Assembly (NCBI GenBank): GCA_011634665.1
Contig: WAEK01000016.1
Coordinates: 748,501 to 812,500, forward strand
Source of the DNA: Mortierella sp. BCC40632
Lineage: Eukaryota > Mortierellomycota > Mortierellomycetes > Mortierellales > Mortierellaceae
DNA: 64,000 nt
Direction: 5' to 3'
The translations under genes and the position numbers were made by a program. The notes below the pieces were generated by a model that saw only the letters and a list, made by a program, of their open reading frames with translations, made no database searches and was not told the DNA's origin. Shown piece after piece: positions 1-64,000 of this stretch. Each line of letters begins with the position of its first letter. Positions within the stretch are counted from its first letter, which is position 1.

Positions 1-1189
1 CTGCTGACTGGACTGGCTCTTAGCCATCTGTGAGTTGGTGCTCCACATGAAAGTGACAAAGTTGACTCGTTTCTCTATCTCCCGCCTCGCCATATTACTC
101 ATCTCTCAACCAATCACCGCTCACCTGCAATCGCCCGCTTGCTCTCTCTTTTTTAGCTCTATCTCTCCTCCCCTGGGCCAACAGATGCCTGACTGACTGC
201 CTGCGCCTGTCTGGTTGTCCGACTGGATTCTGGAAGTACGCGACTCTCACATACGCACACATACTCTGCTACCACTAACGCGACTTTATCCCCTCTCTTT
301 CGCACATACATCCACCCCCCCCACCCACTCATTCTCTCATATTCTTTTTTCTCTCGCACCCCAAATGCGCATCTTGATCCAGCCGCCACTAATCCCAGCA
401 AGACTTGCAGAGAGAAAAGAGACTATATGCTATGCTGTCTGTGCTTTCTGTTTCCAGGCTGAAGATACACATGGGTACCATGCAGACTCGGACATGCTGT
501 GCGCGCGAGAGTGTCGACAAGCTGAACAAGAGTGTGCGCCTGGTGCAGAGAGTGTGTGAGAAAAAGAGAGTGAGAGTGAGTGAGCGACAAGGAAAGTGAG
601 GCAGAAAGAGAGGATGAGAGATGAGAGGAGAAGAGATATGGGTGAAAGAGATGCGAGTGCGAGAGGAGGCAAAGATAGAGAAAATAAGAGAGAGGAGGAG
701 AGAGAGGAAGAGAAAGTGTGAACGATAGAAGGACTGGCGAAAGGCACGAGTGAGTAAGAGAGAAGGGAGAGAGCCTCACCTGTGAGAACAAGGTTAAGAA
801 AGAAGACGTGGCTGTCCTCCCTGTCCTTGTGCACATCCAGTCTGTCTGGCCAGTGGCGTGCCTCATCTTACTCATCGGCCAAGTCAACTCAACCCAGCTG
901 GGCCACACGGAAAATAAAGTGGGTTGGACTGTCAGACTAATAGGGGCAGTGCGGAGCAGAGTGAGCGAGAGACAGACAGACCAGACCAGAGAGAGAGCAC
1001 ATGCAGTCATCCACCTCCCTCCCTACTCACTCACTCACTCACTCGAGGAGTAATAGCGTTCGTCCGGATCAGATCTGACTTTGACTCTCTTGATTACGAT
1101 GACGGCGGGCATGAATATAAAAGCGTCCCCACCGCGCCCTTCCGTCTTGGTCCCGTCTTTTTCCTCTTCTTCATCTTCATCACTCCCCC

Positions 1190-1228
<39 letters not shown>

Positions 1229-1315
1229 TCATTCTCTTTTTCACATCCTCGTCTCTGATCGACGTTCCTCCCTTCGACTCTTTCACTCTTACACACACAC
1301 ACACACATCGCCGAC
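1..1315. other. upstream region of ILV5, no gene seen
   Basis: No convincing coding sequence. The stretch 540-780 is purine-rich (GA-rich) and the open frames across it are low-complexity translations. A (TTTC)n microsatellite lies at about 1199-1230 and a short (AC)n run at about 1291-1306, both in the presumed 5' leader of ILV5. Confidence 0.6.
1082..1121 (+). promoter_or_regulatory. TGACTC element and TATA box upstream of ILV5
   Basis: TGACTC occurs at 1082-1087 and a TATAAA at 1116-1121, about 195 bp before the ILV5 start codon. TGACTC is the core bound by Gcn4/Cpc1 factors that control amino-acid biosynthesis genes in other fungi. The hexamer is common by chance, so the regulatory reading is inferred. 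Confidence 0.4.
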
Positions 1316-2637
1316 ATGAGCTTCGTTGCCCGTTCCGCTATCCGTCAGTTGACTCGCGTCGCTGCCCCCTCCCGCTCCTTCTCTCTCTTGGCCCGCTCCG
1401 CCGCCATCACCCAGGTCCCCAGAGCTGCCATCTGCAAGGTAAGCCAGATATGCCCACTCTCTATCTTTTGCCAGTGTGATTCGATTCAGAGGAGCCTTGT
1501 TCTTGTCATGATGGACGCCGATGGCTATCTGGATCTTTGTCTAATCGATCTCTCTTAATTTCTTTCCAGACTGCTATCACCCAGACTCGCGGAATCAAGA
1601 CCATCGACTTTGGAGGCACGAAGGAGGTTGTCTATGAGCGTAGCGACTACCCCCCTGCCAAGCTTCAGGATACTTTCAAGAACGATACCCTCGCTGTCCT
1701 CGGTTACGGCCCCATGGGTCGTGGCCAGGCCCTGAACCTTCGCGACAACAAGCTCAACGTCATTCTCGGATGCCGTAAGGGTTCTTCCTGGGACAAGGCC
1801 GTCTCTGAGGGATGGGTCCCTGGAAAGGATCTCTTTGAGATCAACGATGCCTGCGACAAGGGAACCGTCATCATGAACCTTCTCTCCGATGCTGCCCAGT
1901 CCAAGCTCTGGAACGAGATCAAGCCCTACCTCACCAAGGGCAAGACCCTCTACTTCTCGCACGGTTTCTCCGTCATCTACTCTGAGGATACCGGTGTTGT
2001 TCCCCCCAAGGACATTGACGTCATCCTCGTTGCCCCCAAGGGTTCCGGTACCACCGTCCGCAACCTCTTCCTCGAGGGCCGTGGCATTAACGGCTCCGTT
2101 GCCGTCTACCAGGATGTCTCTGGCAAGGCCAAGGAGCGTGCTGTTGCCCTCGGTGTCGGTGTTGGCACTGGATACTTGTACGAGACTACCTTCAAGCAGG
2201 AAGTTTACTCTGATCTCTATGGTGAGCGTGGTGTCTTGATGGGTGCTATCCAGGGTCTCTTTGTTGCTCAGTATGAGGTCCTCCGCGCTCGCGGCCACAC
2301 CCCCTCGGAGGCCTTCAACGAGACCGTCGAGGAGGCTACTCAGTCGCTTTACCCCTTGATCGGCGCCAGAGGCATGGACTGGATGTACGCCAACTGCTCG
2401 ACCACTGCTCAGCGTGGTGCTCTTGACTGGTGGAAGAAGTTCCATGATGTTTCCAAGCCCGTCTTCGAGGAGCTCTACGAGTCGGTTGCCAACGGAACTG
2501 AGACCAGGAGATCGTTGACCAAGAACTCGGAGCCCAACTACCGTGCTGATCTTGAGGCCGAGCTTGCCGAGATTGCTGACCACGAGATGTGGAGAACCGG
2601 CAAGGCTGTCCGCAAGCTTCGCCCCGAGAACCAGTAA
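1316..2637 (+). CDS. ILV5: ketol-acid reductoisomerase, mitochondrial
   Basis: Second common step of valine, leucine and isoleucine synthesis: NADPH-dependent isomerisation and reduction of acetolactate or acetohydroxybutyrate. Two exons, 1316-1438 and 1570-2637, joined in phase 0 across a 131-bp intron, give 396 aa, close to yeast Ilv5 (395). The first about 45 residues are rich in Arg, Ser and Ala with no acids, as expected of a mitochondrial presequence. The Rossmann nucleotide-binding motif GYGPMGRGQA follows at about residue 90, and the two C-terminal knotted helical parts are complete. An AATAAA at 2771-2776 could serve 3' processing. A 380-codon open frame on the opposite strand is a codon-bias shadow. 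Confidence 0.97.
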
Positions 2638-3956
2638 AAAGAAAAAAAGGGGTTCGGCGAGTGAAGACCATGTCCCATTTCTATCATTTCTTCTCACGCT
2701 TTCATAGACTTTTTGGCACCTTAACTCTTTCTCTCACTCTCTCTCCTGTATCATATCCATCTCTTGAAGCAATAAATCCATTCGCGATATCTTTAAAAAA
2801 AACCGTCTTGGACCCCAACAAAACAGTGGCAGGCCAACATGATCCTATCCTTCATGACGATGGACATTTTTTCCTTTTTTATTTTTTTTCTTTAGATCGT
2901 GCGTCTTCTCTTGTACTCTGCTTGCGGCTCCTATTGACGAAATTATGGTGGTCAATTTTTTTTTTTCTACTTGATGGCCGATGGATGGAGTTCACGAAAA
3001 CGCATCTTCCAGAGATCGATGTGACTTTTTTTTTTTTTTTTTTTTTGACTCTTAGGCGTCTCCTGCATGGAGTGCTCCCTCAGGTACACTGGAACAAGAA
3101 CGAACACGATGCCTTTGATGACTGCTCTCTCTCTCTCCCCCTTCTCCCCTCATTCAATAGGGACCTTTCTTCCGTGGACATCTGGACCTCTATTCAATCA
3201 CTTTGCTCAAATCCTGATCGTACTTTGCTTTTCATAGGATCAGGTCCATCTCCCGAGATATCGAACTCTTTAAAGATGCCCTGTAGCGGATGTCTTTCCA
3301 AAAGAGGACATACTCGCGAATAACCCTTTTGTCGCGACACTCTACCGTTTCAGTGAGAGTGAATTTGCCTGTGGATCCGAGAAAAAGAGTGCAAAGTGTT
3401 GGGACGCAGTGAAGGATTGTCGTGACTTTCGGCGTATTGCCCACTTTGGGATGACAATCCCTAAGTAAAGAAATAATCAGAATGAAGGGTTAGATGCTAA
3501 ACTCTCAGGAGAGAGTGGATATGTCCTTCGTTGAGAAGAGTGATATTGGTCTATCAAATAAAGGCAACGGGTGATTGATAGAAACGTTTCATACTAATCA
3601 TGCCGAAGAACTTCTACTTTGATTTACTCGTTTTAGGAGCATGTAGCGCCAATATCATCAGACTGTGTGCCTGTATCCATATCCATGTATCCATGGCCAG
3701 AATGAGTGGATTGGATGGAAAGGTGATGTTTTTTTTTTTTTTTTTTTTTTTGGGCAAAGTTGACTCTTTCCTATAACCTGTCTACGGTGAATCCGTGACC
3801 CTTGCCAATGTGAAATCACAAACCTTTTTTTTTTTTGGTCGCTCCTCTCCCTCCAATCGGCCCCATTGCCATCCGCTTTCCACCATTTTACCCATCGACT
3901 AATCCCCCTGTCTTCCTGTCACCCATAAAAAAACACACACATACAACACTTATTCC
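2638..3956. other. intergenic, no gene seen
   Basis: Contains T runs at about 3026-3046 and 3729-3751 and a polyadenylation-like AATAAA at 2771-2776. The open frame around 2700-3320 is broken by homopolymers and resembles no protein I know. Confidence 0.5.
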
Positions 3957-6074
3957 ATGGCGAATCCTCCGTTGGAGTACGACTGGGCCGATGTCGACGA
4001 CGAGATTGATTTTGGCGCACCCGTCTTCTCGGACGACGAAGACTTGCCGCCAGAATTAACCACTGGCGTAGTCGCTCTCAGCACAAATGACGAGCAGGCC
4101 TCGTCCCACAGCGCTGGAGGAGCATCGTCCACGAACGATCGGTTCCATGACCAAGCCCGTTCCCATGAACCCTCCACCGGATCACATCGACTCCCCCCAC
4201 CCGACCTCGATAGATGGGGTTCTCAGACTGACAGACGGCGACACGATACCCTGCGGTCGGATAGACCACAGTCCTCCATGCATGTAGGCATGAACGAACG
4301 AAGAACGCGCAATGCATCTGATAGAAGACCCCCACAAGACCAGGACAGAGAGTTTTTGCGTCGTGGTGACAGGGAGACTTTGCAGGACCATCGACACCAC
4401 GTCTCCTCAGGATCGGACCGACCTCGTCGCGCAGTGATACCCCTCCCGCCCAAGCCAGCGCCAGCCCTGGACGCCAATCTTCGCGTGGATCGCCTTGACC
4501 GTAGTCGATCCCCATCGAACCGGTCACGGTCACCCCTTGCTATCTCGGAACCATCCCGTCGTATCAACCACTCTCATCCTCATCCTCCCCCTCCTCCCCA
4601 TCGGTCCCCCTCGCCACCTCCCGCGCGGTCTAGGGCATACATGGACCAGATCCAGTCACGGGACGGCGGATCAAGACGCCCCCGCGACACGTCTCCAGGC
4701 GAGCGTTGGGGAAAGACGCCTCACGAGGACAAACCCTATCCTACCAGACCTCCACCTGAAATGTCGAGCTCGCCCAAAGATGATACAATCTACTTTAGAC
4801 GCCGACCAGCAGAACCTAGCAGGGACATGTCAACGACTGGCAGCTACAGTGGAAGTGGTGGAGGCATGCATCATGATCAACGATACTCTGCGTTGGACTC
4901 GTCTAGACCGTCCAGAGAAATTAGAGACGAGGTCAGTCCTAGTCGTCAACGAAGAGAGCCAAGCAAGGAAGCGCCGTTGACGGGTAGAAGTAGCATGCAC
5001 CATGAACAGCGACACTCTGCAGTGGAATCGTCTAGACCGTCCAGAGAAGTCAGAGACGAAGTCAGCCCTAATCGTCAACGAAGAGAGCCAAGCAAGGAGG
5101 CGCCTTTGACGAGTAGAAGTAGCATGCATCACGAACGACTAGAGTCCAGCGGAAATGGTGGTAGAGGACATGGACATACTGCACAACCACCGCAGGAGCA
5201 ACTATCGTCCAGTGCACCATCTGGGGGTCGATGGGAAAAGATCAGGGAACCCAAGCCGGATCTTCCATACCCCGATCACCCCACGGAATCGCCTTCGCAC
5301 AGAGCACCCAAGGCTCGCGGACAGGTGGATACGACAGGTGCAGGAACATCCTCTTCAGCATCGCGTTCGAACCGAGGAAAGGGTCGTGAGCCTTCAAAGA
5401 ATCGAGGAAAGGGAGGACGACAGGGACAGGCACTTGAATCGGATCCAGAGGACAATAATGACGATGCTGGGGCGAGCTCGGGTGTACCTTGGTGGGAGCA
5501 GGCGACCTATAGCGCCAATGCCAAAAAAGAGGATCCTGAGCCCAAGCCTAAGAAGGAGAGTCCCGAATCCAAGCCCAAGAAGGAAAGTCTCGAGTCCAGA
5601 CCCAAGAAGGAGACTTCCGAGCCCAGGCCCAATAAAGAGGAACCCGAACCCAAGCCCAAGAGAGAAGAACCCAAGCCCAAGAGAGAAGAACTTAAGCCCA
5701 AGAAAGAAGACCCCAGGCCAAAGTCCAGAAAAGAAGGACCTGAGCCAAAATCGAATCAAACTACCACGAGCTCCAACAGAAGAGGCAACACAGCAACAGC
5801 GAACAAGAAAGAGGCCCGTTCTCAGGATGACAACGACCAGGCAGGCGGCGATGTGCCGTGGTGGGAACAATCGACCTATAAACTGACGCCTCGACAACAA
5901 GACGCTGTGTCCTCGTCCTCGGACGCGACTCCCAAGACGACAACGACCAAAAAGGAAGCTGGAAATGAGTCGGACAAAATGGCTCGACGAGAAGCCATGA
6001 GCAAAAAGACTTCTGCGGCATCGGGTGTAGAGTCGATGGTCCTTTTGAGCCGAGGTGGAGATGACTCTGGGTAA
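3957..6074 (+). CDS. disordered Ser/Pro/Arg/Lys-rich protein with PWWEQ motifs
   Basis: Single exon, 705 aa; function not recognised. The N-terminus is acidic and aromatic (residues 1-30, with DWADVDDEIDF and a DDED cluster), then follows a long low-complexity region rich in Arg, Asp, Ser and Pro. A 43-residue unit beginning near MHHxQRxSA is repeated in tandem (129-bp DNA period starting at 4866, 4995 and, partly, 5124). Residues about 520-600 are a Lys/Glu/Pro ladder of EPKPKKE-type repeats. The motif [GD]VPWWEQ[AS]TY occurs twice, near residues 509 and 632, flanking that ladder. No membrane segment or signal peptide. The composition recalls RNA-associated or scaffold proteins, but that is only a guess. 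Confidence 0.8.
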   Translation: MANPPLEYDWADVDDEIDFGAPVFSDDEDLPPELTTGVVALSTNDEQASSHSAGGASSTNDRFHDQARSHEPSTGSHRLPPPDLDRWGSQTDRRRHDTLRSDRPQSSMHVGMNERRTRNASDRRPPQDQDREFLRRGDRETLQDHRHHVSSGSDRPRRAVIPLPPKPAPALDANLRVDRLDRSRSPSNRSRSPLAISEPSRRINHSHPHPPPPPHRSPSPPPARSRAYMDQIQSRDGGSRRPRDTSPGERWGKTPHEDKPYPTRPPPEMSSSPKDDTIYFRRRPAEPSRDMSTTGSYSGSGGGMHHDQRYSALDSSRPSREIRDEVSPSRQRREPSKEAPLTGRSSMHHEQRHSAVESSRPSREVRDEVSPNRQRREPSKEAPLTSRSSMHHERLESSGNGGRGHGHTAQPPQEQLSSSAPSGGRWEKIREPKPDLPYPDHPTESPSHRAPKARGQVDTTGAGTSSSASRSNRGKGREPSKNRGKGGRQGQALESDPEDNNDDAGASSGVPWWEQATYSANAKKEDPEPKPKKESPESKPKKESLESRPKKETSEPRPNKEEPEPKPKREEPKPKREELKPKKEDPRPKSRKEGPEPKSNQTTTSSNRRGNTATANKKEARSQDDNDQAGGDVPWWEQSTYKLTPRQQDAVSSSSDATPKTTTTKKEAGNESDKMARREAMSKKTSAASGVESMVLLSRGGDDSG
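4866..5135 (+). repeat. 129-bp tandem repeat inside coding sequence
   Basis: Two full copies plus the start of a third; equivalent points are at 4866, 4995 and 5124. The period of 129 bp equals 43 codons, so the repeat keeps the frame. Copies differ at scattered positions, indicating that the duplication is not brand new. Confidence 0.85.
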
Positions 6075-6510
6075 TATGACAAGCCATTTTTTTTTTTGGA
6101 AGAATAGGGCCAATTAGTCGCTGGGTCCAACCAACTGACAAAAGAAGAAAGAGAAAAAGAAGAAGAAGAAGAAAAAGAAAGAAAAGCGAGCTAAAGAGAA
6201 GAGAGAGAGAGAGAGAGATGGAGAGAAAAAGAGAAAGAGAAAGAAAGAAAGAGAGAAAGAGAGCAGGGAACAAGGCTAATTACCTTCATTTCCGACTATA
6301 TCTCGGACTCTCAATGTTGAAGACTAATGTATCATTAAAGTGTAAAGTAACATCACACTCGAAGAGAGAAGGAGTGTGTGTGTGTGTGCAGCTTGTTCGA
6401 TTTGTACCTAACAATGTCCTTTCGTGCTTTCGCTCCATCAATCTCCTCCTTCCATTTCTTTCTCTATCTATCTCTATCGCTATTCTCTCTTCTCTCTCAA
6501 TTTCTTTTAG
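6075..6510. other. intergenic / 5' part of next gene
   Basis: A-rich and GA-rich DNA (6140-6270) followed by a (TG)n run near 6374-6388. The start codon of the next gene probably lies here but could not be fixed. Confidence 0.4.
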
Positions 6511-7796
6511 ATCAAGCAATAGTATAAAGTCGTTTAACGTTCAGGAACAGGTTCTCCAAGAGATTGAGCAAATGGTAGTTTTTTTTTTCTTGCGCTTTTC
6601 CCCTGCTCCCCGATATACAAACTTTCAGAATGGAGGAAGAGAGAGTGTGTGTGTATGTGTGTATCCTTTTTGCTAAACAACAAAACTCTTTAATTATTTT
6701 TGTCCGCACTTTTTATATATATATATTCTTCTTCTTTTCTGCCCTCTTGCGGTGTAGATCGACAGGTATGAAGAAAAGTACGGAAAGGACAAGTTGAGGC
6801 CCGTTCCTCAAAAGTCAAGACAATTAGATGAGCTCGATGTGATTGTAGAGAGCTTCCGCAAATTACGCGAAGGAATCGTTGCTGCGAGTCGGATGGACGC
6901 CTTTACGGCCAAAGGTAGGAAAAAAAAAAAAAAAAAAAAAGCAGAGAGAAAGAGGACAGGAGATCGCAACTCCTCCCCAAGACTCTCACCTTCTATTAAC
7001 AACTTGACTTGTTATTATTTTTATTGACTTGATAGTCTACGAGCTCTCGGTGCTGTACAGTCTCTATGCCAATAGCACACCTGAACTCACCAAGAGTCTT
7101 TCAGGACTTGTGGAAATTCATAATTCTCTCTATCCAGTCGATCTCTCCTCCTCCAGCTTGACTCTTGATTCAATCTCCAAACCACGTCAACGATCCTTGG
7201 CACTCTCCATCTTGTTCTCGATTGCCCGACCTCGGACCAAGGAAGGGCCTGCTTCAAAAGGAGCAGTCGACCAGCTTCAAGGCACCCTGTTCTCATTGAA
7301 GACGAATCCATTGGCAGGACTATTGCTCTACCTCTATGAAGCACAACAATTCCACTCAAGTCAAGGCACAGGTACCCAGTCTATGGAGGCAGACCTTTGC
7401 TTTTCGATGGCCCTTTGGAAAGCCTTTCGCAATGGTCATTGGACATCTCGCGAAAAACTCGTCCGTGAACTTTTTTCAGACACTCAGAAAAAGGGCTACT
7501 CTCCCGAGCTTCAGCTCATGTTCCGACGTCATGTTGTCCAATACATGTCCAGTGCTCGAATCATGACAGTAGAGGTAATATCCAAGGCATACAATTCATT
7601 GCCGATCAAGGAAGCTGCTCAAAGAGTTGGTATCTCTGATCAAGAAGAGATGACGGGACCACCCTTTGAGATCAAGTATCATGACCAAGGGTCTGCCTGG
7701 TTGGCAGATTTACGAACCAAGTATTTACTTTCAGAGTCGGTTACTCTAGTGGAGGGACAATTGAACTTCAAGGGACCTCCAAAGAAGACTCTGTGA
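6511..7796 (+). CDS. SAC3/GANP (PCI-like) family protein, 5' end uncertain
   Basis: Supported coding exons are about 6511-6572, 6758-6914 and 7036-7796, joined in frame with GT-AG introns. The all-helical product contains DKLRPVPQKSRQLDELD, then a VYELSVLYSLYANS helix, and near the C-terminus a stretch (EVISKAYNSLPIKEAAQRVG) with the winged-helix spacing of SAC3/GANP proteins such as Thp3/LENG8. Those proteins act in mRNA processing and export. Other PCI-fold proteins are not excluded. The upstream exon enters in a frame needing two nucleotides from a preceding exon; an ATG at 6314 is one candidate, but no 5' exon is convincing. Confidence 0.55.
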
Positions 7797-7955
7797 GCAA
7801 AAATAATAGAAATAAATAATAAAAACGAACCTCAATTGGCATGAGTTTAGTTTGAACCTTCACCCCCCCTCATCTCGCCAGCACCAGCACCAATACCACA
7901 CCCTTCTAGCCTTCACTAAAAACTAAAAAAAAAAAAAAAATGAGCAGCACTAAGG

Positions 7956-7991
<36 letters not shown>

Positions 7992-8181
7992 AGGAAAAAA
8001 AAAAAAAGATATACTAGAGAGGAGGGGACCATCTATCGGACCCCTCTTCAACCTCTAACATAGTCATTTTATTCTACGTCCACGCCTGAGGGTATCTTTA
8101 AACTCACGGGAAAGGGAAATGGAGAGGGAAAGGAGGAAGGAGGGGAAAGAGCTTTGAACACCTATTTCGTTGTTGTTGTTT
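7797..8181. other. convergent intergenic region with A/T homopolymers
   Basis: Separates two convergent genes. It carries an A run (about 7925-7940), a T run of about 32 (7960-7991) and another A run (7996-8007), which could pair as hairpin arms in either transcript. AATAAA-like signals occur at 7811-7820 for the plus-strand gene. Confidence 0.6.
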
Positions 8182-11086
8182 TTAGTAGGTGATCTCGGCA
8201 AGCACAAAGCTCTCAAAGTCCTTGGGAGAAGTGCCCTTGGTGAGCTTGCGCTGGGCAACGAGAGCAACGGTGTACTGACCAGCAGGGACCTTAAGAGGAA
8301 GACCGGTGTTCAAGTCAGCAAAGACCTCACCGTTTCTCCAGGCATAGGTCGTGATGGAGGGCTTGCCAGTGGTAGAGTTGATGTTGCGAGAGCGTCCGAT
8401 GGCACCCAAGTTGCGACCAGCCTGAGTGTTGATGTAACCAACCTGCTTGCCCGAGGCCTTCTCATAGAGACGGATCGAGAGGAAAGGAGTGTGGCTTCCG
8501 AGACGGCTGAAGATGTAAGGCTGCTCAACGGCCCAGTCGATCTTGTGACCCTTGGGGGCGGGGGCAGACTGACCAGTCTTGGTGTTCTGGATAAGGAGAG
8601 CGGGGGTACCGAAATCAGTGTCCTGGATAGGGACCTTGGAGACATCACCCTTGATACCGCCATAGGGGATACGAACAGGGATAGAGTCCTTGCCACTGGG
8701 AGTGGCAACAATGTAACCGCTGTAGAAGGGGAACTCCTCGGCCTTGCCGGTCTTGGGCTCCTTGAACTGGATCTTAACCTTGGCAGTTTGACCGGCGCGA
8801 ACAGTGACCTTGTTCTGGTTGAACTTGACAGAGGCATAGTCCTTGGCCAAGATAGGGCGAAGCAAGGGGAAGGTGTTGCCTCCACGGTAGCTGATAACAG
8901 ACTGAGCAACCTCATGGCTCAAAGTGTAGGTGACGGTCTTCTTGCCAACGTTCTTGATCTTAACCTCAACACTCTTTCCAGCAAAGTTAACAGTGTCCAA
9001 GAGCTCAATCTTGTCGGGCGAGAAGAGGGACTTGACGTTGATGGCGTTCTTAAGGTTGATAAGACCAGCACCCTGCTTGGCAACGGGGGCAATCTCCTTG
9101 CTCTTGTAGAACTTGCCAGGGGTGGCAGTGTTCTTCAAGATCTGACGAGCATCCTGACCACGGAGGATCTTCTTGTGGGCATTGAAGAGAAGAGCGTGAG
9201 CACCAGCAACATAGGGAGCCGACATGGAAGTACCGGACTCGACGGCATAAGAGCCCAACTTAATGGGGTAGGTCGAGAGGATGTTGCCACCGGGGCCAGC
9301 AATATCGGGCTTAAGGCGAAGATCGCCATCAAAGCCCCAGGACGAGAAGTCGGAAGGAGAACCACCACCCTCGATTCTGAACTGCTTCTTGGCCTTGGAC
9401 CAAGTGACCTTGTTAGCAGGGTTCTTGCGGGCAGCGGCAAGGATCTGGTTGCCGGCCTCGTTCTCAAGAGCAGCCATAGGGAAATCGGGGTTACCGCCCA
9501 AGTTGTTGAGACCCAAAGGAACGGACTGGACAATCATACCAGCGGCACCGGCAGTCTTGCCAGCAACACCACGGCCGCCAGACTTGCAGCGGGTGGTGTC
9601 ACCGAGGACAAGGACGACCTTGCCAGTGACGTTGTGACCAGCATACGACTCGGGGAGACATCCGTCGGAGAGGGTACCATCCTTGTCAAGGATAGGGACG
9701 ATGGTAGCCGAGGCAGGGAGGTCGATGATCTTGCCCCAGTTGCTGGAGGGGTCATAGGGGTACTCCTTGCCAGCGTAGGTAAGGTAGAAGTAATCACCAG
9801 CAATGTTGTCATAAGACGCGACCGAGGTCGACAAGTCACCCAAGCCAGTGTTCGAGACACTCCAGACACCCTGTAAGAAGGTAGAGAAAGAGGAAGAAGG
9901 AACAAACAAAGTGAGCAAAGGGCCCTGAAGAAATAATAGATGGGCAGACAACAAACAAACAAACAAAGAGGTGGGGGCGGGGAGGACTTTAGACTCTATG
10001 GTGATATAATCGGCCCGATACTTACATCGGCACCATCGTTACCAGCAGAGGCAACGACAGTCAAACCATGGGCAGTGAGACGGTCAGCGAGGACGGCAAT
10101 GGGGTTGGACTTGTAGGAAGAGCCAGAGCCGAGCGACATGTTGATAATGTTCATGCCCTGGTTGAAAGCAAGCTCCATTGCCTAGAATGTCAAATTACCC
10201 AAAACAAAAAAGGGGGAGAGGACAACACACATGAGGATTGTTTGTTGTTTATGTGAGCAAAAAATGTTGGAGGAACTTGAGGAAAAAGGAAAATAAAAAC
10301 ATCTGCAACCCAAACAATAGAAATAGATCTGCCCGCCAAACTTACCAACATGATAATATCGCTGGAACCTTTACCAGCGCAACTGAAGATGCGGTAAGCT
10401 CCAAAGGTGACCTCAGGGGCAACACCAACAAAAGGCTGAGGAGCCTTCACCTTGCGAGCATCGGCACCGATGATACCAGCAACGTGGGTACCGTGACCGT
10501 TGCAGTCATCCTTAGGATCAGCATCAGGAGCAGCGACACCAGTAGTGTCATAGTTGTCACCGACAAAGTCCCAACCGTAACGGACACGGCATCCGCGTCC
10601 AAAGCATCCTCCCAAAGCAGGGTGAGTGTAGTCAACTCCCGAGTCAATGACTCCGACCTTGATACCCTTTCCGGTGTACTTGAAGGTCTTTTGGACATAG
10701 TCGACTCCGGTCATCTTGTGGGAGGTGGTGAGATGGGGGCTAGCAGGGTCCTCCTTGGAGAGGTTCTGCTTGGGCAACTGGTAGCGCTCAACGGGCCAGA
10801 CACGCTTCACACCAGGGATCTTGGCAAGGTCCTCGCCCTTGTGCTTCGAGTTGACATTGATTGAGACACCGTTGAACTGACTGAACTCACCACGGACCTT
10901 GAAGTTGACCTTGCGCGAGTTGAAGTAGGAGTTGGCCTTGGCATGGTCGAAACCATCTTCGTACTCAATGATGTAAGCACCCTCGATAATGTCGACATCG
11001 GGGCGGATCTCAGAGGGCACGAACTTGCCAGCAGCGACAAGGCCAGTAGCGGCAGCGAGAGAGATGAGAGTAGCAGTGATTTTCAT
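8182..11086 (-). CDS. secreted subtilisin-like serine protease (S8) with PA domain
   Basis: Three exons on minus (11086-10346, 10181-10026, 9870-8182; introns 164 and 155 bp) encode 861 aa. Residues 1-20 form a signal peptide, followed by an inhibitor-I9-like propeptide to about residue 110. Catalytic residues are visible: Asp148 in VGVIDSGVDYTHP, His198 in NGHGTHVAG and a Ser near residue 514 in SGTSMSAPYVAG. A protease-associated (PA) insert lies at about 350-440, between His and Ser. The 270 residues after the Ser look like the Fn3-like domain of the minor-extracellular-protease/C5a-peptidase subgroup. Likely an extracellular nutritional protease. A long open frame opposite exon 3 is a shadow. 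Confidence 0.93.
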
Positions 11087-11298
11087 GGTGAGGAATGGAT
11101 ACAGTAGTAATGGGGATGGTTAGCGAGAACCACGGAATGGGAAATGAAAAATGACCGTGAAGACGGTGGCAGGGGTAGAGGAAGGAGGAGAAGGGGGGGG
11201 GGGAGAGGAGGGACCGTGAGGTGGAGAGGAGGGAAGGTTGGCGAAGGCTAGAGAGAAATGAATCTGAGGAGAAAGTTGGGGTTGGGGGATGGTTCTGC

Positions 11299-11305
11299 TT
11301 TTATA
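11299..11305 (-). promoter_or_regulatory. TATA box of the subtilase gene
   Basis: On minus the sequence reads TATAAAA, about 213 bp before the subtilase start codon at 11086, in otherwise GC-balanced DNA. Confidence 0.5.
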
Positions 11306-14300
11306 TTAGACCCAATCCATGAGCATGTGTATGATGCCATCTTCTTTGTCGGGTCTGCAAGGGGTTGGGCGCCAGCGAGCCTGGTAGACTAGTCCGCTTT
11401 GCTTCTGTCAGCATGCTGCATTCCCGAAAAGGTATGCTAGCTAGCCCTGCATGTTGGTAGCAGCCCGGTAATTTCACTCATTCCCTGTCATTCCCTGGCG
11501 AGGAGGTTGGAGGGGATACAGGCACACAAACACACAACGGTCAGCTCCATCTGAGAGGCCACACCTACCTGCAGCAAGCCCGCAGCTTGTAGCCAGCCTT
11601 TACTCCCTTTCCATGGCCAAGCAATGGACCAAAGGGTGGTCAAGAGAGCCCAGTTAGTTTTTTTGGCCTGCTTGATCGCGCTCTTGCGCCTCTTTCCTCG
11701 CTAATGGTTCCCATGGGCCAGGCCCTGACAAAGGTCCCGCGCGATGCGGTGTCCACGAGAGCTCGCAGCAAGTTATCCAATCAGCGCGTGTGCGCGCGGT
11801 TTTTGAGCTCACACGCTCGCCATTCCTTGTTGGTCTCACGGTACATGTACCGATTTCTGCAAGGGTCGCACAGAGAGTGAAGCGAGAAAGCGAGAAAGCA
11901 AGAGAAAGGGAGAAAGAGAAGGTGAGTATGTTCTGATGAGAATCGCCTCAGTGAATCGGAATAACAGACCGCAATTGCTCTCGAATTAACCTTGGCTCTT
12001 TCTCTTCCTCTCTCTCTCTCTTTCACACCCTTCATCCTCGTCATGGGAAGACTGTCTTGCTTGAGGCGGCCTATCGGCCCGCTTGGGGCGCCGCAGGGCG
12101 CACCCCTGGGGCTCTCTCTCCTTTTCTCTCCCTCTCTTTCTCTTTCGCTTTCTCTTCTCTCGAGCAAACTGCAGTCCGCTGGCTCTCATTTCCGCTCAAT
12201 CTCTCTGTGGCACGCAATTTGTGGGATATGATCTACCCACCCTGGAGCGAGCGTAAGAATAGTTTGTCCCAAAACCAAGGCGTCCTTTAATGGTAACCAT
12301 GCCCTATGTCACCATCATTCGCTCCATGGTGCATTTCCATTCTGATGTAACTCCAAAGGAATGGAATCGGAGCAAATAACAAAGGGCTACTTGGTTATCT
12401 TGGTTGCTTTTCCGCCCCGTCTACGACCCGACTTGTGCTGTCGCCTGAGTGACAAGAGTTGTCCGTGATTCGAACCTTGGCGATCCATGGTCGCCATTCT
12501 TTTTTTTATCCTTGAGTCCTTGTGTCCCTGTGTCCCTGTGTCCCTGTGTCCTTTTTTTTTTTTTTTTTTTTTAAAAAAAATATGTTGTTCAATCTCGTCT
12601 CTTTCTGCTCGCGTATGTTTTCTTTTTACATCCCGGTCTCTCTCCCTAGTTCTTTTAGAAACATGTATCCTATGCCTTTCTCTCTCTTAACCTCCTTCTT
12701 TTCTCATCCTCTCCCCCTAACTTCTTGCTCGTCCTCGATACAAATACTGTACCTCGTTCCACCTTTCAGCAACTCATTCACCCTAGCCTACGTGTTGGCG
12801 GCTCAGAATGACCCGACCTTGCATGTAACAGTGCTGGTGGCCCTGGTAGAGCCCAGTCAAAAAGGCATTTTGTTGTTGGGAATCACGCACCTCGTATCCA
12901 ATGAAGATGCAGAAGACTTGGGCTCTCAGAGACGACTTTCCGGCGACAACAATCAGTCATTCCAGAGACCTAAACATACCTTGGCATGGTATTAGCCCGG
13001 AGCAACCTATCCTTGTATCGATACTTACTTCTGCATGTGTACATGCATCTTGCTCTCCTCCTTTCCCCTTCCAATGGACGTGAGTCTCCCACTCGGCGCC
13101 TGGCCGAGTCGTAGTCCCTTGCATGCATGACATATCCCTGCAGATGGAGTCTCGTTCATCGGATTACGGGGCAGCTGATTGTGCAGAGACGACGCCGTAG
13201 TCGACCATGTCTATAGCGGATGGCTAACGACGCGTCCAAAGAGAGATTCTGTTTACGAAGTACACTACCAGGTGGCCATTGTAGCTAAGCCATCCATGCC
13301 ATCCATCGTCCGCGCTTCTTGATGGATATGTGGCAAGTCACTGGCTGTTGGCTTTGGTAGGGCGCGGCCTGTGCATAGCCAACCAAATGTCTGCTCCACC
13401 ACAGCCGACACAGCCTGAGCTCTCTTTGATTACTTTTTTTTTTTTTTCCTCGCCATTGTCTTGGCGACCTTTGATGTTGACGTCTCACGTGTGCCTCAAC
13501 CAATATCCATTTTCAACCATACACGTTCTCCTGTGTCCAGCCCACCTCACTTTTGCTCATTTAGCCAAAACGCACACCTCTCCGGTATTGTCCCCCTTTT
13601 ACGCTTCTTTGTTCTCTCCCTGTCTCCTTGTCACGGACGTCTTCATCCGATCCACCTTCCCATCAGTATCATCGCTACCATTGCGGCCTTTCACCCCCCC
13701 CCTCTTCCATTGTCAGTATTCTCTCTCTTCTCTATCTCAACTTCAATCAACCCGTTCCTTCTCTTGCACTTTCATCTCTTGCTCCACATACCACCATTTC
13801 TGGAATCCAGTTGAGAAGGTATTTGGGACAACACTATCAACCCTAGTCTCCACTAATACCTTTATCTTCCCTACCCCATGTCCACCCGTCATTGTCGTTC
13901 CTGGTTTCCCATCACAGTCTACTCTTTTTTTTTCTTCTTCTTCTTTTATTCTCTCGGATTCTTCACTGCCTTCGCTCCTACATCCTACAACCAGTTATGA
14001 TCTTATCCAATGTGCCTGATCGCCCGACAACAGAACGACAAAAGGCGCTAAATCCTTTTTAGGGTCTCCTCTCCCATCTTTCTGCACCTTTGCACCTTCA
14101 CACTTTCAGATCAGCAGTAACGGCAGATACTTTGCTTCTCAAGGAGAACAGGCTATGCTGCAATAATGACAACAACAACCACAACAATCACAACAACAAA
14201 AAAAAGAGGCGAGAAATGAATAAGGGCTTGGACACATTGCATTCTTCGAAAGGAGCTACCCTTTGTTGCTGTTCTTTTTTCTTTCGAGGATGACAGCACT

Positions 14301-14925
14301 TTCTTCCTTCCTTCTCTCTCTTCTCTTTACCCTTTCCCCCCCCCCTCCTTCCCAATCACTCTCCACTTGCTCTCACTCCACCTCCCTCTCTGTCTCTCCT
14401 TTCTCCCCCAGCCCCCCATCATCCAACAGAGGAAAAACGGCAACAGCCCACTGAAGAAACAAAAGAAAACCTCCTCAGGAAAAAAAAAGGAGTCGACGCC
14501 CACTTGATAGAGTTTATAACAAAAAGAGTGTCCTTTCGGCTTTGTCGTTCCTGTGTTGTACCAGTCGGGTACAAATGCAAAAAAAACAAAAAAAAAAGCG
14601 AGAGAGAATGGAAAAAGATGAATGTGGATAGATGTCAATGCTTCAGTGCCAAAAAAAAATGACAGGACCCATTTGACTGGGCGGTGTGTGTGTGTGTGCA
14701 GTGCATGTTCTTTTGTTCTTTTGTTGTTTGGGAAATGTGATGATTTGTCCTCTCAAGAGGAGGTGGTGGGCGAATAGTGATTCTTAATCAGCCAATGTGG
14801 GTCCAATACGCTTTGTCGATGTATGAAAAAAAAAAAAAAAGAGAGGCGGAGAGCGAGATAACTGTAAAGGAAAAAGAGTTGTTTTGGTGCCTGGATATCC
14901 GAGGGAGTTTGACACCACGTTTTCC

Positions 14926-14962
<37 letters not shown>

Positions 14963-15163
14963 TCCTTGTTGCTTCCAGAACATCCTCCTGTTCACTCGAA
15001 CGATATCTTGTCCACACATAATCTCTTCATCTTTGTCTTTTTTCTCACTCTTTCTTCCTCTTTCTCCTTCTCCTATTCTCTCCCTCCATTCCTTCCTCCC
15101 TCTTTCCTCTCTTGACCAGCTTAGAGAGTGAACTATCCCCGCTCCGTCAAAGACACGCCAAGA
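11306..15163. other. 3.9-kb gene-poor region
   Basis: Between the divergent subtilase and the plus-strand membrane-protein gene. No confident gene. An 8-bp tandem repeat (TGTCCCTG) lies at about 12523-12550, immediately before a T run. Around 12765-12990 an open frame is less repetitive than its surroundings and is discussed as a finding. CT-rich tracts fill 13700-14430 and 14920-15115. Regulatory DNA or unrecognised ncRNAs are possible. Confidence 0.5.
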
Positions 15164-16538
15164 ATGGGTGACTCAAACCCATATCCAGTAACAAGTAGAC
15201 AACATGACACCTCTCCTCCAGGATCACTTCGCTTTGGGAATTCCCGAGCCCGCTCAAGTCGTTTCTGCTGCTGCTGCCCTCTTGGGTCCGGCGTCTTGAT
15301 CATTGCCTCAGTCCTCTTTGTAAGTGTCCTACGCAGAGAAGATACATCAAAAGAGTATATCTTTCTAGTCTTATTACTTTAATGAATGCAAGGAACAAAG
15401 AAAACTCATCTATGCCTAGCGCTGATAGATCCCTTCCATGGCTCTGGTGCTTTGCTTCAATGTCGCCAACCTACAAAACATTATCCGGTTCAATATTCCT
15501 GGACATTTCAGAGCCGTCTACACAGCCTTTTACGCCTTTTATGTGCTCCTTGGCCTGTTGGTCGGATTTCTCCTCTATCGGATTCAGGAAAACAACCGGT
15601 TCCGGGCACTCATTTTTTTATATTGGGCATTGATCGTCTCTACCATTGCCGAGGGCATTTACTTTGGAGTGGTCATCTCTAGTCAAAAGGCAAAACTTCT
15701 TCAGTATTGTGTCGATGGAATCACCCCGGCCAACTCCATCCCTTCAGGGGTCGCCAGTGTTGACCCCTCCCAGGATAGTCCATATTCGGCCAACAATTAC
15801 CAAAACCTAGTCTCGAGAGGAATGCTTGATTCACCTCGACATACATGCCGTAAGGTATTTATCGGTACCTTTTATATCTTGGGACCGGGAGGCTGGATTA
15901 TCCTTCACAGTTTCTGGATCTTGCTTGTCGTGTCCTACTCCAAGGCTCTTCGTCGAAAGTATCCCACCCTGGACGAGGAACAGCAGGTGATTCAACCCAG
16001 GAGACTCTCCTCACCACGCAGGTCCCTCCCACAATTCTTTCAACGGTCCTCGTCCAAAGAGGCAAAGACAGCCCAGGAAAGCGTTGGTGTGGAGGACGAG
16101 ACGATGTCTGAACAACGATCTGCTTACTATAGTACATCCCCTGGAGGGGTCCGAGGGCTGGGCATTGATCTTTCCGAGCATCCTGTCACGCCATATGAGA
16201 GCAAAGGCGACAAAATGCAACATTTTTATAGGTCCTACACCAAATCACCCTCCCATGCAAACACCAACCAAGGCTATCTCTATAGTGTTGATGGTGAGGG
16301 TCTAGATCTAGGCGGACCAAGAGGTCTAGAACTGAGGCCACAAGAGGACAAGGGTCAGTTCAAAGTAGGTCTGCTACAAGATAGCCCTACCCAAGCCCAT
16401 CCTGATACCTGTCATTGTGAGAACAGGAGAGAGCCAGGTCATCATTGCAAGCCGGAACATCTATCTCCAGGTTCAATTGCGCCGCCATCTCCATGTCATA
16501 CTGTAAAATCAACTCAGTCAAGAAGACGGTCGCTGTAA
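15164..16538 (+). CDS. predicted four-span membrane protein, fungal, unknown function
   Basis: Exons 15164-15319 and 15429-16538 (109-bp intron, phase 0) give 421 aa. Hydrophobic segments sit at about residues 39-58, in the YTAFYAFYVLLGLLVGFLL stretch, the ALIFLYWALIVSTIAEGIYFGVVI stretch, and FYILGPGGWIILHSFWILLVV. A CCCC cluster precedes the first span and could be palmitoylated. The cytosolic-looking tail of about 200 residues is Ser/Pro/Arg-rich with RRSLPQFF- and SPRRS-type sites. I do not recognise the family. No signal peptide. The second exon could begin at no other AG without a stop, which fixes the splice. Confidence 0.8.
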
Positions 16539-16763
16539 AGAAAAGAAAAACAAACAAACAAACAAGGCCGATTCATGACTTGACTATTGTATATCATCCC
16601 CCCCCTTATTTCTACAACACCTTTGTTAGCTATTCCTGTCGCATGTAATAAAAAATGAACTAGTCTGTCTTTTGCAATTCCTCTCGGTTCCTGTTTTTTT
16701 ATAGATTGCGGACGTATCTGAATGAGTGGTTGTAGAACATAGGTTTCTCAAGACGGCGCTGCT

Positions 16764-18996
16764 TTACTTGATGATACGGCTACTATAGATGATACTTCCT
16801 CCAGGTTGTTTCACGCTTCGAGCATGTTTCAACAACAAGACATCCAACTTTTTCTCGTCCGCGACCAGATCCCTCAAGAAGGGTCGAATCTCTTGACCCT
16901 CCCATTTGTTCTTGATCTCAAACAAGGACGTGAATCTTGCTGCTGGGTCGTTAGGGAGTTGACTTTTGGAGAGATATCGAATGAATTTCTGAGTCTGGTT
17001 CTTCTCGGTCACTCGTTCTGCTTCTACGATACACTCGCCCTGATAGAGGAAAACAGATTGAGAAAAAGAATAGTCAGTGGTCCAAGTTCATTTTCTCCAA
17101 CTGTCCAAATGTAAAGTCGATTCTAAAAAAAAGAAAAAGAAAAAGAAAAAGAAAAAGAAAAAGAAAAAGAAAAAGAAAAGCGCCATTTTTTTTTTTATAA
17201 TACTTACAGCTAAGAGAGATAGATCGGCCTGGAAGTGGCCTCGAAGAGACTCTTCCCACCTATATAAAAACTCTTCTAGCCTCCAACGGTTTCCCTAGAA
17301 AATAAAAGTAAAGGTTAAAATGATAAAAAGCGGGGCTGATCAGTATCCATAATCCTATGATGATGAGCAACGTCTTTTTTTTTTCTAAAGGAGAGATACA
17401 TACTCTTTCGATCGTGGCTAGCAGGTGGACTCCCATAAAGGTACATATTTTCTCTACAGAGAGTCGACAGAGCCCTAATTCCATTTTTTTTTTTTTTTTT
17501 TTTTTTTACAAACCCGACAGCGGTGTCAATACTTTCTTCCATTCCACTACCCTAAAAAAGAAAAAGAATGTGTGTATTCGCTCATGTAGGACAGTTCCGG
17601 TGCAAGTGTTTTTTTTTTTGTCCGTTTTTTTTTTCTTACCTTTTTTTCGACCTTCCGGATCGTCTTCCGAGAAACTGCCGAGACAATGCTCTACCATCCA
17701 TCCTTCAATCCCCAGGTCATTTTCGGACATGTCTTCATCGATCTTGGTACACATGGTCTGAATCTGAATTGAATCGGTGCTCATTTCGAGGATATTCAAG
17801 GTCAAAAGGATTTCCTGGAGGATGTCATACATGAACCTGCGCTTAAAGAGTCTCCAATGACCTAATAATTGTGTGTGTGTGCGTGAGGGGGAGGAGGAAA
17901 GGATTCATTCAGTGGATTCCAATGATTGTAAAAGGTCGTTAATACAGGCTGGAGAAGAAGAAGAGGAAGAAAATGAAAAAAAAAAAGTAACCCCCTCCCA
18001 ACCTTTCTCTCTCTCTCTCTCTCTCTCGTTCTTTCATCCTTTCTCTAGACCTTTGCTATTACCTTTGATCAGACAGGCATGGTTTTTTTTTAACCATTCG
18101 AGAATCTCTTCATCGCTTGCTTGAACGATTGACTGGAGATGTGTCCATGTGTAGAGGTGTTTCTATAACCAATATGATTAGGTTTAGTCGAGCGGATCAA
18201 AATCATATCACCCAGTTCCCCTAATGGGGACATTTTTTTTTCTTTCAATGCTACCTTTGTGGTAGGTTCTGCTGCCCAGCCTTCAAACTGACACCTTCCT
18301 AACAAGTTGTTGAGTCTCTCAAGTCGAGGTGTTATAGGGATCAGACCCAATATGTTGTCCAAGATATCCATCGCTGCCTGACGACCACATTGCTGTTCTC
18401 CTGGACCATCGTTATTCTCTCTTGCTGGGAAGGGGTCTGGGAGAGAAGGTAGGTCCAAATCCATCAAACTCGAGTCCGCATTGGCTTCGAGAGTATCTTC
18501 ATCTTGTTGTTGTTGTTGTTGTTGTTGTTCAAGGATGGGTGCGATAGGGATCAGCATGTTGGAGGTATGTGCGCGCTGCAGGCTGAAAGTCTTGGTGGCT
18601 GTACAAAACACTGCCGTGTCCTTTTCTACTCCACGGATTTGGAAGCTAGAGCGATCATGGAATGTAGACAAGGTAAGGGAGAGAGCGAGGAGTTTGTAAG
18701 GAGTCTGTCTGCCTGTCTGTGTCTGTGTGCGTGTGTGTGTTTGTGTGTGTTTGTGTCCAAGGAACCACTTTTTGACCAGTCAGCTTGACCCAAACAGGCC
18801 AAAAGAAACAGGCATCGTACTAATCTCATGGAGAGAAGGGGGCATTTCACTACCTCATGTCCTCATCGCCATTTTTAACCTGCAAGAACTGCTCTGGGAG
18901 CTCGAGGAGGAGAAAAGAAGATTGCACAAAGTCATTGGCAAAGACGATGTCGGTTGTCAGGGCATTGCTCGGAGGTTGCGTAGATGGATTGGCCAT
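16764..18996 (-). CDS. DCC1: sister chromatid cohesion protein DCC1
   Basis: Subunit of the Ctf18-Dcc1-Ctf8 alternative clamp loader, which acts on PCNA during replication and cohesion establishment. Seven exons on minus: 18996-18854, 18645-18255, 18162-18063, 17861-17640, 17474-17404, 17294-17208 and 17039-16764, total 429 aa. Family marks are an N-terminal SSFLLLELP strand, the RGVEKDTAVFCTATKTFSLQ...TSNML region, QASDEEILEWL with WRL soon after, and the C-terminal winged-helix stretch FEIKNKWEGQEIRPF ending LLLKHARS. An eight-residue polyglutamine lies in exon 2. Intron 4 (17487-17639 core) has an A25 tract just before its acceptor on the sense strand. An alternative short exon inside that intron breaks the frame. 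Confidence 0.85.
17116..17180. repeat. (AAAAAG)n microsatellite in DCC1 intron 6
   Basis: About ten units of a six-base A5G repeat, read as (CTTTTT)n on the sense strand of DCC1, where it forms the pyrimidine-rich part of the intron. Confidence 0.85.
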
Positions 18997-19139
18997 TGTG
19001 ATCAAATGTGGGTTCCAGGGTTTCTCTGCTTTTTTAAACTTTTTTTTTTTATTGATTCTTTGGGCCAGAGTGAGAGTATTCAACCCTGAGAGGGGGAAAA
19101 GTGAAAGTCACAGAGACGCAAAATGTTGTGCGAGGATTA

Positions 19140-20110
19140 CTATCGCGTAGATGCCACGGCCTTGGCCAGATCCTCCAGACCATCTCGACGCTTGTATCGA
19201 CTGTCTTCAACAACGTCTATTTTGTTCAAAGGAGAGCGGAGGGAAAGTGTGGAGTAAGAACCGGCCATTTGAGGCAGGAGATTGCATTAGAGACAAGGAC
19301 CCTTGTGAAGAGAGCATAATCGAGTTCGCGTGAGAATCTTTTATAGAACAGTGGGAGAAGGAGGTTTTACCCTTTTCTGCGTCCGATGAGAATTCAGCAG
19401 ACCACTCCACAAATGTGGAGTTGTTGCTTGTCACTCGTCTCAAAGAAATGGTATGCAGAGCAGACATGAAACTGACTGGAGGATCGGCCTCGATATAGTC
19501 AAAGCTTAGACTGTGTGCCACGTCTAGAAAGGATTGCTTCTGTCAGTCTCCAAAGGTGAAAGGGAGTAAAAAGCACAATGTTGACGATAGTTGGCTTAAT
19601 ACCTGACAACTCGACGATCGTCACTTCTTGGACTGCACCATCCTTGAAATGAATCTTGCGTGATCCGCCAACTAGTGGTAATCGAGGAGTTTTTTTTTTT
19701 TTTTTTTTTTGAAAGGATGTTTAGGTTGCCGGAGCGTATTAAAAAAAAAAGTGCGTGGAGCCTAGTGGCAGCGGCTCATTCAGAGAAAAAAAGTTTATGG
19801 TTTACCTTCGCCGGATCCTCCTTTGATGTCGACTTTCTTGACAGATTGCCAAAAGCTAAAATCGGCGCCACGGACTTGTCTCCACACAACATCGATGGGA
19901 GCCTTTTTTTTTATTTTTTTTTTTTTTAGAGACAGAAGAGGAGAGAGGGATAGAGAGAAGAGAACATCGCGGAATGTTAGAATTGTAGAAAGATGGCTCG
20001 TTTGAGTACCATGCTTTCTTTTTTCTTTCAGCGCAAAGAAAAAAAAAAATTAGATAACCCAGGGAATTTACATCAATCACTCTGGACTCGACGACTCTTG
20101 TGACGGACAT
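19140..20110 (-). CDS. SRPBCC (Bet v 1-like/polyketide cyclase fold) small protein
   Basis: Five exons on minus (20110-20072, 19902-19807, 19671-19603, 19523-19371, 19216-19140) encode 144 aa. The pattern is that of START/Bet v 1-type ligand-binding proteins: VIDAPIDVVWRQVRGADFSFW at the N-terminus, a GGSRKIHF strand, LSFDYIEADPPVSFM, TFVEWSAEF, and a C-terminal amphipathic helix ending GLEDLAKAVASTR. These proteins hold hydrophobic ligands in a cavity; the ligand cannot be deduced. All four introns keep phase. The start codon is the first ATG, with 13 codons in exon 1. It ends 143 bp before the DCC1 start on the same strand. Confidence 0.83.
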
Positions 20111-20628
20111 GGCTGGCGATAAAAAGAGAGGTGTTGCACTATTGTGAGAATATTGAGCAAAGGAAGGTGAGGAATAAGGGGTGGAAAAGAGAGAGAAAAA
20201 GAAAGAGAGGTTGGGCAAAGGACAACTCAAGTGGGATGAGGAGAGAAAAAAGAGAGAGAGAGAGAGAGAAAGAGAAAGAGAAAGAGAAAAAAGGGTGACA
20301 ATGCAATGAAGGTGTGGGAAAAATAGGACAAAGAGGCCGACTTGAAGCTGGTCCGTGTCCAACCAGTGAAATGGTCAAGAGGGAGGCCAAAAGGGGGGGG
20401 GACTGGTCATTTTACGTGTCGAAGCCATCAGTCGCGATCAAATCGCAACCCGTACACAAAAGGCCATGCTCTTTTTTCTATGGAGAAAAAAAGCCAGGAT
20501 GGCACGATGAGGTAGGACGGACAAGGCTCTCATTGGGATGTTGAAAGCTGATTAGAGATGGTGAATCTCCTTGGTCTCGCAACCCTCAACCCATCCATAC
20601 ACACTATCTTTCTATCCTGGCTAAACGG

Positions 20629-20671
<43 letters not shown>

Positions 20672-20740
20672 AGAAAGAAGGAGAGCGTGTCTAGTTTGGC
20701 TAATTCCTCTAGAAAAGACACGAGAAACTAGAGGGAAGCA

Positions 20741-20788
<48 letters not shown>

Positions 20789-21651
20789 CAGCATGGACAA
20801 ACTTTGGTCAGGGTGGGCGATCTCGAAAGCAGGGGCTATGGGAGCCATTATTTCCTTCCAAATAGGCACCGATATGTTTAGGCATGCGGTAGGACTTGGC
20901 TCTCTTGTCTCGTGGTCCCACGCGCAGCATGGTTAAGAGGATGCAGATCCCAGGACGGACCAAAGCTGTTGGTCCACGGGGCAGAGAAATCACATGCTAA
21001 CGAGATCGGGTGCAAAGGGTCGGACGGTCCTTGGATAGAAAAAAAGAAAGAGAGATTGATGGAGAGGAGGAAATAAGCTCCCTTTGACCGGGGTCTTCGC
21101 GCAGTGGAGGAGAGAGAGAGGCCACATCAGATGCACACCACCCAATCTCGTCTCGTTCTCGCTCGGAGGAAGAGAAAAAGACTAAGAGGCTGCCACCCCG
21201 CACTCCCGTGCGAGGAGGACCAGGGACAAGGGGGACAGACACCAATGACACACGACGCCACAGACACACACATACACACACACGCTCGATAACTCGGACG
21301 AATGTTTCTTGATCTGTCCATCCGTCCGAATCCGCGGCTTTTTTTCTTTCTTTCCTTCTCTGTGTTCTCCATCGCTCATCCCTTCTCCATCTCCATCCCC
21401 ACTGCTCTCTCTCTTTCTTTCTTTCTTTCTTTTTTTTTTCTCACTCTTCCTCCTCCTCGTGGCCTCTGTTCCATCTTTTCATCCTCTCTCCACTCCATTC
21501 ACCCGACTCTCTTTTCTCCTCTCCTCACGCTCTCTCCCCCTCTCTCTTCTCTCCTCTTATACCACCCCTCTCCGAGCGAGCCAAAATTCTCCGATCCGCA
21601 TTTCAATCTTGATCCGACTCTTTACCCTCCATTCCTCCATCTTCATCGGCA
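20111..21651. other. divergent intergenic region (SRPBCC gene / ETF-QO)
   Basis: No gene seen. Contains GA tracts at about 20250-20290 and 20748-20787, an A30 run near 20632-20668, and CT-rich DNA at 21350-21640 leading into the ETF-QO start. It must contain the promoters of both flanking genes. Confidence 0.5.
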
Positions 21652-24132
21652 ATGCATAGTCTCGCCTCTTCTGTGCGTGCCGTCCGCGCACTTCCGCGCT
21701 TCAGCACCTTGACTGCTACCGCTGCTCCTTCGCGCTCCTTCCTCACGGTCGCTTCTACCATCTCGCGTCGCCAAGTGGCTATGACTGCACAGAGAACCTC
21801 TCTTCAGCGTATCCAGGCTATGGGCCACCGTCAGATGCCTGCCATCCGTGCCTTTTCTCAGTCAGTTCCTGCCTTGAACGAGGAAGAGGCCGAGGAAGAG
21901 GCCGAGGAAGATCCAACAAAGGCCGAGCGATTTGCGGATGAGACTGATGTGGTCATTGTCGGAGGTGGTCCTGCTGGATTGAGTGCTGCCATCAAGCTCA
22001 AGCAGCTTGCAGCGGCCGATGGTCGCGAGATTCGCGTTGTTGTGGTCGAAAAGGCCGGAGAAATCGGTAGGGGGGCCAAACATTGACCAAAGAAACCGAG
22101 AAAAGGGGGTGAAGAGGGAAAGAGGATGCATACAGCATTCTTGTTTCGTTTGTTTGTGTGCGATACCTGTGGTCTTTGCTTTACTAAAAGTTGTTTCTCG
22201 TTAATGATCTCACCAGGTGCTCATACCTTGTCGGGTGCTGTCCTCGAGCCTTCGGCATTGAACGAGTTGATCCCTGACTGGAAGGAGAAGGGGGTAAGTA
22301 GTGTCGACAATCGAGTTTTGCTTTACTAAGCGCTTGAGGTGATCGAGTGGACTCGACTTGGTGAGACCCATATTAACCATGGCACTGGAATGTCTTTTTT
22401 TTTTTTGAATCATGGTGAATTAGGCACCCCTGAACCAGCCTGCGCTGCGCGATCAAATGAAGCTCTTGACCAAGAACTATGCGATCCCAATTCCTCACCC
22501 ACCCCAGATGAACAACGAGGGTAACTACATTGTGTCGCTTAGCAGCTATGTCCGATGGCTCGGAGAGCAGGCCGAGGAAGCAGGAGTCGAAGTCTTCCCT
22601 GGATTTGCTGCCAGTGAGGTAAAAAAAGAAAAAAAGAAAAAAAATTCATTTTTTTTCCCACGTTCCCATGATGATTCCTTTATTTGTCACAATAATTTGG
22701 GGAATCGAGGAACAAAAAAAGAAAAGAGCTCCGAGAGAGTGAGAAAAAAAAGGAAAGATCGAGTAGACTGACCCGGTTCATTCCTGCACAAACAGGTTCT
22801 GTACAACGAGGATGGCAGCGTAAGAGGTATCGCAACCAACGATGTCGGTCTCGATAAGGACTTCAAGCCCAAGGACAGCTTTGAGCGCGGTATGGAGTTC
22901 CACGCCAAGGTCACTCTCTTTGCCGAGGGTTGTCACGGCTCCTTGTCCAAGCAGGTCATTCGCAAGTTCAACCTTCGGGAGGACAGCGACCCCCAGACAT
23001 ATGGTATCGGCATTAAGGAAGTCTGGAAGATCGACCCCGCAAAGTCGGATCCCGGCACTGTCATTCACACCCTTGGCTGGCCTATTGACTACAGCACCTA
23101 CGGAGGCTCCTTCATCTATCATATGGGCGACGACACACTCAGCCTGGGAATGGTAATTGGTCTCGACTACGAAAACCCCTACTTGAGCCCTTACAAGGAG
23201 TTCCAGCGATTCAAGCACCATCCCTTTGTCAAGAACCTCTTGGAGGGTGGTGAGTGCATCGCCTACGGAGCTCGTGCTTTGAACGAGGGTGGTCTTCAGT
23301 CGATCCCCAAGTTGTACTTCCCTGGTGGAGCTTTGATCGGTTGCACGGCTGGATTCCTCAACTTGATCAAGATCAAGGGTACGCACACAGCCATGAAGTC
23401 AGGTATGCTCGCTGCTGAATCAGCGTATGCTGCCATCAACTCAGAGTCCTACTCGGAGGACAAGCCCGTGGTCCTCGAGGACTATGAGCAAAGAGTCAAG
23501 GATAGCTGGATCTGGAAGGAGCTCTACGAGATCCGAAACTGCCGACCCAGCTTCCACTCGCCCCTCAAGAACCTCGGAGGCATCCTTTACTCTGGCATTG
23601 ACACCATTCTTCTCAAGGGCCGAACCCCATGGACCTTCCACAACCGCACGCCTGATCACGAGTGTCTCAAGACGGCAAAGGTCTCTGAAAAGATCGAGTA
23701 TCCCAAGCCTGATGGTGTGATTTCGTTTGATCTCTTGACCTCTGTCTCCAGGACGGGTACCAACCATGCTGAGGACCAGCCAGTTCATTTGCGTCTCAAG
23801 AACAAGGACATTCCTGTGCAGCGCAACTTGAAGGTCTTTGATGGACCCGAGGGTCGCTTCTGCCCTGCAGGTGTGTACGAGTTTGTAGATGATGAGAATG
23901 GACCCGAGGGCGCACAGAGGCTGCAGATCAACTCGCAGAACTGCATCCACTGCAAGACCTGTGATATTAAGGACCCAAGCCAGAACATTGACTGGACCGT
24001 TCCCGAGGTATGTATAAATTTACAAAATGCAAAGCGGTGCATGGATATAAGATCAGCTTGCTAATGACTCGATTTTTTTTTTTTTTTTTTTTTTAATAGG
24101 GTGGCGGTGGACCCCAGTACTCGTTCACCTAA
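21652..24132 (+). CDS. ETFDH: electron-transfer flavoprotein-ubiquinone oxidoreductase
   Basis: Inner-membrane enzyme that passes electrons from ETF (fatty-acid and amino-acid oxidation) to ubiquinone. Five exons: 21652-22066, 22217-22293, 22424-22618, 22796-24007 and 24100-24132, total 643 aa, normal for the family. Residues 1-70 are an Arg/Ser/Ala-rich mitochondrial targeting region. The FAD dinucleotide-binding motif [13 protein letters not shown] lies near residue 105 and the conserved Y-G-G-S-F-I-Y-H and NEGG regions are present. The C-terminal [4Fe-4S] ferredoxin-like part has [22 protein letters not shown], completed by the last 33-nt exon ending [10 protein letters not shown] polyadenylation-like AATAAA is at 24217-24222. 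Yeast calls the homologue CIR2. Confidence 0.97.
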
Positions 24133-24314
24133 GCAACGAAAAGCCTGTACTCTTCAAAGCGTAGACCTCCCTCCCCCCCACCACCCCTTGTTTCTTATCA
24201 CATCCCTCCTTCGCATAATAAAAATACCTTCTGAACATGACCCGTCGTTCGCCAGAGGCTAGTGTCAAGTAAAAACAGACGACTCGGCAATATCCCATAG
24301 TCAAGAAAACAGAG

Positions 24315-24345
<31 letters not shown>

Positions 24346-24922
24346 GAGCGGCGCTTTTGACGCGTTGGATGAGATGGCTATCGAGAATATTTGTGATACA
24401 GAGTCGCACAAGAGGCTGTTTGTTGCTGTTTCTCTGGTCAAGTGTCAATTGGCAAACACGTCCCTGAGCCTCAATGGTGGGACGTGGCTTAATATTATCA
24501 CAGACAGAATCCCCCCCGGATTAACAGCGTTCCTGGATTGCCACCAGAGCCTAGAGAGAATCTAGTCTGTCGTTTGCGATGCATGTATCATCATGTAGGC
24601 TTTCTGAAGCTTTTTTTTTCTCGAAGAAGTGTGGCAGTGACATCCTACTTGACTTGACTATCAAAAAAAAAAAAAAAAAAAGATCTCCGGACTCGGGCGA
24701 AGAAAGGAACATGTCACTAGGCAAACCTTGTTGGTTTTGCTCTTTTTTTTTTTTGCTCTCCTTATTTTTTTTTTCTTTATCTGTCAATCCCTTTCTCTTC
24801 ACCTTCCTCTCTCTTTCTCTCCCACTTTCACTCTCACCTCTCACTCTCACCACCACCTTCCCTCTTACTCTCTCTCTCACTCTCAGGTACCAACCTTATC
24901 CATCTTTTCTCATCCCTTCATT
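24133..24922. other. intergenic, no gene seen
   Basis: GA tract at about 24310-24348, A run at 24662-24681 and CT-rich DNA from 24735. A 66-codon open frame at 24365-24565 has ordinary composition but no recognised features. Confidence 0.4.
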
Positions 24923-25753
24923 ATGAACGTCGAGGCTTGCAATATTCCCTGGATCGGTGCCGTGGTTGATACCTATGCAAGCGAATTGATTCGATACAGA
25001 CAAGCAAACGACTTTACCCATTGTTGTGATGCCACAGGGAGATGCACGAGAGAGTTCCCAACTCCACCCGCAAAGTGTGGTCTCGGTTATATGAGATGCA
25101 TTGTCGGCAACTCGAAATTCGTTTGTCAGTTCACCTATCAAGACGGATCCAACAAACAATGCTATCATGAAGGCTCCCTGACCAAGACAAGGGCCTTTGA
25201 ATGCTGTCCATCCAAGCTGACCAACTTTCTGACTAGCCAAAAGTGCATGTCCGGCTACGCCTCTTCAGGAAGGAGCCTAGCCTGTTGTAACGATAGCTTG
25301 GGCTGCGACTGGTATACCATGTGTATGGGTCCCAAGTTTGATGATTACATGTGCCTTGGAGGCAAGACGACCGCGGTCTGTTATGGCCCTCCAGTGGTCC
25401 CCGTCTCTGGATTGCCTGAAGATCCATTGAAGATGAAGTGTGTCCAGGAGGTGAGCCTAGGAGCGGAAGATCCCAGGTACATCAAGTGTCTTAATATCGA
25501 AAAAGTTGGTTTGCCAGGCACATGCTCATCGCAGCCTGGAAACCAGACGCAGACTGGGGTGCAGACTAGTGTCACAGCTCCAACCACAGCTGCAACGACG
25601 ACGAGAACAACGACGACGACCAAAGCAAGTCCTACAGGAGGCTTTACGACCGTGGAGGAAAGGGACAGTGGAGCCGAGCGAGGAAACAAGGCACAAAAGT
25701 GGGCCGCTGTCTGCCTAGTGGTTCCAGTGCTTGTCCAGATGCTCATTCTCTAG
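24923..25753 (+). CDS. cysteine-rich protein with Thr-rich stalk and C-terminal hydrophobic tail
   Basis: Single exon, 276 aa, not recognised. More than twenty cysteines lie in the first 200 residues, including CC pairs at HCCDATGRC, ECCPSK and ACCNDS, suggesting disulfides and an extracytoplasmic location. A Thr/Ala/Arg-rich linker (about residues 212-240) precedes a hydrophobic C-terminus (AAVCLVVPVLVQMLIL), as in GPI-anchored fungal wall proteins. Oddly, the ATG used gives no signal peptide. The frame is open upstream to about 24728 and hydrophobic there, but without an ATG; a separate signal-peptide exon could have been missed. Confidence 0.7.
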   Translation: MNVEACNIPWIGAVVDTYASELIRYRQANDFTHCCDATGRCTREFPTPPAKCGLGYMRCIVGNSKFVCQFTYQDGSNKQCYHEGSLTKTRAFECCPSKLTNFLTSQKCMSGYASSGRSLACCNDSLGCDWYTMCMGPKFDDYMCLGGKTTAVCYGPPVVPVSGLPEDPLKMKCVQEVSLGAEDPRYIKCLNIEKVGLPGTCSSQPGNQTQTGVQTSVTAPTTAATTTRTTTTTKASPTGGFTTVEERDSGAERGNKAQKWAAVCLVVPVLVQMLIL

Positions 25754-26321
25754 ACAGAAAAGCAAGGCGGCTAGGGAAACGGGGCGACCTAATAGGCTAG
25801 ATTCTTCTACATCATCGTCGTCATTATCACCATCCATCATCATTAAAACAGACAGCGCTGTGCTGTGCTCTCTTGTCCCTGAAAACCACTAAGGTGCCAA
25901 TCAGTCCGAGAGAGTAGAGTGAGAAAAGGGGTCCTGTTGTGTGAGTGTGTGTGCCGTGTGTCATGCCAACTTGGTCAAGACAGACCAGCACAGACCACGC
26001 TGGGTTATTTCCTCACAGCCGAGAGAGGCAGTAACCGACCCTCGGGGGCTCGGAGCAACGGACTCGGGAAATGCATATTTGTGTATGTGTAAAATGAGCG
26101 AAAGCATGCCCTGGTCTCGGGCGCGCGTCTCTCACTCACTCACTCACACCCGTTCTTTCTCTATCTCTTCTTTGTCCAAGCCGTTTCTTTTCAGCTTTTT
26201 CCACTCTCCATTCCTCTTTTTTTTTTTGTCATCTCATCTAATCTGCTCATTCGCACCTTTATTTCACTTCGCTTTGGTTTGTCCCTTCAGTAAAATACGC
26301 CTCTCTTCTCTGTAACCAACC
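25754..26321. other. intergenic, no gene seen
   Basis: Promoter region for COX12. Pyrimidine-rich from about 26150 onward; no other feature supported. Confidence 0.4.
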
Positions 26322-27037
26322 ATGTCAGAAATCAAGATCGAGACTGGTGCGTATCAGGAACTCACCCTTATTCCGACCTGGAGACCTTCCTGCCTTCGCC
26401 CTTCATCCTCCTCCCTTCCACCTCTTCCCCCCCCCCCACCCACCCTCCTCTTTCTCATTGCCATACACTTTGCTCAGCTTCTTGGATACTGGGACAGTCT
26501 TACTTTGAGCAAGAGAAGAATCACCTCAGAGACAGGAGTAGCAATTGTCTCCACTTTCTCGTCTTTCTCCTCCGTCTCTCCCCCTTTTTTCAAACCAACT
26601 CACGAAAAGACCGAGAAGAGTACTGAGAATCGATTTCTCATCCATCCTTTCTTTCTTTCTTGATGATATAGCCCCCTTTGATGCTCGCTTCCCCAACTCG
26701 AACCAGAGCAAGCACTGCTGGCAATCCTATGTCGATTACCACAAGTGCATTGATGCCCGTGGTGAGCAATTCAAGCCCTGCAATGAGTTCAAGAAAGTGT
26801 ACAACAGTCTCTGCCCCACCAGCTGGGTAAGTCTCTCTCTTTTCCATTTTCTTTTCTTTTCTTTTCTTTTGACCGAGAGACGTTCAGGTTCAAGAGGACA
26901 AAAGAAAAAAAAAAAAAAGTCATTAACCATTGTCATGTTCACATTTTTTTTGTTTGAATGGGTGGGAAATATAGATCACCAAGTGGGAGGAGGAGCGTGA
27001 TGAGGGCAAGTTGCCTTTCAAGGTGACCATGAAGTAG
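26322..27037 (+). CDS. COX12: cytochrome c oxidase subunit VIb
   Basis: Small intermembrane-space subunit of respiratory complex IV. Exons 26322-26346, 26672-26826 and 26975-27037 give 80 aa (yeast Cox12 is 83). The CHCH fold signature is present: Cys24-x9-Cys34 and Cys45-x10-Cys56, so the protein should be imported through the Mia40 disulfide relay without a cleaved presequence. FDARFPNSNQSKHCWQ and the final WITKWEEER stretch are typical. First exon is only 25 nt, and intron 1 (325 bp) is the longest. Confidence 0.96.
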
Positions 27038-27541
27038 ATTCTTTTCTCCTCTCTTCTCTTTTATCTTCTCCCCCTACTCTCTCTCTCTCCTTCTCTTTTT
27101 TTTTTTCACGCCCTTTTCTCTACTCCAGGAGGATAGATCATCGCCTGTTCCTTTTTGCCATTTTGCATTCGCAATACATACACCTCTTGGTATTCTTCTT
27201 CCTCTCCCCCCCAATCTCCATTTCTCCATTGTCCATTTTGTGCGTTTTCTGACGGAGAGACAGAAAAAGAGGAACAAAAAACAGAAAAACAAAAAAAGAG
27301 AGCGAGTGAGAGATAGATAGAGGAAGAGAGTGGGAAAGAGAGAGGGGAGAGAGGGAAAAGACCATGTCTCGATCAGCTGTCGATGCAGAAACCAGGCTGT
27401 GACTAAGACATTGTTGGGTCGGGATCTCCAAAGACGGAAATGGTATGGGAGACAAGAAAGAGAAAGAAAAAAGAGAGGAGAGAGAGAGAGAGAGAGAGGA
27501 AGAGAAAGAGAAAGGAGAGGAGAGCAGAGGTAGATTAAGCG

Positions 27542-27580
<39 letters not shown>

Positions 27581-30492
27581 AAGGTTGGTTTGGTGTGTAT
27601 ATGTGTGTCTTACCTCGGCCATTTCACTCTACTTCGCCTCAACCACGGAGAATGACGACCGATATGGACCAAGTGAGAAAGAGGAAGGGTGAGGGGAACC
27701 CTATTAAGGGAGTAAGGGAAGAGCGGAGGAGAATAGACCCACACATATGTGTAGCCATGTTGGAAATGAAGAGGCCATGATCCCACATTGATAGTGATGG
27801 TCTCGATTGTTGGTCATGGCTGAGAAAAGGCGGAGCATATACTTTGAGTGAGAGTATGGGACAGAGAGCCGGAACACTAGAAAAAGAGAAAGAGAGAAAT
27901 GAACCGATAGTCCGAATCAAGCTCACTCAAAGATGGAAGGGGAAAAAAAAAAGTAGAGAGAGAGTGAGAGAGTTCCTGAATGGTAGTCGACTTGACTTAG
28001 TGTAATAGAAGCAGCAGTAGTATGAGTACTAGTGCCGTAGTAGACGCGCTTGGACAAAAGGATTGTCTTGTGGACCTGCCAGAGAAGAACCTGACTGACA
28101 GACAAGTTGACAGGAGGGGATCGAAATGATTGACGGTCACACCCGTGATCGGGAATGGTTGGTGGCAAACGGGACGGGAAAGAGAGAGAGTCGGACCAAG
28201 AGGGTAGTGGGGTCTCTCTCTTTTCTCTCTCTCTCTCTCTCCGTCACCCCGCCCGAGTTTAGCATAGAGGACGAAGCCTTGAATTCCCAGCAGGACCAAC
28301 AATGAATTGGGTGTCGGGTATGTTCGCGTATGTAGAGTGAGGTACAAACACAATGACCCGCATTCTATTCCATCATCGTACGATGGTTCTCTCTCTCTCT
28401 TTCTCTCCCCCTGGCTGTCCTCTCTCCACAACCCCATCGAAGGATCGAATATCTATTGAAAATAGAAAAAAAAAAGCTTATTAAGAACAACATACTCTGG
28501 GGACAGAGAACAGAGAAGGAGAAAAGGAGAGAGAGTGTGTGTGTATGTGGCAATGTTACTTTACACAAGGGAAAAAAATGACTTTCTCTTGGTATTCATC
28601 TGGGGGCCTCACTCATTGGGAGTGATCACCTTTTCTCTTTCCCCATCGAATAAGCGGCCTGGGATTGGCTTGGGATCACGCCCCGGTATTCTCAGCAGGG
28701 ATGTGGAGGGAGGAAGAGAGAGGGAAAGAGAAAGAGAAAGAGAGAAAGAGAGAGAAAGGGTTGTGCAGGACATGTGGTCCCGCAGAGAGTGGGGTAGAAA
28801 GGAGAAAAAGAGAGTCAGAGAAAGAGAAAGGAGACCCCATGGTGCGACATGCATCGATGATTATTGTTTTGTGTTGACGCACGAGAGCGGCTGCGAACAA
28901 GATCAGCCTAGGGACGAGAGAGATGAGAGAGAGACGAAGAGAGAGAGAGAGAGACGAGAGAGAGAGAGAGAGAGAGAGAAGAGAAAAAAAAATAGAGAGA
29001 GAGAGAGAGAACCAACAAAGAGTAAATGAACGGCGGATCTGGTTGGGGAGAGAAATGAGAAGGAGTGAATAAACAAAAATGAATAGAGAATCAAATAGTG
29101 ATTTTTGTCGGGGTTGATGGATGTGACCCACATGGGGTTGAGAACAATCAATCACCCCCCCCCCCTCCCCCTTCTCTCCTGTCCCTGTCACCGTCGCGGG
29201 TTCGTTGGGCTACTTCTTGGTCTTTCTCTCTCTCTCTCTCAGATACTCTCTCAGATACCCTCTCTGTCTCCTTCTCAAATCCATTGGGGATATCGACCAA
29301 GAGAAAGCGAATCATCTGTGCGCAGACTCTCTCACCCCACAACAACCTGTCGTCGTGCCTGGCCTGTCTGCTGGATCGGCTGCTGTCCAGGAGAATTAGC
29401 TACGACGAGTCAGGCTGCCATGGTCATTTGTTTCTGCGCCCTCTTTCTTCTTCTAGTCACTGTCACTCATTCCCGATGCTCTGCCCAGTCATTGCCCAGT
29501 CATTGCCCAGCTATGGTCTACTGCACCCATTGCCGTGTAGCCATTGCCCAGTCTTGCCGAGTCTTGCCCAGGTATGCCCAGGCTTTGCCAAGTACACACT
29601 GTTTGCAGATTGAATCAAGAACGAGAGATTGAGAGCCATGGGGCAAAGACAGCCTCCCCCATCTCGGCAACATACGCATCCATTTGGGTGACCGGTCCCC
29701 TCCTTAGTTCTCTCCGATGGAGAATCACGGCTGGGCGACAAGGCCAAGTCCGCCGTGACCCTATTTTTTTTTTTTTTTTTGGCAGTTGGTCACCCCAACA
29801 AGACGTCCTCTCTCTCACTCTCTCACTCATTCACTCTTTCTTTCTTTCAACCCCGACTTGTTCATTTCTCCCGCGCCATTCCTTTTCTTTTCTCATTCTT
29901 AATCTTCATTGTCACCCCTTCTTTCTCTCTTTCTCTCTCTTTGCTCTCTTCTCCTGTCTCTCTTTCCCCCATCCGTCTGCGCATCACTCATTGACCAGAG
30001 TCTAGCGTCTCATCCATACATTCGTTCACTCTCTCTACATTTTTTTAAGCCTTACTCAGCGCCAATTCCGCCCTGTTTAACCTACTTCTCCGTCTCACCT
30101 AGACCAATTTCTTGGCTTTGTGATTTTTTCTTTTTTTTTTCGCGTTTGCCGCTCTCTTCTTCCTCTTCTCTTCTTCTTCTCTCTCTCTCTTCTCACTCAC
30201 TCTCACTCCCTTTGTCTCTGTTCACCTTTTTTTTTTTCTTTATAATATTCGCTCAACACAGCCCCGTCCCCGCCCCTTCTCCTTTCTCATCCTCCTTCGC
30301 CCGCCTGCGCCCCCCACACCTTCTTCGACCCAACATCCACTTCCTTTCTCATAAACACACACACACACACACACACTCACAAGCGTACTCACATTCACTC
30401 ATTCGCTGAAAGAGCGACCCAAAGATCAACTCGCACACCTCCCTCTCTCTCTCTTTCTCTCTCTCTCTCTTTCCTATCTTACACAAAAAAAA
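27038..30492. other. 3.4-kb gene-poor region rich in GA/CT microsatellites
   Basis: No confident gene. GA tracts occur at 27478-27540, 27548-27580, 28715-28760, 28920-29010; CT tracts at 28215-28240, 29225-29245 and much of 29810-30480. A degenerate TTGCCCAGT repeat cluster lies at about 29478-29592. An (AC)n run at about 30354-30375 sits in the leader of the VAP gene. Confidence 0.5.
29478..29592. repeat. degenerate tandem repeat of TTGCCCAGT-like units
   Basis: Roughly eight to ten imperfect copies of TTGCCCAGT or ATTGCCCAG are clustered within 115 bp. The spacing is irregular, 9-12 bp near the start and wider later. No coding sense is apparent. Confidence 0.65.
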
Positions 30493-30659
30493 ATGTCTGC
30501 CAGCCCTACCAACGTTGCTGCCAGCAACAGCAGTCCCTCTCGTAGCCCTAGTCCGCCTGCTTCGTCCAACCAGACTTCGCAGCCACATAGTCTGTCGTTA
30601 CTTCGGATATCGCCACAGAACTTTCAGTTCACTGGTAAGGAGGACCCTGGAGAATATAA

Positions 30660-30691
<32 letters not shown>

Positions 30692-30898
30692 CAAGAGAGC
30701 GAAGTAGTGTGTAGCAATACGTTTGCGCAAGTGAAGGGGGAGGAGGAGGAAGGAGGAAGAGGAAAGCATGAAAAAGAGACGAAAAAAAAAGAAACGGCTC
30801 GATGGCACGGAGAAAAAAAAAAAAAAAAAAACGTCTTTCAATATGGGCCGAGGCGGATGATCTAGGATCGTCTATTCAACACACACACACACACACAA

Positions 30899-30929
<31 letters not shown>

Positions 30930-31163
30930 CGTGATTTGAGAAAGTGTTCGTTGGGATATCATCCTCTCCTCCCTCTCTCCCTCGTGCCTCATTCCTGTTC
31001 TATCTTTATCAACCGACAGCGAGAGAGAGGAAGAGTGAGTGGAGTGACTCTCTCTACAGCTACCTCTGTGAATGATTCATGTGCCCGGATAGGTACCAAC
31101 GGGCCCGGCTCTATTTGTTCCTGCAGGGGCAGGAGGTGGGACCCATGTCTCGTGCATGCATTC

Positions 31164-31196
<33 letters not shown>

Positions 31197-33100
31197 TTCT
31201 GCATGGGACCAGTGGAAGAGCACTTATGAATGTATCTCGCATTCACTCCACTCTTGTGAGATACATGGCTGGAGGAAAGAGTTGTGTGTGTGCGTGTGGG
31301 GAAGGGGGAAGGAAAGGAATAGAGATGAGAGAGAAAGAACGCGTCGAAACATTCCATAGTTCAAACATCTTCCTTCTCTCCACTGTTGACAAAGCAACAA
31401 ACAAGGGAATGACTGATGGATAGATGGATTTGATTGATTGACTTTTTATATATTTATATTTTTCCTCCTGTTCCTGACAACAGCGTCCAAGGTCTCCTCG
31501 GGCCTTGTCTCAAAGCTCAAGCTCAAAAATACCTCTCAAGCCTTTGTTGGCTACAAGTTCAAGACGAATGCTCCATTGAGATACTCGGTCAAGCCTGTGC
31601 TCGGCGTCTTGGCTGCTGGTCAGTCCGTTGAGGTCTTTGGTAAGAAATGAAGGGGAAGAAAAATAATAATAATGTTAAACACATGTGCAACCTTTCCCTT
31701 TCTCCTTCTCTCTCTCTCTCTCCTCCCAAACGTGTTCATCTTTCAGTGGGCTTTGCCAAGTTGGCAATGCAAGCATGACTAAGCCCAATCAATCTTGTGT
31801 GTCGGATTATTTATTCACTCATTTCATCCTCTCTTCTTCTAGTCCGGTGTGAAAGTTGGGTGAATCCTCACGATCGATTCCTGTTGCAGACCGTGGCACT
31901 GACTGAAGCCGAAAGCGAGCACATTGATGCTGTTACTGTAAGGACCCACTCCCCCCACTCCCTTCCTTACCCTTTCATTCTTTATCGAACGTGTTCTATT
32001 TATGCTCACAGCTACCTCTCACTCCTCCGTCATACTCACCTGTCTTCTCCTCGGACTCTTTTGCTAATGTATTTTTTTTTTGGTAGTGGAAAGACTTGGA
32101 TCGGCGCAGGATTGTCGAAAACTTTATCCCTTGTCTCTCTTCTTCGACTTTGGCCCTGCGTGACCCTCAGGACGATGGAGGCGCTCTCTCTTCCTCCTCT
32201 TCCTCCAACGGCAATGGTTCTTCTAGACGATCCACTGATCGTGAACGACACAGTCGACACCCTCATTCGACACCCCCTCCTTCTCTTCCTTCCTCCAACA
32301 AATCAGCTCATCCGCTTCATTCTTCACGTCGAGTCGGTGATCCCCAACAGACAAGACCTGCTTCTGTCGAAAGTGGTCGACGACTTTCGACCAGTTCAAC
32401 AGGGTCGACTACTTCTGTTGGGGGTACCAATTACCCAACCTTGTTCGCTTCTACTTCCCTCAAGTCCTCCAATAATGCCCCAACCCGTGGACGGTCTTCA
32501 CTTTCGAAAGAAACCCGGTTTTCTTCGAGTGAAAAGGGAGGAGTTCGTATGACTGCTGGAACCACAGGGTCAGGTCTTCCATCAGGTTCATGGGGATATG
32601 TATCAACCAAGATCAGTAACTCGAAGCAAACCATCCGGACCGTGACCCGGTTTTTGGCCATTCGACAGTATACCAAGATCCAAGTCTTGACCGTCTCTGT
32701 CATTTGTCTCTTGTTGGGACTTCTCCTCCCTCTTGAAAAGGTGTTTTTGTTGGTAGGAGGAAACAGTGGTGCCACAGACAAGAACGAAATTCTAGGTAAC
32801 GGTGCAACAACTCATTCTACAGATCCATTGATGACCTCGTCCTTGAAACGACTTCCCATCGTCGTCTCAACAGGTCAAAATTCGAGATTGAGGAGGACAG
32901 GCACGGGCATGGTTGTAGCTACTGCAGCCTCGGAGGTATCAAATGAGGGTTCAAATCCAGACTCAGAGTCGAGCCAGGACGTTGTAGTAGAAGCAACGAA
33001 CGCGGATCAAATCCTGGAGGAGCCAAGGGTAGATCCATGGTTTGTTCCTGAAGCATCCGAGAGTATGGAAGGTGTCGTTGAAAGTCCTCAAGACTCTTGA
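30493..33100 (+). CDS. VAP-like protein with N-terminal MSP domain and internal membrane span
   Basis: Exons 30493-30634, 31484-31639, 31843-31937 and 32087-33100 encode 468 aa. Residues about 38-148 are an MSP (VAP) domain: LRISPQNFQF, LKLKNTSQAFVGYKFKTNAP, YSVKPVLGVLAAGQSVEV and DRFLLQTV. VAPs tether the endoplasmic reticulum to other membranes by binding FFAT motifs. A Ser/Arg-rich linker of about 180 residues leads to one hydrophobic span at about 329-354. Unlike classical tail-anchored VAPs, about 114 residues, acidic near the end, follow the span. Intron 1 is long (849 bp) and full of (GA)n, (ACAG)n and T runs. An AATAAA is at 33295-33300. Confidence 0.85.
30634..30926. repeat. GA and ACAG microsatellites in VAP-gene intron 1
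   Basis: A (GA)n run at about 30660-30688, an (AC)n run at about 30880-30898 and an adjacent (ACAG)n run at about 30899-30926 all lie inside the long first intron. Confidence 0.8.
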
Positions 33101-33541
33101 ATGAGAGAAACTCCAACTTTCCCCCCTCTCCCTCTCTCTCTCTCGTTTCATAATTGATTTGCCTGTCTTGTTTACTAGTTAGTTTGCTTAATCTGGGTCC
33201 CTCCTAAAATGACCGATCGTTATTCCTCTTGTAGTTTTTCTTTCTTTCTTTCTCATCACCTTGTATCATTAAACTCCTCCATGTAACCATAAACAATAAA
33301 CAAACCGAGTCCTTTTGTACCTGTCAAGACTGATTAGTTCTTTGGGGCTCTCGAGAGTCACTCAATACCCCAGAGTTTTTTTTTCATCTTCTTTGAACCG
33401 CAAAGCAAGAAATGCAGCTTTTTTTTTTTTTTTTTTTTAAATATATATAATTTTTTTTTTTTCTCATCCCCTTTCTTTCCTCTCCCTTTTTTTTCCTGGG
33501 TTCCAAGCAAATTCCTTCTCTACTTTGACTATGTCTCCTTC

Positions 33542-35112
33542 TTAGTTGTCCTCACCAAGCTTGGGTGCAAGGTAGTAACGGATATAACCAGCCTCCATCT
33601 TGTACTCGACCAGCAATGGCACTTCGCTCGACATGGACAAGCTCACTCTGCTGGCCAAGGGCGTGGCCTTTGTAAAGTTGACCAAGTACTTGAGCGAAAA
33701 GTTCAAGGAAACGTTCTGTTGAAGCTCAATCAAGGTTGCTTCCTCTTCCTTGTCCACATTGCCGTTCTGCTTCAAGGTCACTGCTCCCGATCCGAGTTCT
33801 CCCTTGGCCGCAAACCGGACGCCCTCCTTGGTCACATCGATCTGGACAGAGTCTGAGAGAACCTGGAGATCACGGCAGATACGAGCAAACTCATTCGAAG
33901 ACATCTGGACAACGGCATCATAAGTGGTCTCGGGGATACCCAAATGCTCGCTATCAATATCCATCAACTTCAACTCGTACTCTGAGATACGGTCGTTCTC
34001 TGTATAGGAGAAGAGGATTAACCAAAGCATTTTGTCAGTACACGGTTTCTTTTCTACACCATACAACTGCCCAGCACCATCAATGCTCTTAAGCATGTCA
34101 CAAAAGCAAACAGACAAACAAACAAACAAAAACAAGAAGGTAAAGCTGCTTACCAGTGTTCTCAAAGGTCAAGCTCAACACATCAGCAGTGTCATCAGCC
34201 TTGAGGGTGACAATATCATCATTTCCAGCGCAGCGCAAGATCTTGTTCAACGAAACAAGGTTGACACCCAGAGCGAGCGAACGGTCGCAACGGTAGGGCT
34301 CGAATCCGTCGTGGCGGAGCAACAGAGCCACAAGGGCGACGTGTGCACTGTCCATAGCCTGAAGGGCAATACCGTTGTCCGAGCAGTCAAAGTTGGCGTC
34401 CGTGATCATCTCCTTCATCGCCTCAAGAATCTAGAAGCAGCAGCGTAGTGAAAGAATGATAGGAAAAGCAATCTGATGAGTCAAACGTCCAACAAAAAAT
34501 GATCTGTATTAGGATAGAGAGAGAAGAGAGCGAGCGAGAGAAAAGCCAAAGCGAGCGACAAGGATGAAAAAAAAAAAGATGAACAGGGGTCTCCAAACAA
34601 AGTCCAGTCCTGGTTTCCTGTGAGGAGTGTTGTTTCCCTTTCCCTTTCTCTTTTCCGCGCTCTATTTTGTATGTTTGTCTCGTCGAAGGGCAATGAGAGG
34701 GAAAGTCGGCTGTCTTTAAAAACAGAAAAAAAAAAAAAAAAAAGGCGACCTGCTTTCGTTTGTTTTGTTTGTGGCTCCTCGTCTGTGCTGCAAGGACGGT
34801 CGAATGTATAGACAAGGAGGTTGAGCCGATGGTAGTCACTCCTGGTGATGGTAATAAAAGAGTTCCTGATAAGAGTTCCTGCGGTAGTGGTCTTGATTCT
34901 CCACTTGAGGAGGAGGGGCGGTACCATGGTAAACACTTTCTTTTTTCCGCGATTTTGCCACCATTCCACATCACATCACCCCTGGGGCCAGATTTTGAAG
35001 GGAAAAAAAAAAAAAAAAAAAAAAGGCTAATCGAATCGAGAGCAGAGAAGTAAAGGAGCACTCTATATACCTTCTTGAGGAGGGCACCGGTCTGGAGTCT
35101 GGCTTCAAGCAT
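33542..35112 (-). CDS. PCNA: proliferating cell nuclear antigen (sliding clamp)
   Basis: Homotrimeric ring that holds DNA polymerases and many repair factors on DNA. Exons on minus 35112-35071, 34430-34154 and 33999-33542 give exactly 258 aa, the length of yeast Pol30. The product begins [20 protein letters not shown], includes [21 protein letters not shown] and the interdomain-connector region [14 protein letters not shown], and ends with the [11 protein letters not shown] stretch. The first intron is 640 bp and contains A/T homopolymers. The site ACGCGT, the MBF/MluI cell-cycle box of yeasts, lies 172 bp upstream of the start codon. Confidence 0.98.
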
Positions 35113-35815
35113 CTTGGCTGGTGTAAAGTGAGAGAAATGAGATGAGGGTTGGGGGAGCAGGTAGAGGGAAAAGGACAAGAAGAGAGGAGAGAGAGAGAGA
35201 GAGAGAACACGTCCAACGTCTCAAGATTTTTGTAAACAAGAGACAAATGAAGCCCTAGCCTGTTTTGCCCCTTAACGGTACAAGACGCGTCTCTATTGTT
35301 TTCTTTTTCTTTTCTTCCAGTGTAAGCGACTGCCTCCCAGCGCTTGGATAGTGGGATTTTTTTATCCTTTGACCTACGGAAGGAAGGGATCGTGTGTCTA
35401 TTCTACAGCGTTCCAAGCCTTGGGCTTTCTTTTTTTCATTGATTCTTTCTCCCAAGATCCAATTTTTTTTGTCCGCTAGATTTGGATGGTCAAGAACAGA
35501 TCCCCATTAATAAAAATTAGAGTCCATCCAGGATCCAGCGTGTTCTTGATAACCATTCGATATAAGAAGGTCAAGTCTAATTCTAGGGACCTTTATCCGA
35601 TTTATCTCTCTTGTCGCGCAAAATTATTGAGTGTAAATTCTTTTGGAGAAAGGAGTGAGTAGGGCTCAGAGTGCTTTTCCCAGCTTTTTATCGCTAACCG
35701 AGCTTTTAATCGGCATTAGGGGGTGCAGAATTACTCCTTGCCCTTCCTCCTAGTAGGAATTCGTCTAGAGTGGTCATACCGCCTGGTTTCGCGATCTGTT
35801 TCCTATGGGTATTGT

Positions 35816-35856
<41 letters not shown>

Positions 35857-35982
35857 AAGAGAGAAAGAAAGAAAGAGAGAGAGGTGGCAGTCAGTCTTCC
35901 AGTAGAGAGACATGTTCTATCAATTTAAAAGATGCTTCGCCAGTCTCAGATAAAAATAAACATTATCCTTCTTCTATTAATC
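35113..35982. other. intergenic between PCNA promoter and next minus-strand gene end
   Basis: Contains the ACGCGT site, a (GA)n run at about 35818-35851 and a short inverted repeat with arms TCAAGAACA (about 35490) and TGTTCTTGA (about 35550). No gene seen. Confidence 0.4.
35285..35290. promoter_or_regulatory. ACGCGT (MCB-type) site upstream of PCNA
   Basis: Palindromic ACGCGT about 172 bp before the PCNA start codon. MBF factors use this site to drive G1/S genes such as PCNA in yeasts. Other copies in the window lie in places with no replication gene, so function is inferred from position only. Confidence 0.35.
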
Positions 35983-38212
35983 TTACTTGGTTGGGTTACT
36001 TCGTCGCCTTGTCTTCTTGCTGGGCTTCTCCTGCTCAGCATTCGCCTCCACTTTCAAAGGCCGCTTTCCCTTTTGTGGAGATGAGACCACTGGCCAATTG
36101 ATCGAATTGCGAACATTGGAGTCAACCTCTGCTGTTGCAACGATCGTCTTGTTCTCAAACTCTTCTTCCTCATCCTTGAAATCATCTACGTGATAGAATT
36201 CTACCATCCCTCCGGTTGTTTTCCGCGCCGTCTGCTTTTTTCGAACAGGGACTTCCTTTTTCCGATCGATCAAGGAATTGCAGTAGGCGTAGTAGAAGCG
36301 GATATCGTTCCGATGGAATGGTTGTTGTTGTCCAACTGTCGAGGACGGGTCTTGTCCACCGACCGTCTTGATCTGAGCATGGCCAATCCTAGACGGCAGA
36401 GATCCATCGTTCCCTTTGTCCTTTGTTTCAGCAGTCTCGACAACACTGGTATCATTGGTGTGGAGAATAGTAGAAGGAAAAGGACCACCGATTTTCTTTC
36501 TAGCTGTTTCCCGAGTAGGCCGCCTGTCTCGCTCGATATCCTCATCCTCGTCACTAAAATCATCTACATGTCGAATGGTGGAAGGAAGAGGCCCTCTTGT
36601 TGATTTTGTTGCAAAGCACCGGATCCTGTTCGTTTCCTCAGTCCTGGATGACAGGGACCTATCGCTCTCTTTATCCTTTGCTTCAGTAGTCTTGGTATCA
36701 TCGATGTGACGAACAGTAGAAGGAAAGGGTCTACCAATCTTCTTTCTAGCTGTTTCCCGAATAGGCCACCTGTCTTGCTCAATATATTCATCTTCATCAC
36801 TGAAATCGTCCACATGTCGAATGTTGGAGGGTAAAGGTCCTCTTGTCGTTTTTGTTGCGAAACACCGGATCTTGTTCGTTTCCCTAATCCTGGGAGGCAA
36901 ATATCCATCATTCCCTTTGTCGGTCGCTTCAGCACTCTCAACAGCCTTTGTATCATCGATGTGACGAATAGTAGAAGGGAAGGGTTTACCGATCTTCTTC
37001 CTGGCTGTTTCCCGAATAGGCCACCTGTCTTGCTCAATATCTTCATCTTCATCACTGAAATCGTCCACGTGTCGAATGTTGGAGGGAAAAGGTCCTCTTG
37101 TTGTTTTTGTTGCGAAACACCGGATCTTTTTCGTTTCCACACGCTCCTCCTCCTCCTCCTCCTTCCCCTCCTCTTCCTCTTCCTCCGAAACGTAATCGTT
37201 CTCATCTAGGCCAATGTCCTCATCCTCGTTCTCCATCTCGTCATCATACATCCCTTCACTATCATACTCGTCCTCCTCAACTTCCCAGTCTTCATCTACA
37301 TGTCGAATCGTCGAGGAGAGGGGTCCGCCCGTAGATTTCCTGGCTCTGCAGTATATCCTTGGACTGTCCTTCTCATCATCTACTCTGTTCTGATGGGTAT
37401 CATCCACATGCTGAATCGTCGAAGGGAGGGGCCCATTGGTTCGTTCCCTAGCCAGATAATTCCTTGGATATGGACCCTCCTCCTTATCAGGCCGCATTCC
37501 CCCATAGATGAATGCTCGTGATTGTAGATAGCGCTCTGTCCAAAGGTCGAGGTCTTCATCGCTTGGTTCTCTACGGAAATGCCTTCCTGGCAGGTACCCG
37601 CCTGTAGATTTCCTAGCCCTGTAGACAACCTTTGGCTCCTCTTCCTCTTCCTCTTCCTCTTCCTCCATATCGTCGTTGTTCTTGTCGTCCAATTCTTCAC
37701 TATCGTCTACATGGCGATACCCTCGTGGCAAGAACCCACCAGTGGATTTCCTGGCTGTGCATACAATCCCTGAATTACCCTGACCATCGTTCTCAAAGCT
37801 CTCATCATTACTATTGTCCTTTTCATCCAATGCTCCAGTGTCTGGTTCGTTGTCTTGGTGAGGGTCGTTTACATGTCGAATAGTTTGGGGAAGGCGCCCG
37901 CCTGTAGATTTCCTGACCCGGTGTGCAACGTGTCGTGTCCCGGGGAGCAAAGAACCTCCTGTTGTCTTTCTAGCTGTAGTTTTCTGGGAAGAAAGGAAAG
38001 ATGAATGTTAGTCTTATAAGCAACGCCTTCTCTTTGACTCAAAAGTAGAAAGCAAGTCATCGTACGGGCAAGGAAGGAGGTCACTTTTTTTTTTTTTTTT
38101 ACCTGTCCGTGGTCGTCTCTATCATGACTGGAATTGGTAATGCGTTTCGATTTGGAAGGATTCAGGCGTTTGCCTGTTGTGGGTTTTTGGGTAGGTTTTT
38201 TTTGGGAGGCAT
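35983..38212 (-). CDS. repeat protein with multiple histone H3-tail-like ARKSTGG motifs, 5' end uncertain
   Basis: Main exon 37983-35983 (666 aa plus stop); a small upstream exon ends at 38103 and splices in phase 0 over a 119-bp intron. Exon-2 numbering: A-R-K-S-T-G-G, identical to H3 residues 7-13, at 77-83, 123-129 and 214-220; near-identical copies at 4-10 (ARKTTGG) and 23-29 (VRKSTGG); KQTARKTTGG at 583-592, matching H3 4-13 except S10T. Diverged copies read ATK[ST]TRG (291, 376, 458) and TARKKIG (326, 411, 493). Most are followed by P[LF]PS[TN]IRH[VI]DD and acidic linkers. The basic C-terminus (KKTRRR) resembles a nuclear localisation signal. No enzyme domain. Function unknown; binding of histone-tail readers or writers is inferred. 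The likely ATG (38212) is out of frame across an eight-A run, so the start is unresolved. Confidence 0.75.
36580..37130 (-). repeat. about 250-bp tandem repeats within the H3-tail-like repeat gene
   Basis: Three copies of an 82-85-codon unit, each holding one ATKxTRG block and one TARKKIG block (ATK positions at exon-2 residues 291, 376 and 458). They are more similar to each other than to the rest of the protein, indicating a recent internal duplication. Confidence 0.8.
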
Positions 38213-38995
38213 GGAAGGGAATGGGAAAAAGAAAAGATCCAGAGACCAAGTTTATCTTTCCTTGGATGTTTAGAATAAAAAAAAAAGGGGAGAAGGAAAG
38301 AAGAGAGATGGATGGTAAAGGAGAGAAAGAAATAAAAAAAAGTGAACATCATGTGATCAACGCAGTCCTTTTGTCCCACTTTTGATTTACTCTCTTTCTA
38401 CTTTTCTTTTTTTTTTTCGTTTGGAGAGTGCCATGAGCCAAGAGAGATGCATGCTTCTCATTCTCATTTTCCCATCAGCACTGACACCAACAACGACAAT
38501 AGCATCGACAGCAAAAATAAAGGGGGTTTCATCCTCGTTTCTCGCCTTTTACTTTTATCCAAATAAAAGAGGCAAAGAAGACAGAGGTATGCAACATCTG
38601 TCATGTCATGTGTGTGTGAGTGTGGGTGTGTGGCGAAGGAGGGCGAAGAGGGAGAGGAGATGGCGAATTAAAGACTAGGGCACTGTTCTTTTTTTTGCTT
38701 TGCACAGCAGCCCCAGAAGCTCTAATCTCCTCCAATCAGCGCGCGTGTTCTCTCTCTCTCTCTTTCTCTGTCGATCAATTCAACGGTCGACTTTCTCGTA
38801 TGAAATTCGTTGGGTTCCTGAACTCTTGACAATATTTCCACCAAAGAGGAAAAAAAAAAAAAAAAAAAAAGGGCTGATTTTTTATTGCAAGATGAAGTGC
38901 ATTTTTGGTAGAGAAAAAGGGTAAATCAATTGAAGAGCAGGGAGGAGAGAGATGCTGAGTGCTATTTTACTTATGAGGAGAGAGGTTTGTACTTT
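38213..38995. other. intergenic, no gene seen
   Basis: Separates the H3-tail-like gene from the end of the FPP synthase gene, both on minus. Contains an A run near 38851-38870. Nothing else supported; an upstream exon of the H3-tail-like gene could lie here. Confidence 0.4.
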
Positions 38996-41090
<2,095 letters not shown>

Positions 41091-41282
41091 GGTGATGCGA
41101 TGTTTAGCGGGCTTGAAAACCGAAGGAGGATTCAAAAGAGTCGTCGAAGGCGAGTTGGTGGAGGTCGAACGTAGTGTCGAGGAAGAAGAAGATGAAGTCG
41201 AGGATGACGACCGTCGGAAAAAGTGGATGAGGAACAAGAAGAAGAGGAGAGAAGCGATCCGGAACGCGGTCCTGTGTCGCAT

Positions 41283-42014
41283 TTTTATCTGACGAGGAAA
41301 AAAAAAAAGTTGAGCGAGTGAGCGGGCGAGTGAGAGATAGAGATTGGTGAGAGACCGAAAGGGAAGAGGACTCTCTCTCTCTCCCTCTCTTCCTCCCCAG
41401 GCAGTCAGGATCATCCCACGGTCCCTCAGACCCAGCCTGCTGCAGCCTTTACCCTGTGCTGGGATGTCAAGGCGAGCCCGCTCCCCGGCTCCTGATTGGC
41501 TGGGCTAAAATCATACAATCGCCTACTTTCCCCTACCGCTGGACTGTCCAAAAGACAGTGAGAGAGAAAAGGGACAAGGGGCGCCCTTTTGTCCCCCCCC
41601 CCACCTTTTGTCCTCTTCTCTTGGGTAACCAGCAAAAAGAACGTGTCAGCATAGTATAGTCTGGTTCCTTCACGCTATCGTAGAAATAGAGTAACGGCGT
41701 CGCGCTCATTGTCATCATCGTCATCATCACCCTTTTTGTCTGTCCGCTTCGCGCCGATCCCTCTCCCCTCTCCCCTCGGTAGATCATCCCACTCTACACA
41801 CTATAAATGACAATCATTTTTTCTCCTACCGTACACCTATCTGGACCTAACTGAGATCATCCGATTCTCCCCATTAACCATATTTCTTTCTTTTTCTTCT
41901 TTTCCTTCTTCTTTATTCCTTTTCTCCAGAAAACTCTCCTGTCAGGGTCCTTCTTGACCCATCGGCACTGAGAAAGGATAAGAGTCTGCCTGTATGGCTT
42001 GTTCACTGCTCTCT
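41283..42014. other. intergenic, no gene seen
   Basis: Upstream of FPP synthase and downstream of the BRO1 gene. A TATAAA on plus at 41802-41807 has no plus-strand gene behind it. A small C run lies at about 41597-41605. Confidence 0.4.
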
Positions 42015-45000
42015 TTAGTCTAGCAACGAATTCTGACGCATTGTCGTAGGTTGCATAGGTGCATATCCTTGCATATATTGCTGTTGTTGTTGCGGTTGTT
42101 GGAGAGGTTGTTGTTGTGGCTGCTGCTGCTGATATAGTGGTTGCTGCTGCTGCTGTTGTTGATACACAGGCTGTTGCTGCTGTTGATACACAGGCTGCTG
42201 CTGCTGCTGATACACAGGCTGCGATTGCTGGTACATAGGTTGCTGTTGCTGCTGAGGAGGAGGCTGCTGCTGGTAGACAGGTTGCTGGTATCCACCTTGG
42301 AACGGTTGTTGCATGGGCTGCTGCATCGGTTGTTGCTGTGGTTGATACATTCCTTGAGCTGGCTGCGAATATTGCATTTGAGGTTGGTATTGAGCACTCG
42401 CTGGAGGCGCTTGTTGCGGCTGTGAAGGTTGGATGGGAGAGTATCCAGCATAAGCAGGTTGCTGCTGTTGTGGTGGGTTGGGTTGATACTGTTGATACTG
42501 TGGTTGTTGCTGTGGCTGTGGCTGTGGCTGGAACTGTGGAGGTGTCTGCATTGATTGCTGCACCGGCTGCGTTGCTTGTTGTTGATACATCGGCTGTGGC
42601 TGTTGGAAGGAAGGCTGCCGCTGTGGGGGCTGGAATTGAGGCGACTGTTGATAGGGCGACTGGCTCTGGGGTGCACTCTGCGGCTGATACTGACCTTGGA
42701 GGGGCTGCTGCTGGTAAGAGGTTTGCGGCGTCATGGGCTGGTAGGCAGGGCCTGGTGTTGGTTGAACAGGAGCAGGAGTCGGCGCAGGGGACTGGTACAT
42801 GGGTGCCTGACTTTGTGCCGTTTGGTAGGGTTGCTGTGAGGGTTGGAACTGCGAGCTAGGAATAGGCTGCATCGGTTGCATCGGTTGCATAGGTTGCATA
42901 GGTTGCATAGGTTGCATTGGACTAGGCAAAGAGTAGCCAGCTTGGGCTTGAATAGGCGGCTGGGATACCTGGGGAGGAGGCGCAGGTGCGGGTGTAGACG
43001 GAAGCGCAAATGGACCAGTGTTAGGAATCACCAAGTTGTTCGCCTGTTGAAGAACCGTAGCCGTTGCAGGTGGCTGTCCATAGGTTGTAGCAGGGCTTGC
43101 CATTGGGGCAGAAGCCTGCTGGGGCGCAAAGGCAGGAGCAGCGGGAGACACGCCGACACTAGAATAGCTCGCTGGAGGGGGTGCTGTGGGCCTCCATTGA
43201 GGCACAGAGGGGGGTACTGGGGCAGCTCCAGGGGCCCGAGCTCCACCGCCGAGGCTCATACTCGCCATAGCGTCGATTGGCAGAGAGCTAGCTGGGGGCG
43301 AGGACACTCCACCAAGCTTGGAGAGTTGATCCTTGAGCACCCTGGACTCGCGCTCAGCTTGGGTGGAAAGGATCTGTCGCTCTAGCATAATCCTCTCTTC
43401 CTTTCTCGTCGAACAGAACTGGTCAACAGCCTTTGAAAGGTCCTGGATCTGTTCATTCAAGTCTTCATAGAATCGGATGCCCTTTTTGAAGCCATCCTTG
43501 ACGGCCATGTATGATCCCTTGGTTCTCAGTAGCTGATCAACCAAGCCCTGTCGTTTACGCTCTGTTGTTTCCCACACTTCTTGCAGATTCCGTGCCTCCT
43601 GGCCTTTCATCAGTTCCTTGTAGTGGCCTGTCAGCTCCTGCATCAATGCTTGTTGATGGTGAATGGTAGCAGAAATGCGGCTCTGATGGGGCCTGAACTT
43701 TTCCAGCTCCTGCGTAAACAATTGAGTCTCGATTCCAGACGATTTCTTGTTGAGAATAAGCAAGTTGGAGATGTCATCTTGTTGTGTCTATGCAAAACCC
43801 CAGGGAAGATAAAGTGAAAAAAAGAACGTTTTATCAATAACTGGGTTAAAAGAGGTCTGGACCACACAGTAGAAATCCAACATCTCCAACGATAGATTTA
43901 CCTTGGTCTTCAAGTCTTCAAGAGTCTCGATACGCTCTTGCTTCAATTTCTTTAGCTTAGCAATGGATTCCTCGACCTTGGCTACTGTCTTTAGTATCTG
44001 CTCGCTCTCTCCATTATCTTCAACATCCAAGAGCATGTTATCGGTCTTGGATCCTCGTCTCGATTTGTTGGCATCAACAACAACTCTTGCAAAGAGCTGA
44101 TCCAGGGCAGCTCCTTCTCTTCCGTTCCGAAGCACCATGGTATGGTTTGCGATTTGTTCAAAGGACCGATGTACGTTGTGATCCGATGAGGCAGCCTTAT
44201 CAAGGGATTCCATGAGAGCTCTCGAGTCGGCCCTGTAGACCTGGGTGAGTGGACCTGATGGACGTTGAGTCCATTGGTCGGCATACTTTGCCTACGGAAA
44301 GAATAAAAATGAGATTTCAGTTTACTATCTAAATGAAATATCTAAAAAAAATAAAAAGACCTGATGATGAGATTAGGACTTTACAAAGAACGCAAAAGGA
44401 CTTACTCGCAACATCTCGCACTGGCTGAGCTCCTCATCCAGCAACAGACTCGTATTATCCAATGACCCTCTCGCTCCTGACTTTGCCCGGTCCAATGCAG
44501 CAATCAAATCCGCAATCGATTCGCCACTATTCTCCTCCGCCTGAATAAAGTCAGCACACTCCTTGACTGATGTGGGCGGAATGGCAAGAGCATCGAGTGA
44601 CGTGTTTTGATTGCCGTTGGCTCCGCTCTTGAACTTTTCCAATCCTGCGGGTAGGTTCATAAACTCTAGTGCGCTTGTCAGTTCTTGGTTGGCAGTCTCA
44701 CATCGCTCTGCTTCAGCACGAACAAGCTTTGCCTTTTCTTCAGAGTACAAGCTCGATGATTCGTGGACCGACAGAGGAATAAGTCGCTGGAAAGTATCGG
44801 GTCCGATCACCTTTTGCATCTCACTTGGCGAGTACAGTTCAGAAATGGGCAGAGGCTTTGTCGCATTGAGTTTTTCCAAGGCTGGTAAGGCATTCTCACC
44901 GGGCACTGCTTCATGGTAGATCAAGTCATTGTCTCGAGTTGCCTGCGCCTTCTTCTCAGTGATGATGGCCAGATAACTCTTTGTAATCTCGAAAATGTGG

Positions 45001-46222
45001 GTCGCCCCCTCCTGGGTGAGTGTTACTGTCGGGTGCGAACTTTGTGTAAATCCAGAGGAGAAGCTCTTGGCCAGCTTCTCAGCTTCCTTAATTGAAGTCT
45101 CTGCCACTTGAGCCCTTCCCACCATTTCTCCCCACTTTGATTCTGCCTCGGCCGCTAATGAACGGTAGTACTGAGCAATGGCAGTAAACATCTTGGCCTT
45201 GATCTGTGGGTGAGGTAAAATAACCATTGAATGTCGGTCCTTTAGTCAGTTGCCATGACACTCGAGAACCTGAAAACAATCTCTTCATCTGTACAGTAGA
45301 GAACTAACATACCTGACAAAGGGTCTGCCAATTTTTCTCAAAAACCTGCTTTGACACGCCATCGGCCATGGCTTCCAGGACAGTTTGATAGTTCGCAGCA
45401 GCTTGGGCTGCGAGTTTTGAGATCATCAAAGGCTTTTTCTTTTCAGCCATCGTCTTTTCCCAAAAGACTTCTTGTGCCTGGGCCAACATGAGTGCTACCA
45501 GCATCTTGACAGTATCCCGACTCAAGTCAATCGACGGTGCATGCAAAAAGTTCTCGTTGATGTAGGTATAGATTCCTGCTGAGGCCTGATAATAGTGGAA
45601 CGCTTTCTTGACTCCCTCAGGCTCATTTGTCCTGTTCTGGGACGTGGCAATAGCTGAGAGGACCGAGGCGATGTTGAAGATGGTGCTTGCCTTCTCAAAG
45701 GCCAAGGAGTACTGAGAGGTTGGCCTCTGTGTAAATGCATCGTACCTTGGGGGACACAAGGGTAGGGAAAAATGGTTAATGTCCCTGGTCTCTCTCACGC
45801 TCTGCACAACATGCCAAGACTTTTTATTTTTTCCCTCAATGAAAACGCGTCACCCAATGAAGGATACGTAGAAAAGGCATGGCACCCGAGGTTCTGTAGG
45901 GTGGAGGCATACACGACTCAATCGACCTGCATAGCTAGCAAACTTACCACATAAACCCGATTTTGATGTGGGCCTCATCAACTGGGAAGCGCAGGTCAAG
46001 TATCTCCAGCTGGCCAAAATAGCGGTAAAGAACATCACGACCTGTAGTGTCGTTCCCGGCGCCACGCATGTCCTGGCGCAAGCGATGGATAGTTCCTGTT
46101 TCTTCTGAGTACTTTGCAGGGTCATCCTGGTAGGAGGTCGCAATGTATCTCTTGAGCGGCGTGACCCAGTCCACTTCGTCGGTCCTCTTGAGAGGCACAG
46201 AGATCATTGGAGACTGAGCCAT
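42015..46222 (-). CDS. BRO1: BRO1/ALIX-family ESCRT-associated protein with long Pro/Gln-rich tail
   Basis: Links ESCRT-III, ubiquitinated cargo and deubiquitination in multivesicular-body sorting; a paralogue group (Rim20/PalA) acts in pH signalling. Five exons on minus: 46222-45948, 45745-45313, 45203-44406, 44291-43902, 43787-42015, total 1222 aa. The BRO1 domain covers about 1-390 (PLKRYI, FMWYDAF, STIFNIASVLS). A helical V domain follows to about residue 800, with coiled-coil-like stretches (EESIAKLKKLKQERIETLEDL). The last about 410 residues are Pro/Gln/Tyr-rich with Gln runs and a QPM repeat, much longer than in yeast Bro1 (844 aa) or human ALIX (868). BRO1 versus Rim20 subtype is not settled. 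Confidence 0.9.
42868..42917 (-). repeat. 9-bp tandem repeat encoding (QPM)n
   Basis: Six near-perfect copies of a nine-base unit (GGTTGCATA on plus) encode Met-Gln-Pro repeats in the Pro/Gln-rich tail of the BRO1-family protein. Further Gln-coding CAG/CAA tracts lie at about 42080-42350. Confidence 0.85.
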
Positions 46223-46680
46223 GATGAAAGTGGCGTAAATCGGACCAGATAGTTAATTGGAATGTACAAGTTGAGGGAGTTGACCGTCCACGATCTCTGT
46301 TCAAAGAGCAAGCGCGGGTGACTAGGCGAGGGGCAGTAAGATGGAGGAGAGGATGAAGAGTGATGGATGCTCGAAAAAAACGAACGGGGAAAAAGTGAAG
46401 TGAGTAGTGACACGCACTCACAGAGAGGAGACATTCTATGGTCGAAGTCTGCGCTTGGTCGCAGAGAGAAAGAGAGAGGCGTGACTGCTCCTTCCACCTG
46501 CACTTTTTTTTTTTTTTTTTTGTTCCTCCACTTCTCTCTTTGTCTTTCGCCCGCCAGTCCTTCATTTTCTTCAAAGGATTCGTCTTGCTGAAGCGCGCAG
46601 CAAAAGTGCACAAACACGTAGAATCGCATACATACTCTCAACACATATTCGCAACCTTCTTTTCTGATACTCTCTCCAGA

Positions 46681-47898
46681 ATGGCAGACACAAGTGCGAC
46701 TCGACACCGTCTCCGAGTTCGCGTAGGATCAAGCGCGGACGAGAAGGACCTACGACCGATTGCTGTCAATGACGACGCAAACCCAGTCCTTATCGAGACC
46801 AGCGAGTTTGTCGGTAGAGTCGTCGTCCGTATCAAGGGTTTTGATAAAACGTTTGCTTATGAGCAAAGTCAAAAAGAGGATGGACTTGACCCTGTCCCAG
46901 AAAGCAAGTGGTTCCATCTGCCTGGTGCCGATAGCCATCTCTGCTCTATTCAGATCCAGGCGAGATTCAAGCAGGAGTGGCCCTGCGATAAGATTGTCTA
47001 TGGAGTAAGCTTTCACTTCTTTTACTTCCTTCTTTCTCTTGAACCAAACAGATGCTTATCCCAGAAGTTTTATGTTTCTAATCCTGATCCGTCCACTAAA
47101 CCCGCTTCTCTCAAAATGACTCAAAGAATCAATTCGACCATCCACTCCGTTTGCCACCACTGTCGTCCATAGCACTGAAGTTTGTCCAGTTTATCGATCC
47201 AGGATTGAAGGCGGACATTTACTGTGATAAACCTTGGGCTTTCAGTCCCTTGATCGCCACGATGAACACTGTCCACGTTTCAGAATGGTCCAACAAAGAG
47301 AACACGCTCGAGGGACATGAAAGTGGCGGGCATTCGGTGGAGCTCCCAGAATGGCCTTCATCAAACGGTGAACACATCACTGAAGACACCAGTCTGATGT
47401 TTCACGTGAAATACCAAGAAGCAAACAGCAAAGGAGAGGAAACAGCCTTGGAAACAGACAAGGCAGAATCTACAAAAGAGTCATTGGAATTGAAAGAGTC
47501 AGCCGAAAAGATCCTCAAGACATCAGAGAGGAGATCCTACTTTGCCAAGGAAAACAACTTGGCCCAACATTCCTATCGACCGGACCAGGTCTATGGGTTT
47601 GACTTCTTCAATCCTTATCTAGACTTTACAAACTTTACTCTCAAAGTACCAGGCTTTAGCGTTGATGTTAAAAAATACTGGGATGGCCAGGTATGACTCT
47701 CCAAGCACAAGAACTCGTCATTTTGAAAAAAAAAGATCGGATAGTCCACTCCTTTCCACAGGCTAACCCATCATGTGATATATCTTTTCCTCTCCTCGTT
47801 AGCCCCTAACCTATATCATCAAGTCAGAAGACTCGTCTGTGGTTTTCATGGCCATACAGTTTGAGCTGGTGTCTGTCACCGATGTCACGATTGAGTAA
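46681..47898 (+). CDS. DUF1769 (UPF0590) family protein
   Basis: Exons 46681-47004, 47127-47690 and 47803-47898 give 327 aa. The family is conserved in fungi with no known function. Family-type blocks are GRVVVRIKGF, LPPLSSIALKFVQFIDPGL, DKPWAFSPLIATMN, NPYLDFTNFTLKVPGF and KYWDGQPLTYIIK. The acceptor at 47126 (AAAG before AATCAA) is the only one keeping frame and restoring the NxFDxPLRLPP block. A charged Glu/Lys-rich insertion near residue 190 is probably disordered. Shares a 458-bp divergent promoter region with the BRO1-family gene. Confidence 0.83.
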
Positions 47899-48110
47899 AT
47901 ACATCTATTGCGGAGTAGTCGTTCTAAACGATAAAGTCTAGGCTATCAACGGTCTCTTTTACAACAAGTCCTTGCTTCTCTAGATATTCGTCATTCCTAG
48001 CAAAAAAAAAAAAAAAAAAAAAAAGATTGTACAATCAGCAGTAAGCAACATTAAGCACGAGTCTCGTGAAATAAAAAGTGAAAACAAAAGAATCAAATTT
48101 CTCAGTCCAT

Positions 48111-48578
48111 CTAATATCCATACCAGAACTTTGTCAGATGGCGTTGTCCAGAATCGCAGAGCAAGGTGACGATAGTGTGGCCAGGTCCGAGTTCACGGGC
48201 AATCCTGACGGCACCCACACAGTTCACCGCAGATGAGGATCCAATGAACAAACCTTCTTGGCTGACAAGGTAACGAGCCATATCGACTGCCTCTTGGTCG
48301 CTCACACGAATAGCGTCGTCAATCAGTCCATCGGACATGGCAAAGTTTCGGGTCAATCGATTGATACCCACTCCCTCTACCACTGTATCTACTTGATGTC
48401 TCTTTCGTGTGCCTTCCTTTTCCGTAGGTGAGTACATAATGTTGTATTTGACCTTGTTAAACAAGCCAGAACCCTGAGGATCAACGAGGTATGTCTTGAT
48501 ATCTGGAAGTCGTGACTTTAGATACTTGGCAACTCCAGCCAATGTTCCACCAGTTCCTATATCCACAACTCTTGTATT

Positions 48579-48615
<37 letters not shown>

Positions 48616-49672
48616 TTCCAATAGTGCAGCTCGAACTTTAGGAATTTTTGAGACACGTTCACTTACCAGCACCCATGACAATTGCATCCACGCTACCATG
48701 TGTCTGTCGATAGATCTCGGGTCCAGTAGTTGTGTAATGAGCCTCAAAATTGGCCAGATTCTCAAATTGGTCCGCAAAGAATCCAGTCTTTTTGGGTCCT
48801 GATGCCGACTCTGAATCTGATGAAGACGACGACGACGACGCTCCCTCGGATTCGTCCTTTCCAAACTCGAGAGCACGTCTCTTTGCCAGGTTTACAAACT
48901 GATTCTTATCGACAATGCTCACAGGTCGAACCTTTTCCACATGGGCTCCGAGTTTTTCAAGCAGTTGCGATTTTTCAAGCGCGACATCATCGGGCATGAC
49001 AATCCATGCATTGTAACCTCGAGCTTTGGCAATCATTGCTAACGAGATGCCTGTTGATCCGACCGTCCCTTCGAAGATGGTTGATCCATTGCCTGGGGTC
49101 AAGATGTGATTTTTCTCTGCAGTGTCGATCATGTTTAACGCAACCCGATCTTTTGTACTTCCTCCGGGGTTTAGGAACTGGACACGGACAATGATTCGAA
49201 TCCACAAAGGATCGGTTAGGGAGACGAGAGTTCTTGTTTTTCAACAACAGAGCAATGGTAGACAAAAGCTATCACTCTTCCTGTGGGGAAAGAATGAAAG
49301 AAAGATGGACTAGCTTACCTCGGCTTTAGCAAGAATCTCGCATCCAGTCGCATCGCTCAAGGACTTGATCCGCATCATGGGTGTATTTCCGATCAAGCCA
49401 GAGACACCGTCGCAGACCGAGTCACTTCTATCAACTCGTCCGAACGAGATAAAGTTGCTAATGCTCTCGCTAATCGAAGCTCTACGACGCATCCCAGAGC
49501 CGGCTTGGTCTCTGCCCGAGTTGGAACGACGTCTCGAGTTTCCTTGAGAAAGATCATTGATTCCTTTGGTTGCGAAGAGGACAGCGGTTGTTGAGAGGGT
49601 GAAAAAAACGCCAAGCGCTGCACCGATGGCGATGTGCTTGTTCTTGTCGGAGAGAGCAACAGAGTCGAACAT
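48111..49672 (-). CDS. mitochondrial membrane-anchored cysteine synthase-like PLP enzyme
   Basis: Exons on minus 49672-49319, 49177-48667 and 48556-48111 encode 436 aa. The fold-type II PLP lysine lies in LNPGGSTKDRVAL and the phosphate-binding loop is GAGTGGTLAG; TVGSTGISLA binds the substrate carboxylate. One hydrophobic segment (about 13-33) near the N-terminus resembles yeast Mcy1 and Aspergillus CysF/Cys12-type proteins, outer-membrane relatives of O-acetylserine sulfhydrylase whose substrate is less certain. A Ser/Asp-rich insertion (SSSSSSSDSES) lies between the two lobes. Intron 2 holds a 33-base T run on the sense strand. Diverges from the OXLD1-like gene over 670 bp. Confidence 0.9.
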
Positions 49673-50156
49673 GTTTTCTACCTCTTTACAGAGACTGTGG
49701 AGAACAATGGAGAGCGACTAGGGTTGGTCCATGATCTCGAATGCTGGTGGAAAGACCATGATTCGGGACAGTCACGCGGACTCGTTTCAACGGAAAGTGT
49801 GCCGTAATCCAGCTAGCGTTGAAAAAAGGGGGGGGGAGGAGGAGGGAGGATTATGATGGCAACTTCTTTTCTTCTTCTTCTTCTGGTGATGGATGCATTC
49901 CAATGAGGATTCCAATGGTGAGAGAGGAGAATGGCCAAGTGAGCGAGTGAGAGGCATGAAAATACACAAATTGGCCCCTGCACACACACACTCATTCATT
50001 CCTCACTCTCTTGCTCTTTTTCTCCGCAGACCCTCTTTTTCGGGTAGAGGACAAAAAAGGGCACCGGGTTCGGTCCACCTGGTTATTTGAGCAGGATGAC
50101 GGATCAGCTCCTGAATCCAGCTTAAATAGAGTAAATGCCATCTCAATGATCCTTTT

Positions 50157-50159
<3 letters not shown>

Positions 50160-50225
<66 letters not shown>
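50160..50225. repeat. (CT)n microsatellite, about 65 bp
   Basis: Uninterrupted CT dinucleotides in the presumed 5' leader or promoter of the OXLD1-like gene, about 120 bp before its start codon. A second, interrupted CT run of about 50 bp follows the same gene at 51461-51512. Confidence 0.95.
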
Positions 50226-50229
<4 letters not shown>

Positions 50230-50341
50230 ATACATCAAAAACACATATTACATCCATACTCCCACCTCATGATCAACTCTAATCCTCTTCTTCTTCTCCA
50301 ACAGCCTCATCTATTCTCTCCACTCTACTCTTGATCACTCA

Positions 50342-51295
50342 ATGACCCAACTTGTACATCCCCGCATCATTCAACGCGTCTGCGGAGCTGTTCCTCCAAG
50401 GACCTTTTATAGCTTCTCGAAAGCGCAGCCCCTGATAGCCCGACCATTCCACACCTTGGATTCGTCCCTGAGGGAACATGCATACGACCAGGACAATAAC
50501 AACGACAGCAACAACGATCTTCAGGGGTCAGCCCAAGATGACCCTGAAACCGTCCAAGTGGTACGTGCAAGGGCTATTCAGGCACGCGAGCCTCACTATG
50601 ACGGATGGTGGACCGAAATCATGAACTATCGCCAATCTCCACAAGCTCTACCCGATCCGAGCATAAATATCTCTGAGGGACATGTCTTTCAAGGATCTGC
50701 CATCCTCTCCACACCGCCGCCAGCAAAGACTACTACTATATCGGAGAGTGAGGCCAAGAAAGGTTATAGCAATTCTTTACCTACTGCGCCCACGACTATT
50801 ACCAATACCCTGCCTCAAAGTCCCACGACTGATCCGTCATCTTCTGGAGGTGGAGGATCTCGACTATCAGGGGCTGCAGCGCAGTCAAGGCTCTACCACG
50901 GCTTTGTCCTTCCTTCGAAACCAATTCCTCCGGGTGCCGAAGATTGTTGTATGAGGTAACAGCCAGCTCGTCGCTTTTGGACCGCTGAATCCTTGCAAAA
51001 AATATTGTTTGTCAGATCGTTCGTTCAATTAACCTAAATGGGTTCTTCTTCAAATAGTGGCTGTGCCCATTGTATCTACGACATTTATGAGGAGGATCGA
51101 CAGGATTACAAACTCGCGTTAGAAAAGGTTCTAGACCAGATCAAGAATGCAGGATTACCTCCACCCCCCGGCCTCAAAGCATCAGGCACTTCCGGAAATA
51201 ATACCAAAGCCAATAAGGAGGAGGAGGAGGACGACGATATGGATCCTGGTATGAAGGCGTTCTTGGCACTCGAACGGAAACTAAAAGGTTCATGA
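50342..51295 (+). CDS. oxidoreductase-like domain (OXLD1-type) mitochondrial protein
   Basis: Exons 50342-50955 and 51058-51295, joined in phase 2, give 283 aa. The C-terminal domain carries the family core PxKPIPPGAEDCCMSGCAHC followed by YDIYEEDRQDYKLAL; the four cysteines 202, 203, 207 and 210 suggest metal or redox chemistry, but the biochemical role of this family is not established. The N-terminus (IIQRVCGAVPPRTFYSFSKAQ) fits a mitochondrial presequence. Residues 50-190 are low-complexity and probably disordered. The intron falls inside the CCM/SGC motif. An acidic EEEEDDD run precedes the C-terminal helix. Confidence 0.85.
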
Positions 51296-51455
51296 GCGTC
51301 ATGTCTTCCAATGATTTTTCAATGTCTCCCGTCGGTAGTGGATTATAGTCTCTTATTCAACTTGTATACTAGTGTACGCGATAGATAGAATGGGGGTGGG
51401 GCTTTCTACCACAACAATTCCTACAATAGACTACAGCTCCAGAAAAAACGCATAT

Positions 51456-51500
<45 letters not shown>

Positions 51501-52440
51501 TCTCTCTCTCTCTTCTCCAATCCAATTCAATCCTGCAACGTGTACACATCTTATCCTATGTTCCTCTTCATGGATCTATATCACGCCAAGCATAGGATCA
51601 CATCCTAGAGGAATAAGCAATCTAGGCCCGCCTCTTCAGTATCTTTTTACTATCATTACTACTATTTTTTTTATCTGTAGAACCTTCCTAGCCTCTTTCC
51701 TAGGCAAAGAGCAGATGCTCTGTCGCTATGACCTTTTTTGTGTGCCCGATCTTTATAAGGCGAAAAAGAAAGAAAGATAGAAAATAAAAAAAAAAGCCAA
51801 GCCAAGCCAAGGCACTCTGAGAGCGAATCGAAACCATAACTGTCTATAGATCGACGCTGGAGGGCGTAAAAAAAGAGGTGTCCAATAATATTTGATTTCA
51901 TGCCAAAGTGGTGACTGGAAGAGAGGAAGAAGGTGAGAGGAAACCATTCTCTAAATCCGAGTTATTGGCCAACGAACGACATGTGGCCAAAGCAAATCCC
52001 TTTTTCAGATCCACCTCTCTTCACCCCTTTCCCTGTTCGGTTCATGGATATCCTCTGCGCTGAACTGATAGCCCAATAAATAAACAAATACACAGGCGGA
52101 CCGCGCATGCAGGTGAAATACATCATGGAAAAAAAAAAAAAAAAAAGAGCGGCGTTCATCTGGACGAGTCAAATGGCCAGGGAAATGGAGAAGGAAAGGA
52201 AACAAGGCAACACCACAAGCATGGGTTTGGACGCCGTTCGTGGGGTTTGCAGGATTGGGGTTATTGTGTTCAATAACATGGACAACATGGACGAATCGGA
52301 TCCACAGCCTACATCCACTGGAGTGGGTGCAAAATTTTTCTCTTTTTTTTTTCCTTTTCCTTTTTTCTCCCCTTCAAAGGATGCATGCCTCGTCAGCGCA
52401 GAGGACAGGTCTCCACTCTTTTTTATTTCTCTTTGTTGGC
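51296..52440. other. intergenic, no gene seen
   Basis: CT microsatellite at 51461-51512, A run at about 52129-52146. Open frames here are short and AT- or CT-driven. Confidence 0.4.
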
Positions 52441-52447
52441 TATAAAA
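52441..52447 (+). promoter_or_regulatory. TATA box of the dienelactone hydrolase family gene
   Basis: TATAAAA followed by GGG, 147 bp upstream of the start codon at 52588. Confidence 0.5.
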
Positions 52448-52587
52448 GGGCTTTTCTCAAAGGACACCAAGATGACTTCATCTGCACCATTTCGTCACAA
52501 CTAGTAGCTTAAACGCAACAACCTCTTCTTCTCCCTCATTCCTCTCCCAATTTTTTTTTTTTTCGAACCAAAGCTTTGAACCGAATC

Positions 52588-53863
52588 ATGGATGTCCAAT
52601 TTACAGACTCTTGCTGTAACACGCACCCTACCAAGGCCACCTGGGTGAGCAAGGGTGAATTCAAGCCCTTGTCTACCAAGGTGGCAGGAATAGACCGAAG
52701 AACATATCAAGTGGGTCCCAAAGACTCCAAGAAGGGTGTGATATCGTTATTGGATATCCACGGGTTCCACCCTACTTCTGTCCAGGTGCGGACAAAACTA
52801 TACTCCGTTCCAGATATGTTATATGTTACCAATCCCAACTCCTTCCCTAAAAAAAAAAGAAAAAAAAAATTCACGGTTGAATGCTTACCCTTTTCTTTTC
52901 TTTTTCTTTTTCTTTTGTATCCCTGGTCTGGTAATAGTTTGTTGATGTATGCTATGCGCCCTGCTAGCTGTCCTAGCCTACTAAATCGGGAAGGAAAGAA
53001 GAAAAAAAAAGCTTGATAAACAAATAGGCACTCACCAACGTTCACCTTCCTTTGGAGGAAGGGAAAACATCTCCATCTTCTAGTCCTTGGCGGAAAAGGG
53101 GTTTCAGGTATCTGCGATTGACCTCTTTTTGAATGGTCCAATGCCAGACGAGTACATGGGTAATATGTCCAAGCTCGGGGCCTGGGTGAGGTCCAATGTT
53201 GAGTACCGAGGCAACCATATCTGTGAACTGGTCAAGGTGGCCGTGGACGATCTCCGCACCCAAGGCTGCGATTCGTTCTACATCATTGGACATTGTTGGG
53301 GAACACACTTGGCGATCCGCGCAGCCACTGATCTAGAAGGTACTTTTCTGGGAGTAGCAGGCCCACACCCGACCGCCGTCTCGATCCCATTGGTGGCGAA
53401 TTTGAAGTGCCCCTTGGCCCTCTTCCCTGCAGAAGATGATCCTGATATGGTAAAAGAAACTATCTCGCTCTCTCTTTTTTTCCCAAGTGATGAGCAGACC
53501 ATCAGGCACAAAGAATGGTTGTTGTTGCTGATAAAGTGAGGAGGGGATTGATCTGATCTATTATACGAGTAGCTCCCAGTGATCGAGTCCATGCAAGCCA
53601 AGGGCCTTGGTATCCGATCGATCCACGTGCGCTATGATGATATGCCACATGGCTTTTGTGGAGGTGAGTTTCCAAAGTGAGCTCTGGGGAAGGACTCTAT
53701 TTTTTTTTTTTTTTTTTTTTTTTTTGACAGAGATTCTATTGTGTCCATCTTGCTCCTTCTAGGACGTGGTGATTGGTCGATCCCTGAGCAGAGTCAAGCA
53801 GCGCATCAGGTTCTGGACACGATTGCTCGATTCTTTCATGATCTTGGCGAGAAGGAAGAATAG
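52588..53863 (+). CDS. dienelactone hydrolase family protein
   Basis: Alpha/beta hydrolase that in characterised relatives opens dienelactones; the substrate here is unknown. Five exons: 52588-52785, 52938-52946 (9 nt), 53084-53449, 53573-53663 and 53763-53863, total 254 aa, the usual size. The catalytic triad can be placed: Cys140 in IIGHCWG, Asp188 or a neighbour in PAEDDPD, His217 in MPHGFCG. The nine-base microexon TTTGTTGAT adds Phe-Val-Asp between HPTSVQ and SLAEKG, giving the family spacing of the first helix; without it the frame is kept but three residues are missing. No targeting signal; probably cytosolic. Confidence 0.88.
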
Positions 53864-54146
53864 AAATGGAGCAAGGGAGAAGTGAATGGCAGTAGGTCCA
53901 TTGGTCCATTAGTCCATTATGACTCGAATAAAAAGGGCGGTGGTTCCCTACATATACTTTTTTTTTTTTTTTTACTCCCTTCACTCATCCCCCCCTCCCT
54001 CCCACGCCCTCCCTCCTCCTTTTTTTTTTTTTTTTTTTTTTTTTTGCTTCTTTTGTCCTGAGAGTTTACGGGCAGAAAAAAAAAAAAAAGGAGAACCCTC
54101 ACTTCCCTCCCCCCGATTCCCAGAGATTTTCCATAAACAACCTACC
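53864..54146. other. short intergenic region with T/A homopolymers
   Basis: T runs at about 53959-53974 and 54020-54045 and an A run at 54076-54089 in the leader of the threonine aldolase gene. No gene seen. Confidence 0.5.
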
Positions 54147-55495
54147 ATGATTCCAGCACTCGTCGGACGCAATGGTCGCCGTGCATTCGCAGGCCTTGCC
54201 TCTGCCTCATTTGTCTCCATGTCGACACACTCATCCCAGACAAAGTCCGCTGCATTGTCGATTGCTGATTTCAGAAGTGACACTTGTAAGATGGCACTCA
54301 GGTTAATACAAAGAGTAGAAAAAATGGCTAGTATCGGATCCATTTGACCTAACACTCCTAGCCGTTACTCTCACTCGTTGGCGTACTCCTTATTCTAGTG
54401 ACACAGCCAACGGACGAGATGTTCAGGGTCATGCAGGAGGGATCTCGTGGCGACGACGTCTATGAAGAAGACGAATCCGTTCGCTCGCTCGAGTCCTACG
54501 TTGCAAAACTGGCGGGTCATGAAGCAGGTCTCTTTTGCGCTTCGGGTACCATGACCAACCAACTCGCCTTTCGTGCCTCTCTCTTGACCCCTCCCGCATC
54601 CATCCTTTGCGATTCTCGGTCCCATGTCTTCCGGTATGAAGCAGGAGGCATTGCTGCTCACTCGCAGGCTACCGTCTACCCTGTCCAGGCCATCGAGAAC
54701 AAAGGCCATCATTTGACGGTCAAGGACCTTGCTAGGGAATTTGTTGAAGACGATCAAGATGTCCACATGGCGCCTACACGGCTCATCTCGCTCGAGAACA
54801 CCTTGAGTGGAACTGTTATGCCCCTTAGTGAGATCCAAGCCATTGGACGATTTGCAAGAGAAAGGGGTGTGCGCCTCCATCTAGATGGTGCTCGAGTGTG
54901 GAATGCTGCCGTAGCAGAAGGATGTTCGCTCGAGTCGATCACAAAAGAGTTTGACAGCGTCTCTCTCTGTGTTTCCAAGGGAATCGGCGCGCCGATCGGC
55001 AGTGTGTTGGTTGGGGAGAAGGAGTTTATTCGCAAGGCTCGCCATTTCCGAAAGATGTTTGGGGGTGGATGGAGACAGGCAGGTGGTCTGGCCTCAGCTG
55101 CACACTGGTGTATCGAGAATGTGTGGCCAACAATGGGTGAGACCCACCTGTTGGCGAAACACCTTGCGCAGGGACTGGAACAACATGGAGGAGGGGTCAA
55201 GATCACGATCCCCGTGGAGACCAATATGGTGTTTTTGGATCTAGCAGGATCAGGGATCCGGTTGAGCGAGCTGAGTCGACGTCTTGAGGAGAAACGCATC
55301 AAGATTGGCAATAGCAATGCGAGGGCGGATCAGACTCAGGTGCGACTTGTCCTGCATTGGCAGATCTCTCCACAGGCGGTCGAGGACTTTATTGAGGTAG
55401 TCAAGGATATGGCCCAAAATGCGTCGCAGACAGGTGTGGCCGAGGACGACAAGAGTGGAGAGATATCGAGCATGCCTGTGTATGGCAGCCGTTAG
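54147..55495 (+). CDS. GLY1: low-specificity L-threonine aldolase
   Basis: PLP enzyme splitting threonine or allo-threonine into glycine and acetaldehyde. Exons 54147-54285 and 54399-55495 give 411 aa. The family opening FRSDT-x-TQPTDEMF spans the intron, and the PLP-binding lysine is about residue 240 in SLCVSKGIGAPIGS. The LHLDGARVWNAA block and the C-terminal RLVLHWQI region are intact. About 40 residues precede the catalytic domain and are basic and Ser/Ala-rich (GRNGRRAFAGLASAS), so a mitochondrial or dual location is possible; an internal Met at about residue 25 could start a shorter form. Confidence 0.94.
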
Positions 55496-55947
55496 AAATG
55501 ATAATAAAAAAAGAAGTACAAGAAGAAAGAGGTTGTGAGTGTTGTCACAGGGCTGGTTTTTGCTCAATCGGCTCTCAGCAAATGGGGTAGGATAGAGTCG
55601 CCCCTCCACTTTCTCTCACTCTCTCTCTCTCACACACACACGCTCCTTCTGCTCCACCGTTTTTTCCTCTGCCGAATCTTTTTTTTTTTTTTTTTTATTG
55701 TTTCTTTCTCTCTTCTTCGCTTTCATTCTCTCATTCTGGACATCAAAAACTGTCAGCTAGGATCCTCAACCTCAAGCACTAACCCCTTCAGGAATCAACT
55801 CCAGGAGCGCCACTCTGATTCAGAATCATCACAAAAGAGAGCCAATCGCCTAATCGCCATCGCCATCTCCTGCATAGGCCAGGCACCAGTCCCTCCATCC
55901 TTTCCCGCCATCTGCCATCTCGCACAGACACTCGCCACATAGATACA

Positions 55948-58076
55948 ATGACAGACGTGGACACTGCCAGCAAGAGCAAAACTCGCCCCGAAGTCGCCCC
56001 CAACGGTGCGACTGCAGTCTCGGCCAGTGACTTTGAGGTTGCTTCGCTCAAGAACCCCGAGTATGTTAGAAAGTTTGACAGAGTCATTGACGACCTCCAG
56101 GATGTCTACCAGCACAAGATCCGTGCTCTTGAGAAGGCCTACAATTTCGAACATTTTTCCTCCTCTGCACCTTTGGGCAACGATGATATTGCTGCAAAGC
56201 CGATGGTTCTTTTGATCGGTCAATATAGTACTGTAAGTCATCCCTGTCTCCTCTTTTTTCTTCTTTAATGCGTGCATATTTGGAGCTGCAGGCTCGATAT
56301 TTGTGTGCATGTCGCATTCTCACTAACATCGATTTTCCGTGACACGTCAACCTCGGTTACAGGGTAAAACAACCTTTATCAATTCGCTGCTCAACAAGTC
56401 GTACCCCAGCTCGCACATTGGCGTCGAACCAACAGTAAGAGGGCTTTAAATCAACTCGCTGGATCTGTGACGAATGATTGCATTCAACCAACCATGAACT
56501 TGACCCACGCTATTTTTTTTTTTTTTTTTTTTTTTTTTATCATTCCTTCTTTCTTGCATAGACGGACCGCTTTGTCGCAGTAATGGATAATCCTACAGAG
56601 CGGATCATTCCTGGAAATGCCGCTGCGGTGAGTTCGGCTCTTCCCTTCAAAGGTCTTGACAAATTTGGTCAGGCCTTCCTCTCCCGTTTCCAAGTCTCGC
56701 AGACACCTTCCGCTGTCCTTCAGAATTTCACGATCGTAGATACACCCGGTATTCTTTCAGGAGATAAACAACGCAATCGAGGATACGACTACACATCGGT
56801 GATCGAATGGTTTGCAGAGCGAGCAGATTTGGTGCTTTTGCTCTTTGATTCGCACAAGTTGGATATCTCGAACGAACTCAAGGCGGCCATTCATGCGCTC
56901 AAGGGACATGAGGAAAAGGTGCGCGTCGTGCTCAACAAGTCTGACATGGTCAGTCAACAACAGCTTATGCGCGTGTAAGTCTTTCTTTCTTTCTTTCTTT
57001 TTTCTGTTATCTGGTATGGGGTTCTTTGAGCATTCTTTTATGATGGACAAACGTCTACAAGGTATAACCATTGAGCTGGATTTCTAATTTCAAATACGTT
57101 GCTGGATCTAGATATGGTGCACTGATGTGGTCTCTTGGCAAGGTCGTCCATACGCCTGAGGTGATGCGAGTGTATCTGGTTTCTATCTGGCTCGAGCGTC
57201 CCTCCAACGCCTTTGAAGATTGTCGGTCTCTCTTGGATGCAGAAAAGAAGGATATTCTTATGGATCTTCAGCAACTACCGATTAATGCCGCTATCCGTAA
57301 AGTGAATGAGATTGTAAAGAGAGCTCGACTTGCGCGTGTACATGCTCTGATCATTGCTCATATTCGGGAACAGATGCCATCCTTCTATGGAAAGGCTGCG
57401 GCCCTCAAGCAGGTTTCTGAGAATCTGCCGACAGTGTTCAAGGCTGTGTCGAAAAAGTATCGTTTGCCAATGGGTGACTTTCCAGATGTGGAGAGGTTCC
57501 AGGAGGCATTGTTGGGAATGAAGTTTGAGCAGCTTCGTTCCTTGGACGAGAAGCTCCTTCTTGCATCTGACGAGGTAAGTGGGAAAAGACTTGGTGGTTG
57601 TAATCATGAGTGGATATGTCGGATTTGTAGATATGAAAAAGGCTCACTCAGGGGTGTTGGTGTTAACGCGAATCAGTAGTTTTGGATATTAATCTTTTTT
57701 TTTTTTTTTTTTTCAAAAAAATATTCTCCAATAGGCCTTGGGAACAGATTTGCCAGAGCTGTTACAACGCTTGCCTCATCATTCGACTTTTACAGGCACG
57801 ACCGCCAAGCCCGAGTTAGATCTAGATGATGATGATTTTGAAGAGCTCGATGATAGCTCCCCTGCGAAGCGTGGACTTTCCCGGACAGGTACTCGGGCAC
57901 GTTCTCGCTATGCACCTGTGAAGCAGGACCGAGACTGGTCCTTGATTGTGTACAACATGATTATCTTTACGTTGGTGCTATTCTTTGCGACTGTGGTCGG
58001 TGGAGCTATTGCGACCCGGATGGGTTGGTATGATGGAAGAGCTCTTTTGCTTGAGCTCTTGAGTCAAAAGGTATGA
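55948..58076 (+). CDS. EHD/sarcalumenin-like dynamin-family ATPase with C-terminal membrane span
   Basis: Five exons: 55948-56232, 56363-56434, 56562-56974, 57112-57574 and 57735-58076, total 524 aa. Nucleotide-binding motifs: P-loop GQYSTGKTT at 90-98, VDTPG at 178-182 and NKSD at 244-247. The N-terminal helix (FDRVIDDLQDVYQHKIRALEKAYNFEHF) and the ERIIPGNAAAV switch are EHD-type. EHD proteins bind ATP and remodel endocytic membranes. Here the C-terminal EH domain is absent; instead come an acidic DDDDFEELDD stretch (about 438-451), a basic patch and one hydrophobic span at about 481-504. The first intron splits the P-loop between Thr and Gly. Confidence 0.88.
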
Positions 58077-58806
58077 GTTATAGGATGAGAAAGACCAGGT
58101 CCCTTCACTTTGCTGCTGGAAAAGTGTGGGCATGAAATAGTCCGCAGCAGCTTGTGAAAATGTATTCCAGCTGGTCGAGTGCACAGAACATTGATGCGTA
58201 ATAATAATAAAAAGAAGAAAAAGTCATAGGAAAGAAAGAAACAAAAGAAAGAGCCATGGTGGGCAAAGCCGACAGACCGAGAAGAATTGAGTTTTTTTTG
58301 TGAGTTTGTCAGCGTGGAAATGATCGAAAAGTGATTTGGGGACGTCCATTGCCTCCCTCCTCCAGCCCTCTGTTTCCCGCCCCCGTGTCACAAACAGAAT
58401 GACGAAGAATTTTTTTTTTTTTTTTGTCTCTCTGAGTGAGAGCAGCCCAGTATTTTTGCCCTTGTGCGCTTCGATCATCTTTTGGTCCTTCCGGATTTGG
58501 ATGGCGTCCAGTCGGACTCGTGCTTTTTTTCCCTTCGACAAAGCGTCCTATTCGCGCGATCAAACGTCGGGCGGGGATGTGGATCTTCTCTTTCCCCTCT
58601 CCCCTCTTCCTCCAAAGTGTATTGATTGATGGATGATCAAACATAAGGGAGGAAGGTTGTCGTCGTAAGGCAAAGGAAGGCAAAGGAACACTCACGAGTC
58701 TTGGCAAAAAAAGAGAAAAATGAAAATTCGAAAGAGAAACAGAGAGGATTTGGTGGCACACGCAACACCCGGAAAAAAAAAAGCTTTTGACGTTTACACG
58801 AAGCGC
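58077..58806. other. intergenic, no gene seen
   Basis: A T run at about 58411-58425. Nothing supported other than the promoter of the next gene. Confidence 0.4.
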
Positions 58807-58813
58807 TATAAAA
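58807..58813 (+). promoter_or_regulatory. TATA box of the glutathione peroxidase gene
   Basis: TATAAAA only 40 bp before the first in-frame ATG (58847) and 97 bp before the second (58904). This closeness makes it likely that some transcripts start at or after the first ATG. Confidence 0.6.
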
Positions 58814-58846
58814 GCACAGGTTTCTCTTCTACCCTTTCCTATTCCC

Positions 58847-59776
58847 ATGAACCGATTCATACTCTCCATCCCCAAAACATTCACTCGCACCCAACTTCGC
58901 ACAATGTCTTCCTCCGCCTCCGTCCCCAACTTCTTTGGTCTTAAGGCCCAGGACAAGAAGCATGAGGAGATTTCCATGGCCACGTTCGAGAACAAGGTCA
59001 TCCTCGTTGTCAATGTCGCCTCCAAGTGCGGATTCACCAAGCAGTACTCTGGTCTCGAGAATCTCTACAAAAAGTACAAGGACCAAGGATTTGTCGTCAT
59101 TGGCTTCCCTTGCAACCAGTTCGGTGGTCAGGTAATTGCATTGCGAGATGGTTTCTCATGAACCGAACGCTCAGTGTGTGTGTGAGAGTTTTTCTTGTCT
59201 CTTCATAAACTGACAACTTTTGCAACGCGCTCCTCTACCACGGTTCTTTGTCTTCGTTTGCTGCGCGCTCTTTCTCTCCTTCTCTCTCTCTCTCTCTCTC
59301 TCTCACCATGTGTGTCAACAGGAACCCGGCACTGAAGAAGGTAAGGGCCTCAAGTGTTGAAAGTCTTTGGTTGCAGGTCTGAACTAATGCAGAGCCCCGA
59401 GTTTTAAGCGCGCATAACTGATTCTAGCGTCTCTCTCTCTCTCCCTCTTCTATTAATTCCCACCATTCTTTTTCTGTCATGACCCGGTGATGACGACACT
59501 ATTCACGAATCGTTTCCAGAAATCGACTCGTTCTGCCAGCTCAACTTTGGCGTGACATTCCCTCTGATGGCCAAGATTGACGTCAATGGCGAGAAGGAGG
59601 ATCCCGTGTACACCTTTTTGAAGTCGCAAAAGTCTGGTCTCCTCGGCATGACCCGTATCAAGTGGAACTTTGAAAAGTTTTTGATCGCCAAGGATGGTTC
59701 TGTTTACCAGAGATACTCGTCCATCTCGACACCCGAGGCCATTGAGGCCGATGTGGTCAAGCTGTTGAACGCATAA
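58847..59776 (+). CDS. GPX: glutathione/thioredoxin peroxidase
   Basis: Reduces hydrogen peroxide and lipid hydroperoxides; fungal members usually use thioredoxin. Exons 58847-59131, 59322-59340 (19 nt) and 59520-59776 encode 186 aa from the first ATG, or 167 aa from ATG 58904, the usual cytosolic length. The peroxidatic residue is Cys (VASKCGF, Cys61 in the long form), with Gln in [14 protein letters not shown] and Trp in IKWNFEKF completing the catalytic set. The 19 extra residues ([19 protein letters not shown]) are basic and hydroxylated like a mitochondrial presequence. An A43 run begins six bases after the stop codon. Confidence 0.95.
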
Positions 59777-59777
59777 A

Positions 59778-59779
59778 GG

Positions 59780-59820
<41 letters not shown>
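59778..59820. repeat. A homopolymer of about 40-43 bases
   Basis: One of the longest pure A runs in the window, immediately downstream of the glutathione peroxidase stop codon. The gene has introns, so the run is not the tail of a retrocopy of that gene. Confidence 0.9.
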
Positions 59821-59824
<4 letters not shown>

Positions 59825-60697
59825 CGAGATTGGCCTATGGTGACAACTCCCCTTCCCTTGACAGGAGATCTAGCCCAATGATTTCTCGCCGCAGTCTACT
59901 GAACTTCCCACCCCTCACCCACATACTCAATAGCCAACAACAGGCAACAACAAAGGCCAATGCCGTCAAAATGTCGACGACAGGTGGTCTCCATATTTGT
60001 ATAGTATGCTCATAGTAATAAAAAAAAAAGAAAAAAGAAAAACACGCTCTCCGCGCACGCTCTGTTTGTTTGTTTAAGATGTAAAAAAAGAGGGGAATGT
60101 GCCAATTGTGCTAAATTCCGATCCGGCTGTAGAGAAAAAGCAGCAGAGTCGGACTCATAGCCTGGCTCGATGGAAGACGAATCTTCCACCAACTGGTCTA
60201 CCAATCCCACCAATGTCCAGCAAAGACATCTTTCCCAGAAGGAGAGAGATCCCTACCAGCCGAGCGACAGTGATCCATTGAGAAAGGAATCATAGTACAG
60301 CGTCAAAGGGGAAAGGAGAATGGATCTCAATAATCGTCGACATCGAGGTTCCTCTTATAGGGCTCCCCGTTCTGTGGCTTTGAAGCCCCACGATCGCTCT
60401 TCCACTCTCACTCGCTCAGAAAAGTTTTCATGTTCCGAGGAAGGGAAAAAGTGAAGAGGAGAGGTTTTGAGTGCAAGTCACTTGAGCAGCATCTGTTTCT
60501 CTTCCTTCTCTTTCCTTTTCCTTTTTTTCTTTTTCTTTTTCTTTTTTTTTTTGCTCGTTACCCACGCCCTGTCAGGAAAAGATAAAAAAAAAAAGAACTG
60601 CACGATATACCAAGAGAACAACCACCCAACGACTACAGCCATCACCTACATATCCTCAACAGGAACAAATCCAAAAGAAAAAAGAAAAAAGATAGAA
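59821..60697. other. intergenic, no gene seen
   Basis: No coding sequence supported. T/C-rich and A-rich leader DNA at 60510-60690 precedes the RsfS-like gene. Confidence 0.4.
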
Positions 60698-61958
60698 ATG
60701 TTCAGGCTCGTCTTGACTCGGTACGCAAGGCAGCGCCCCCAACTCGCTGCGGGCCTTGCACGCGACCATTTCACCAGAGGAACGGTTATGACCTCAAAAA
60801 TGGACCCACGGGTCTTGAGAGTCTCTTATAGTAGTGCCAGCACTGTACTTTTGCGCCACCACAATCACCCTCACCCACCCTCCTCCTCCACCACCACTGC
60901 CAAGCCATCATCATCAGCACTCAACAATGAACACGACGATCAAGACCCTTCAGGCATTGGACACGAGGGACTCGAGACCATTGATCCCAAAGACTTTCCC
61001 GAGCTCTATCCGGAATCGACAGATTTGGAGGCCGAGCTTGAGGAACAACAGGACGGAGATTCGACCTCGGTTTTGCTTTCGGATAAGAAGCGAACGGATC
61101 AAGAGTTTTCATGGTTCGTTGATGAAGCCTATCCAGAAAAGTTTGAGGCATCTGCGGATGGGACGACCAGTTCGAGCACTGAAGGCGAATGGAGTGTGGA
61201 GCGTGATTTTGTTCCTCTGTGGCAAAAGAATGTCCAAAGGATGGGAGATGAGGCAACTTTGGATGGAAAGGAGGGTATGACAGGATCCGAGTCGACGGCA
61301 GTGACTTCTTTGGATGGAATTGTCAAGCTATTGGAACAAGAGCGGGCCAGGCATGTCAAGGTGATCGATATGCGTGACAAGTGTGATTGGACGGATTGGA
61401 TGGTGATTTGTGAGGGTGTGAGTGAAAGACATTTGGGAAGTGTGGCAGACCATGTTTACAGCGCTGTAAGTATCTTGGCTGCAAGCCTTTTTTTTTTTTT
61501 TTTTTTTTTCTTTTGCTGTCCCTTTGTGTGTGTGTGTGTGTTTTTCTCTCTGGTCCCTATTTTTTGATACTATTATTAATGCCTTTTCTTTTCTTTTCTT
61601 TTCTTTTCTTTTCTTTGTTTTTGTTTTGGAATGACAGTTGAAGAAGAGTAGTCCAAAGACGAGTCCTCCCGTGATGGAGGGACGTGATACCTCTGACTGG
61701 GTTGTGATTGATGCAGGAACCGTCGTCATCCACTTTATGACCCATGAGGCTCGCAAAGAAAGAGATCTCGAAGGATTGTGGGAATCCGTCAAGAACCCAC
61801 TTAAGATAAAGGATGCCGAGCACCTGACCTGGGGAGATGTCAAGGACAAGATGACCAAGAGTTGGAAAGAAAATCCAGGAAGATCCAAGGGAGAGGATGG
61901 CAAGCGTGGTCGACGAGGAGAAAGGGATATCCCACTCTCTGAAGTTGTCAAGTGGTAA
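60698..61958 (+). CDS. mitochondrial ribosomal silencing factor (RsfS/MALSU1-type)
   Basis: RsfS-fold proteins bind the large ribosomal subunit; mitochondrial forms take part in large-subunit biogenesis, and in yeast the domain is the N-terminal part of Atp25. Exons 60698-61465 and 61638-61958 give 362 aa. The N-terminus (MFRLVLTRYARQRPQLAAGLAR) is a strong mitochondrial presequence. An acidic, low-complexity region covers about 60-200. The RsfS domain runs from about 205: IVKLLEQERARHVKVIDMRDKCDWTDWMVICEG, then SDWVVIDAGTVVIHFMTHEAR and DLEGLW. A Lys/Arg-rich tail follows. No M-type Atp25 C-terminal domain is present. Confidence 0.9.
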
Positions 61959-62316
61959 CTTGGTGGTGGTACTCCTTGACTATCCACACCTCATTTTCAA
62001 AGGAACCTTTATTATTATCATTATTATATACGCCGTAACAGAGTATGGATCGAGTGTTCGCCTTGGTAATCGGCGCATCACTTCTATTTAGCGAAGAAAA
62101 AACAAAGAGGATGCTTGATCCCCTACGGCGGATTTAGGGGGAGATGAGAGGGGGTATTTTTTTTTTTTTTTTTTTTTTTTAAAGAAACAACGCCAGCAAC
62201 GAAAAGACTGTCGATCCATGCCTGCAAACGGCAGAGCATGCAGCATTCCCTTCACTCCCTTTCCGATCTTTTTTTTTTCTTTTTTCTTTTTATTTTATTT
62301 AATTAGAAGTCTGTTG
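61959..62316. other. convergent intergenic region
   Basis: Lies between two convergent genes. Contains a T run at about 62157-62180 and an ATT-rich patch at 62009-62029. No gene seen. Confidence 0.5.
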
Positions 62317-63746
62317 TTATTTGGCAAAGTAAAGGATCGAAGTAAAACAGAGCAGGCCAAACAGGCCCATTTGAGCGATAAGCTACAAGTGCATAATAGA
62401 GAGGAGAGAGAGAGAGAGAGAGAGGTACAGATGAATTTATGTTATCGGCGCAAACAAAGAAAGAGGGGGGAAAAATATATAAAGATATGATGGTGCGTGC
62501 GGATCAAATTATTGTGGCACCGTTCTCTTTTACTTACATCCCATTTGTACTTGGGGTCTAGTGGTATCGATAGATCGCACGGAGGAGGGGAGGATTTGGA
62601 TGAACATGAGCATTGGTAAACAAGAGACATTTGTGGTACCGATCGGGTAGAGAGGGTTAGAAAGCGTAATGTAAGAGTTGATCATCCTTTCACAACAACT
62701 GATTTGTTTTTGAGCAAGCTTACCGAAATCTCCATTCCTCCAGCCTTTTCCCTATTTTTTTTGTTGTTGTTGTTGTTGTTTGAGAGAAAGAGAGCAAGAA
62801 AGTGAGTGAGATGTCGAGTCCTGCCTTGCCCATTTTTTTTTTCTTTTTTTTTCTTTTTTTGCAGCAACAAAAGGATAGATCAGTGAGGTGTTTGGTTCAT
62901 TGTTGATGGGATTCCTCCTTGACTTTACCATCCGATGTAGGCAGAGGGCATATCCAAAAATAAGAAGGCCTAGCAAAAAGTCTGTTCCATGCTTGGCCGT
63001 GGTGAACCATGATGAGATATTCATCACTACAACTGCTACGACCAGACCGATTTCTGTAGAATAGTGATTTCCCAAAAACAAACAAAAAAAAAGGGAGTCA
63101 AAGCGGAAACCAGATCAGAAGAGTTAGAATTAGTAGGGTTTACATTCCAGGGTGGCTCCTTCGAGCGGAGAAAGAGAAGGGGTGAGGGTGAGGGTGAGTG
63201 AGGTTTGGAAAAAAAAGATCCTGTTGCTCGTCCTGATCTCGAACAGGAAAAAGAAAAAGAGAAGAGAGAGAGTGTGTGAAAATGAAAGAGAGAGAGAGAG
63301 AGAGAGAGAGTATGCACCCCGAATTTACCTGTCCAACGCCAGTATTTCCGCTCCTATCCATCCAGCAAAAAAGAAAAAAAGAAAAAAGAAAGAGATATCA
63401 GCACCTTTTTGAGTTGGCAAGCAAAACAAATGGGCATGGGAAGGACGGGCTGCCTATCCTTTCACGTGTACGTGTGTGATGATGTGCCTGACCGTCCATC
63501 CTTTGTATTTGCGAGGTAGTGAACGTATGCGCATTTCTTTCAAGAGTGAGCACCGAGTTAGTCCTTTTCCTCCTTTGTGCAGACCATGAGCCCCTCCTCC
63601 TCCTCCTCCTCCTCCTCCTCTTCTTCTTCTTCTTTCTGCTCTTCCTCTTTCCCTTTCCTCCTGCTGTGCTCGAGCTGTAGAAAAGTTGGAGGGGTGTGTA
63701 GATCAGGTCCATACCTGTTCTGGTGAATCCATGAAAAGGGCGTCAT
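62317..63746 (-). CDS. small membrane protein built from microexons, 5' part tentative
   Basis: Exons with good frame and splice support, on minus: 63353-63329 (25 nt), 63053-62929 (125), 62751-62724 (28), 62557-62538 (20) and 62382-62317 (66, with stop). They encode ERKYWRWTEIGLVVAVVVMN, then SSWF and a second hydrophobic stretch (FLLGLLIFGYALCLHRM), GKGWRNGDFDPKYKWD and a last span LIAQMGLFGLLCFTSILYFAK. A start exon 63746-63715 (32 nt) and a linking 16-nt exon at 63487-63472 would complete a 103-aa protein in frame, but these two are tentative. Family not recognised. Probably two or three membrane spans, with no clear signal peptide. Confidence 0.6.
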
Positions 63747-63937
63747 GCGAGGTCCAGGATTGTGAGTCGTCGAGAGATGTATAGGATGCCATGACGTCTG
63801 GTTGAAATGTGAGTGTGTGCGAGGAGGGGACTGAGAGACCGAGGAGAGCTGCTGCAAGGGCGAGAACGGTGTCAGGGCCAGTGGAGAAAGAAGGTCAGTC
63901 CTGCTTGCAGTGTCAGAGCAAAAGGACAAAAGTCAGA

Positions 63938-63950
<13 letters not shown>

Positions 63951-63989
<39 letters not shown>
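63951..63989. repeat. (GA)n microsatellite at the right edge
   Basis: About 20 GA dinucleotides close to the end of the window. The DNA from 63747 to the edge shows no supported gene. Confidence 0.85.
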
Positions 63990-63992
<3 letters not shown>

Positions 63993-64000
63993 AGAGAGGA

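Follow-up and report, generated by a model that had tools for sequence, protein, structure and literature searches.

Does the open reading frame at 35983..37983 encode a real protein that repeats the tail of histone H3 around Lys9 and, if so, what might such a protein do? The frame lies within a window of 64,000 nucleotides from Mortierella sp. BCC40632, the whole stretch of DNA analysed here. Its strand, reading frame and coordinates had been given correctly in the original prediction. An open reading frame check found 666 codons plus a stop, with the stop codon at 35983-35985 and coding sequence at 35986-37983 on the minus strand, and the frame stays open back to 38007. It is not the complete gene, however: no in-frame ATG precedes the first motifs, and thus at least one upstream exon must lie outside it. 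A strong-looking 3' splice site lies at 37984, with a CTAAC branch-like site and the sequence TTTCTTCCCAG. Two arrangements of the first exon are possible, one with a GT donor and no ATG and the other with a GC donor and an ATG. The exon upstream of the CAG/GTAAAA donor is open to 38348 with zero in-frame ATG codons, whereas the CAG/GCAAAC donor at 38174 would give a GC-AG intron and place the ATG-started peptide MPPKKNLPKNPQQ in frame. This second donor was chosen by eye, the splice scan having made stricter demands on GC donors. The parts of the gene are as follows.

35983..37983, minus strand: main coding exon, encoding an acidic repeat protein predicted to be mostly without structure
37984..38102, minus strand: likely last intron, 119 nt, if the CAG/GTAAAA donor (at 38103) is used; 3' site and CTAAC branch-like site
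38174..38212, minus strand: alternative first exon with its ATG at 38212; candidate GC-AG intron of 190 nt, chosen by eye

When aligned to QTARKSTGG, the protein shows 13 units that resemble the Lys9 region of histone H3 (residue numbers here are those of H3). The original prediction had counted a dozen copies; its 12 units all stand, and the total rises by one overlooked unit, LARERTNGPLPSTIQHVDD, which has Glu in the K9 place. ARKSTGG does occur exactly three times, and the three further copies named with it (ARKTTGG at 37974, VRKSTGG at 37917 and a C-terminal KQTARKTTGG, with ARKTTGG at 36228) were recovered, as were six diverged blocks (ATK[TS]TRG three times and TARKKIG three times). The unit is bipartite: the H3-like motif makes up its first half and IRHVDD belongs to its second. 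A form of xLPSxIRHVDD continues units W2, W3 and W5-W12, and an acidic linker follows many of them.

37954..37980, minus strand: unit W1, TTARKTTGG
37897..37923, minus strand: unit W2, HRVRKSTGG
37735..37761, minus strand: unit W3, CTARKSTGG
37597..37623, minus strand: unit W4, YRARKSTGG
37432..37458, minus strand: unit W5, YLARERTNG, Glu at the K9 place, the overlooked unit
37324..37350, minus strand: unit W6, CRARKSTGG
37093..37119, minus strand: unit W7, CFATKTTRG
36985..37011, minus strand: unit W8, ETARKKIGK
36838..36864, minus strand: unit W9, CFATKTTRG
36730..36756, minus strand: unit W10, ETARKKIGR
36592..36618, minus strand: unit W11, CFATKSTRG
36484..36510, minus strand: unit W12, ETARKKIGG
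36208..36234, minus strand: unit W13, QTARKTTGG, preceded by K; KQTARKTTGG equals H3 4-13 but for Thr in place of Ser10

A search of a set of 5.8 billion proteins returned one homologue among the 7979 scored candidates, which were those sharing most words with the query. This is BGW38_000208 from Lunasporangiospora selenospora, also of the Mortierellaceae, a hypothetical partial protein of 524 aa (E 4.7e-59, 32% identity over 73% of the query). With residues 1-420 of the homologue as query (7938 candidates scored in the same way) L. selenospora was again the only homologue. Known members therefore come from two species, the window fungus and L. selenospora. A protein from Allacma fusca, at E 9.7, was set aside. 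For the C-terminal 122 residues none of 79 candidates reached E <= 0.001, a result that says little, since the known homologue was also missed. The two proteins share the N-terminal pair of units, an IR[FY]YY helix region, a last unit of the form RxKQTARK[ST]TGGxxxxYHVDD and a basic tail. Homologues that keep IRHVDD and lose ARKSTGG had been proposed as evidence against the H3-like reading; the L. selenospora protein, from one species only, keeps both halves.

The homologue has 9 units. K9 and A7 are present in all nine, R8 in seven and Ser10 in five, while the window protein keeps K9 and A7 in 12 of 13 units each, R8 in 10 and Ser or Thr at position 10 in 9. Over the 22 units of both proteins, no motif residues are more constant than A7 and K9 (21/22 each); position 10 holds Ser or Thr in 14, and 18 retain the second half, H-[VIT]-[DENH]-[DE]. 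ARK[ST] itself occurs in 5/13 window units and 3/9 homologue units, with looser forms elsewhere. These counts retain 13 of 18 listed stretches in the window protein and 9 of 11 in the homologue; those left out, by eye, are five with scores of 10-14 in the window protein and two with a score of 10 in the homologue. Context or register led to the retention of five units scoring below 20, four of them in the window protein and one in the homologue. At position 10, Lys replaces Ser in W8, W10 and W12 (36484-37011) and Arg does so in homologue units 4-6. This change from Ser10 to Lys or Arg in the expanded modules may be either a parallel change or one inherited from a shared ancestor.

The likeness to H3 is greater than chance would give. 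The window protein has 9 stretches that score at least 20 (BLOSUM62) against QTARKSTGG and its homologue has 8; 1000 shuffles of each protein gave means of 0.13 and 0.10, respectively, and never more than 2. In the 49.9 Mb of the fungus's own genome, a DNA pattern covering ARK[ST]TGG, which is blind to motifs split by an intron, gave 9 matches, five in this gene and four in H3 genes; the same pattern run backwards as a control gave 2. A chance match was rejected because the shuffles do not exceed two and the genome pattern is confined to H3 genes and this gene.

The middle of the protein is formed by tandem modules, spaced at 246 and 255 nt.

36370..37125, minus strand: three tandem modules of 85, 82 and 85 codons with two counted units each; dN/dS 0.23-0.30

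Pairs of modules have dS of 0.33-0.71 and dN/dS of 0.23-0.30. The share of changes falling at third codon positions is 15/32, 32/56 and 29/54 in the three pairs, and Fisher tests gave p of 0.003, 3e-6 and 1e-4, with rounded site counts and with pairs that are not independent of each other. The low dN/dS, the excess at third positions and the Fisher tests together indicate that the protein is most likely translated and under constraint. A pseudogene or untranslated frame would be in keeping with the lack of an in-frame ATG before the motifs in the main exon and upstream of the GT donor. We regard it as highly improbable in view of 666 open codons, a homologue at E 4.7e-59 and the substitution pattern of the modules, and the GC-AG intron would supply an in-frame ATG. 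A third, decayed unit may also be present in each module (DKGNDGYLPPRI is one example); these were noted by eye and left out of the counts. In these candidates an LPxRI-like second half is kept better than the first, and ARK[ST] is gone.

The homologue is the member nearer to H3. Its start, MPREKQTARKSTGG, equals H3 at 12 of 14 places, in register, and the exact sequence KQTARKSTGG is present twice. BLASTP of the homologue against the H3 of the window genome gave E 1e-4, with 17/39 residues identical in an ungapped alignment, and a second TGG at the same spacing is matched to the TGG after H3 K27. The window protein against H3 alone gave E 0.005. Sequence searches of the whole PDB gave no significant match: H3 reached at best E 0.14 with the alignment of the two proteins as query (89 matches; among the best 60 of these, those that are not H3 are anaphase-promoting complex subunit 4) and E 0.85 with the homologue as query (18 matches, mostly H3), and the window protein had no match up to E 10. 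The N-terminal register at 12 of 14 places and the ungapped match of 39 residues suggest descent from the H3 tail. The window protein and its homologue thus probably descend from the H3 N-terminal tail, on a similarity that is short.

Domain searches did not match the protein to a described family. No Pfam domain is over the cut-off in the window protein, with two matches far under it (E 0.017 and 0.068). The homologue has no Pfam match, the Pfam histone domain is absent from both proteins, and NCBIfam gave no match. The original prediction knew of no family with such a layout, which holds against Pfam, NCBIfam, PDB sequences and the open-licence literature searched. In its own genome the window protein matches only its own locus; the homologue matches 8 places, six in this gene and two weak ones elsewhere (E 0.16 and 3.1). 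A transposon-encoded protein was considered and rejected, as there is one locus bar the two weak matches and no Pfam domain over its cut-off.

AlphaFold2 gave a mean pLDDT of 37.7, with 622/666 residues below 50, which, with an alignment of two sequences, is weak evidence of disorder. Two short aromatic-rich helices are the sole semi-confident structure. By eye, the homologue seems to have a counterpart of the more N-terminal one, which stands unaligned in the MAFFT alignment. The aromatic-rich helices may be the true partner-binding parts. A simple script pattern for a nuclear localisation signal found none in the window protein; the basic tail is a candidate by eye.

37504..37560, minus strand: predicted helix, residues 142-160, block pLDDT 55-68
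36256..36303, minus strand: predicted helix, residues 561-576 (IRFYYAYCNSLIDRKK), block pLDDT 57-81, conserved in the homologue
35986..36081, minus strand: Lys/Arg-rich C-terminal tail, candidate nuclear localisation signal by eye

The same genome holds machinery that could act on H3K9-like sites. It has a single Clr4/Suv39-like Pre-SET locus, whose SET domain Pfam confirms; next to this locus, on the same strand, lies a partial match to the chromodomain (16-53 of 53). A single HP1 gene, which combines a chromo with a chromoshadow domain, and four genes for H3 also occur. Of 219 chromodomain candidates 150 were scored, and at least 150 matches, with HP1 and the Clr4-like locus among them, lie over the cut-off. 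Eight further chromodomain loci were opened, chosen as top and equal-scoring. All eight share an identical stretch of 25 residues carrying Y, W and Y, the chromodomain cage places named in PMC3350952; in seven of the eight the integrase motif HPQTDGQ stands next to it, and Pfam confirms one chromodomain. Judging from these motifs, the opened loci belong to a large chromodomain retrotransposon family. A ligand of the PxVxL type for the HP1 chromoshadow domain, sought with the pattern P.[VI].[LIVM], had no match in either protein. In the HP1 protein the first cage aromatic appears by eye to be Phe, not Tyr.

The reading that we favour, tentatively and with somewhat less than even confidence, is that of a disordered, probably nuclear, lineage-specific mimic of the H3K9 tail, which would serve as a Clr4 substrate and as a scaffold or sink for several chromodomains. 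The Clr4/Suv39-type methyltransferase of the same cell would methylate the K9-like lysines, six of which in each protein lie in sites matching the published Clr4 preference. The methylated repeats could then dock several chromodomains at once, those of HP1 and of Clr4 itself, and avidity would make the protein a soluble scaffold, or else a sink, for the H3K9-methyl machinery. The sequence facts are direct observations; that the protein descends from H3, lies in the nucleus, becomes methylated, binds chromodomains and acts as a scaffold or a sink is our inference, and it might either promote or drain heterochromatin. The H3K9-mimic reading behind the original prediction, of which the decoy, scaffold or self-assembling platform named there would be possible forms, gains from the homologue keeping both halves of the unit and being nearer to H3, from the constancy of A7 and K9 and from the Clr4-type SET and HP1 genes of the genome.

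Clr4 is described as preferring R at -1, S over K and R over T at +1, and T far over C over S at +2 (PMC7700585). For SUV39H1, R, K, S and T are reported as accepted at +1 with a stringent need for R8, and for SUV39H2 mainly S (PMC8303541). RK[SKRT][TCS] occurs 6 times in each protein, every time within a unit, and ARK[SKRT][TCS] occurs 5 times in the window protein and 6 times in the homologue against about 0.01 per shuffle. The +1 place is S, T, K or R in 21/22 units. Only 6/13 window units and 6/9 homologue units satisfy the full Clr4 preference; the window misfits are three units without R8, three with Ile at +2 and one with Glu for K9. The restriction of the +1 place to these four residues and the six RK[SKRT][TCS] sites per protein favour a lysine writer over a Ser10 kinase, with the qualification that the unit counts are not independent, owing to duplication, and that changes of Ser to Thr or Arg are easy single-base steps. 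Other points stand against the mimic reading. The H-[VIT]-[DENH]-[DE] half has no account in H3 mimicry, adding the candidate decayed third units would lower the A7 figure, SUV39H2 takes mainly Ser at +1, a PxVxL-type ligand is missing, and the likeness to H3 is not significant across the whole PDB. Precedents for reader binding differ: methylated H3-like sites in G9a/GLP are reported to bind HP1 and one in ATF7IP the MPP8 chromodomain (PMC9768651), while a methylated ADNP ARKS peptide is reported not to bind HP1 (PMC3022755).

Other readings use the same observations. The repeats, methylated or not, might be decoys that compete with H3 and restrain silencing, or that absorb the chromodomain integrases of the many retrotransposons, a reading that we think rather unlikely. 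The abundance of chromodomain matches in the genome (at least 150) and the HPQTDGQ motif at seven of the eight opened loci fit it, as does the reported interaction of the chromodomain of MAGGY, a fungal retrotransposon, with H3K9me2/3 (PMC3350952). Phosphorylation beside the methylated site is reported to block HP1 binding in G9a/GLP (PMC9768651), and K or R in place of S10 in 7/22 units could remove such a phospho-switch, but K9 is absent from one of those seven units, and the elements and the gene merely coexist in the genome. A unit serving instead as a motif for another partner, through its GxLPSxIRHVDD half and the acidic linkers, with the H3 likeness a relic or incidental, has a similarly low probability in our estimate. 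The second half is indeed kept in 18/22 units and the expanded modules drift from H3 at R8, S10, T11 or G12. Even so, A7 and K9 each persist in 21/22 counted units, no gene other than those for H3 and this one matched the DNA pattern for ARK[ST]TGG, and the homologue carries the exact KQTARKSTGG twice.

Aurora kinases act at H3 Ser10, where 14-3-3 proteins also have a role. A multi-site substrate for an Ser10 kinase of the Aurora type, a variant raised in the original prediction, or a 14-3-3 platform would agree with Ser or Thr at position 10 in 14/22 units, some of them without R8. Position 10 is K, R or G in the other 8, whereas K9 is kept in 21/22, which makes this variant less favoured, and we hold it to be very unlikely. 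The H3K9 mimic of the preferred reading can also be stated in a stronger form, which we put forward as speculative and on balance unlikely: a fungal lineage may have captured the H3 tail and multiplied its Lys9 region into a polymeric H3K9 tail that forms a protein of its own, which Clr4 would methylate and which would bind many chromodomains together, tuning heterochromatin or disarming the chromodomain integrases of the host's retrotransposons; in both lineages the units with Lys or Arg at position 10 would escape phospho-release.

Known systems offer partial parallels. The H3 tail itself has KQTARK[ST]TGG, and the homologue follows it in register from the start as M-x-R-x-KQTARKSTGG, but here there is no histone fold (by Pfam), and each protein has 9-13 copies of the motif, along with acidic linkers. 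The internal H3 mimic of Swi6/HP1 fills a chromodomain. Its role there is described as autoinhibition (PMC7192584); Swi6/HP1 is thus also a fungal chromatin protein using an H3 mimic, although the mimic is internal to HP1 and here forms a separate repeat protein. The H3K9 mimics named in the cited accounts are G9a/GLP and ATF7IP (PMC9768651), LIG1 and WIZ (PMC10611923) and ADNP (PMC3022755). Mimics of the G9a type are likewise non-histone proteins with a motif of the ARK[ST] kind, but as described in these accounts they have one or two short sites, whereas 13 and 9 units and a longer H3-identical stretch are found here. The histone-mimicking interdomain linker of BAZ2B (PMC5663869) is, in its published description, also disordered, resembles a histone and is linked to the multivalent binding of histones, but it sits between reader domains, and no reader domain was found here. 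A loose four-residue H3K9-like motif is reported in 8230 human proteins in a human interactome study (PMC10611923), so that a lone ARK-like site means little; by comparison of the sequences, the repetition and the identity to H3 over 10-14 residues stand out. No repeat protein of the H3K9-motif type was found among the papers listed, mostly the ten top-ranked per search, from the open-licence literature. Within that literature a many-copy H3K9 repeat protein would be a new form of histone mimicry, single or paired H3K9 mimics being already known. A natural protein with about a dozen H3K9 sites would be a ready-made multivalent probe of how valency controls HP1 and Clr4 and, if the reading is true, would show a histone tail that has become a regulatory protein in its own right. 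With it one could test directly whether a soluble polymer of H3K9 sites seeds, limits or diverts heterochromatin.

The repeat gene is flanked on its own strand by an exon of a PCNA gene (PF00705, 34101-34430, minus strand) and, on the other side, by an exon of a polyprenyl synthetase gene (PF00348, 39578-39952, minus strand); further genes between these and the repeat gene are possible. Elsewhere in the window, Pfam identified ordinary genes at 8185-10038 and 10193-11119 (minus strand), 22772-24061 (plus), 42018-43787 (minus), 48662-49240 (minus) and 54362-55492 (plus). Among their types are a subtilisin-like protease, an ETF-ubiquinone oxidoreductase, an ALIX-type protein, a PLP-dependent enzyme and a member of the beta-eliminating lyase family.
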